A stretch of 43,853 nucleotides of DNA from Bacteroidota bacterium (GTDB lineage Bacteria; Bacteroidota; Bacteroidia; Flavobacteriales_C; GCA-002722245), in NCBI GenBank assembly GCA_026390935.1, contig JAPLEZ010000097.1, forward strand, positions 1 to 43,853. Direction: 5' to 3'. Numbering within the stretch: position 1 is the stretch's first letter; every line of letters begins with the position of its first letter. Shown piece after piece: positions 1-43,853 of this stretch. Below the pieces are notes generated by a model. That model saw only the letters and a list, made by a program, of their open reading frames with translations, ran no database searches and had not been told where the DNA came from. A program made the position numbers and the translations under genes.

Positions 1-676
1 AATCAAAACCTTCGGCTTCCAAAGCTTTGTATTTCTTCTTGTCAAACTTAAACAGCGTAGCACCAACGTGGGCGCCGGGGCGGACTTCATCGAGTTCAAC
101 TAAGATATCCATGATCTTCAATCTTCTTCTGAAATTGCGACGATCCAAGGTTTTTCCTAAAATGATTTCAAATAAATTTTGCAATTCACGAAGGGTGAAT
201 TTTGTGGGAAGTAGCTCAAAAACTATCGGACTGATATTCAATTCCTTTTGCAGGGTTTTTAAAGCACTTTCAAAAATTTCCATGTGGTCGAAAGCCAGTT
301 TCGGCATTTTTGAAATATTTACCCAAGCTGTTTCGCTGGCATGCCATGATGGTTTTAATTTTTGGTGATTGGCGTCTATGAGCGCATAGTATCCAACAGT
401 AACAACACGAGCGAGTGGATGTCGGTTGGGTTTTCCAAACACGTGAAATTGTTGCATAAACACGTCTTTAACTCCGGTGAGCAATTCCAAAACCCTAGCA
501 GCGGCTAAATCCACATCTTCATCCTTTTCCATAAATCCGCCAGGAAGCGCCCATTTACCAAGTTCAGGTTCCGATCCTCTTTTGATCAACAGCACATTGA
601 GTTCTCCCTCAATAAAACCAAATAATACACAGTCAACAGTAATGGAAGCTAGAGGTGGATTGAATTGTATGATCAT
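1..676 (-). CDS. Nudix-related winged-helix regulator (NrtR-like), partial
   Basis: Read on the minus strand from ATG at 676, the frame stays open for 225 codons to the left edge, so the C-terminus is missing. The first 140 residues match a Nudix fold, with a GKWALPGGF entry to the Nudix box. The box itself is degenerate: the spacing GX5EX7R is kept (GFMEKDE, then R), but the metal-binding REUXEE segment reads RVLELL, so the catalytic glutamates are lost. The part after about residue 150 (FELLPTKFTLRELQNLFE, then RRNFRRRLK) matches the winged-helix domain seen in NrtR-type regulators. In that family a Nudix domain senses ADP-ribose or related sugars and the wing binds DNA, controlling NAD or pentose genes. 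I infer a ligand-sensing regulator rather than a hydrolase. It is divergent from the AraC-type regulator at 861. The ligand and targets cannot be read from this window. Confidence 0.85.
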   Translation of the reverse strand, partial: MIIQFNPPLASITVDCVLFGFIEGELNVLLIKRGSEPELGKWALPGGFMEKDEDVDLAAARVLELLTGVKDVFMQQFHVFGKPNRHPLARVVTVGYYALIDANHQKLKPSWHASETAWVNISKMPKLAFDHMEIFESALKTLQKELNISPIVFELLPTKFTLRELQNLFEIILGKTLDRRNFRRRLKIMDILVELDEVRPGAHVGATLFKFDKKKYKALEAEGFD

Positions 677-860
677 CGTTTACAGATTAAGGGTTCAGCC
701 TGAAGAGGGAAAATTACAAAAAATAATACTTACGTGATTTTAAATATTCAAGCAAGGCAAGCAGAAGTTTTATATATTTAAATCAACAAGATGATACACG
801 TTTTGTTAGCAGAGGGAGGTCCTTTAAAGTTTATTTATTGTTAATTATTTCGTTTATACA

Positions 861-2549
861 ATGAGGAATCGTTCGCGTCTTTTGTTATTGATGATGATGC
901 TTTGTGCTGCGGTTTTCGGACAAGCGAAGGCAGATGAAAAGGCTTATCAGCAATATTTTGATGAATACATGAACATCAGAGAAAGCAGTCCTGCATCGGC
1001 TTTGAACGATTTGTTTTTTGCTCAGGTTCTTGCCGAAAAAATGCAATCGGCGAACAAACTAGGGGAGGTTTTTTTTCACAAGGGGTATGTATATCGGCGT
1101 TTAGGAATATACCACCTGGCAATGAAAAATTACATAAACGCCTTGTCGGTTTTTGAAAAAAGCGCCAATAACGATCGGCACGCATGGGTGCTTTTGGAGA
1201 TTGCCAATTTGTATCGCGATCAAAAAAACAATACCAAACTAGCTATCGACTATTACCATAAAGCGATTACAGCATTTGAGAAATTAAATAGTGATATTGG
1301 CGTGATAGTAGCCAGATATTGCTTGGGTGAGCTTTTTCAAAATGTTAGTCAGTACCAAAAAGCACTCACCGAATTTAATTTAGCCAAGGACCTATGTAAA
1401 AAGATAAAGAACACCCATCACGAAGCCATTTGTTTATGGTATTTGGGACATACCAATATTTTGAAAAATGATAGTGCATCGGCCCGTTTGTTTTTCGAAG
1501 AATTGTTAACGCTAAGTAAAAAAAACAATGATATTGACGCTAGCGCCAGAGCTTACAAAGGAATGGCCGAGTTGGCAGAATTGCGCCATCAACCCAATGA
1601 TATTATTATATATTACCTCAAGGCATTGGAGCGTTACGGGGTTTTAAACGATCAGTTGAATTTAACGGAAACTCTTGATAAAATTGCTGCTTCGTACTTT
1701 CAGCAAGGGGCATCAACAAACGCCATTAAATATGAAGAAGAAGCGCTGGAAAAAGCAGAAAAAAACAAGTTGATTCAACTGCAAAAACAAATCTTATTGC
1801 AGCTGTCTGCTTATTATGAAGAGAAAGGTTTAATCGTAAAAGCCAATAAAGCTTTGCGGACATACATAGACATACAAAGCAAAGAAGAGAGTAAAAGTGC
1901 CGAGCTGATTCAAAAGGAATATGATGTAGACTTATTAAAAAAAGATCAGCAGTTTAAGGAAGAGAAAATTCAAAAACAAAATGTTGTGATAGTGATCACG
2001 GTGGTGGTGATTGTTCTTTTTGTGGTTTTATTGCTGGTGATACTATTTAAAAATCGCAGCTTGAATGATGCCTACCAACACTTGTTTAAAAGTGGAATTG
2101 AATTGAATAAAAAGAAACAGGAACTCATTGAAATTAAAAGCACCACAAAATATACTGGATCAACGCTGAACGATGAAAAGCAAATTGATCTTATGAATGC
2201 CTTTACTCAACTGATGAAGGATGAGAAATTATATCTTGAAAACGATCTCAATTTAGACAATGTCGCCAAGCGCATGAATACCAATAGAACTTACCTTTCA
2301 CAGGTGATAAACGATCAGTTTGGTAGTAATTTCAGCAATCTTATTAATGAATATAGGGTGAGGGAGGCGCAAGTTATTTTAAGGGATCCGGCTAATAAAA
2401 TATATACCATTGAAGCCATTGCTTTAAAAGTAGGTTTTAATTCAAAATCAACTTTTAATCAGGTATTCAAAAAAATCACTGGTTTAACTCCTTCTGTTTT
2501 TATGGACATGGAAGAAAGTAAAAATGAAGGTTCGGATTTGTCAATTTAA
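861..2549 (+). CDS. TPR / transmembrane / AraC-type HTH hybrid regulator
   Basis: This 562-residue protein has a signal-like N-terminus (residues 1-24), helical TPR-type repeats over about 40-340, a short charged coiled linker, one transmembrane helix near 375-397 and an AraC-type double helix-turn-helix at about 460-555 (LNLDNVAKRMNTNRTYLSQV, then AIALKVGFNSKSTFNQVF). This architecture is common in Bacteroidota: the TPR part lies in the periplasm and the DNA-binding part in the cytoplasm, so an envelope signal can control transcription directly. There is no kinase domain, so it is not a classical hybrid two-component system. The downstream genes encode a secreted deacetylase and a secreted endoglucanase, which makes a glycan-responsive role plausible, but this is inferred from position only. 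A divergent promoter region shared with the Nudix regulator lies in the 184 bases upstream. Confidence 0.85.
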   Translation: MRNRSRLLLLMMMLCAAVFGQAKADEKAYQQYFDEYMNIRESSPASALNDLFFAQVLAEKMQSANKLGEVFFHKGYVYRRLGIYHLAMKNYINALSVFEKSANNDRHAWVLLEIANLYRDQKNNTKLAIDYYHKAITAFEKLNSDIGVIVARYCLGELFQNVSQYQKALTEFNLAKDLCKKIKNTHHEAICLWYLGHTNILKNDSASARLFFEELLTLSKKNNDIDASARAYKGMAELAELRHQPNDIIIYYLKALERYGVLNDQLNLTETLDKIAASYFQQGASTNAIKYEEEALEKAEKNKLIQLQKQILLQLSAYYEEKGLIVKANKALRTYIDIQSKEESKSAELIQKEYDVDLLKKDQQFKEEKIQKQNVVIVITVVVIVLFVVLLLVILFKNRSLNDAYQHLFKSGIELNKKKQELIEIKSTTKYTGSTLNDEKQIDLMNAFTQLMKDEKLYLENDLNLDNVAKRMNTNRTYLSQVINDQFGSNFSNLINEYRVREAQVILRDPANKIYTIEAIALKVGFNSKSTFNQVFKKITGLTPSVFMDMEESKNEGSDLSI

Positions 2550-2672
2550 ATTTACATGATTCATTATCAGGTTTTTGAGTTAGTGTACGAAATGATCAAT
2601 CTGCACTCAAAGATCAACATTCGCCTGCCTTTTAAGGTTAATTTTGATTCAAACAAACCTAAAAACACGTTT

Positions 2673-3986
2673 ATGAAAAATTACCTATTACTACTTGTTT
2701 TCATTTCATTCAGTCATTTTTCTTTTTCACAAGTTGGAGAAATTTGTAAATGGGATAGCGATAAAAGCGCTGCCGTAGTTTTAACTTTCGACGATTGGAG
2801 TCCCGGACAGCAACCCATCGTTCCCAAAGAATTAAAAAGCAGAGGAATCAACGCTACATTTTTCATTACTACTAACTTTGTGGCATCTTGGAACCACGAT
2901 TGGCCAACTGTAGTTTCTACTCAGGCCGATGGTAATGAAATAGGCAATCATACCTATTCACATCCCCATTTATTAGCTCAAAGCACCATTCAGCTGGATA
3001 CGCAAATCACCAAAGCTAAAACTATCATTGAAACACATGTTCCTTTGCAAAAAGTAATTTCCTTTGCTTATCCATTTGGTGAAGGAGTGGGCAGTACTTC
3101 AAAAGATTTGGAGGTGCGAGCCTTGATTAAATCTAGTGGTCATATAGGTGCCCGCTCGGTTTCTGCGTCTAACTATAAATACAATTTTGCTGCTACTGAA
3201 GATGATTATTATAAAATCATGACGTACACTATGAGCGGTAGTGTATCTATAGTCACTTTTGAAAATCAATTGAAGCAAATTGTTTCGGGAGGCGGATTGC
3301 TCACGTATTTATACCATAGTATTGACGATGCTAATAATAGTCATGGTGATACCTGGTATGCGCAGGTAAAACAAAGTGTATTACAACAACAGTTGGATAC
3401 TTTGGTTTCGTATAGTGACAAGGTGTGGATCACTACTTTCGGTCAGGCGGTGAAGTACCACAAAGAAAGAAATTGCGCAACGCTTTCTCTCGTAGGTACA
3501 ACTGGCACTACCATGACTTTAAGTTTAACAGATACGCTTTCCAACAATGCTTTGTACAATCAGCCATTGAGTTTGAAAATTTTCAGAAATGGTGTCAATT
3601 ATAGCACAGTTACGCAAAACGGAGTGCCTCTGGAGATTGATGGAGTGGTGAACGATTCCATTGTATTTCATGCTATCCCTGATGGTGGTGAAATAATATT
3701 AACTGTTGGCAATTTGAGTACCGAAACGCTTCAATTAACATCTGAAGATTTTCGTATTTATCAATTGCCAGGCTCTAGTGTGGCTAATGTTCACGTGCTA
3801 AAACCTCAAGCTAATAGCTGCTTGAGCGTCATTGACTTGTCGGGCCGTGAAATATATTCTCTGGAAAATTTAGAGATGGCAAATGATTTTCAAATCGATT
3901 TGTCGGCAAATGGCAATGGTATCTATTTTTTACGATTCAATAACAACAATAATAGCTTTGTTAAGCGCTTTGCTATCGTTAATTAA
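2673..3986 (+). CDS. Secreted polysaccharide deacetylase (CE4) with T9SS sorting domain
   Basis: ATG 2673 is chosen because it opens directly into a signal peptide (MKNYLLLLVFISFSHFSFSQ). The open frame extends upstream to 2556, but that part lacks signal-peptide character. The product has 437 residues. The NodB/CE4 metal triad is visible: TFDD with D40/D41, and HTYSH with H93 and H97. A later YLYHSIDD segment fits the C-terminal catalytic motif. CE4 enzymes remove acetyl groups from chitin, xylan or peptidoglycan glycans. After residue 270 a beta-rich region is followed by a roughly 75-residue tail (VIDLSGREIYSLEN, then GIYFLRF) typical of type IX secretion sorting domains, so export to the surface or medium is predicted. 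It starts shortly after the AraC-type regulator and precedes a GH44 enzyme. The substrate is not determinable from the sequence; xylan or a cellulose-associated glycan would fit the neighbour. Confidence 0.85.
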   Translation: MKNYLLLLVFISFSHFSFSQVGEICKWDSDKSAAVVLTFDDWSPGQQPIVPKELKSRGINATFFITTNFVASWNHDWPTVVSTQADGNEIGNHTYSHPHLLAQSTIQLDTQITKAKTIIETHVPLQKVISFAYPFGEGVGSTSKDLEVRALIKSSGHIGARSVSASNYKYNFAATEDDYYKIMTYTMSGSVSIVTFENQLKQIVSGGGLLTYLYHSIDDANNSHGDTWYAQVKQSVLQQQLDTLVSYSDKVWITTFGQAVKYHKERNCATLSLVGTTGTTMTLSLTDTLSNNALYNQPLSLKIFRNGVNYSTVTQNGVPLEIDGVVNDSIVFHAIPDGGEIILTVGNLSTETLQLTSEDFRIYQLPGSSVANVHVLKPQANSCLSVIDLSGREIYSLENLEMANDFQIDLSANGNGIYFLRFNNNNNSFVKRFAIVN

Positions 3987-4121
3987 TCATTGATAAATAA
4001 AAATCCAAAGCATTAAAATTATAACAGGCATTACTAAAGCAGCGGTTAAAAGAAAAGATAATATAGAGAATGACCAGAATTCGAATTGATTTTTCTTGTG
4101 GAGCAAATAATTCTTTTTCAT
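3987..4121 (-). CDS. Candidate 44-residue single-pass membrane protein
   Basis: On the minus strand an ATG at 4121 opens 44 codons ending in TGA at 3987. The peptide has a basic, aromatic N-terminus (MKKNYLLHKKNQFEFW) followed by a hydrophobic stretch of about 24 residues (SFLLTAALVMPVIILMLWIF), the layout of a small single-pass membrane protein. Its stop codon abuts the stop of the deacetylase on the other strand with no base between them. No family is recognised. Support is limited to composition, a clean frame and this boundary; AT-rich sequence can give such ORFs by chance. Confidence 0.4.
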   Translation of the reverse strand: MKKNYLLHKKNQFEFWSFSILSFLLTAALVMPVIILMLWIFIYQ

Positions 4122-4223
4122 GCTTTTGATTTTAATGAAAGGTAGGATTTGTAGTGAAGATGATAGTGGAATTTTTATTCAAATATTGTTGATTTTTAAT
4201 CATGTTGGTGGAATGGAGGGTAG

Positions 4224-4265
4224 TTGTCGACTTGTAATTTCATCATAAAATTACTTTGCGCACAA
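4224..4265 (+). promoter_or_regulatory. Possible promoter of the GH44 endoglucanase
   Basis: TTACTTTG at 4251-4258 matches the Bacteroidota -7 consensus TAnnTTTG with one mismatch. TTG triplets at 4224 and 4232 lie 24 and 16 bases upstream, on either side of the preferred spacing. This would give a leader of about 65 bases before ATG 4330. The match is by eye and weak. The rest of the 343-base gap between the two secreted enzymes holds only the minus-strand small ORF. Confidence 0.3.
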
Positions 4266-4329
4266 TCCCCGTAAATTGTATCTTGGTTTTTAAGGGGGCA
4301 TAATGCTTTAGAAATCTAATTAATTTGAC

Positions 4330-6216
4330 ATGAAAAATTTAATTTTCACTTTACTGGTTTTTGCATCATTTTCTTTAATAGCGCAAAGTGCAGCTACCAT
4401 CACTGTTGATGCTACAAAAAATGTTTCGTCCATTTCTCCATGGATCTATGGTAGAAACAATAACACTTCCGACGATCCTTCTAAACCTACTTCTAATACA
4501 AATTGGCAATTGTACAACGATGCCGGATTAAGATTTTACCGCGAAAACGGTGGTAATAATTGTACCAAATACAATTGGCGATTGAAGTTGAGTAGTCATC
4601 CCGACTGGTACAACAACGTTTATGCGCACAACTGGGATTATAGCGCCAACACTATTTTAACCAAAACATCAGGAACGCAGGGTTTGTATGCTTTTCAATT
4701 ACTGGGAAAGGTAGCTTCTAATAAAAAAAACAATTTTAGCGACTGGACTTACTCACAAGATGTAGGTTATAGTTCTCCAGCAAATAACTGGGCTGGTGGT
4801 GGTGGCGACGCTAAGTACGGAGGCAATGGTGGCGATGGAGATCCTTCGCTTTATTTAATGGATTGGCCGGCCGATTCCACGGTAGGTATTTTGGATCATT
4901 GGTTCAATACCCTGGGATACGACAGTACGCGTTTGCAATATTGGAACATGGACAATGAGCCCGAGATCTGGTCGGGAACCCACGATGATGAGCCTACGTC
5001 CTCAATGACTGCCGAAGCTTACATGCAAAAATATTTTGCCGTGGCTAAAGCAGTGCGAAAAAAACATCCTTATATAAAGATTGTCGGTCCGGCTTTTGCC
5101 AACGAATGGACTTGGTATAACTGGAACAACAGCTTGGTGAAGGGGATCGATAATAAGGACTATTCCTTAATTGAGTATTTCATCAAAAGAATAGGAGAAG
5201 AACAAAAAGCGAGCGGCTTGAAATTATTGGACGTGCTGGATGTACATTTCTATCCCGGAACATCTGGAAATCCTGATCTTACTTTGCAGCTTCATAAAAT
5301 TTGGTACGACAGTACCTGGGTTTACAGCGGGGCAAATGGAGTGAAAAGGTTGGGGAAATGGGGATGGGACGGCTCCATTACCAAAGAATACTTTTTTGAA
5401 CGATGCAATCAATGGCTTATTAAATATGTTGGAGCCAACCACAACGTTAAGTTTGGAATTGGTGAATACGGACAAATTGCGCCAAGCGACGGAACCGAAG
5501 ATCCAAACCTCATTGCATGTTGGTACGCCTCTAACTTGGGAACTTTTGCCAACAAGGGCTTGGAGTTTTTTACGCCTTGGGACTGGTACAAAGGTCAGTG
5601 GGAAGTTTTGCATTTGTTTAGTAAATATTACGGGACTTTTGCCACCTCGGCAACTTCTTCATTAGATGATGTGGTTTCAGGATATTCCTCCTTGTCCAAT
5701 CACGGCGATACTTTTATTGTGGTGTTGGTGAACAAAGACAGAACGAATTCAAGAACAGCAAATGTCAATATTCAGAATTTCACACCTTCGGGATCAAATG
5801 TGGAAGGATATCAGTTGGCAAGCTTGTCGGGGGAGACTTTCGTATCCAAATCCAGCAATGCTTTGCAAAGCAAGCAATACACTGTTGCTGGAAATCAAAT
5901 GTCACTTTCATTGCCTAAATTATCGGTGACTTTACTTAGGATTCCTACTAATTCCGCAGTGCAAACTCCTTATGCTGTAGAAGAAAACGCTGCGTTAAAA
6001 GTGAACGTTTATCCCAATCCAGCGCAGGATATGTTGAATATTCAAATGGAGAAAGCGGGAGTTTATACCGTTTCTATACATAATATATTGGGTGAGAAAA
6101 TGGGGGAGTGGAATTCAGCGAAACAAGTGGATATATCATCGTTTGCTGCAGGGAATTATATTGTGCAAATCAAGAGTGATGAAGGTGTGGTGGTGAAGAA
6201 GGTGGTGAAGAACTAG
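4330..6216 (+). CDS. Secreted GH44 endo-beta-glucanase with T9SS sorting domain
   Basis: The 628-residue protein starts with a signal peptide (MKNLIFTLLVFASFSLIAQ) and then shows the GH44 pattern: ISPWIYGRNN, RFYRENGGNNCTKYNW, YWNMDNEPEIWSGTHDD, VLDVHFYPG and GIGEYG. The family's acid/base and nucleophile glutamates map to E210 (in DNEP) and E379 (in GEYG), both present. GH44 enzymes are endoglucanases or xyloglucanases that cut internal beta-1,4-glucan bonds. The last 80 residues (NVYPNPAQDMLNIQM, then GNYIVQIKSDEGVVVKKVVKN) form a type A type IX sorting domain, so the enzyme should be exported and attached or released at the surface. No carbohydrate-binding module is obvious. Together with the deacetylase it forms a small secreted glycan-degrading locus; no SusC/SusD pair is present in the window. 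Confidence 0.92.
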   Translation: MKNLIFTLLVFASFSLIAQSAATITVDATKNVSSISPWIYGRNNNTSDDPSKPTSNTNWQLYNDAGLRFYRENGGNNCTKYNWRLKLSSHPDWYNNVYAHNWDYSANTILTKTSGTQGLYAFQLLGKVASNKKNNFSDWTYSQDVGYSSPANNWAGGGGDAKYGGNGGDGDPSLYLMDWPADSTVGILDHWFNTLGYDSTRLQYWNMDNEPEIWSGTHDDEPTSSMTAEAYMQKYFAVAKAVRKKHPYIKIVGPAFANEWTWYNWNNSLVKGIDNKDYSLIEYFIKRIGEEQKASGLKLLDVLDVHFYPGTSGNPDLTLQLHKIWYDSTWVYSGANGVKRLGKWGWDGSITKEYFFERCNQWLIKYVGANHNVKFGIGEYGQIAPSDGTEDPNLIACWYASNLGTFANKGLEFFTPWDWYKGQWEVLHLFSKYYGTFATSATSSLDDVVSGYSSLSNHGDTFIVVLVNKDRTNSRTANVNIQNFTPSGSNVEGYQLASLSGETFVSKSSNALQSKQYTVAGNQMSLSLPKLSVTLLRIPTNSAVQTPYAVEENAALKVNVYPNPAQDMLNIQMEKAGVYTVSIHNILGEKMGEWNSAKQVDISSFAAGNYIVQIKSDEGVVVKKVVKN

Positions 6217-6231
6217 TTTTTGCACACCACG

Positions 6232-6274
6232 TCATTGCGAAAATTTTTGTACTCAAAAATTGAAGCAATCCCTT
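6232..6274. repeat. Dispersed-repeat-like element (GTCATTGCG...GAAGCAATC type)
   Basis: The segment begins GTCATTGCGA, contains an 8-bp inverted pair (AATTTTTG / CAAAAATT) and ends GAAGCAATCCC. The flanking words resemble a palindromic repeat class found between genes of many environmental bacteria. It sits just after the GH44 stop and could also act as a terminator. Only one copy is visible here, so the assignment is from recall of the pattern. Confidence 0.4.
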
Positions 6275-6287
6275 AATTGAATTAAAC

Positions 6288-6376
6288 AGATCCTGAAACA
6301 AGTTCAGGATGACATTAGCGGGTATTACCTGAAAAGCATGGTTTACATTTGTCATCCTGAACTTGTTTCAGGATCT
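6288..6376. repeat. Palindromic intergenic repeat with 27-bp perfect arms
   Basis: Arms at 6288-6314 and 6350-6376 are perfect reverse complements (core CCTGAAACAAGTTCAGGATG), separated by a 35-base loop. This word (CATCCTGAACTTGTTTCAGG) is a widely distributed intergenic repeat in bacterial genomes. In RNA it would fold into a long hairpin between the GH44 gene and the next ORF, and may protect or end the upstream mRNA. Confidence 0.85.
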
Positions 6377-6457
6377 ATCATTTGAAGGGATGCTTCGTTA
6401 AATTTTTCTATTTTAGTTTCATGACGATGTTAGAAATAATACAAAACTAATCAGTCC

Positions 6458-6994
6458 ATGGGGAATTCTTACAAAACGAAATACGGAATTGAGTGTTCTC
6501 AAACTTGGGAAAGTCTGGAGAAAAAATCAACTTCTTGTTCTTATTGCAAAGGATGTAATAAAGACGTGATTGATTTTACTGGATGGGAACGCAAGGATAT
6601 ATTAAAGCATTATAAAGATCAGCCTCAAACCTGCGGTTATTTTAATTTGAATCAGGTGGATCCTTCCATGGTGGAATTTACTTTGCCTGAGGTAAAAAAG
6701 TATTTTAAAATAAGTATTGCCGCCAGTTTGCTCTTAAGTACATCTGTCGCTGCTCAGGATAGTTTGAAACAATCTGTTCAGCACGAGCAACTGGAAAACA
6801 AAAGTAATTCAGATAGCGCTAGTATTGTTAGGCAAACTTGTGTCAGCGCCATCATCAGAGATGCAGAGAATAAAAATAAGGAGGAAAAAGTGGCAGAGGA
6901 TAAGAATAAGAGGACTAAATATTATTTATCACGTCGATTTCCTTTTATTCATAAGCGAAGATTGAGATATGTGATGGGTTGCCCTTCCTTTTAA
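6458..6994 (+). CDS. Cys-rich N-terminal, single-pass membrane protein, function unknown
   Basis: The 178-residue product begins with a cysteine motif (C13, then CSYCKGC at C27, C30 and C33) followed by NKDVIDFTGWE. This matches the short N-terminal module RFCxxCxKxVxDFT seen on many Bacteroidota membrane proteins, probably a small metal-binding knuckle in the cytoplasm. A hydrophobic segment near residues 83-100 (ISIAASLLLSTSVAA) is probably the membrane helix, and a charged tail of about 75 residues follows. In relatives the tail often carries a carboxypeptidase-regulatory-like or TonB-type domain; here it is short and low-complexity, ending in a basic RRFPFIHKRRLRYV segment. Its last four bases overlap the convergent DUF983 gene. 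Function is unknown. Confidence 0.7.
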   Translation: MGNSYKTKYGIECSQTWESLEKKSTSCSYCKGCNKDVIDFTGWERKDILKHYKDQPQTCGYFNLNQVDPSMVEFTLPEVKKYFKISIAASLLLSTSVAAQDSLKQSVQHEQLENKSNSDSASIVRQTCVSAIIRDAENKNKEEKVAEDKNKRTKYYLSRRFPFIHKRRLRYVMGCPSF

Positions 6995-7365
6995 TTCTTC
7001 CTATACGCCACAAAAATATTCAGCCAAATACTTCTTGATAGGTAATACAATATCGGCATCAGAAGAATTATTTCAATCAGCACCAATCCAATTACTTGAT
7101 ACAATTTAAGATCAGGGAATAGCTGTGAAAATATAAAGCCACTTGGGAAAGCTACTGCAATACCCAATCCGTAGCTCACATACATAGCCCCAAGGAAAAA
7201 ACCAGGTTCCATATCATATTTTAAATCGCAAACCGGACAGCGGTCGTGCATCTTTCCAAATTGTGAAAGCACGTAGGGATTGGCGTTAAAAAAAATATCC
7301 CCATCATGACAACGGGGACATTTCATTTTAAGAATACTGTATGCTTTGCTTCCTTTGGTGAGCAT
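6991..7365 (-). CDS. DUF983 membrane protein with two CxxC knuckles
   Basis: This 124-residue protein shows the DUF983 layout: MKCPRCHDGDIFF (C16, C19), RCPVC (C43, C46), the GFFLGAMYVSYG segment, then two membrane helices (about 60-84 and 90-110). The paired CxxC motifs suggest a zinc ribbon on the cytoplasmic side. The family's role is not established. Its ATG overlaps the TAA of the thioredoxin-like gene upstream by one base (TAATG), so the two are probably translationally coupled. Confidence 0.85.
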   Translation of the reverse strand: MLTKGSKAYSILKMKCPRCHDGDIFFNANPYVLSQFGKMHDRCPVCDLKYDMEPGFFLGAMYVSYGLGIAVAFPSGFIFSQLFPDLKLYQVIGLVLIEIILLMPILYYLSRSIWLNIFVAYRKN

Positions 7366-7910
7366 TATTGGTTGCTTGGATTGTTCATGAAATCGTCGAT
7401 GTTTTGTGTTTTGTATGCGTTTTCATTGATGAATTTTAAGTACATCAAAAACTGATCGGCTGGATAGTAGCCCGGCGCTGCGGTGATCAATTTGCTTTGC
7501 TCGTCAATGTATGAAATGGTTGGATAACCAATTCTTCCGTCTTTTGAACCAATGGCCATTGCCAGCTGGTGTGTTGCTCTTGTTTTGCTTGCTGCTCCTG
7601 GGTTAACAAAAGTTTGGTTATTGAAATGTATAGTGTCATTTCCTTCAGCGTTGAACTTAACTGCGTAAAAGTTTTTGTTCACATACTCCACCACTTTTGC
7701 ATCGGCGAAGGTAGTTCTGTCCATTTCTTTACACCAGCCGCACCAGGAAGTATACACATCTACAAATATTTTTTTAGGATGTTTTTTGCTGAGTTTTTCA
7801 GCTTCTTCAATGGTGTACCATTTAATAGAGGCGTTTTGTGGTTTCTTTAAGGTGAAGGCAAATAAAGAGAGGCAAGACAATGCGACAAGGATAAAAACCG
7901 ATTTTTTCAT
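7365..7910 (-). CDS. Exported thioredoxin-fold protein with CGWC active site
   Basis: The 181-residue product has an N-terminal signal or anchor (MKKSVFILVALSCLSLFAF) followed by a thioredoxin fold: KKIFVDVYTSWCGWCKEMDR with active-site C57/C60, and a GYPTISY cis-proline loop near residue 132. The insertion between the active site and the cis-proline, and the DRTTFAD motif, are like periplasmic DsbD-C-terminal/DUF255-type thioredoxins. It is likely to reduce or rearrange disulfides in the periplasm. It is the first gene of a two-gene unit with DUF983; whether the DUF983 cysteines are a partner is speculation. Confidence 0.85.
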   Translation of the reverse strand: MKKSVFILVALSCLSLFAFTLKKPQNASIKWYTIEEAEKLSKKHPKKIFVDVYTSWCGWCKEMDRTTFADAKVVEYVNKNFYAVKFNAEGNDTIHFNNQTFVNPGAASKTRATHQLAMAIGSKDGRIGYPTISYIDEQSKLITAAPGYYPADQFLMYLKFINENAYKTQNIDDFMNNPSNQ

Positions 7911-7984
7911 AAAGAAGTATTATTAAGTGAAAATACGAATTATCTGTGTTGAAGAAAATAAATTATTCTTAAACACTTCAGCAA

Positions 7985-8530
7985 TTATGCCAATATTTGA
8001 ACATTGTGTTTTTTAAATTCCTCAGCATATTTTTCTGAATTGAAGTCGGCTTTGCTGAATTCTTGCGTTTTTGATTTCTTAGCTTCCAAGCGGTGAGCGC
8101 ACTTAATAAATCTTCGTTTTTCATTTTCGGTAATCAATATCAATCCAGGGACAATTGCACTTTGACCTTTATCATCTTTAGCTACCATTGTAAAGTAGGA
8201 GGAGTTGCAATGTTTTTTTTCACCTGTTTGAATGTTTTCGCTTTCCACTCGGATGCCTACTACCATTGAACTTTTTCCAACATAATTGATAGAAGCCTTC
8301 ATGGTGAGTAGTTCACCGATGCCAATAGGATTCAAAAAATCCACAGTATCCACCGATGCCGTTACACAATACTGTTTGGAGTGTTTGGAAGCACAGGCAA
8401 AAGCAATTTTATCCATCAAAGAAAGAACATAACCTCCGTGCACATTTCCCCTGAAATTGGAATTGGAAGGAAGCATAAGCTCCGAAAGCAATACTTCGGA
8501 TTCCTGAATGGTTTTAAAAGTTTTTTCCAT
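7985..8530 (-). CDS. Hotdog-fold acyl-CoA thioesterase
   Basis: The chosen start is ATG 8530, two bases after the TAA of the DUF3817 gene; the longer frame to 8662 is only the antisense-like extension through that gene. The 181-residue protein has the hotdog core motif NFRGNVHGGYVLSLMDKIAF, with the conserved Asn/His-Gly-Gly and the catalytic Asp of the MDKIA segment, and the VTASVDTVDFLNPI strand typical of the YciA/ACOT group. These enzymes hydrolyse acyl-CoA to free acid and CoA in the cytoplasm. A charged helical extension of about 40 residues after the domain is usual for ACOT-type members. Substrate chain length cannot be inferred. Confidence 0.88.
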   Translation of the reverse strand: MEKTFKTIQESEVLLSELMLPSNSNFRGNVHGGYVLSLMDKIAFACASKHSKQYCVTASVDTVDFLNPIGIGELLTMKASINYVGKSSMVVGIRVESENIQTGEKKHCNSSYFTMVAKDDKGQSAIVPGLILITENEKRRFIKCAHRLEAKKSKTQEFSKADFNSEKYAEEFKKHNVQILA

Positions 8531-8532
8531 GA

Positions 8533-8817
8533 TTAGTTGTTTCTGAATAGTTTGTAATCGGCTACAAATGTTCCAAATGGAATTAATGAAGCGAAGAGTG
8601 CCCATAAGGTTTTTGAAGCCTTCCATTTGTTTTGCATCGCAGCTAAAACAACCCAAATGCAATAGCCGATAAATAGCACTCCGTGAGCCATTCCAACAGG
8701 GCGCATGGTAGTGGTGTCATCAAAAATATATTTCATGGGCATACTAAATCCAAATAAAGCAATGGTGCTAAATCCTTCCATTATTGCGAAAACGCGGAGT
8801 GTTTTGAGGTGATCCAT
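8533..8817 (-). CDS. DUF3817 integral membrane protein
   Basis: The 94-residue protein has three hydrophobic segments (FSTIALFGFSMPMKYIF, GMAHGVLFIGYCIWVVLAAM and LWALFASLIPFGTFVADY) and the conserved RPVGMAHGVLF motif of the DUF3817 family. It starts at ATG 8817 and ends two bases before the thioesterase start, so they are probably one transcript. The family is uncharacterised. Confidence 0.85.
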   Translation of the reverse strand: MDHLKTLRVFAIMEGFSTIALFGFSMPMKYIFDDTTTMRPVGMAHGVLFIGYCIWVVLAAMQNKWKASKTLWALFASLIPFGTFVADYKLFRNN

Positions 8818-8868
8818 AGATGAGAAAAGTTATTCGTCGAAATTAGGGATTCTTTTTTTGAAAAGAAA

Positions 8869-8897
8869 TTGAAGTTTGAAAGTTCATTGTACCTTAG
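8869..8897 (+). promoter_or_regulatory. Candidate promoter for selU
   Basis: TTG at 8869-8871 and TACCTTAG at 8890-8897 are separated by 18 bases and match the Bacteroidota -33/-7 pattern TTG / TAnnTTTG with one mismatch. It implies a transcription start near 8903 and therefore supports ATG 8918, not the upstream ATG-like start at 8876, as the selU start. Confidence 0.4.
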
Positions 8898-8917
8898 TAA
8901 ACTTAGTTAATGATATT

Positions 8918-9952
8918 ATGGCAAAGGCCTATCAGATAAAAGATTTTTTAGTGCATGCCGAAACGCTGCCTGTTATTGATGTGCGGTCGGAAGGTGAGTT
9001 TTTGCAAGGTCATATTCCAGGAGCCATCAGCGTTCCCTTATTCACTAATGCTGAGCGTGCAGCGGTTGGTACCATTTACAAGCAGGAAAGCAAAGAATTG
9101 GCAGTGCAAAAAGGATTGGAAATTGTTGGTCCGAAACTCACTTCATTTGTTCAGCAAGTTAAAAGCCACATTAGCGGCAAAGAGGTTTTGGTGCACTGCT
9201 GGAGGGGTGGAATGCGTAGCGGTAGTTTTGCGTGGCTGCTTGAAACATCAGGATTAACGGCAGGCACGTTAATAAAGGGTTATAAAGCATATCGCAATTA
9301 TGTATTATCGAGTTTTACCAATCCCTTAAAATTAATTTTATTGGGTGGAAAAACGGGCTCGGGCAAAACAAAAATTTTGCATTACTTAAAAGAACAAGGG
9401 GAGCAGGTGATAGATTTAGAAGAGTTGTGTTCTCATAAGGGATCGGCCTTTGGCGCCATCGGACAAAAACCGCAATGTTCCTCGGAACAATTTGAAAATA
9501 ATTTGAGTGAAATTCTGCTGCGTCTCGATTCAAATAAAAGAATATGGATAGAAGATGAAAGCAGAAATTTAGGCAACATATATATTCCCGAAAGTTTTTG
9601 GTAGCAGATGAAACAGGCTCCTTTAATTTTTTTAGAATTCGACAAAAATTCACGCATTGAAAATTTAGTGGAAGATTATGCAGCTTATCCTAAAGAATTA
9701 TTGCTGGAGGCCATTGAGCGCATTCAAAAGCGATTGGGTGGTTTGCATTTAAAAATTGCTTTGGAGGCATTGGAAAATAATGATTTTGCATTGGTGGCCG
9801 AAACCTGTTTGATGTATTACGACAAGTCGTATTTACATAATTTAAGCAAGCGCGAAAGTGCTACAATGCAGGTTATTCAAGTGGAGGAATTTGAATTGAA
9901 AAAGATTAGCGCAGCATTATTACAAAAAGCAAATGAGCACTATGGAAAATGA
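8918..9952 (+). pseudogene. selU: tRNA 2-selenouridine synthase, interrupted by in-frame TAG
   Basis: Residues 1-228 match SelU/MnmH: a rhodanese domain with the catalytic cysteine in HCWRGGMRSG (C94), then a P-loop domain (GKTGSGKT, about 144-151) and the family segment IEDESRNLG...IPESFW. Codon 229 (9602-9604) is TAG. The same frame continues at once with QMKQAPLIFLE and the remaining C-terminal domain (LVEDYAAYP...) to TGA at 9950-9952, so the whole would be 344 codons, the normal family length. SelU replaces sulfur with selenium at the wobble uridine of certain tRNAs using selenophosphate. The overlapping downstream selD makes that donor. An ATG at 9608, one codon past the stop, could allow restart and two half-proteins. 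Alternatives are recent inactivation, readthrough or an assembly error; CAG to TAG would be a single change. Confidence 0.85.
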
Positions 9953-10982
9953 AATTAAATTAACGCAATACAGTCATGGCGCGGGATGTGGTTGTAAAAT
10001 AGCGCCATCGGTTTTAGATAAAATTTTACATTCAAATGTAGCTTCTTCAGTGAATTTCCCTTCATTGTTGGTGGGCAACGATACCCGAGATGATGCAGCA
10101 GTTTTTGAAATTGGCAATGGAGAATGCATCATAAGTACCACCGATTTTTTTATGCCCATTGTTGATGATCCTTATGATTTCGGACGAATTGCTTCGGCCA
10201 ACGCCATTAGTGATGTTTATGCCATGGGTGGAAAACCCTTAATGGCGATTGCTATTTTGGGCTGGCCCATCAATAAATTGGCGCCCGAAATTGCGGCTAA
10301 AGTCATTGAAGGAAGCAGAGCCATTTGCGCTGCTGCTGGTATTCCCTTGGCTGGCGGTCACAGCATCGATTGTCCGGAACCGGTTTTCGGATTGGCAGTC
10401 ACTGGTATGGTGAAAGTTCAAAATCTTAAAAAAAATAGCACTGCCAAGGAAGGCAACGTTTTGTTTTTAACCAAACCTTTGGGTGTAGGTATTTTATCTA
10501 CAGCGCAAAAAAAGAATATTCTTAAAAAAGAGCATTCGCATATTGCTAAAGATTGGATGGTAAAATTAAATGAAATTGGTGCGGTGCTTGGCGGACTCGA
10601 TTACGTCACAGCCTTAACCGATGTAACGGGTTTTGGTTTGCTGGGGCATCTCACTGAGCTTTGCGAAGGAGCAAATGTTTCTGCTGAAATTGATTTTGAT
10701 AAAATACCTGTTATTCCTGAAGCTTTAATTTACTTGAAAGAGAATTCGGTACCTGGAGGTACGAATAGAAACTGGGACAGTTACGGGCATAAAGTGGACG
10801 CGCTAAGTGAAGATCAAAAAAACATATTGGCCGATCCTCAAACCAGCGGAGGATTGCTCATTGCAGTGGCTAAGGAAAAGGAAGATGAGTTTAAAGTGCT
10901 AATGAATAATGCAGGATATAATCTCACATCTTTTGGGAAATTGGTAGCGAAAAAGGAGAAGCTGATAACAATTGTTTCTTGA
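9933..10982 (+). CDS. selD: Selenide, water dikinase (selenophosphate synthase)
   Basis: The 349-residue protein has the N-terminal [10 protein letters not shown] motif; the catalytic position is Cys19, not selenocysteine, followed by the lysine used in catalysis. The DDAAVF and [20 protein letters not shown] segments bind ATP and metal, and the [10 protein letters not shown] motif is present near the C-terminus. It makes selenophosphate from selenide and ATP. The start overlaps the end of selU by 20 bases; ATG 9942 is an equally possible start and also overlaps. The arrangement implies a selU-selD unit dedicated to tRNA selenation. No selA or selB was seen in the window. Confidence 0.95.
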
Positions 10983-11036
10983 TAACCCTGTGAATAAAAC
11001 CCTTCCTGAAATCCAAACTTTTACATCCTCTTTAAC

Positions 11037-11044
11037 TAACTTTG
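11037..11044 (+). promoter_or_regulatory. -7 box upstream of the FAD/Fe-S dehydrogenase
   Basis: TAACTTTG is an exact match to the Bacteroidota TAnnTTTG element, 24 bases before ATG 11069. No TTG is seen at the expected -33 position, so support is from the -7 box alone. Confidence 0.4.
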
Positions 11045-11068
11045 CCCCTCTAGAATTTTGAGACTATT

Positions 11069-13966
11069 ATGAAGAACCAAAAGTTGGAAAACTTAGCAAA
11101 AGAACTCGATGGAGCTCTTTATTTTGATGAAACCATGCGTACGCTTTATGCTACCGATGCATCGGCATACCGTGAAATGCCTTTGGGTGTAGCTATTCCT
11201 CAATCGTATTCGGATCTCAAAAAGATAGTGTCCTTCGCTAAAAAAGAAAAATTAGCGATTATTCCTCGTGCGGCTGGAACGTCTTTAGCCGGACAAGTGG
11301 TGGGCAGCGGATTAGTGGTGGATATTTCAGTTCACTTCACTAAAATTCTCGAAGTCAATAAGGAAGAAAGTTGGGTGCGTGTGGAAACAGGTGTGATTCG
11401 CGATGAATTGAATATGCATTTGGCCAACTTTGGTTTGTTTTATGGTCCCGAAACCTCTACCAGTAACCGTTGTATGATTGGTGGAATGGTGGGAAATAAT
11501 TCTTGCGGTGCTCGTTCAGTGATATACGGTAGTGCTCGTGAGCATTTGCTGGAAGTTAAAGTGATTTTGAGTGATGGAAATGAAACAGTTTTCAAAGCCA
11601 TCACCAAACAGGAGTTTGAAGATAAATGCAATGGAAAAGGTGTGGTGAGTAAACTGGAGCAAGGAATTTACCAGAACATTCACAAAATATTAAGCAATCC
11701 CGACAATCGTGCTGAAATAGAAAAGGAATTTCCTAAACCAAGTATTCCCCGTAGAAATACAGGTTATGCGATAGACATGCTGAAAGATACAGAGCCTTTT
11801 AAAGTCGAAGGTGAGAAATTCAATTTCTGTAAACTCATTGCCGGATCAGAAGGAACTTTGTGCTTCATCACCGAAATTAAATTGGGCTGTGTTCCTGTTT
11901 TGCCCAAGCATACCGCAATGATGTGCGGGCATTTTAATTCTATTGATGATTCATTGAAAGCAAATACCATTGCTTTAAAATACAAACCGTCACAATCGGA
12001 GCTAATCGACCATTACGTGGTGGATTGTGTTCGTGAAAATATTGAGCAGCGCAAAAACGGCGAGTGGGTACAAGGAAATCCTGAAGCCATTTTAATGGTG
12101 GAAATGCATGGCGAATCTATGGATGCCGTGAATGCTACTGTGAATGCCATGGTGGAAGAAATGAAAGCTGCCGGTTATGGATATTATTTCCCGGTGTTGT
12201 ATGGTGACGATATTAAAAAAGTACTCACTTTAAGAAAGGCTGGATTAGGTTTGTTGTCAAACATTCCTGGCGATGCCAAAGCTGTTCCCGTAATTGAAGA
12301 TACTGCAGTAGATACTGATGATTTGCCGGCATACATTTCCGAGTTCAATAAAACTTTGGCTGAACGCGGATTGTACTGTGTGCATTACGCTCACGCAGGC
12401 TCTGGTGAGTTGCACTTGCGTCCGATATTGAATTTAAAAACCAAAGAAGGCAATGAAATGTTTCGCACTGTGGCGCAAGATATTGCCACCTTGGTAAAAA
12501 AATACAAGGGTTCATTGAGCGGTGAGCATGGTGATGGCCGTTTGCGCGGTGAGTTCATCAAGTTCATGCTGGGAGAAAAAAATTACCAGTTATTGAAAGA
12601 GGTGAAAAATGCCTGGGATCCCGACAATATTTTCAATCCCGGAAAAATTGTGGATACTCCGCCAATGAATACTTTTTTGAGGTATTCACCCGGACAAAAA
12701 GATCCGAAACTCGACACGATGTTCTCCTACAGTGAAGGGTTGTTGAAAGCAGCCGAGGCTTGCAATGGTTCAGCCGATTGCAGAAAAACAGAATTGTCGG
12801 GAGGTACCATGTGTCCGAGTTACATGGCCACCCGCAATGAAAAAGATACTACACGTGCTAGAGCAAATATTTTGCGCGAAGCCATCACTTATTCTGATCC
12901 GGGAAAAATCAATAAGTTTGATTCCGAAGCAGTGAAAGAAGTAATGGATTTGTGCCTAAGCTGCAAAGGCTGCAAGTCGGAATGTCCTTCAAATGTTGAC
13001 GTTGCCAAATTAAAAGCAGAGTTCACACATCAATATTATAAAGTACACGGAGTTCCTTTCCGTTCAAGAATGATAGGTGACAGCGTGAAAGTTAATGCGC
13101 TATTTTCTTCCGTTCCTTGGTTGTATAATTTTGGAAATAGAGCGCCTTTGATTTCAAATGCAGTGAAAGGTGTAATGGGCATGGCGCAAAAGCGTCCATT
13201 GCCTAAGTTGTACAAATACACTTTGGATAAATGGTGTGCTAAAAATAAGGCGAACAATTTCGGTGTAAAAACAAAAGCAACAAAAGGAAAAGTTTTGTTC
13301 TTCAACGATGAGTTTACCAATTACAACGACGTTCAAATTGGAGAAAAAACCATCTTGTTACTCGCTCATTTGGGTTACGAAGTTGTGCTTCCAAAACACC
13401 TTGCCAGCGGAAGAACTTACTTGTCTAAAGGGATGTTGACACAAGCCAAGGACATAGCTGTTAAAAACATTAATTTGCTAAAAGATGTAGTTGGCAAAGA
13501 TGCGCCAATCATTGGTGTGGAGCCTTCTGCCATTCTTACTTTAAGAGATGAATACTTGACTTTGGCAGAACCTAGTCAGATAGAATCCGCAAAAAATATT
13601 GCTGCCAATACCTTCCTGATTGATGAATTCATTTCCAATGAAGTTCAGAAAGGAAATATCACTTCGGCACAATTTACCTCTGAGACAAAAGTTTTAAAGG
13701 TACACGGACATTGTCACCAAAAATCCTTATCTTCTTTGACTCATACTAAACGAATGTTGTCATTGCCGAAGAACTATAACGTGCAAATGATTCCTTCAGG
13801 ATGTTGCGGAATGGCGGGGTCTTTTGGTTACGAAAAGGAACATTACGACATCTCTATGAAAATTGGAGAGTTGGTGTTGTTTCCAACCGTGCGCAAGCAA
13901 CCTGAAGATGTTGCTATAGTTGCGCCTGGAACCAGTTGTCGTCACCAAATTCACGACGGAACATGA
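11069..13966 (+). CDS. FAD-linked oxidase / Fe-S (GlcD-GlcF fusion type) dehydrogenase, C-terminus cut by TGA
   Basis: The 965-residue product combines a PCMH-type FAD domain (PRAAGTSLAGQ, then the GPETSTSNRCMIGGMVGNNSCG loop, about 30-250), a FAD-oxidase C-terminal domain (about 280-540, HAHAGSGELHLRP and GEHGDGRLRGEF), a ferredoxin-type region (CLSCKGCKSEC, C629, C632, C635, C639) and CCG-type heterodisulfide-reductase-like motifs (HGHCHQKS, GCCGMAGSFGY). Proteins of this design oxidise D-lactate, glycolate or D-2-hydroxy acids and pass electrons to the quinone pool. The frame stops at TGA 13964-13966 after HQIHDGT, but the same frame goes on for 16 more codons (RNAKHTAEILYEALLK) to TAA at 14015-14017. 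That tail matches the conserved end of the family (DGTxRxAxHxxEILxEAL). The true gene end is therefore probably 14017. The missing helix may or may not matter for activity. Confidence 0.9.
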   Translation: MKNQKLENLAKELDGALYFDETMRTLYATDASAYREMPLGVAIPQSYSDLKKIVSFAKKEKLAIIPRAAGTSLAGQVVGSGLVVDISVHFTKILEVNKEESWVRVETGVIRDELNMHLANFGLFYGPETSTSNRCMIGGMVGNNSCGARSVIYGSAREHLLEVKVILSDGNETVFKAITKQEFEDKCNGKGVVSKLEQGIYQNIHKILSNPDNRAEIEKEFPKPSIPRRNTGYAIDMLKDTEPFKVEGEKFNFCKLIAGSEGTLCFITEIKLGCVPVLPKHTAMMCGHFNSIDDSLKANTIALKYKPSQSELIDHYVVDCVRENIEQRKNGEWVQGNPEAILMVEMHGESMDAVNATVNAMVEEMKAAGYGYYFPVLYGDDIKKVLTLRKAGLGLLSNIPGDAKAVPVIEDTAVDTDDLPAYISEFNKTLAERGLYCVHYAHAGSGELHLRPILNLKTKEGNEMFRTVAQDIATLVKKYKGSLSGEHGDGRLRGEFIKFMLGEKNYQLLKEVKNAWDPDNIFNPGKIVDTPPMNTFLRYSPGQKDPKLDTMFSYSEGLLKAAEACNGSADCRKTELSGGTMCPSYMATRNEKDTTRARANILREAITYSDPGKINKFDSEAVKEVMDLCLSCKGCKSECPSNVDVAKLKAEFTHQYYKVHGVPFRSRMIGDSVKVNALFSSVPWLYNFGNRAPLISNAVKGVMGMAQKRPLPKLYKYTLDKWCAKNKANNFGVKTKATKGKVLFFNDEFTNYNDVQIGEKTILLLAHLGYEVVLPKHLASGRTYLSKGMLTQAKDIAVKNINLLKDVVGKDAPIIGVEPSAILTLRDEYLTLAEPSQIESAKNIAANTFLIDEFISNEVQKGNITSAQFTSETKVLKVHGHCHQKSLSSLTHTKRMLSLPKNYNVQMIPSGCCGMAGSFGYEKEHYDISMKIGELVLFPTVRKQPEDVAIVAPGTSCRHQIHDGT

Positions 13967-14020
13967 AGGAATGCTAAGCATACAGCAGAGATTTTGTATG
14001 AGGCTTTATTGAAATAAAAT

Positions 14021-14083
14021 TTCCCGCAGATTTCACAGATTGACACAGAATTCAATCTGTGGTCATCTGTGAAATCTGTGGGA
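14021..14083. repeat. Palindromic repeat, copy 1 (CAGATTTCACAGATTGACACAGA family)
   Basis: CAGATTTCACAGAT at 14027-14040 and its reverse complement at 14066-14079 form an imperfect hairpin. The same element, same orientation, recurs at 23970-24028. This copy ends 16 bases before the start codon of the next gene. Confidence 0.85.
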
Positions 14084-14099
14084 GAAATAAAAATTCCGG

Positions 14100-15515
14100 A
14101 TGAAAAGCATATTTGTTGTTGGCTTATGTTTTTTTAGTTTTTCATTGATGTCTCAAGATCGATTGGGTCTGGCGAACAGCAATTACATGCCGGTCACTAC
14201 GGCTTTAAATAATCCTTCGTCTATAGTCGATGCTTACACCTGGTTGGACATTAATCTCGTTGGTGCATCTGTCTTTTTTGAAAACAATTATTTGTACATA
14301 CCGGGAGATAAACTCACCATCGCCGATCGTTTTAAATTTAATTTTTCATTTGATCAGGGTCCCAGACAAAATTTATCGCACTTCGATAAAAACTTTTTTG
14401 TGGATGCAACGGTGGCTCTTCCTTCGGCATCAGTGGTGATAGGCAGACAGAGTGGGGGATGGATCACCAATTTTCGCACGATGGTGGATTTAGAAGGTGT
14501 TCCTTACCAGGTTGCTCAAGGCTTGTACAGTGGCTTTGCCAATTTGCCGCAATTTTTCGGAGAAAAGATTGACGCTAAAAATTTACGGATTTCTCAAATG
14601 TCGTGGTTGGAAACTGGACCGGTTTTCGGGTCCTTTGTTTATTCATTTGATGAAGATGTAATTACCGTTGGAGCTTCAGTTAAAAAACTGTGGGGCATTA
14701 CCGGAATAGCTGCTAAAATCGACAAGTGGAACTACACCACAGTAGATAAAAATGTTATGGCTATTGATGATTTTAAGGCTACTGTTGCCGGTGCTGTTGG
14801 ATTTGGTAGTGGTAGCGGTTGGAGTGCTGATTTTGGAATTACTTACAAAAGATTTTACAAATGGTCGAATCACTATCGTCCCAACGACGTTCGTAAATCC
14901 TGCAACAGAATGCCTTATCGCTTTAAAATTACGGCAGCAATTCTCGATTTGGGAAGCATTAAATTTGATAAAGATGCTACGCTCACTACCTATGAAAACG
15001 GAAAAAACAATTGGCAAAATTATAGCAACTCCAGCGCCAATTCAGTGGATGCGGTGACTAGTTTTTTCTCGCAAATGTTTACTCCCAACACCGTAACTAC
15101 CACCACCCAAAATTCATTCACTATGGGTTTGCCAACGTCTATCAGTGCTGGATTTGATTACAACTTGGGTTACGGATTTTATGCTGGAGCAAATACTATG
15201 ATTGGTTTGCCAAACTTGTTTTTACTGGGTCCGCAACGTCAGTTTCAATTGGCATTGGTTCCTCGTTACGAAAGAAAATTCTTTGAAATGTCAATTCCAA
15301 TTTCAACTCTTAATTTTCAGGATTTACGCATTGGCTTAATGATGCGCATGGGTTTCATTACCATTGGCACTGATCGACTCAATACTTTCCTTTTTGGAGA
15401 TGTGTATGCTGCCGATTTTTTCCTGCTAATAAAAATGCCTTTCCACACTTCACCAAAATGTGAGGATCTTACACCTAAAAGAAAGCTGGCGCCATATTGT
15501 CCGCAATTCCGATGA
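14100..15515 (+). CDS. Probable outer-membrane beta-barrel protein (DUF5723-like)
   Basis: The 471-residue protein has a clear signal peptide (MKSIFVVGLCFFSFSLMSQ) and then alternating, aromatic-rich beta segments ending in short strands, typical of Bacteroidota outer-membrane barrels. The opening LGLANSNYMPVTTALNNPSSIVD...LDINLVGASVFFENNYL resembles DUF5723 proteins, in which a conserved NPS/NPA turn begins the barrel. No sorting domain or plug domain is visible. Function is unknown; the family assignment is from pattern memory. Its TGA overlaps the ATG of the GNAT gene (ATGA). Confidence 0.7.
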   Translation: MKSIFVVGLCFFSFSLMSQDRLGLANSNYMPVTTALNNPSSIVDAYTWLDINLVGASVFFENNYLYIPGDKLTIADRFKFNFSFDQGPRQNLSHFDKNFFVDATVALPSASVVIGRQSGGWITNFRTMVDLEGVPYQVAQGLYSGFANLPQFFGEKIDAKNLRISQMSWLETGPVFGSFVYSFDEDVITVGASVKKLWGITGIAAKIDKWNYTTVDKNVMAIDDFKATVAGAVGFGSGSGWSADFGITYKRFYKWSNHYRPNDVRKSCNRMPYRFKITAAILDLGSIKFDKDATLTTYENGKNNWQNYSNSSANSVDAVTSFFSQMFTPNTVTTTTQNSFTMGLPTSISAGFDYNLGYGFYAGANTMIGLPNLFLLGPQRQFQLALVPRYERKFFEMSIPISTLNFQDLRIGLMMRMGFITIGTDRLNTFLFGDVYAADFFLLIKMPFHTSPKCEDLTPKRKLAPYCPQFR

Positions 15516-15988
15516 TGGAAAAACTAATCTCTTTAATCGATAGCAATTTCGGCAAAGGATATTCTTCTGCTTATTTTGAAAAAGAGGAATTGAAATCGGG
15601 ATACATTATAATGAGCAACGATGATCAATCGGCTTTCGCTATTTTTTCTGAGGCAAAAAACAATCCTTATCCAAACATTGATACCACAAATTCCTATGTG
15701 CTCAATTTAGCAGTGGTAGATAAAACTATGCAGGGACAAGGTAAAGCGAGTGAATTATTGAAACTCTTTTTTGAACAATATTCAACTTACGACATTTATA
15801 TTCCTTTGTGGATTTATGACGATAGCGATAAATTGATGAACTTTTTTATCCGACAAGGAGCCCAGCTGTTGCAGTCGTTTAATGAGTATTGGAAGGAAGA
15901 TAGCTCGGCGAACGGTTATGAATGCTTGCAGTGTGGGGCGCCTCCATGCTTGTGTCGGATGGATTTGTATGTGATAAAGGCGCATTGA
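15512..15988 (+). CDS. GNAT-family acetyltransferase with C-terminal Cys cluster
   Basis: ATG 15512 overlaps the upstream stop by four bases (ATGA), preferred over the upstream TTG at 15497. The 158-residue product has the GNAT core: strand VLNLAVVDKTM followed by the acetyl-CoA pyrophosphate loop QGQGKASELL (R/QxxGxG/A), and a late FIRQGAQLLQ segment. The substrate is not predictable. The tail carries an unusual cysteine cluster, CLQCGAPPCLC, with C-x2-C-x4-C-x-C spacing, which could bind a metal. The last 110 bases are overlapped on the other strand by the VanZ-like ORF. Confidence 0.75.
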   Translation: MMEKLISLIDSNFGKGYSSAYFEKEELKSGYIIMSNDDQSAFAIFSEAKNNPYPNIDTTNSYVLNLAVVDKTMQGQGKASELLKLFFEQYSTYDIYIPLWIYDDSDKLMNFFIRQGAQLLQSFNEYWKEDSSANGYECLQCGAPPCLCRMDLYVIKAH

Positions 15989-16586
15989 TTTTATCCGAAA
16001 AGTACACTACAGAAATCAAGCATAAAGTATAAGCGAGAGATTTTAAATGCATTCTTTTTTTAGGTAATGCATGATAGTGGCTGTCCTCCTGACGAAGGAA
16101 GGATCTATCGCCCTGTACGTTAGCTCCTGAAAAGACCGAAACTTCGTTTCTCCTCTTAATATCAAATGTCAGGAGGACAGCCACACCCAGAAAAACCATT
16201 GCGCCACAACTATACATCAAGACATCTGTAGCATCAAAAGTGCCATCTGTCCAGTGAATCATTTGTAATATCTCTAAGGCAACCGCAAATACAAAAGGCG
16301 AAAAAATCCATAATACATTTTGTTTTTGAATATTGAATTTCCAAACTAGGAGCAGTAGGTTCATGCTGCTAAACATCCACAAACTACCTGGCAATGACAG
16401 CGCAAACCAATGATATGGGTGAATGTGACTTACAGCTTCACGCATACTAAAAACCACATCTCTCAAATTCAAGTGATTCAGTATTTGAAACACCACCAGT
16501 TCCTCGCTTCTAAACAAAAGATAAATAGCTGTTGCAAGGCACATCGGTAAAATCACCGCAATAAATAAAAACAGCTTTTTCGACAT
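15879..16586 (-). CDS. VanZ-like membrane protein with repeat-derived insert and tail
   Basis: The likely start is ATG 16586 (MSKKLFLFIAVILP), since the preceding codons to 16604 add nothing membrane-like. Four hydrophobic helices occupy residues 3-150, ending with ALEILQMIHWTDGTFDATDVLMYSCGA, which matches the VanZ family signature (E...Q...GtfD..D...Y..G). VanZ-like proteins are small inner-membrane proteins of unknown role in most bacteria. After GVAVLLTF the ORF runs through a 108-bp palindromic repeat (36 codons exactly), then codes for another hydrophobic segment and a tail antisense to the GNAT gene. The native C-terminus was probably close to the repeat; the rest may be fortuitous. 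Confidence 0.6.
   Translation of the reverse strand: MSKKLFLFIAVILPMCLATAIYLLFRSEELVVFQILNHLNLRDVVFSMREAVSHIHPYHWFALSLPGSLWMFSSMNLLLLVWKFNIQKQNVLWIFSPFVFAVALEILQMIHWTDGTFDATDVLMYSCGAMVFLGVAVLLTFDIKRRNEVSVFSGANVQGDRSFLRQEDSHYHALPKKRMHLKSLAYTLCLISVVYFSDKINAPLSHTNPSDTSMEAPHTASIHNRSPSYLPSNTH
16077..16184. repeat. 108-bp inverted repeat inside the VanZ-like ORF
   Basis: Perfect 17-bp arms, GTGGCTGTCCTCCTGAC at 16077-16093 and GTCAGGAGGACAGCCAC at 16168-16184, enclose 74 bases. The inside includes GAAGGAAGGATCTATCG and CTCCTGA, words that resemble the GGATCCTTCG...CAGGATGACA class of dispersed repeats. The length is a multiple of three and both reading-frame borders stay open. Confidence 0.85.
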
Positions 16587-16640
16587 GCGACAAAAGTATT
16601 TCAAAAAAAGAAGATTCAGATAGAAATAAGATTTGAGGCA

Positions 16641-16802
16641 GGTTTTCCGGGGGTGGGTTTCCCTCTCGGAGGAGAGGGGTGCGTCGGGAAGTGCGAAGGC
16701 AGGGAGATGGATTATTTATTCTATTGATTCCATCTCCCTCCTTCCCGCGAAAAGGCTTTCACACCCCTCTCCTCCGAGAGGGAAACCCACATCCGGAAAA
16801 CC
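16641..16802. repeat. 162-bp imperfect palindrome (GTGGGTTTCCCTCTCGGAGG family)
   Basis: The outer arms pair GGTTTTCCGG...GTGGGTTTCCCTCTCGGAGG with its complement at the right, then an inner pair GGGAGATGGA / TCCATCTCCC surrounds a short AT loop. It lies between two divergent genes. Any ORF reading through it (16633-16839) is repeat-derived. It has no transposase and resembles a non-autonomous palindromic element. Confidence 0.9.
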
Positions 16803-16825
16803 ATACTTAGGGTTACGCCCTGTAA

Positions 16826-16872
16826 TTTCAAATTTTTAATTTGAAATGAAATTTAAAGCGATTTGTAATCGC
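16826..16872. repeat. Two short hairpins upstream of a membrane protein
   Basis: TTTCAAAT-TTTTA-ATTTGAAA (16826-16846) and GCGATT-TGT-AATCGC (16858-16872) are perfect short inverted repeats, 19 bases or more before ATG 16891. They may be the tail of a repeat element, or leader structures. Confidence 0.5.
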
Positions 16873-16890
16873 ATTTGTATATTTGGAAGA

Positions 16891-17199
16891 ATGAAAAAAT
16901 CATTATCCATAATTGTGTATTCCATAATAATTGTATTAGTAATCCTTAAACTATTCGTTGAAGATTTCCACACGGATGATTCTATATTACAATTGATAAT
17001 ATTTAATTTGATTGGTTTAGCCTTGTTTTATAGCTCAATTGGCGTATCCAAGCTTTTCTGTGGACGGTTTTTAAAATCAAAACAAGAAAGCAAACGTGTT
17101 TATGCTTATTATTTAATATTATTCTATTTTGTATTTTTTACTTTCCCTGCGGTTCTATTACTTTTAGGAGAAATACTTCAAGGCAAAACTCTTTTTTAG
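16891..17199 (+). CDS. Small three-helix membrane protein, unknown function
   Basis: The open frame begins at 16846, but the first 15 codons lie in the hairpin-rich repeat area, so ATG 16891 (MKKSLSIIVYSIIIVLVIL) is preferred; the product then has 102 residues. Three hydrophobic segments are seen (about 3-20, 33-52 and 71-95) with basic loops between them. A TATATTTG box at 16878-16885 is an exact -7 match but sits so close that the mRNA would be nearly leaderless. No family is recognised. It lies alone between a repeat element and the ammonium channel. Confidence 0.55.
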   Translation: MKKSLSIIVYSIIIVLVILKLFVEDFHTDDSILQLIIFNLIGLALFYSSIGVSKLFCGRFLKSKQESKRVYAYYLILFYFVFFTFPAVLLLLGEILQGKTLF

Positions 17200-17240
17200 A
17201 CCCACCTCAAAACTATTTCAAAAAAAACGCATTTCTAACT

Positions 17241-17270
17241 TTGACTTAGCGCATTAAGATTGTATTTTCG
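17241..17270 (+). promoter_or_regulatory. Promoter of the ammonium transporter
   Basis: TTG at 17241-17243 and TATTTTCG at 17263-17270 are 19 bases apart, matching the Bacteroidota TTG-N19-TAnnTTTG pattern with one mismatch. It implies initiation around 17276 and supports ATG 17305 as the start. Confidence 0.5.
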
Positions 17271-17304
17271 CGCTCGATTTAAAACCCTTAATACCCCTAA
17301 AGTC

Positions 17305-18648
17305 ATGGTTGAAAAACGATGGATCATTTCCTTTTCTTTAATTGTATTTGTTGCGCTGCTCGCTGTTAGCTGGGAATTTATCGGCGGAAGTCCTGCTGTT
17401 TTATCTCAGGGCAGTGAAGCAATTGTTGGGTCGGATGTGGCCTGGATTTTAACTTCTTCTTGTTTGGTTTTGTTGATGACTCCCGGCTTGTCGTTTTTTT
17501 ACGGAGGTATGGTTGGCACAAAAAACACCATTTCTACAATGTTGCAAAGTTTTGTTTGTTTGGGGGTGATTAGTGTTTTATGGATGACAGTTGGATTCAG
17601 TTTGGCCTTTGGGGAAGATGTAGGAGGGTTGGGTATTATTGGAAATCCTAGCACCTATTTTATGTTTGATAATATAAGTGGTGTGGAATCTACTTTAGCG
17701 CCAACAATTCCGTTGATGTTGTTTGCTATTTTTCAATTGAAGTTCGCCATCATTACTCCTGCTTTAATCACGGGGTCTTTCGCTGAAAGAGTTCGCTTTA
17801 TATCGTACTTACTTTTCGTTTGCCTTTTTAGTTTACTGATTTACACTCCGCTTTGTCACATGATTTGGCATCCGAATGGTTTGTTGAAAAACACTTTTCA
17901 TGTATTGGATTTCGCTGGTGGAACAGTAGTACACATGTCGGCAGGTTTTGCAGCATTGGCTGGAGCACTTGTTTTAGGAAAACGTCAGAAAAAAGAGCAT
18001 ACACCGACCAACATTCCTTTTGTGTTGTTGGGTACAGGGATGTTGTGGTTCGGATGGTTTGGTTTCAATGCTGGTTCGGCTTTGGCGGCAAATGAAAGTG
18101 CGGGATTGGCCTTTGCAACCACTAATTCTGCTTCTGCGATGGCGATGTTGACTTGGATATTCTTTGATAGAATTAATGGTAGAAAAGTGTCGGCAATGGG
18201 CGCTTGTATTGGTTGTGTAGTTGGAATGGTAGCCATTACGCCAGCAGCTGGTTATGTTACAATTCCACAGGCTTTGTTCTTCGGATTTATTACGGCCATT
18301 GTTTCCAATGTTTTGGTGAACTGGAAAAGAATGAAAAAAATGGATGATACTTTAGATGTATTTGCTTGTCACGGTGTAGGTGGAATCATGGGGATGATAC
18401 TTACAGCTGTTTTTGCAGGCGTTACAAACGAACACGGAGAAAAGGTAGGATTGATTTACGGTGGTTACGAAGATTTTTCTTTATCAATGATGGCTTTGTT
18501 AATTGTTTCAGCTTTCACTTTCGGAGGTGCATTTATCCTCTATAAATTCACCAACATGATTATTCCTTTGAGGGTAACGGAAGAGTCGGAAAGAATTGGA
18601 TTAGACTTGTCGCAACACGACGAATCGATAGATAACAGTAAAATGTAA
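17305..18648 (+). CDS. amt: Ammonium channel (Amt/MEP/Rh family)
   Basis: ATG 17305 is chosen because the promoter overlaps the earlier frame start at 17260. The 447-residue protein has about eleven membrane helices. Family signatures are clear: PGLSFFYGGMVGTKN, the DFAGGTVVHMSAGFAALAGA signature containing the first pore histidine, and CHGVGGIMGM with the second. Amt proteins conduct ammonium or ammonia across the inner membrane for nitrogen assimilation. A PII protein (glnK) usually sits beside amt and is absent here. The next gene begins one base after the stop and is a glycosyltransferase, an unexpected partner. Confidence 0.95.
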   Translation: MVEKRWIISFSLIVFVALLAVSWEFIGGSPAVLSQGSEAIVGSDVAWILTSSCLVLLMTPGLSFFYGGMVGTKNTISTMLQSFVCLGVISVLWMTVGFSLAFGEDVGGLGIIGNPSTYFMFDNISGVESTLAPTIPLMLFAIFQLKFAIITPALITGSFAERVRFISYLLFVCLFSLLIYTPLCHMIWHPNGLLKNTFHVLDFAGGTVVHMSAGFAALAGALVLGKRQKKEHTPTNIPFVLLGTGMLWFGWFGFNAGSALAANESAGLAFATTNSASAMAMLTWIFFDRINGRKVSAMGACIGCVVGMVAITPAAGYVTIPQALFFGFITAIVSNVLVNWKRMKKMDDTLDVFACHGVGGIMGMILTAVFAGVTNEHGEKVGLIYGGYEDFSLSMMALLIVSAFTFGGAFILYKFTNMIIPLRVTEESERIGLDLSQHDESIDNSKM

Positions 18649-18649
18649 A

Positions 18650-20101
18650 ATGGTAAAACAACAGCAGAAAATTTATTTATTTAGTGCCTTTCTGTTTGTT
18701 GTTACAGCTTACTTCTCTCAAGGTTTTTATCATTGCGATGAACATGCACAGGTGATGGAATTCGCCGGGATGAAACTCGGCCTCACCGAAAAAGCCAATC
18801 TGGCTTGGGAATATGGTAGTGAGATGCGACCAGCCATTCAGCCTTTTATGGTTTATGTTGCGCATCGGTTTTTCGGATTATTCGGTATCGACAGTCCTTT
18901 TGCCATTGCATTTATTTTGCGTTTGTTTTCTGCCGCGCTTTCTTTCCTTAGTATTCATTTGTTGCTTAAAGCCTTCTTGGATAAAGTAGAAGGGGAGAAA
19001 CTAAAACTGAGTTTTGTCTTATTGTCGTTTTTACTTTGGTTTTCTGTTTACAATAGTGTGCGCTTTTCTTCGGAAAACTTGGCCGGACGAGTGTTTATCA
19101 TCGCCTTTGCCTTGTTTTTTATTTGGAAAGAAGGAAGTCGAAAACAATATTTTTTGGTGGGAGCATTGCTCGGCTTATCCTTTCTTTTTCGCTACCAAAA
19201 CATGTTTTTAATTGCAGGATTTTTAGCGTGGATGCTCTTTATAAACAAAAGTAAATTCACTTCTCTTTTAATATTGGCGTTAGGAATAGTGGCGTTGTTT
19301 GGTGTTGGAGTATTGATTGATCGCTGGTTTTACGATGAATGGGTGTTGAGTATATGGAAGTATTTTGAAGAAAATATTTTGAATGACAAGGCTTCGGGTT
19401 TTGGTGTTGCTCCATGGTACTATTATTTTACAAAGCTCTTCAATCAAGGGATTCCGCCTTTTAGTTTGCTGTACATTGTTCCTTTTATTTTGCTGCTGAT
19501 TTACCGTCCGAAAAATCCCGTGGTGTGGGTTGTGCTTCCTTTTCTATTGGTGCACATGTACATCGGACATAAAGAATTGCGCTTTCTTTTTCCGCTAGTG
19601 GGCTTGCTTCCATTGCTGGCTGTGCAAAGCGGAGAGCTCATTAATGAGAAGTGGAAGGGCTTGCTACAAATGAAATTTTTTAAGGTATTTACTGTTTTGT
19701 TTTGGATTCAAAACGGACTCTTTCTTTGCTACATTTCTTTCTCCGCCACCGAATCATACATTCCAATGTTTGAAAAAATATACACCACTTATGAGCAGCC
19801 AGCGGTGCTGTATTACATTGAGAAAAACCCGTACGATAGAGCCTTAGACATTCATTACTACCGAAGAACAAATTTGCGCTTGCAACAAATTGACAACATC
19901 ACCGATATTCATGTATCACCCGATACCCTTGCTCTTTTTGCTACATTTAATGATACCGATGCAGTGGTGATGAGTGAAAAGAACAAGTTGATTTATTACA
20001 ACTTATCTGATGATTTGAAGAAATACAATGTAAATAATTGGGTGAGTAGAACTTTGTTTTGGAAGGTATTTGAGGTGAAGGCGTTACCGGCAAAACCCTA
20101 A
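18650..20101 (+). CDS. GT22 / Alg9-like mannosyltransferase
   Basis: The 483-residue integral membrane protein has ten or more helices. Residues 27-34 (YHCDEHAQ) match the DExxQ luminal/periplasmic acidic motif of GT-C transferases of the Alg9/PIG-B type, and the nearby LAWEYGSEMRPAIQPF segment matches the family's TWEY...RS...P pattern. The HKELRFLFPLVGLLPLLA motif also fits this group (HKExRFLxP). These enzymes transfer a sugar from a lipid-phosphate donor on the outer face of the membrane. In Bacteroidota the acceptor is unknown. It starts one base after the amt stop (TAA-A-ATG) and ends four bases into the convergent YkgJ gene. Confidence 0.85.
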   Translation: MVKQQQKIYLFSAFLFVVTAYFSQGFYHCDEHAQVMEFAGMKLGLTEKANLAWEYGSEMRPAIQPFMVYVAHRFFGLFGIDSPFAIAFILRLFSAALSFLSIHLLLKAFLDKVEGEKLKLSFVLLSFLLWFSVYNSVRFSSENLAGRVFIIAFALFFIWKEGSRKQYFLVGALLGLSFLFRYQNMFLIAGFLAWMLFINKSKFTSLLILALGIVALFGVGVLIDRWFYDEWVLSIWKYFEENILNDKASGFGVAPWYYYFTKLFNQGIPPFSLLYIVPFILLLIYRPKNPVVWVVLPFLLVHMYIGHKELRFLFPLVGLLPLLAVQSGELINEKWKGLLQMKFFKVFTVLFWIQNGLFLCYISFSATESYIPMFEKIYTTYEQPAVLYYIEKNPYDRALDIHYYRRTNLRLQQIDNITDIHVSPDTLALFATFNDTDAVVMSEKNKLIYYNLSDDLKKYNVNNWVSRTLFWKVFEVKALPAKP

Positions 20102-20544
20102 ATAGCCTTTTTTATTTTTTCTAAAATATCTTCCACAGCCGGACAAATACTTACATTTTTAGCAGTTAAATTTAACAACTGTTGCTGGTTCACTCTATCG
20201 GTGTGGGGGTATTCTCTGCAGGCCTTCGGACGAACATCGTAAATGCCACAATAGTTTTGATCATCCAAAAAGGAGCAAGGCACTTTTTGCAAAACATAGT
20301 CTTTGTCTTCGTCGATGCGCAAATATTTTTCAATAAACTGTTGTTGCGACAAGCGGAGGTGTTTTGAAATTCTTTCAATGTCTTTGTCGGTAAAAAGCGG
20401 TCCGGTGGTTTTACAGCAATTGGCGCAAGCGAGGCAATCGGTGCAAGCAAAAACTTCTTCGTGTGCTTCATGAAAAAGATGATCCACTTCCCGGTGGTTT
20501 TTCTTTTTTAGTTGCTGAAATAGCTTTTGATAGGGACCTTTCAC
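20098..20544 (-). CDS. YkgJ-family Cys-cluster protein
   Basis: Starting from GTG 20544, which overlaps the folP stop (GTGA), the 148-residue protein has the YkgJ cysteine signature CTDCLACANCCKTTGP, then a later PCSFLDDQNYCGIYDVRPKACREYP with four further ligands. The family is proposed to bind iron or zinc; its cellular role is unknown. The coupling to folP is common in Bacteroidota. The 3' end overlaps the convergent mannosyltransferase by four bases. Confidence 0.88.
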   Translation of the reverse strand: MKGPYQKLFQQLKKKNHREVDHLFHEAHEEVFACTDCLACANCCKTTGPLFTDKDIERISKHLRLSQQQFIEKYLRIDEDKDYVLQKVPCSFLDDQNYCGIYDVRPKACREYPHTDRVNQQQLLNLTAKNVSICPAVEDILEKIKKAI

Positions 20545-21386
20545 TTTTCGCCCATTTTGTTAAATAGGTCAATTGCTTCCTTAGCTTCCTTCACATCGTG
20601 CACTCTCAATATATTTCCGCCTTTCATCAACGCTATGGAGTGCACTACGGTAGTGCCGTTGAGGGCCTCGGCAGGGGTGGTGTTGAGTGTTTTGTAAATC
20701 ATCGACTTTCGGGAAACACCAATGAGGATGGGCAAATTCTGATTGAGGAAAAAATCAACGTTCCTCAATAACTTAAAATTGTGCTCCTGCGTTTTTGCAA
20801 AGCCGAAACCAAGATCAAGCACCACATCAGTGATTTTGTATTTTTTAATGACCTCAATTTTCTTTTGAAAAAACTGATAAACCTGTGCGGTCACATTTCT
20901 ATAATTGGCGTTTTCGCTGTTGTGCATTAACACATAAGGAATGCTTTTTCCGGCAATCACCTCGAGGATCTTTTCGTCGGCTAATCCACTGATATCATTT
21001 ACCATATCTACTCCAAAAGGAAGTAGAGCTTCAACTACTTCATGTCTAAAAGTGTCGATGCTAAAAATAGCTTCCGGAAATTTTTCACGAAGGGCTTTAA
21101 CTACCGGAACAATGCGATTCAATTCTTCTTCCAAAGAAATGTTTTCAGCACCGGGCCGAGAGGAGTAGGCACCAATATCCAAAATAGCCGCCCCGTCATT
21201 TAAGTGCTTCTGCGCCATTTGAATAGCAGCTTCAATAGTTTGCGCCCTGCTATCGCTATGAAAGGAATCGGGAGTGCAATTGATGATCCCCATCACCACA
21301 GGTGTTGATAAAGGGATAACTTTTCCCCTGCAATTGAGGGTGAATTTATGGTGAAAAATGGTATCTTGGACGGCGGAAAAATTCAT
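20541..21386 (-). CDS. folP: Dihydropteroate synthase
   Basis: The 281-residue protein carries the full DHPS pattern: VMGIINCTPDSFHSDSR (pterin/phosphate loop), GAAILDIGAYSSRPGAENIS, FSIDTFRHEV, VNDISGL, VLDLGFGFAKTQEHN and ILIGVSRKSMI (SRK loop), ending with IDLFNKM after the VHDVKEAKEA helix. It condenses 6-hydroxymethyl-7,8-dihydropterin pyrophosphate with p-aminobenzoate in folate synthesis and is the target of sulfonamides. It is divergent from the DUF1599 gene with only 16 bases between the start codons. Confidence 0.96.
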   Translation of the reverse strand: MNFSAVQDTIFHHKFTLNCRGKVIPLSTPVVMGIINCTPDSFHSDSRAQTIEAAIQMAQKHLNDGAAILDIGAYSSRPGAENISLEEELNRIVPVVKALREKFPEAIFSIDTFRHEVVEALLPFGVDMVNDISGLADEKILEVIAGKSIPYVLMHNSENANYRNVTAQVYQFFQKKIEVIKKYKITDVVLDLGFGFAKTQEHNFKLLRNVDFFLNQNLPILIGVSRKSMIYKTLNTTPAEALNGTTVVHSIALMKGGNILRVHDVKEAKEAIDLFNKMGEK

Positions 21387-21402
21387 TTAGCTAAATTAAT
21401 CA

Positions 21403-21945
21403 ATGAGCGCCAATACAGAGCAAGAGTTTAATAAAATCGTTAACGATTGTTGCAATCTTTTTGTAAAAAAGATGAAAGATTACGGTACAGCATGGAGAGT
21501 ATTAAGAACAACTTCATTGACCGACCAGATATTTATTAAGGCACAACGCATCAGAACCATTGAAGAAAAAGGTGTTTCAAAAGTAGACGAAGGTGTAACG
21601 TCTGAATACATTGGTATTATCAACTATTGCGCGATGGCTTTGATTCAGCTGGAAAAAGGAGTGGAGATGAACGATAGTTTGAGTCACAACGAAATTGAAA
21701 ACCTGCATCGTTCCAATTTGGAGAAGGCAAGAGATCTTATGCTCAATAAAAATCACGATTATGGTGAGGCTTGGAGAGACATGCGTGTGAGTTCATTGAC
21801 CGATTTGATTTTGATGAAAATACTTCGCGTGAAACAAATTGAAGACAATAAAGGAAATACAATCGTGTCGGAAGGAATTGATGCCAATTACCTCGATATG
21901 ATCAATTACAGTGTGTTTGCACTGATAAGATTAAACGAAAAATAA
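21403..21945 (+). CDS. DUF1599 protein with duplicated domain
   Basis: The 180-residue protein is built from two copies of one motif: KDYGTAWRVLRTTSLTDQIF...GVTSEYIGIINYCAMALIQL and HDYGEAWRDMRVSSLTDLIL...GIDANYLDMINYSVFALIRL. This matches DUF1599, a family related to nucleotide-modification-associated domains in other genomes, but of unproven function in this chromosomal context. It leads the rightward group DUF1599, BT_3928-like, tpiA, prmA; this order next to folP recurs in Bacteroidota. Nine bases separate it from the next gene. Confidence 0.88.
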   Translation: MSANTEQEFNKIVNDCCNLFVKKMKDYGTAWRVLRTTSLTDQIFIKAQRIRTIEEKGVSKVDEGVTSEYIGIINYCAMALIQLEKGVEMNDSLSHNEIENLHRSNLEKARDLMLNKNHDYGEAWRDMRVSSLTDLILMKILRVKQIEDNKGNTIVSEGIDANYLDMINYSVFALIRLNEK

Positions 21946-21954
21946 GTCACTGAA

Positions 21955-23208
21955 ATGAAAATACTGATTTGGATTTCAAGAATATTCGTCGGCGGACTCT
22001 TCATCTTTTCCGGATTGATCAAGGCGAATGACAGTGTAGGGTTTTCATATAAACTGCAGGAATATTTTGAAGTATTTGCTAGCAAAGCACAGTTTAAATT
22101 AGATATGCACAGCTCTTGGTTGCCCGACTGGCTGCTGGAGTTGTTCGTTTGGAAATTTCATTTGTTGCATGATATCGCTCTTCCTTTAGCTATGTTCATT
22201 GTTGTTTTTGAAATAGTGCTGGGTGTTTGCACCATCACTGGTACTAAAATGAAATGGGTAGCCACTTCCATGTTAGTGATGATAGTGTTTTTCACCTTTC
22301 TCACCTTCGTTTCATGGCAGTTCAAAATTGTAACAGGTTGTGGGTGTTTTGGTGATGCTATTAAATTAACGCCTTTTGAATCTTTCATTAAAGACTTGAT
22401 TTTACTGGTTTTCATTCTTGTTCTCTTCTTTTATAGAAAATCCATTTTCTCGCTTTTTGACATTGGTGGCGACAGAATGACTTTCGGGATTTCATTATTG
22501 TGTTCTACACTTTTTGTGATTTATACCTACAAACACCTACCATTCATTGATTTTCGCGCTTACGCAGTGGGCAACGATTTGAAGAAGGAAATGATTCGTG
22601 TTGATCCTATTTATGAAAACTGGTATGTCATGAAAAACGTGAAAACCGGGGAAGAGAAAAAATTCAAAGACTATCCAATGGATGCCGATACCTGGAAATA
22701 TTCTTCCTTGGATCAAGTAGTGATTAAACCGGGAATTGAACCAAAAATCACCGATTTCGTCATTTACGATGAAGAGGGAACGGATGTTCTTCAAACTGTT
22801 TTAAACGACTCGGGCTATACTTTTTTTCTGGTGATGCATGATTTAAGTGAGTTGGGAGAATTTGAAAAAGAAGGTAAAGTAGCTATTGGTTTCACACCCG
22901 ACAGCGATACTAAAGATGACTTTATACAAATCAACGAATTTGCTAAACTGGCTGAAAAAGAAGGAATGAAATTTTCGGGTTTAACAGCGTCAGGAGTAGA
23001 TTTGATAGGTTCTTTCCGCCACCAGATGCAAGCAGCTTATCCGTTTTATGGAAGTGATGGAGTGGTTTTAAAAACCATCATTCGTTCCAATCCCGGACTG
23101 ATACTATTGAAAAACGGAGTTGTGCTCGGACAATGGCATATCAACGATTTTCCCGATTTTGAAGATTTAATGGAAAAACTAAATATTAATTACGCTAAAG
23201 AGTTATGA
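21955..23208 (+). CDS. BT_3928-like DoxX / thioredoxin-fold membrane protein
   Basis: The 417-residue protein begins with a DoxX-type membrane domain of four helices (residues 1-150, including the GGLFIFSGLIKANDSVGF motif and a GCGCFGDAIKLTP loop) and continues with a soluble region resembling a thioredoxin fold (about 270-410: TFFLVMHDLSELGEFEK, then NPGLILLKNGVVLGQWHIND). The soluble part has no CxxC, so it is unlikely to be a normal thioredoxin. The GCGCFGD loop in the membrane part may supply redox cysteines, as in MauE/DoxX relatives. Its TGA overlaps the tpiA ATG. Confidence 0.85.
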   Translation: MKILIWISRIFVGGLFIFSGLIKANDSVGFSYKLQEYFEVFASKAQFKLDMHSSWLPDWLLELFVWKFHLLHDIALPLAMFIVVFEIVLGVCTITGTKMKWVATSMLVMIVFFTFLTFVSWQFKIVTGCGCFGDAIKLTPFESFIKDLILLVFILVLFFYRKSIFSLFDIGGDRMTFGISLLCSTLFVIYTYKHLPFIDFRAYAVGNDLKKEMIRVDPIYENWYVMKNVKTGEEKKFKDYPMDADTWKYSSLDQVVIKPGIEPKITDFVIYDEEGTDVLQTVLNDSGYTFFLVMHDLSELGEFEKEGKVAIGFTPDSDTKDDFIQINEFAKLAEKEGMKFSGLTASGVDLIGSFRHQMQAAYPFYGSDGVVLKTIIRSNPGLILLKNGVVLGQWHINDFPDFEDLMEKLNINYAKEL

Positions 23209-23963
23209 GAAAAAAAATTGTTGCCGGAAACTGGAAAATGAATAAAAATCTTTCCGAAGGATTAAGTTTAATTGAAGGAATTAAAAGTGGATTGAACGCA
23301 GCGCACAAAGGAGTGGACGTGATTGTTTCACCTCCTTATGTATCGTTGACCGAAGCTGTTAAAGCTGCTGCTGGAAGCGCTGTTAAAGTGGCTGCACAAA
23401 ATTGCCATCAGGAAGAAAATGGCGCCTACACTGGTGAAATTTCTATAGGAATGATCAAGGCTATTGGCGTTGAATATATCATTATTGGTCACTCTGAGCG
23501 TCGTCAGTATTTCAATGAAACGAGCGCAAGTATCGCTAAAAAAATCAACGCAACTTTAGCGAAAGGATTAACTCCTATTTATTGCAATGGTGAAGTGAAG
23601 GAAGAAAGAGAAAGCGGAAAACATTTGGAAGTTGTTAAAAGACAAATGAACGATGAGCTTTTTCACCTTTCTGCTGAAGAAGTTAAAAAAGTGGTAATTG
23701 CTTACGAACCGGTTTGGGCCATTGGAACAGGATTGACTGCTTCTCCCGATCAGGCTCAGGAAATTCATGCTTACCTACGTAAATTGTTAACAGATAAATA
23801 CGGCGCTGATGTTGCCGAAAGCATTAGCATTTTATATGGAGGAAGCTGTAAACCCGACAATGCAAAAGAAATTTTCAGCAAAAAAGATGTTGATGGTGGA
23901 TTGATTGGTGGTGCTGCTTTGAAAGCGGAAGACTTTTTGGCGATTATCGCTGCGTTTAATTAA
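23205..23963 (+). CDS. tpiA: Triose-phosphate isomerase
   Basis: The 252-residue TIM-barrel protein has GNWKMNK (catalytic Lys), the IIGHSERRQYF motif (catalytic His) and AYEPVWAIGTG (catalytic Glu, then loop 6), and ends in ILYGGSCKPDN...GGLIGGAALK. It interconverts dihydroxyacetone phosphate and glyceraldehyde 3-phosphate in glycolysis. The start overlaps the upstream stop by four bases (ATGA). A palindromic repeat begins seven bases after its stop. Confidence 0.98.
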   Translation: MRKKIVAGNWKMNKNLSEGLSLIEGIKSGLNAAHKGVDVIVSPPYVSLTEAVKAAAGSAVKVAAQNCHQEENGAYTGEISIGMIKAIGVEYIIIGHSERRQYFNETSASIAKKINATLAKGLTPIYCNGEVKEERESGKHLEVVKRQMNDELFHLSAEEVKKVVIAYEPVWAIGTGLTASPDQAQEIHAYLRKLLTDKYGADVAESISILYGGSCKPDNAKEIFSKKDVDGGLIGGAALKAEDFLAIIAAFN

Positions 23964-23969
23964 TATTTT

Positions 23970-24028
23970 CCCACAGATTTCACAGATTGACACAGAAGTT
24001 ATCTGTGAAAATCCGTGAAATCTGTGGG
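23970..24028. repeat. Palindromic repeat, copy 2 (CAGATTTCACAGATTGACACAGA family)
   Basis: CCCACAGATTTCAC and its near complement GTGAAATCTGTGGG form the arms. It shares 20 or more identical bases and orientation with the copy at 14021-14083. It fills the gap between tpiA and prmA, ending 19 bases before ATG 24048, and would provide the GTG at 24015 that extends the prmA frame, so that earlier start is rejected. Confidence 0.85.
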
Positions 24029-24047
24029 ACTCTTTTCAAAAAAAAGT

Positions 24048-24881
24048 ATGGAATACGTTGAACTCATAGTTGAATTAAAACCTGTTTCCCCTTGGTGCAA
24101 TATCCTTATGTCGGCAATGGTGGAAAATGATTACGACACCTTTGAGGAAAACGAAAAAGGATTTAAAGCTTACATCAAAAAAAAGGATTTTAACGAGGCT
24201 TACCTCAAGCAATTGTTTGCCGAATACAGCGATGTTTCTATCTCTTACACTTCATCCATCATTCCCGAAACCAACTGGAATGCCAACTGGGAAAGCTCTT
24301 TTCAACCCATTGAAATTGGCTCATGGTGTTTGGTGCGTGCGCCTTTTCACAACATAGAAAAAGCCTTTGAGGTGGAAATTGTCATTGAACCTAAAATGTC
24401 CTTCGGTACCGGTCACCATCAAACTACCATGTTAATGATGGAGGAAATGAAAAACATTGACTGGAAAGGAAAAAGGGTTTTAGACATGGGAAGTGGTACT
24501 GGAATTCTAGCTATTCTTGCTGAAAAGCTAGGGGCACGTGACCTAATTGCTATCGACAACGACGAATGGGCTTATGCCAATTGTATTGAAAATGTGGAGC
24601 GCAATGCTTGTGAAAAAATCACTACTATTTTAGGTACTGCTGCCAATATCGACGATAAAGGTTTTGATGTAATACTGGCCAACATCAACAGAAATATATT
24701 GATGGCCGATATGCCAGCTTACACCAAAGCTTTGGATTCAGGAGGTGTTATTCTGTTCAGCGGTTTTTTGGAGCAGGATGTGGAAGTGCTCAAAGAAAAA
24801 ATTGCAGCTGTTGGCTTGCTCTTTGATAAAGTAATATCTAATGCTGCAGGCAATTTTGCGTTGATCAAATGTTTTAAATAA
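24048..24881 (+). CDS. prmA: Ribosomal protein L11 methyltransferase
   Basis: From ATG 24048 (MEYVELIVEL) the protein has 277 residues. The substrate-binding N-terminal half (NWNANWESSFQPIEIGSWCLVRAP) is followed by the SAM-binding Rossmann domain: MSFGTGHHQTTMLMM, VLDMGSGTGILAILAEKLGA (motif I), IDNDEWAYANCIEN and DVILANINRNIL (NINR catalytic loop). It trimethylates L11. The 1532-residue secreted protein follows after eight bases. Confidence 0.95.
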   Translation: MEYVELIVELKPVSPWCNILMSAMVENDYDTFEENEKGFKAYIKKKDFNEAYLKQLFAEYSDVSISYTSSIIPETNWNANWESSFQPIEIGSWCLVRAPFHNIEKAFEVEIVIEPKMSFGTGHHQTTMLMMEEMKNIDWKGKRVLDMGSGTGILAILAEKLGARDLIAIDNDEWAYANCIENVERNACEKITTILGTAANIDDKGFDVILANINRNILMADMPAYTKALDSGGVILFSGFLEQDVEVLKEKIAAVGLLFDKVISNAAGNFALIKCFK

Positions 24882-24889
24882 TTCGGATT

Positions 24890-27800
24890 ATGATTAAAAA
24901 GATATTTCTTTTTGTATTGCCGCTGCTCACTTCAGTACAACTAAGCGCTCAGGCTCCGCAATTAAAATCGTTCACTCACGAAAACGAAAAATTCTTTCAG
25001 GAATTAAACGATTTCATGATGGCCGCTAATCCTGATGAAGCCGAAGCTTTGATGGCTGAGTTTTCTGCCGTGTGGCCATTTCCGCCAATGGATCCGAAGA
25101 AGGAAATTAAAATGTATAAAGTCGCCAATGAAGCTTTTCAGCGACGAATAAAGGCGCTAGAGATTCAAAGTACTTTTCAGTATTCCAACATTTCCCGAAA
25201 ATTTAGTGAATATCAGATATTAGAAATTTACGACATGTGTGATCTCATGCTCCTAAAGAGAATGAAGGCGATGCCGGATTTTAGAGATTACATAACTGCC
25301 TTACTTGGATTAATTATTAGTGACCAGGACGAAAATAGTTTTGAGGCATGGAACGGTACACTCAAAAAACTAATGGGTACCAATCGTAAAAGTTTTGGTT
25401 CGTTTTTAACTACTTCCAATAACTTGTTTTTGTACGGTTCCATTTATGTTTCTGCACCAACCAGATGGACTGGAACTTCAAAAAAATTCACCTTTGATTA
25501 CGACAGTTTGCCAAAAGTTGTGTTTCCTGAAATTATGACTTTGTATTGCGTAGCTAAACGAGATACGGCATTTATTTACGAAACAAAAGGAGTGTTTTAT
25601 CCTACCAGTAATAGGTTTTATGGAGTAGGTGGAAAAGTAAATTGGGTGCGTGCGGGAGTGGCCGAAAAATATTCATACGCCTTGCTCGATAAATATTCTA
25701 TTCGATTACAATCCTCGCATTACGAGGCGGATTCCGTTACTTATTTCAATTCTAAATACTTCGACTATGCTTTAAAAGGAAAGTTAGAAGAAAAACTCCA
25801 AGCCGATGTGGATACGAGCAATGCTGGTTATCCTCGATTTAAATCGTACAGCAAAAGAGTGAAAATCGAAAACATTTTTCCAAGCATCGATTTTGATGGT
25901 GGATTCTTTATCAAGGGCGCCAAATTCATCGGTCAGGGTACCAGCGAAGAGCGAGCGAAACTCATTTTTAAATTCAACAATGTTCCTAAGATGGAAGTTA
26001 GCTCTGAGAACTTCGCCATCAATGACGATAGGATGGTTGCTGGGGATGCGGCGATTTACATTTTCTTAAAAGACGATACTATTTTCCATCCAACACTTCA
26101 GTTCAAATACTTGAAGGAAAACAATGAAATCACTCTTTATCGCGATAAAAAAGGATTGTCGCTATCACCATATTACGACTCCTACCATGATGTGGATATT
26201 GACGTGGAGTGGATGCGTTGGAAAATTACCGAGCCCGAAATTCAAATGAGTGCTATCATTGGTTCCAGTACGCATGAGATGCATTTAGAATCGTCGAATT
26301 ATTACGATGAAGAAAAGTTTATGGCGCTGCAAGGCATGGGAGAGCAGCATCCATTATATACTGTAAAACGATATGTGGATACCCGCAACAACAAAAACAA
26401 TGTGTTTTATTTTGATGGTTTTTCGGATTATGTGCACATGGAAAACAGTGATGTTCAAATCATGCTCATCAATTTAGCTACTTCGGGATTTGTGATTTAC
26501 GATGTGGCCGCTGGAAAAATCACCGTGCAGCCGCGCTTGTACCATTACTTATATGCTAAATCGAAAAAAGCCGATTACGACAATATTTCTATTCATTCCG
26601 ATATTGCTGAAAAACCAAATGCTACTTTGAATTTACTCGACAATGATATGCTGGTTCGTGGAGTTGGAAAAGTGGTGTTAAGTGCCAGTCGGAAAGTATT
26701 TATCTACCCATCCCATGGCGAGCTTGTGTTGCACGCCAACAGAGACATCACTTTTGGTGGCGCTGTAAAAGCGGGGATGATGGAATGTTTTGGGAAAAAC
26801 TTCGATTTCAAATACGACGACTTTAAAATTGATATTGTGAATGCCGATTCCATTAGGATTTTCGCTCCGCATAAAACCTTGGATGAGGCCACCGGACAAG
26901 TCATTATGGAAAGAGTGAAAAGTACTATTGAGCACGTGAATGGTGACATCATCATTGATAAATCAAATAACAAATCGGGCGTGCGAGTTGATTCTTTTCC
27001 TCAATATCCTATCTTCAATAGTACCACTGATTCCTATGTTTACTTCGACAAAAGAAATGAATTGGGAAGTGTGTACGACAGGTCGAAGGTGTTTTTCCAT
27101 TTGTTGCCTTTTACCCTTGACAGTATCAGCACACTTACCCGCGAAGGAATTGAGTTTAAAGGAACTTTTGCATCGGGTGGAATTTTTCCCGACTTTGAGG
27201 AGACCCTAAAAGTAATGGATGATCATTCATTAGGATTTACCCATCCTGCGCCAAAAGACGGTGTGCCCGTTTACGGTGGAAAAGCTACTTATTATATGGA
27301 CATCAATGTTAGTAATAGAGGTATTAGAGGGGATGGTAAACTGGATTATTTAACATCAACTACCTTCTCAAAAGATTTCGTTTTCTATGTGGATTCAGTG
27401 AACGCTGTGGCTCAATCCTTCGAGATTCGTGAGCAAAAAGAAGGTGTTGAATATCCTTCGGCAAAAGGTGAAAACGACCGCTTCCATTTTGAACCTTATA
27501 AAGACAAATTGCTGGCAAGTAAAATTGATAAGCCGTTGGATATGTATGGCGGTCAGGCTAAATTAAATGGTACTTTGATTTATGGTCCTGAAAAATTAGG
27601 GGGATATGGATTGGTGGATTTTGAAAACGCAGAACTCAAATCGGGTGATTTTAATTTCAAGAATCGAATTTTTATGGCCGATACTTCCGACTTTAAATTG
27701 AAATCGGCAGAGTCCAACGATGGCGGAATTGCCTTCGCTACTAAAAATGTGAAGTCGAAAATTGATTTTGATAAAAGAGAAGGGGAGTTTGTTGCCAATG

Positions 27801-29488
27801 GTGGCGCGTCTTTCGTGGATTTTCCAGTGAACCAATATGTTTGTTACATGGACCAATTCAAATGGTTTATGGACAAGTTTGAATTGGAATTAAGTACAAG
27901 TAAGGGCGAAGCTAAATCTGCTGAAGGATCTGCCGGCGCTAACGATTTAGACCTCTCGGGATCGGAATTTATATCTACCCATCCGAAGCAGGATTCCCTA
28001 AAATTCATTTCTCCTAAAGCTAATTTCGATATCCGTAATTATGTGATTAAGGCCCACGATGTGAAATACATTAATGTTGCCGATGCTCGAATTTTCCCCA
28101 TTGACGGAGAGGTGCTCGTTGAAAGAGCCGCTAAAATGCGCTCCTTGGATTCGGCGAAAATTGTTGCCAATAATTTAACGCAATACCATACTATTATCAA
28201 TGCTCATGTTGATATTTCTGCCCGAAGGGATTATGCTGCATCGGGTGATTACGACTATGAAGATGCGGAAGGTGGAAAACAAAAAATACACTTCGCCAAT
28301 ATTCGAGTTGACACCACTTATCAAACTGTTGCCAGTGGTTTGATTGAAGAAACACAACTCTTTAAATTGAGTCCGCAATTTATGTATAAAGGTCGCGCTA
28401 GTATCGCCGCCAATAAAAAAGGGATTTTGTTTGAAGGAGGAACCAAACTTAAACACGATTGTAAAATTGATAAACCATGGATCGCCTTTAAAAGTGAAAT
28501 TGATCCTGCCAACGTGATGATCCCTATTGATACTGTTGCCAATGTTTATGGCGACAATCGTACGCGCTTGCTCAACGGATTTAACATAACTACTGACTCC
28601 ACCGGTGTGTATCCTACTTTCCTTTCTCTTAAAAAGGTGTACAGCGATGATGTGTTGATTACATCTTCTGGCTTCCTTAAATACGATAGTGAAACCAAGG
28701 AATATCAAATTTCAAATAAGGAAAAATTGCGTGAGCGTAACTTCTCTGGAAATTACATGAGCATGAATACCGAAACCTGTAAAGCTGAGGCTGAAGGTAA
28801 AATGCAATTGGCTTTTAAAAGCGGACAAGTGAATGTTGGTTTTGCTGGAAATATCCTTCAAAATTCTCCTGAAGATACCGCTCATATTGAGGGCATCATG
28901 ACACTCGATTTTAAACTGGATGATGCCATGTGGAAACACATGATTGGCAATATTGAAGGAAATCCTTCTCTGTACGCCGTGAACAATAACCGTCAAGTTT
29001 ATGAGCGTGCCTTGAGAGACCTCGTAGGTAAAGAAAAAGGTGATAAATTGATTTCAGACTTGTCCCTTTACAATGCTTTCAAACGCTTTCCCGACGAGTT
29101 GAAGCACAATTTGGTATTGAGCGATTTGGAGTTCGTGTGGAACAAAGAAAAAAGTAGTTTTGTATCGGAAGGTAGAATTGGAATTGGTTCCATGGACGAC
29201 AAACAACTGAATAAATATGTGGAAGGTTATGTACAAATTTCCCGAAAACGAACGGGCGAGGAAATCAATATTTACTTAAAAATTGATGCCAACACCTGGT
29301 ACTTCTTCACCTATTCAAAAGGAGTTATGGCTTGTCTTTCTTCAGCCGAACCTTTCAATGCTATTATCAATTCCCTTAAACCAGATAAAAAAGAATTCAA
29401 AGGAACAAAGGACCAGGATCCATACACTTTCATGCTCTCAACTGATAGAAAATTGAAGTTGTTTTTAATGAAGATGGAAGGGGAATAA
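24890..29488 (+). CDS. Giant secreted protein of unknown function (1532 residues)
   Basis: The product has a signal peptide (MIKKIFLFVLPLLTSVQLSAQ), a helical N-terminal region of about 150 residues (repeated ELND/EALMAEF segments and a MDPKKEIKMYKVANEAFQRR helix), then more than 1300 residues that are strongly beta-patterned, with many short strands and turns and no membrane helix after the signal. Recurrent segments such as LNGTLIYGPEKLGGYGLVDF and GGASFVDFPVNQYVCYMD recall the stacked strands of OstA/LptA-, AsmA- or TamB-like proteins, but no motif proves it. No catalytic or sorting-domain signature was found. It lies eight bases after prmA and 18 before a barrel/barrel/lipoprotein group. 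I recognise it only as a Bacteroidota-type conserved hypothetical; a periplasmic scaffold or lipid/glycan conduit is a guess. Confidence 0.8.
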   Translation: MIKKIFLFVLPLLTSVQLSAQAPQLKSFTHENEKFFQELNDFMMAANPDEAEALMAEFSAVWPFPPMDPKKEIKMYKVANEAFQRRIKALEIQSTFQYSNISRKFSEYQILEIYDMCDLMLLKRMKAMPDFRDYITALLGLIISDQDENSFEAWNGTLKKLMGTNRKSFGSFLTTSNNLFLYGSIYVSAPTRWTGTSKKFTFDYDSLPKVVFPEIMTLYCVAKRDTAFIYETKGVFYPTSNRFYGVGGKVNWVRAGVAEKYSYALLDKYSIRLQSSHYEADSVTYFNSKYFDYALKGKLEEKLQADVDTSNAGYPRFKSYSKRVKIENIFPSIDFDGGFFIKGAKFIGQGTSEERAKLIFKFNNVPKMEVSSENFAINDDRMVAGDAAIYIFLKDDTIFHPTLQFKYLKENNEITLYRDKKGLSLSPYYDSYHDVDIDVEWMRWKITEPEIQMSAIIGSSTHEMHLESSNYYDEEKFMALQGMGEQHPLYTVKRYVDTRNNKNNVFYFDGFSDYVHMENSDVQIMLINLATSGFVIYDVAAGKITVQPRLYHYLYAKSKKADYDNISIHSDIAEKPNATLNLLDNDMLVRGVGKVVLSASRKVFIYPSHGELVLHANRDITFGGAVKAGMMECFGKNFDFKYDDFKIDIVNADSIRIFAPHKTLDEATGQVIMERVKSTIEHVNGDIIIDKSNNKSGVRVDSFPQYPIFNSTTDSYVYFDKRNELGSVYDRSKVFFHLLPFTLDSISTLTREGIEFKGTFASGGIFPDFEETLKVMDDHSLGFTHPAPKDGVPVYGGKATYYMDINVSNRGIRGDGKLDYLTSTTFSKDFVFYVDSVNAVAQSFEIREQKEGVEYPSAKGENDRFHFEPYKDKLLASKIDKPLDMYGGQAKLNGTLIYGPEKLGGYGLVDFENAELKSGDFNFKNRIFMADTSDFKLKSAESNDGGIAFATKNVKSKIDFDKREGEFVANGGASFVDFPVNQYVCYMDQFKWFMDKFELELSTSKGEAKSAEGSAGANDLDLSGSEFISTHPKQDSLKFISPKANFDIRNYVIKAHDVKYINVADARIFPIDGEVLVERAAKMRSLDSAKIVANNLTQYHTIINAHVDISARRDYAASGDYDYEDAEGGKQKIHFANIRVDTTYQTVASGLIEETQLFKLSPQFMYKGRASIAANKKGILFEGGTKLKHDCKIDKPWIAFKSEIDPANVMIPIDTVANVYGDNRTRLLNGFNITTDSTGVYPTFLSLKKVYSDDVLITSSGFLKYDSETKEYQISNKEKLRERNFSGNYMSMNTETCKAEAEGKMQLAFKSGQVNVGFAGNILQNSPEDTAHIEGIMTLDFKLDDAMWKHMIGNIEGNPSLYAVNNNRQVYERALRDLVGKEKGDKLISDLSLYNAFKRFPDELKHNLVLSDLEFVWNKEKSSFVSEGRIGIGSMDDKQLNKYVEGYVQISRKRTGEEINIYLKIDANTWYFFTYSKGVMACLSSAEPFNAIINSLKPDKKEFKGTKDQDPYTFMLSTDRKLKLFLMKMEGE

Positions 29489-29506
29489 AAAGTGAAATGT
29501 GATATT

Positions 29507-30211
29507 ATGAAATATAACTTATTGATGGGGGCCATGTTTTTTGGTATGGTGCTTCCATTATGCATAAAAGCTCAAACAACCATCTATATCGGAGAAGGTG
29601 TGGGCTCCTATAAATATTATTCAGGCTCTCTAGCAACCAGGGCTTTTGAATTCAATAACAATACGGATGTGACCAAAGAAATGAATCCGGATAGAATTTT
29701 CAGTGGAGCAACATTTGGATTTAATGTGAATTTGGCCCTAGTTTCATTCGGTTTAGATTATGCATTCAAATACAATAATTTTTCTGGTAAAAGAGAATTG
29801 GGAGCCAATGTTACGACTGATGCAATAACACAAAGTTTAAATTCATTTTATGTCAATTTTGGGCTCGGAAACAATATTGATTACAGAGATCAGGCTGATG
29901 GAAATGATAAGAAAATAGTTTGGCGTATTCAAACAGGAGTGGGGATGTATTCTTTTAAATTGAAACAGAATTTGGTAAGTCCCACCGAAAATTTTAGTGG
30001 AATATTGGGATCACGTACTGGTATTTCTTGCAGAAGTGGTATTAATGTTTGGATTCCTATTTATAAGAAATTTGAATTAAGTATTATGCCATATTATGAG
30101 TTTGATACAGGAGGTGGATATGTAGAACTACTGGAAGACAAAATAAAAAATTCAGAATATTTCAACATCACTCATTTCGGTTTAAATCTAAATTTGAACT
30201 ATGCTTTTTAA
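29507..30211 (+). CDS. Predicted outer-membrane beta-barrel protein A
   Basis: ATG 29507 (MKYNLLMGAMFFGMVLPLCIKAQ) gives a clear signal peptide; the GTG at 29492 merely extends it. The 234-residue mature region has alternating strands, e.g. FGFNVNLALVSFGLDYAF, and a C-terminal strand pattern ending in an aromatic (FGLNLNLNYAF), the typical outer-membrane barrel end. No family is recognised. Its last 11 bases overlap the next ORF. Confidence 0.65.
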   Translation: MKYNLLMGAMFFGMVLPLCIKAQTTIYIGEGVGSYKYYSGSLATRAFEFNNNTDVTKEMNPDRIFSGATFGFNVNLALVSFGLDYAFKYNNFSGKRELGANVTTDAITQSLNSFYVNFGLGNNIDYRDQADGNDKKIVWRIQTGVGMYSFKLKQNLVSPTENFSGILGSRTGISCRSGINVWIPIYKKFELSIMPYYEFDTGGGYVELLEDKIKNSEYFNITHFGLNLNLNYAF

Positions 30212-30974
30212 CAAAACGATACTTGCCTTATTTTTCCTTGGGATGACTCATGTTGCTTACTCTCAGGAAGAAGATAATATAAAGCACAGCGCTTATTTTA
30301 GATACGCTGCAATTGACAATTTTCAATTTGCAGATTGGGATACTTACATTGAAAAATACAATACTGAAAATAATCCAGTTGAAAAATTAGGTGACTTTAA
30401 ACAGACTTTTAATTTTGATATTGGCTACAGATTTGAATACAATAAAATATACAGTAGTTTATCTTATCAGCACTATCACGGAGTGGCAAGCGCCTCCTAT
30501 TTGTACGGTGAAAAAAGACAGTTTGACGTTACGGCGAATTCCGTTTCCTGGGGCTTTGGATACAATTTAATAAACCCTGACAAGAAATTCTATTTAGCAC
30601 CATTCATTAATATTAGATTTGGCGACAAAGTACGCGTTTTATCTAGCGCCATTTATCCTGATGGTTTTCACAGTGTGGGCAGTGATAAACCATTAAACGG
30701 AACTTTTCTAGGTTCAGGATTGTTGGGTGAAGAACTTGGAGTTTTATTGAAATACAAGGTGAATTCCAAGTTTGCAGTTGAAGTGGACGCCTCTAAAATG
30801 TGGGCCAACTTAGTAGCTCCAGCTTCATTGGATGATGGGAGTGTTTACAAAGCGTTTTCTGGCGGTGGCGGAATATCAAGTTTAGAAATTACTGAAACAA
30901 TGTCGGCTGTAAGATTAATGGTAGGACTTTCATATACTTTTTCAGATATACAAAATTCAACATGGTGGCAATAA
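30201..30974 (+). CDS. Predicted outer-membrane beta-barrel protein B
   Basis: The 257-residue protein opens with a signal peptide (MLFNKTILALFFLGMTHVAYSQ), followed by beta-rich segments including FNFDIGYRFEYNKIYSSLSY and a final VRLMVGLSYTFSD strand. The start overlaps the end of the preceding gene by 11 bases and its own end overlaps the following lipoprotein gene by 13, so the three are probably co-translated. No family is recognised. Confidence 0.65.
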   Translation: MLFNKTILALFFLGMTHVAYSQEEDNIKHSAYFRYAAIDNFQFADWDTYIEKYNTENNPVEKLGDFKQTFNFDIGYRFEYNKIYSSLSYQHYHGVASASYLYGEKRQFDVTANSVSWGFGYNLINPDKKFYLAPFINIRFGDKVRVLSSAIYPDGFHSVGSDKPLNGTFLGSGLLGEELGVLLKYKVNSKFAVEVDASKMWANLVAPASLDDGSVYKAFSGGGGISSLEITETMSAVRLMVGLSYTFSDIQNSTWWQ

Positions 30975-31456
30975 AATATAGTGTATTAGCAATGATGATA
31001 CTTGTACTATCATCGTGCTCCAAAAAAGCAACTTTATATGAAAATTACTGGGAAACAATTGAGTCGGGTGCCTACGTTTTTATTGATGCTAAAGTTTTAA
31101 CTTACAACAATGGTGTGCTGATTTCGGATTCAGCAATAGATGTAGGTGATTCTTATATTCTGCTATACACCGAACCTGTGCTGTCGGACGGATTTTTTAA
31201 TCAATTGAAAAGATATGGCGATTGGGAATCTCCATTCTTTAATAATTTGGGGGGAATCAAAGCATGGAACATGGAAAACGATGATCAAAGACTTACCTTT
31301 TCTGTGGAAGATTTTTCAGGTACTTACATACCTCAATCAACCATTACGATAGAAGATGTTGGGGAGAAAAAACAAACCTGGCATTATGTTAAAAGCGCAC
31401 CGGGAACTTATATTCATTATATCGTTACGATGGAAAGAACGAATGCGCCTAAATAA
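30962..31456 (+). CDS. Predicted lipoprotein, unknown function
   Basis: The 164-residue protein has a signal peptide ending in a lipobox, MMILVLSSC, with the lipidated Cys at about residue 19. The mature part is mostly beta and carries ENYWETIESGAYVFIDA and TFSVEDFSGTYIPQS segments without a known motif. It is third in the overlapping barrel/barrel/lipoprotein set and ends 14 bases before the convergent LptA-like gene. Confidence 0.7.
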   Translation: MVAIKYSVLAMMILVLSSCSKKATLYENYWETIESGAYVFIDAKVLTYNNGVLISDSAIDVGDSYILLYTEPVLSDGFFNQLKRYGDWESPFFNNLGGIKAWNMENDDQRLTFSVEDFSGTYIPQSTITIEDVGEKKQTWHYVKSAPGTYIHYIVTMERTNAPK

Positions 31457-31470
31457 TTAAGGACCATTCC

Positions 31471-32985
31471 TCACTCAAACAAACCTTCCTTCGTCTTTGG
31501 TTTTTCCTTTTCTCTCCATCTGAAATTTTCTAGTTTCAGTTTTGCAACATCCACTTTTTCTATAGGATGGAAAACGGCATTTGGTTTCACAAAGAATTTG
31601 ATTTTCCCAACCTTTCCCTCTTTAAAGGTAATCATGAGATTACTGCAATCGGCTTGATTTGCGCCAACATAAGAGCCGTCGCTTTCTTTTACAAAATAAA
31701 GGGTTTGGCCGTTTCCGGTCACCTTCATTTTTTTCATTTTTCCATCACTGAAATAACCAATCATGTCGCGTCCTTTGATTTGGTCGTAGGTATCCGGACC
31801 GTTATTGGAAATGATAAAGCCGTTTTTGTGGATGCGCAGTTCTCGGATTTTATTTCCGTATATAAAGAGTTCAATGTATTCACCTGTGATTTGACTCTCT
31901 CCCGACCAGATCACCGGATCTCGGTAGAGGCGGATGAGAGAATCAGTTGGGAAAAAAGTCATGGAGTCACAACTTCCTTGTAAGTCCTTCTTTAAAAATC
32001 GAACATTGTAATAAGCGTAAATTTTTCGTTCTTTTTTAAGCGTATCGTTCACCGCTTTCAGCGTGTCGGCGTGCAGAAATAAAGTGTCATTATCGATCAA
32101 CTGCTCCAACACCGCTCTTTCCGTCATTATGCTTTTATTCGATTTCTCATAAAAAATACCGTGGTTTCCTGTAATAGAAATGTGCTCTACTGTATCAACA
32201 GCGCGAACATTATTGTATGCATCAGTAATGGAAGTCTTGCTGTTTCGGTGGATGGAATCGGCATAAATGATTTGTGATTTCTCAGTAATCTTCGCATTCT
32301 TTTTGAAAACAGATTCCTTTTTCAATTCATCAAAATAACCTGCTTCACAATATATTTTTCCTGATTTGGAAATGATATTAGTTGGACCATTAAAAGTGGT
32401 TCGTTGAGTTGGCGTGTGATAGGTGAGAGTGTCGGAAACAATACTGAAATCAGCTGTTTTCACTACAACGTTTTTTTTGAAATTGATGACTTTGTTGGAA
32501 GTGTTGTAATAGCCTTTCTTGCTGTAAATTTTAGTGTTTTCGGTTTTTATGTTTGCTCCTTCTAAATAGTAGGCATTGTTTTTTTCATTTTCATAATAGA
32601 GCTGATCCGTTTCAATAACGGTTTTGTCGCTGATCATACGCACATTGCCCGTGAAGATGGTGAGTTTTTTTTCACCATAATATTTCATTACATCGCAATA
32701 GGTTTTTACGGAATCTTTTTTATTCATAAAAACCCTGCCGTAGCTAAAGAAATCGCCATTGTCATAAACGAAAGAGCTGTCGCAGGCCAGTAGAACATTT
32801 CCTTGTTTGAGTCGGACATGCCCCACTAATTTTTGTTCGCCAGGTCGCGTGGATTCCAGATAATCAGCGGACAGAATTTCAACGTATTCTTTTTTGTTGC
32901 TCAAAAACATGCCGCTTTGAGCCTTTAGAAAAGACGATGAAATCAAAAAGATAAAAAATGACGAAAGTGCTATTTTAAACTTCAT
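31471..32985 (-). CDS. OstA/LptA-like periplasmic protein
   Basis: The 504-residue protein has a signal peptide (MKFKIALSSFFIFLISSSFLKAQ) and an N-terminal OstA/LptA-like region (about 30-250) of repeated short strands: VEILSADYLESTRPGEQKLV, then GNVRMISDKTVIETDQLYY, LEGANIKTENTKIYSKKGYY and FNGPTNIISKSGKIYCE. LptA and LptD N-terminal domains form this beta-jellyroll to pass LPS from inner to outer membrane. The C-terminal half continues the pattern (GEYIELFIYGNKIRELRIHK) and has a basic end. Length and the lack of an LptD barrel suggest a longer LptA-type bridge. It is the last gene of the fur-purA group, 22 bases after purA. Confidence 0.8.
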   Translation of the reverse strand: MKFKIALSSFFIFLISSSFLKAQSGMFLSNKKEYVEILSADYLESTRPGEQKLVGHVRLKQGNVLLACDSSFVYDNGDFFSYGRVFMNKKDSVKTYCDVMKYYGEKKLTIFTGNVRMISDKTVIETDQLYYENEKNNAYYLEGANIKTENTKIYSKKGYYNTSNKVINFKKNVVVKTADFSIVSDTLTYHTPTQRTTFNGPTNIISKSGKIYCEAGYFDELKKESVFKKNAKITEKSQIIYADSIHRNSKTSITDAYNNVRAVDTVEHISITGNHGIFYEKSNKSIMTERAVLEQLIDNDTLFLHADTLKAVNDTLKKERKIYAYYNVRFLKKDLQGSCDSMTFFPTDSLIRLYRDPVIWSGESQITGEYIELFIYGNKIRELRIHKNGFIISNNGPDTYDQIKGRDMIGYFSDGKMKKMKVTGNGQTLYFVKESDGSYVGANQADCSNLMITFKEGKVGKIKFFVKPNAVFHPIEKVDVAKLKLENFRWREKEKPKTKEGLFE

Positions 32986-33007
32986 TTTTTATCCTCATTT
33001 ACCTCGC

Positions 33008-34749
<1,742 letters not shown>

Positions 34750-34835
34750 TTTACTTCAAAAACAAATACCTGCAATTATAGGGCTTTTTGGGGAGATAAG
34801 AAGTAAAAAAAGAAAGAAAAATAAATGAAAATAAG

Positions 34836-34948
34836 AACCCACCCCTAGCCCCTCCAAGGAGGGGAATTAGTTAGTAAACCGTTTTCAAGTGTTTCATGAG
34901 GAATGCCAGCTAATTAATTCCCCTCCTTGGAGGGGCTAGGGGTGGGTT
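34836..34948. repeat. 113-bp inverted repeat (ACCCACCCCTAGCCCCTCC family)
   Basis: Left arm AACCCACCCCTAGCCCCTCC... and its reverse complement at the right (34910-34948) pair over about 38 bases with one or two mismatches; inside each arm CCCCTCCTTGGAGGGG forms a second palindrome. It fills the gap between fur and the archaemetzincin gene and its right end overlaps the archaemetzincin stop codon (34947-34949), so it may also act as that operon's terminator. Confidence 0.9.
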
Positions 34949-35564
34949 ACTTTATTTTACTCCTACAGCTTTCACACAAATTCATCCCTACCTTATCAAT
35001 CGTTTTAATTGTCTCAGCTGCACTTTGCATGAAGCATGTTTTATCCGGACAATGAGGTAGTCCGAGGTTATGCCCAATTTCATGCAAGCAAATTTTCTGC
35101 ATTCTCTCTATTGTTTTTTGTTCGTAGATACTCTTTACTCTGTAGGTAGAAGCCACACAGCCTGGTTTTCCAACATATCCAAATCCAAAAATTCCCCAAT
35201 CGGTGTATTTTGCCACTGGTTCAAGTGTATTGCCCAGCGCATCTTTTTTAGTGCAGCAAATGTCGGCAGAAGTCAGTCCGATAATATAATCCACCGAATC
35301 AGGTTTTTCCTTATTGAGCATTTCAATAATTTTTTCTGCCTTAAAACGAGGCGACTTATTGTTAGTGAAAAAGGCTTCGGGGATTTGGCGTTGATGTAGT
35401 TCAACCACTTCAAATCCATATAAATTACGAATAGCAGAGGCAATGGAGTCTTTGTATTTATTGGAGAAATGCCCTAGGTTTTGAATGGCAATTTTTTTGC
35501 CAACAGGGGAGTCGTAGCAGGAGGAAAGGCTAACGATAAAAAGGAAGAGAAATACTTTTTTCAT
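34947..35564 (-). CDS. Archaemetzincin-family lipoprotein metalloprotease
   Basis: The chosen ATG 35564 opens at once into a lipoprotein signal (MKKVFLFLFIVSLSSC, Cys16), one base after the asnB stop; an ATG at 35576 overlaps asnB and only lengthens the signal. The 205-residue protein has the exact archaemetzincin motif HExxHxxGx3Cx4CxMx17CxxC: HEIGHNLGLPHC (H161, E162, H165), then C177, M179, and C197/C200. The extra four cysteines bind a second, structural zinc. Family members are usually cytoplasmic or uncharacterised, so a lipid-anchored form is notable. Substrate unknown. It is the last gene of the copA-to-asnB run and its stop is flush with a palindromic repeat. Confidence 0.9.
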   Translation of the reverse strand: MKKVFLFLFIVSLSSCYDSPVGKKIAIQNLGHFSNKYKDSIASAIRNLYGFEVVELHQRQIPEAFFTNNKSPRFKAEKIIEMLNKEKPDSVDYIIGLTSADICCTKKDALGNTLEPVAKYTDWGIFGFGYVGKPGCVASTYRVKSIYEQKTIERMQKICLHEIGHNLGLPHCPDKTCFMQSAAETIKTIDKVGMNLCESCRSKIK

Positions 35565-35565
35565 C

Positions 35566-37488
35566 TTATAAATCATTCACCTTTTTCCAAACCGCAAAAG
35601 AGATAAATTTAAATATCCTTCTGTTTTCAGGGGATTGTTGCTGATCAAAGAAAGTATCGTAATTTTTATGGAGATAATCCAGGTCGATGAACTCACTTAA
35701 ATCAGCGGAGAAATAATCCCGTACTTCATTTTTTATCTCACAAATCCACTGGTTGTTTGGAGTGGTGTAGCCCAGCTTATCTTTGCGCAAACGCACGTCT
35801 TCGGGGATGTGTCCTTTGATTGCTTCTTTTAAAAGAGACTTTAATGTATTGTTCTCAATTTTATAATTGCCCGGAATGGAAAAGAGCAATTCATTGAGCT
35901 CTTTATCATCGGCCAGAGGAACACGAGATTCCACAGAAAACCACATAGAGCAACGATCCTCACACTTTAAATACGATTTTAAACTGCTGTTGTAAAACTC
36001 ATGCGCCAAGCGGTCATTCAATGTGAATTGCTGTTGGTTTTTAAAATCATCAAAAGTTAAAGTAGAGTAAGTATCATACAAATCCTCATCAATCATTTTA
36101 AAATCGGGAAACTTTGAGCGATATATTTTTTTGAGGATGGAAGCAGGAAAACGTTGTAATCCGTGGTATTTCATCCATTGCTTGCCCAAATAATTTTTGT
36201 TGTTTTCATAATTCAAAAAATAGCGGTGAGGTTCGTAACCTGCAAATAACTCATCGCCACCCTGACCGTCAAGCACCACTGTTATCCCTGCTTCTTTTAC
36301 CTTTTGCATCACCCGCCATTGGGCGTATGTGCTGGTAGAAAAAAGCGGGATGTCCTGGCAAAGGGTTAATTCTTCAAGATCGCCAAGCAATTCTTTCGAT
36401 GAAGGCTGAACGGTATGCCACTGACCTTTGGAATAGTCCACCATCATTTTCGCCCACTTGCTTTCATCAATTGTAGCATCAAGATTGGTAGATGTAAACA
36501 AATGGATTTTGTTTTCGGGCTGCAGATGATGCATCAATCCTACGATAGAAGAGCTGTCCATTCCGCCACTCAAGCAGGACCCCACTTCAACATCGGCCCG
36601 CAAACGCAATTGCACCGACTGCTTTAATTTCTCCAGAATCTCTTCTTGGTACTGAATTGTTTTTTTGGGATCTATCCTTTCCGGACTGTTGTTGACGGGA
36701 AGAGAGTAGTATTTAGTCAGTGATTTTATTCCCGATTTCAAATCAATGAAAAGATGGTGAGCCGGCTCCAATTCAATGATTCCTTGGAGCAAGCCTTGCG
36801 GTCGGTTTTCAATTTCATTGAAACTCAAGTAGTCGAAAGCCGCCTGATAATTGATCTTCTTTTCAATAAGTCCCGAATGCAAAATCGATTTCTGTTCAGA
36901 GGCAAAAAGGAAAAATTTCTCGTTTTGAAAATAATAAAACGGTTTAACGCCAACACGATCTCTGCTGCACCAAATAAGGGATTTGCGGCGATCATACACC
37001 ACAAAAGCCCACATGCCATTAAAGCGCTCAACACAATCAACTCCCCATTCTTGGTAGGCTTTCAGAATAACTTCGGTGTCGGAATTGGAAAAAAATCGAT
37101 GGCCTTTTTTTGTCAGCTCTTGTTTGATTTCAAGGTAATTGTATATCTCACCATTGTATGTAATCCAAAGATTGGAATCTTCTGAACTCATTGGCTGATG
37201 GCCAGAAGGAGAGAGGTCCAATATACTCAATCGGCGATGTGCCAAGCCTACAGTATAGTTTTTATCTGCTTCGGAAATGTGTTTTTTTGGGATGTAGTTC
37301 AAATCCGACTCGCGTACTTTTTCTGGAGTAGCATTTCCCGAATAGCTTTGCTTTTCCTGATCATTGAACAAAGCGAAACCTTCGTCGTCGGGACCGCGGT
37401 GGGCAATTAAATTGCTCATCTTTTCCAGCGCCCGGGGCGTGCTGAAATCAGGGTAGGAGAAGTTTATTATTCCGCAAATGCCGCACAT
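35566..37488 (-). CDS. asnB: Asparagine synthetase (glutamine-hydrolysing)
   Basis: The 640-residue protein starts MCGICGI, exposing the catalytic Cys2 of a class-II glutaminase domain (RGPDDEGF, AHRRLSILDLS, YNGEIYNY), followed by an AsnB synthase domain with the SGGMDSSSIVGL PP-loop and VLDGQGGDELFAGY. It is about 100 residues longer than primary-metabolism AsnB and is of the type found in surface polysaccharide loci, where it may amidate a sugar acid. It lies one base after the sulfotransferase stop. Confidence 0.93.
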   Translation of the reverse strand: MCGICGIINFSYPDFSTPRALEKMSNLIAHRGPDDEGFALFNDQEKQSYSGNATPEKVRESDLNYIPKKHISEADKNYTVGLAHRRLSILDLSPSGHQPMSSEDSNLWITYNGEIYNYLEIKQELTKKGHRFFSNSDTEVILKAYQEWGVDCVERFNGMWAFVVYDRRKSLIWCSRDRVGVKPFYYFQNEKFFLFASEQKSILHSGLIEKKINYQAAFDYLSFNEIENRPQGLLQGIIELEPAHHLFIDLKSGIKSLTKYYSLPVNNSPERIDPKKTIQYQEEILEKLKQSVQLRLRADVEVGSCLSGGMDSSSIVGLMHHLQPENKIHLFTSTNLDATIDESKWAKMMVDYSKGQWHTVQPSSKELLGDLEELTLCQDIPLFSTSTYAQWRVMQKVKEAGITVVLDGQGGDELFAGYEPHRYFLNYENNKNYLGKQWMKYHGLQRFPASILKKIYRSKFPDFKMIDEDLYDTYSTLTFDDFKNQQQFTLNDRLAHEFYNSSLKSYLKCEDRCSMWFSVESRVPLADDKELNELLFSIPGNYKIENNTLKSLLKEAIKGHIPEDVRLRKDKLGYTTPNNQWICEIKNEVRDYFSADLSEFIDLDYLHKNYDTFFDQQQSPENRRIFKFISFAVWKKVNDL

Positions 37489-37489
37489 A

Positions 37490-38389
37490 TCAGAGCCAGT
37501 GGTTTAAATCGCGATGTATCAATTTCGCTGTTTTTTTAATGTCGTCGGAGAAAAACAAAGTCAGTTCTTTTTTTACTTCGTCACTCATTGCTTCTTTGCC
37601 TCCTTTTTGAATATTGGAAGTGTATATTTTATTCAATATTTTTTCTCTTATGTTTTTTGAAGGAAGTAAAATGCGAATCAAATTTTTCTCCCAATTTTTT
37701 GCTGTTTTAAATTTTTGATGAATAGATAATGACGCATACGACTTAGACGTATTTTGCATATCAGCAGCGAGCGAAGCAAGGGGAGAAGCTCCTAAAAATC
37801 GCAGCACTTTATTCGTCTCTTCCAAAGGCTGTTTTTTAAGATCATCAGCCAAAACGAAATGGATATTTTCTTCGCCGAAAGTGTTGATGTAATTATTTAT
37901 TCTATCGCTGTATAATCCATTGTTTCTGTACATTAAGCATTGATTGAAACGTGCGGAAGTCGGAATTTTTTGTCCGACTTTACGATAAAATTCCAAAGCC
38001 AGCGCTTCTTCAAAATCAGTTTCAGTTTCGTCGGCATTGAATAGGTTTTCTTTGTGTAAAGAGTAAATCATTTCAGCCGGATTTCTGAGGCAGATGATGA
38101 TTTTTACTTTGCCAATTTGATCCATTATTTCCTTTGGAGCCGATGTAGAATAGAGGTACCAAACGGAGGCGTCGCCTTTGATTTTATCATCGGCGTTCTT
38201 GAAAAAATTTAAGTAAGTCGAGAAATCACTCAACTGATTTTTAATCCTTAAATCTTTTCCAAAAAAATGAATTTCTTTGGGCGCAAAAAATATTCCCGGA
38301 TGCTGCTGCAAATAATGGTACAGCGAAGTAGTGCCGCATTTGGGTGCGCCTGCAATAATGAAATTGGGATATGTTTTATTTTTTTCCAT
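37490..38389 (-). CDS. Sulfotransferase
   Basis: The 299-residue protein carries the 5'-phosphosulfate loop near its start, FIIAGAPKCGTTSLYHYL (residues 10-27), and a downstream VKIIICLRNPAEMIYSLHKE segment that binds the 3'-phosphate of PAPS. This layout matches glycan sulfotransferases of the heparan NST type, which transfer sulfate from PAPS to a sugar hydroxyl or amine. In this locus the acceptor is probably the polysaccharide made or exported by the neighbours. It overlaps the flippase gene by 14 bases and is followed by asnB after one base. No PAPS-making genes are in the window. Confidence 0.9.
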   Translation of the reverse strand: MEKNKTYPNFIIAGAPKCGTTSLYHYLQQHPGIFFAPKEIHFFGKDLRIKNQLSDFSTYLNFFKNADDKIKGDASVWYLYSTSAPKEIMDQIGKVKIIICLRNPAEMIYSLHKENLFNADETETDFEEALALEFYRKVGQKIPTSARFNQCLMYRNNGLYSDRINNYINTFGEENIHFVLADDLKKQPLEETNKVLRFLGASPLASLAADMQNTSKSYASLSIHQKFKTAKNWEKNLIRILLPSKNIREKILNKIYTSNIQKGGKEAMSDEVKKELTLFFSDDIKKTAKLIHRDLNHWL

Positions 38390-39776
38390 TCAATGCAAAT
38401 GCAGTTGGATTCAAGCCGGTTTTTTTAACGAGGAAATACAGCATTATAAGGTTCCACAGCGCTAAAGATATGGCTGTAGCTATTGCAACACCTATAATTC
38501 CATAATCTTTAATCAATAATAAATTCAATAAAATATTTACAAGCACACTCACGGCCATTCCAATAATACTATATTTTTCATTTTTCGTCATAATGAGTAA
38601 ATAACCCACAGAACCTGCTGCAACGTTAATGAATTGTCCGGCAATTAAAATAAGCATTGTTGGATAAGCACTTTGATAACCATCGCCAAACCAACCTAAA
38701 AACCAAAAACCACCAATGATCAGTATTAAAAACAAAGGCAAACTCACTAGCATAACCATGCGTGCTGTTTGGGTAACAATGTTTTGCAAACGATCTTTTT
38801 GTCCGGTGTGGTACAACTCCGATGCAGAAGGACCAAGCACATAGTTGGAAATAATGAGTCCGATTGATAGCGCCTGAGCTCCTTTATTGGCCACATTAAA
38901 AAGAGCAATATTGTTGAGAGCTTCCTGTTCGTTCATGAGCAAACCAATCATTTGAATATCAATATTTGAATTAATGACAGAAAGCGCACTCAGCGGAACA
39001 AACAGCAATCCTTGTTTGAGCCAAAAGCTTCTTTCATATTCTGCCTTATGATTTGGAATTTCCTGTCGCAAACCTCTCTGCATCAGGAAAAATGCAAGAA
39101 TAAAAACCAAGAAACTCGCAACTAAAAAGATCTTTAATAAATCGAGTCCTGTAGGATTTGAAACAAATAAGTATAAACCAATTCCACCTCCAATGATGAG
39201 CAAGGGTCGCAAAATTTTCTCGCCCAGCAAGGATTTGCCAATGTGCTTCAATCCGTTCAGTACGCCCTGGAAGTAACAAAGCATGGATAAAAGAGGAACG
39301 CAGCTCAAACCAATAATGATGTAGGTATTGTCGTGAATGCCTTTAATAACATTGTAATGCGAGCATATCAAGATGGCGACAAGTGTGATAACAGCAGAAA
39401 AAACAAAGATGCTGATCATGCTAAATCGGTTGATTCCTTTTATCAATCCGAATTTTTGCTTCGTTTTGTATTCAGGTAACTGTCGCAAAATCAAAACATT
39501 CAAACCCAGCGGCGCGAAGATGGCCAGTATATTGGCCAGCGCATTCACTGCTACATAAGCGCCGTATTCGGCTTTGGTGGTAATGTTGGTAAGTAGGAGA
39601 GTGGTTAAGTAAGTAAGAACAATGGCCACTATGTTCAGTACAAAACTCGAGCTGAGATTTTTTAAATATTTTCCTTTGTAGGAATCTTCTTTAACACCCG
39701 ACCGATAGTTATTTATGATTTTACTAATCGCCAATTTTGCAATGCTTTTTATAGAGGTCGTCGAATTTAGCGCCAA
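38376..39776 (-). CDS. Polysaccharide flippase (Wzx/MATE-type)
   Basis: The 466-residue protein has about twelve to fourteen hydrophobic helices starting near residue 45 (SSFVLNIVAIVLTYLTTLLL), in the arrangement of the polysaccharide-transporter branch of the MOP superfamily. It would flip lipid-linked oligosaccharide across the inner membrane. The N-terminus has an unusually long soluble lead of about 40 residues, including KEDSYKGKYLKN, and overlaps the glycosyltransferase gene by 53 bases. If the true start is a later non-ATG codon, the overlap would shrink. Confidence 0.88.
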   Translation of the reverse strand: MALNSTTSIKSIAKLAISKIINNYRSGVKEDSYKGKYLKNLSSSFVLNIVAIVLTYLTTLLLTNITTKAEYGAYVAVNALANILAIFAPLGLNVLILRQLPEYKTKQKFGLIKGINRFSMISIFVFSAVITLVAILICSHYNVIKGIHDNTYIIIGLSCVPLLSMLCYFQGVLNGLKHIGKSLLGEKILRPLLIIGGGIGLYLFVSNPTGLDLLKIFLVASFLVFILAFFLMQRGLRQEIPNHKAEYERSFWLKQGLLFVPLSALSVINSNIDIQMIGLLMNEQEALNNIALFNVANKGAQALSIGLIISNYVLGPSASELYHTGQKDRLQNIVTQTARMVMLVSLPLFLILIIGGFWFLGWFGDGYQSAYPTMLILIAGQFINVAAGSVGYLLIMTKNEKYSIIGMAVSVLVNILLNLLLIKDYGIIGVAIATAISLALWNLIMLYFLVKKTGLNPTAFALNGKK

Positions 39777-40896
39777 TTTTCACAGAACTGAAATGATCGA
39801 GTGCATATTGTCTGATGCTATGAGAATTAAAGGGTTTTGTGCGTATTATTTTTTGCATTGCATTAAGCAAAGCTTCAGAATCGTTAGCCGGGATAAGGTA
39901 GCCCATCTCTGGCAATAAATGCTCTTTGATGCCGCCAACATCTGTAGCAATAACAGGAGTTCCGCAGGCAAATGACTCGGCGATAACACAAGGTTGATTT
40001 TCAAAATTACTAAACAAAACGGTAGCCATTGCTTCTTGCATATGGTTTCTAACAACCACCGGATCCTGCACTCCCATAAAATTCACATATTCAGTAAGAT
40101 TAAGGTTGACCGTTAGTTCTAGCAAGTCATCTTTATCAATGCCATTGCCAATAATAATGAGTTTTGCGTTAGGATAACGTTCGTGCAAATGGCTGAGCGT
40201 TAAAATAATTCCGCTTATGTTTTTTTGTCTGTCCAAAAGATCAGCCACTACCAAAAAATAGTTTTTACGATTTTCAATGGGCGTATTGTAAAAGAAAAAA
40301 TTGGTGTCGACCGTGTTTGGAATGATGGTGTAATTATTTTTCAAACCATGATTTTGCATGGCTACTTTCAATCCGCCCGAAACCGTAATCACTTCTTCTG
40401 CATTGCGAATCACCATTTTCGTTACAAATTTTCGGAACCAGGAATTATTGTACTGATTGTCTTCGGGTAAATAGCCAGTCCAATGCTCCGTCACAATATA
40501 AGGAAGTCGTTTCCAGTATTTCCAGCTTGTAGCAACTATGCCGGCAGGGAAAGCAACATTTAAATGGACTAGATCTGGTTGGAACGACATTATTTTTAAG
40601 GCTCTCCAACCCAATTGGTGGCCAATGTAAAACCTCGACCAATTAATGATTTTGGCCAATCCGAGTTTCTTTTTGCTTTTGCGAAAGGTGACAATTATTT
40701 CGGTAATCCCGTTGTCGGAATGGATGTTTGTTTCAAAATGTGATTGCTGACCTTCAACGCTGCGCACATATATAATGCACACGTTGTGCTTTTTGTGCAC
40801 TGCCTCAGCATGGCGCTTCACAAAAATACCCAAAGTAGGATCTCCTTTATGAGGATACCAGCTGGTTAAAAACAATATGTTATGTCTTTCTGCCAA
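39724..40896 (-). CDS. Glycosyltransferase family 4
   Basis: The 390-residue protein shows the GT-B fold: N-terminal HNILFLTSWYPHKGDPTLGIFVKRHAEA, and a C-terminal nucleotide-sugar domain with FLVVADLLDRQKNISGIIL and the ExFxxGxPVxAxDxGGxxE motif (AESFACGTPVIATDVGGIKE). It transfers a sugar from a nucleotide donor to a growing lipid-linked glycan in the cytoplasm. Donor and acceptor are unknown. It is seven bases after copA and overlaps the flippase. Confidence 0.93.
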   Translation of the reverse strand: MAERHNILFLTSWYPHKGDPTLGIFVKRHAEAVHKKHNVCIIYVRSVEGQQSHFETNIHSDNGITEIIVTFRKSKKKLGLAKIINWSRFYIGHQLGWRALKIMSFQPDLVHLNVAFPAGIVATSWKYWKRLPYIVTEHWTGYLPEDNQYNNSWFRKFVTKMVIRNAEEVITVSGGLKVAMQNHGLKNNYTIIPNTVDTNFFFYNTPIENRKNYFLVVADLLDRQKNISGIILTLSHLHERYPNAKLIIIGNGIDKDDLLELTVNLNLTEYVNFMGVQDPVVVRNHMQEAMATVLFSNFENQPCVIAESFACGTPVIATDVGGIKEHLLPEMGYLIPANDSEALLNAMQKIIRTKPFNSHSIRQYALDHFSSVKIGAKFDDLYKKHCKIGD

Positions 40897-40903
40897 TTCG
40901 GGA

Positions 40904-42991
40904 TCAATTTAGTGTTTTTGCCTTTATGCGCAAAGAATTACCAATAACAATCACGTCGGAAAAAGCCATGGCCAGCGCTGCAAAAATGGGCATCAAAAAT
41001 CCGAAGGCGGCAACTGGAATTGCTAACACATTGTAAAACAGCGCCCAAAACAAATTTTGTTTGATGGTTTTCAAAGTGATTTTGCAAAGGGCAACTACTT
41101 CTGTTATTTGGTGCAGACTAGTATTGTTTAATAAAATAACCTGCGCCGATTGTTTGGCTACATCTGTTGCGGCACCCAAAGAAATACCTACATAAGCCTT
41201 TGCCAAAGCAGGCGCATCGTTGATGCCATCACCTACCATGGCCACCTTTCCTTTAGCGCTCAACTCCTCAATCACTCTTAATTTATCATCGGGTTTTTGT
41301 TCGGCGTAAATGAGGGAAATGCCAATTTCTTTGGCCAGCATTTCGCATTTTTCTTTTTTGTCGCCCGATAGCAAAACAGGTTCAATGCCTTTGTTTTTGA
41401 GCCATGTCATGGTTTGTGCAACATCGCTTTTTAATTCATCTTCAATTTTTACAGAAGCAATGATGATGTCGTTTTCCAGCACATCAATTTCTCCCGCCTG
41501 ACTTCCTGCAACAATTTCGTATTCTTTGTTATCAAAGGTCCCTGTGATACCAACACCTTTTATTTCAGTAATCTGCTGAAATGAAAGCAGGGTGGAAGTG
41601 AGCTTTAATTCTTTGCAAATGGATTTAGCTATTGGGTGCGCCGAATGGCTTTCAAGAGAAAACAATATGTTGTGAATCAAGTCTTGTGATGCACCGTTGA
41701 AAACACGAATGTTTTTGATTTTAAATTCGCCCGTAGTGAGGGTTCCGGTTTTATCAAATACCATGTATTTTACTTCCGATAGCATTTCAATGGTGTTTCC
41801 GCCTCTGATTAAAATTCCTTGCTTAGCAGCTTTTCCAACACCTACCATAACTGCGGTGGGAGTGGCCAATCCCATGGCACACGGACAAGAAATTACCAGC
41901 ACGGCAATGCTGTTCATCACCGAAACCTCCATTCCATTATCGGTAAAGAAATAGGTAATTAAAAAAGTAAGTAGGGATATTCCTAAAACAACGGGCACAA
42001 AAATGGCGCTCACTCTATCGCCCAAGCGCTGAATTTCGGGCTGGTTTTCCTGAGCACTTTTCACCAATTGTATAATTTGCTGCAGTGTAGTGTCTTTACC
42101 AATTCTATTGACTTTAATTTTCACGTTGCCTTGCTGACACAAAGTTCCGCCAAGCACCTGGTCGCCCACTTTTTTTAAAACAGGAACACTTTCTCCTGAA
42201 ATCATTGATTCATCAATCCAGCATTCTCCTACACTTATTAATGCATCTATTGGAATTTGTTCGCCTTCGCTTACCAAAACAATATCTCCAATTTTCAGTT
42301 CATCTGCATTTTTAAGAGTGAAAGGCTCTTTGCTAAGAAGTCCGTTAAAAACCTTGGCCTTCACTTTCTGCAACTTTGACAATTCCTCAATCGCTCCTGT
42401 GGTTCTCTTCACCGCCAAATGCTCTATCCAGTTGCCCAATAAAACCAATGTGATGATGGAAGCCGATGTTTCAAAAAACAAGTATTTGTGATGGTGTCCG
42501 CCACTTAAGATGAAAGTGCCGATCAAACTATAAAAGTAGGCAGATGAAGCGCCTATAAAAATAAGTACATCCATATTGGGTAGTAGCACTTTTACTGATC
42601 CCCAGGCACTTTTTCCAAAATGGATAAAGCCAATGATGAATACAGGAGTAGATAAAACCAGTTGAAAATAAGGATTGTTCAATATTGAATCCTCTGGAGC
42701 AAACATATGAAGTAGAAGAGGGGCGGTAAAAACAGAACAAATGATTAGTAAAGTTTTAAGATTAAAAAACTTCGCATTTTTCTCTTTGTTTCTTTCAAGC
42801 ACATGGTAGCCTAATTTGTTGATAGATTCAATGACCGGCGATAAATCTTTTTTGTCCCAAACAAATGCTGCTTCGCCCGTTGTAAAACTTACGGAAACAT
42901 CTTGTGCACCTTGCTTTTCCATGACTTTTTTAATGGTCATAGCGCAGTTAGTACAGTCCATACCTTCAATATTCAATCGTTGTTTTTCCAT
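40904..42991 (-). CDS. copA: Copper-type P1B ATPase
   Basis: The 695-residue pump has one N-terminal heavy-metal-associated domain (GMDCTNC, C13/C16), eight predicted membrane helices, the transmembrane metal motif SCPCAMGLATP (C369-P-C371), the phosphorylation site DKTGT (D413) and the hinge VAMVGDGINDAPAL. CPC with a GMxCxxC domain identifies a Cu(+) or Ag(+) exporter. It exports copper from the cytoplasm to the periplasm. Most operons with copA carry a chaperone or a cuprous regulator; here the next gene, seven bases downstream, is a glycosyltransferase. A terminator-like hairpin lies in the leader. Confidence 0.95.
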   Translation of the reverse strand: MEKQRLNIEGMDCTNCAMTIKKVMEKQGAQDVSVSFTTGEAAFVWDKKDLSPVIESINKLGYHVLERNKEKNAKFFNLKTLLIICSVFTAPLLLHMFAPEDSILNNPYFQLVLSTPVFIIGFIHFGKSAWGSVKVLLPNMDVLIFIGASSAYFYSLIGTFILSGGHHHKYLFFETSASIITLVLLGNWIEHLAVKRTTGAIEELSKLQKVKAKVFNGLLSKEPFTLKNADELKIGDIVLVSEGEQIPIDALISVGECWIDESMISGESVPVLKKVGDQVLGGTLCQQGNVKIKVNRIGKDTTLQQIIQLVKSAQENQPEIQRLGDRVSAIFVPVVLGISLLTFLITYFFTDNGMEVSVMNSIAVLVISCPCAMGLATPTAVMVGVGKAAKQGILIRGGNTIEMLSEVKYMVFDKTGTLTTGEFKIKNIRVFNGASQDLIHNILFSLESHSAHPIAKSICKELKLTSTLLSFQQITEIKGVGITGTFDNKEYEIVAGSQAGEIDVLENDIIIASVKIEDELKSDVAQTMTWLKNKGIEPVLLSGDKKEKCEMLAKEIGISLIYAEQKPDDKLRVIEELSAKGKVAMVGDGINDAPALAKAYVGISLGAATDVAKQSAQVILLNNTSLHQITEVVALCKITLKTIKQNLFWALFYNVLAIPVAAFGFLMPIFAALAMAFSDVIVIGNSLRIKAKTLN

Positions 42992-43043
42992 GTGGTTTAA
43001 AGGTAGTAAATAATCAAGAGCGGGGGAGGTGATTTAAGTCAAT

Positions 43044-43080
43044 AAAAAAAGGGACTTTGCGATATTAACTGCAAAGTTCC
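43044..43080 (-). terminator. Terminator-like hairpin in the copA leader (minus strand)
   Basis: On the minus strand GGAACTTTGC (43080-43071), a ten-base loop and GCAAAGTCCC (43060-43051) are followed by T7 (43050-43044). Nine of ten pairs match. It ends about 53 bases before the copA start, so it would stop a transcript entering copA from the right, or act as an attenuator of copA. Confidence 0.55.
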
Positions 43081-43086
43081 TTAAAG

Positions 43087-43110
43087 CGGGAAAAGAGTTC
43101 CGTTTTTTTT
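43087..43110 (+). terminator. Short rho-independent-type hairpin (plus strand)
   Basis: CGGGA, a loop and TTCCG make a five-pair stem (one G-U) followed immediately by eight T (43103-43110). It is oriented rightward, although no plus-strand gene precedes it. It may terminate a small RNA or read-through from the left. Confidence 0.45.
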
Positions 43111-43460
43111 CGAAGCAATTCATTAAGGATTTGAAGATTTTAATTGAGTTTTACTGAGATCGTCGATATCGTCTATTTAAAAATCGCAAACTGTTTCGGC
43201 TATTTCCTCTATGTCCTGATGATTATTATAAAAGGAACGGTGGTTGGGAAAATTGGCGAAGTTGCTTGGAATTAAACTACTTGCTGATAATGCTCTTTTA
43301 CAGTTATTTAGAAACGTTTCTTTTCGATAGTGATAAAAATTATTTTTAAAAATTATTTACATCTTTTGAATAAGCGAAACGCATTGGTATTTGCGCATTT
43401 CCCATAAATAAGCATTTTTCTTTTCTAGGGTTATTAACGTAGAGGCTTTAATAATTAAAA
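43111..43460. other. Spacer without a recognised gene
   Basis: The plus frame from 43157 to 43348 reads a protein-like string (FRLFPLCPDDYYKRNGGWENW within it) but has no ATG before LIMLF and no family match; it may be a decayed gene fragment. The minus-strand ORF 43357-43575 has poor composition and is not called. Nothing else is seen. Confidence 0.4.
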
Positions 43461-43468
43461 TGAATTTG

Positions 43469-43476
43469 TATATTTG
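43469..43476 (+). promoter_or_regulatory. Exact -7 promoter element
   Basis: TATATTTG is a perfect TAnnTTTG box; no TTG is present at the -33 position. A transcript would begin near 43482 and carry a leader of about 260 bases before ATG 43742, long enough for a regulated leader, or could yield a small RNA first. Confidence 0.4.
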
Positions 43477-43741
43477 CGGCCGATTCAAATACACTACGGT
43501 ATTTAATGGGTCGAGAAGGATTTTGGAATAATCATAGTTATTTAAATTAAAATTTAAGTAATGCCTAAAAAGCATTACTCTGACATGACTTTATTGATTT
43601 TTAAAAAAAAGTGGATGATGAAAGCAAAATGTAACTTTTAGTTAAAGTTGAGTTAAGATGAGGGGGAAATAAGAAGATACATTTACTCGTTAAGCAAAAT
43701 AGAAAAACAAAAAACGTACGAAAAATAAATAGACAAGAAGC

Positions 43742-43853
43742 ATGAAAACAAAAATGATTTTAGCAGCAATAATTCTAACAGGATTCACTTCAATGGCGCA
43801 ACAAGGTGTGACTTTTTTTAGAGTAATTACAACTCCACAAAGCGCGTTGAATT
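43742..43853 (+). CDS. N-terminus of an exported protein, cut by window edge
   Basis: ATG 43742 opens 37 codons to the end of the window. The first 20 residues (MKTKMILAAIILTGFTSMAQ) are a signal peptide with a predicted cut after the alanine or glutamine, and the visible mature part begins QGVTFFRVITTPQSALN. This is too short to assign a family. Confidence 0.7.
   Translation, partial: MKTKMILAAIILTGFTSMAQQGVTFFRVITTPQSALN

Follow-up and report, generated by a model that had tools for sequence, protein, structure and literature searches.

What is the 1,532-residue protein encoded at 24890..29488 on the plus strand of this contig, and does it act together with the genes that follow it? The window, by which we mean the whole 43,853-nucleotide stretch that was analysed, holds three further genes directly downstream on the same strand. 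The first starts with an ATG 18 bases past the stop codon of the giant gene (29507..30211), the second overlaps the first by 11 bases (30201..30974), and the third overlaps the second by 13 bases (30962..31456). The first-pass annotation, whose four reading frames, gap and overlaps agree with the coordinates, had read these genes as one envelope locus, a giant protein that might bridge the periplasm together with two barrels and a lipoprotein.

The giant protein begins with an export signal (residues 1–21; 24890..24952, +; MIKKIFLFVLPLLTSVQLSAQ) which reads as cleavable and carries no lipobox, and a lipobox-like start was found in none of 80 relatives. The earlier statement that it has no recognised domain holds in searches of Pfam (E up to 5), NCBIfam, PHROGs and PDB sequences, with no sequence match to PF03968, PF13100 or PF06835 and no NCBIfam match at E 1 to a type IX secretion C-terminal sorting domain. 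A profile of 28 relatives found no credible relative among PDB sequences, and scanning the same 28 proteins against Pfam gave scattered weak matches only. A plasmid search likewise gave no match, and no account of the family was found in the open-access literature on prmA/tpiA/plsY clusters and on Bacteroidota jellyroll proteins.

Of 100 Bacteroidia genomes drawn as a sample of relatives, mostly one per family, 87 encode the giant, nearly always in single copy and mostly at full length. Their identity to the window protein ranges from 24 to 89%, and the length stays at ∼1,500 residues in most members. A profile scan of the contig collection, made with a 15-sequence alignment since the 28-sequence alignment had no sufficiently conserved stretch, confirmed the giant in 530 stretches. 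One genome (G034) carries two copies in tandem, of 1,549 and 1,566 residues (L078:6200-15546). In an even draw across the phylum Bacteroidota the profile finds the giant in only 12 of 296 genomes, and most of the genomes listed as lacking it belong to a small number of families that were drawn repeatedly. Taken with the 87 of 100, this uneven result indicates that the giant is common across many Bacteroidia families and missing from some species-rich ones. It is thus an undescribed, widespread family with no Pfam or NCBIfam entry, and its conservation indicates that the reading frame is a real gene.

The gene order conserved around the giant is tpiA–prmA–giant–plsY, without the barrels. In a survey of 80 named loci, prmA lies immediately upstream in 60 of 76 and plsY immediately downstream in 45 of 75; the same picture was seen in 40 further neighbourhoods, the genomes of which partly overlap those of the survey. 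In the window, prmA occupies 24015..24881 (+), directly upstream, and tpiA 23205..23963 (+). Farther upstream of the giant come tpiA, a MauE/DoxX-like gene and a DUF1599 gene. As plsY, prmA and tpiA are housekeeping genes, this context gives only a weak hint of function. A second giant protein, of up to ∼2,300 residues, which has PD40 repeats and matches SPOR weakly, sits downstream of the giant and plsY in ∼30 of the 80 surveyed loci (for instance L090:13171-18933), often followed by clpS. In ∼19 loci this protein was the longest open reading frame, and these rows were removed before folding.

Two overlapping AlphaFold models of the giant were made from 53-sequence alignments, one of residues 20–1000 (pLDDT 89.7, pTM 0.67) and one of residues 580–1532 (pLDDT 88.0, pTM 0.52). 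The first shows a predicted seven-helix N-terminal domain (residues ∼31–183; 24980..25438, +), followed by an extended β region that the models, the strand count and the strand alternation place at residues 184–1340 (25439..28909, +). The second ends in a predicted α/β domain (residues 1345–1532; 28922..29485, +). Fold prediction, proposed in the first-pass annotation as a check, returned an extended β-jellyroll of the Lpt type at pLDDT 88–90. In structural alignments with VIA-align, Lpt jellyrolls rank top in both halves of the protein. Module 1 (residues 317–585; 25838..26644, +) matches LptD, LptC and LptA at Z 8–11 (LptD 11.2, LptC 10.5, LptA 10.5; rmsd ∼3 over 120–145 residues), a second jellyroll-like stretch (residues 587–778; 26648..27223, +) matches the N-terminal domain of LptD (Z 9.4, rmsd 4.2, 142 residues), and module 3 (residues 845–1087; 27422..28150, +), which appears to duplicate module 1, matches LptC (Z 11.8, rmsd 2.5, 131 residues). 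At all three places the matches come from many independent entries of LptA, LptH, LptC and LptD, at Z 8–12 and rmsd mostly 2.4–4.5. Foldseek gave the models a probability of 0.99–1.00 to LptH and LptC; its whole-chain alignments to LptD had low E-values but an rmsd near 40 Å, and were not used.

Module 1 is split by a winged-helix-like insert (residues 471–560; 26300..26569, +), which VIA-align matches to MarR-type folds at Z ∼7. A domain of this kind, usually cytoplasmic and DNA-binding, is here predicted within an exported protein; weak Pfam matches to Fe_dep_repress were seen in 2 of the 28 relatives. A 26-strand C-terminal barrel, as in LptD, does not appear in the models, where the last 190 residues are predicted to be α/β with about six long strands. 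On the predicted models, then, the giant has the twisted β-jellyroll fold of the OstA-type Lpt proteins.

The sequence profile was also examined for internal repeats, by comparing 170-residue slices of the giant family profile with one another. Slices 788–849 and 879–940 pair at E 6e-9, and slices ∼575–630 and 1042–1090 at E 4e-7, where the best of 144 control comparisons with reversed slices reached E 2.4e-5. A weaker pairing of 320–457 with 886–1003 (E 2.5e-5) is no better than that control; it falls in register with the pairing of 575–630 and 1042–1090 once the ∼90-residue insert is removed. The sequence profile therefore shows internally duplicated modules, and these are the ones whose models match LptC and LptD. 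The β region contains ∼94 strands, close to six LptA units; divided between two sheets, with 0.48 nm for each strand, these would give a length of ∼22 nm. This is on the order of the width of the periplasm. Hydrophobic/polar alternation in the strands is 0.432, compared with 0.316 in shuffles (0 of 1000 shuffles reach the observed value), which fits a groove, although a closed two-layer β-sandwich without lipid would show alternation too.

Together, the six-unit strand count, the length of ∼22 nm and the alternation make a soluble, lipid-shielding rod the best-supported mechanism. The reading to which we give about even weight is that the giant corresponds to an LptA filament made as a single chain and serves as a lipid-carrying bridge in the periplasm, its fold being predicted and its transport role inferred. 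The LptA-type jellyroll has 16 strands in a V shape with a hydrophobic groove, and such units form a rod by stacking at their ends (PMC6164715). The giant would be exported and soluble in the periplasm, with about six LptA units of strands as tandem Lpt-type jellyrolls in one chain, and its helical N-terminal and α/β C-terminal domains would cap the rod as terminal docking domains. A hydrophobic groove along the rod would shield acyl chains and guide lipid across the periplasm, in the manner of LptA filaments or AsmA-like rods, and the protein would span both membranes. The cargo may be a glycerophospholipid, plsY being the usual next gene. A continuous groove is more than the models can show at a pTM of only 0.52–0.67; in this reading the groove would be continuous, it would carry lipid, and the ends of the rod would contact the membranes. 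The bridge suggested in the first-pass annotation is now plausible because the predicted fold is an extended jellyroll of the Lpt bridge type. The proposed principle, lipid sliding along a β-lined groove, is shared with the eukaryotic repeating β-groove bridges VPS13 and ATG2, by analogy only, as the fold unit of the giant differs.

The same fold could serve without lipid. The giant might be a rigid periplasmic rod or scaffold, one that spaces the envelope, helps to assemble outer-membrane proteins or acts in secretion, and its helical and winged-helix parts, as modelled, would suit protein binding. The extended single-layer sheet of OspA does match the giant model weakly (Z 4–5.5). However, the best and most consistent matches are to proteins with a lipid groove, at Z 8–12, with OspA and most others clearly lower. 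We therefore consider a lipid-free scaffold unlikely, whilst still giving it appreciable weight.

Less probable still is a place for the giant within the LPS route, as an additional LptA/LptC segment, or a substitute for one, that would deliver LPS or a different surface glycolipid to LptD. The predicted fold is the same as that of LptA, LptC and LptD, and in this genome and one congener an lptA gene lies convergent next to the giant. In the window this OstA/LptA-like gene, correctly placed by the first-pass annotation at the end of the locus, runs from 31471 to 32985 on the minus strand (Pfam PF13100, E 1.5e-31) and is the only OstA_2 match in the genome. Against this reading, 56 of 60 relatives have an ordinary OstA/LptA gene, with or without the giant, and mostly off the giant's contig; lptA adjoins the giant only in the window and that one congener, and elsewhere usually lies on another contig. 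The linkage of lptA and the giant is thus lacking in most relatives, and in most genomes the giant is not linked to lpt genes. Nor does the giant show profile similarity to the OstA/LptA family: the comparison with the local family profile stayed at the level of a reversed control (E 0.27), so that what the giant shares with the Lpt proteins is the predicted fold. The likeness to LptA, LptC and the LptD N-terminal domain accordingly lies in the modelled fold of the three stretches, in export, in the alternating strands and in a tandem layout reminiscent of the LptA filament. The Lpt proteins are separate subunits, whereas the giant is one chain of 1,532 residues with additional helical, winged-helix and C-terminal domains and no detectable sequence relation to them.

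The giant is very unlikely to be a divergent member of the TamB/AsmA-like proteins. The AsmA-like proteins (TamB, YhdP, YdbH) are likewise very long, β-rich periplasmic rods and candidate lipid bridges of similar length, and AsmA-like rods are known as bacterial phospholipid bridges (PMC12045153). However, Pfam gives no TamB or AsmA match to the giant even at E 5, the same genome encodes a separate TamB of ∼1,500 residues, and the giant has a cleavable-looking signal, with no apparent inner-membrane anchor, where such an anchor would be expected. Its structure matches go to the Lpt jellyrolls; AsmA-like structures, with their β-taco fold, do not appear in its PDB structural match lists, an absence which does not in itself exclude them.

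We return to the three genes that follow the giant. The first two (240–260 residues) are predicted to encode small barrels, judged from signal peptides, β-rich sequence and a sub-threshold OMP_b-brl_2 similarity in relatives; the third encodes a lipoprotein with the lipobox LSSC. Pfam gave no family match for the members tested. Relatives of the lipoprotein carry a GxW-type motif after the lipobox, so that their start looks lipocalin-like, and Pfam gave no match backing this likeness. Single-sequence searches of 60 genomes of relatives, four congeners among them, detected none of the three proteins outside the genome to which the window belongs. DNA of the closest congener matches the window up to the giant stop (29480) and resumes at the lptA stop (31473), with genes for an ABC ATPase and for a membrane protein where the window has the trio. 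The slot at 29489–31472 appears as a variable spot, with a G+C content of 0.34–0.36 compared with 0.39 for the window.

A wider search found relatives of the second barrel in two other families, in the same overlapping three-gene order at an unrelated location. With a profile of this barrel, 18 loci were detected in 17 of 395 genomes of the class. All three genes occur in order in 13 of the 18 (profile, E below 0.01), the lipoprotein follows the second barrel in 16 of 18, and outside the loci used to build the profiles the order is complete in 10 of 15. The trio (29507–31456 in the window; L214:6159-8156, L215:5653-7577 and L216–L233) thus recurs, in unrelated places, in at least 10 loci beyond the window and the two profile-building loci. 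Relatives in other families keep this order, which indicates that the three are real genes. Within the flanks examined, the giant, prmA, tpiA, plsY and lptA are near the trio in none of the 17 loci beyond the window, and no genome other than the window's own was seen in which the trio follows the giant. The trio is therefore a conserved unit, scattered in Bacteroidia and separate from the giant; the earlier view of barrels and lipoprotein as a unit survives in their order, which is conserved elsewhere, and fails in their tie to the giant.

That all four genes form one envelope machine is hardly credible, their adjacency on one strand in this genome, with the 18-base gap and the overlaps, being outweighed by the absence of the trio from the four congeners and 55 other relatives (single-sequence search), by the ABC ATPase and membrane protein lying exactly between giant and lptA in the closest congener, and by trios elsewhere that adjoin no giant. 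The neighbourhood survey, set beforehand as the check on this locus, found that the four genes do not co-occur: the giant is without the trio in every other genome seen, and the trio is without an adjoining giant in the 17 other loci.

What remains is the giant itself as a putative lipid bridge. Since the genome has its own TamB and its own LptA, the giant would add a third system to these two. It is no lipid route universal to the phylum, since many Bacteroidota families lack it. We suggest, more tentatively, that it may be a one-polypeptide bridge of joined Lpt jellyrolls that transfers phospholipid, or lipids specific to Bacteroidota, between inner and outer membrane alongside the Lpt and TamB routes, with no detectable sequence relation to either. 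In F. johnsoniae, the lipid composition of the outer membrane was not substantially altered when TamL, which partners TamB, was depleted (PMC12045153). The giant, a conserved protein of ∼1,500 residues with the predicted Lpt jellyroll fold in one chain and a gene usually followed by plsY, offers itself directly as a candidate for an additional bridge by which lipids could reach the Bacteroidota outer membrane.
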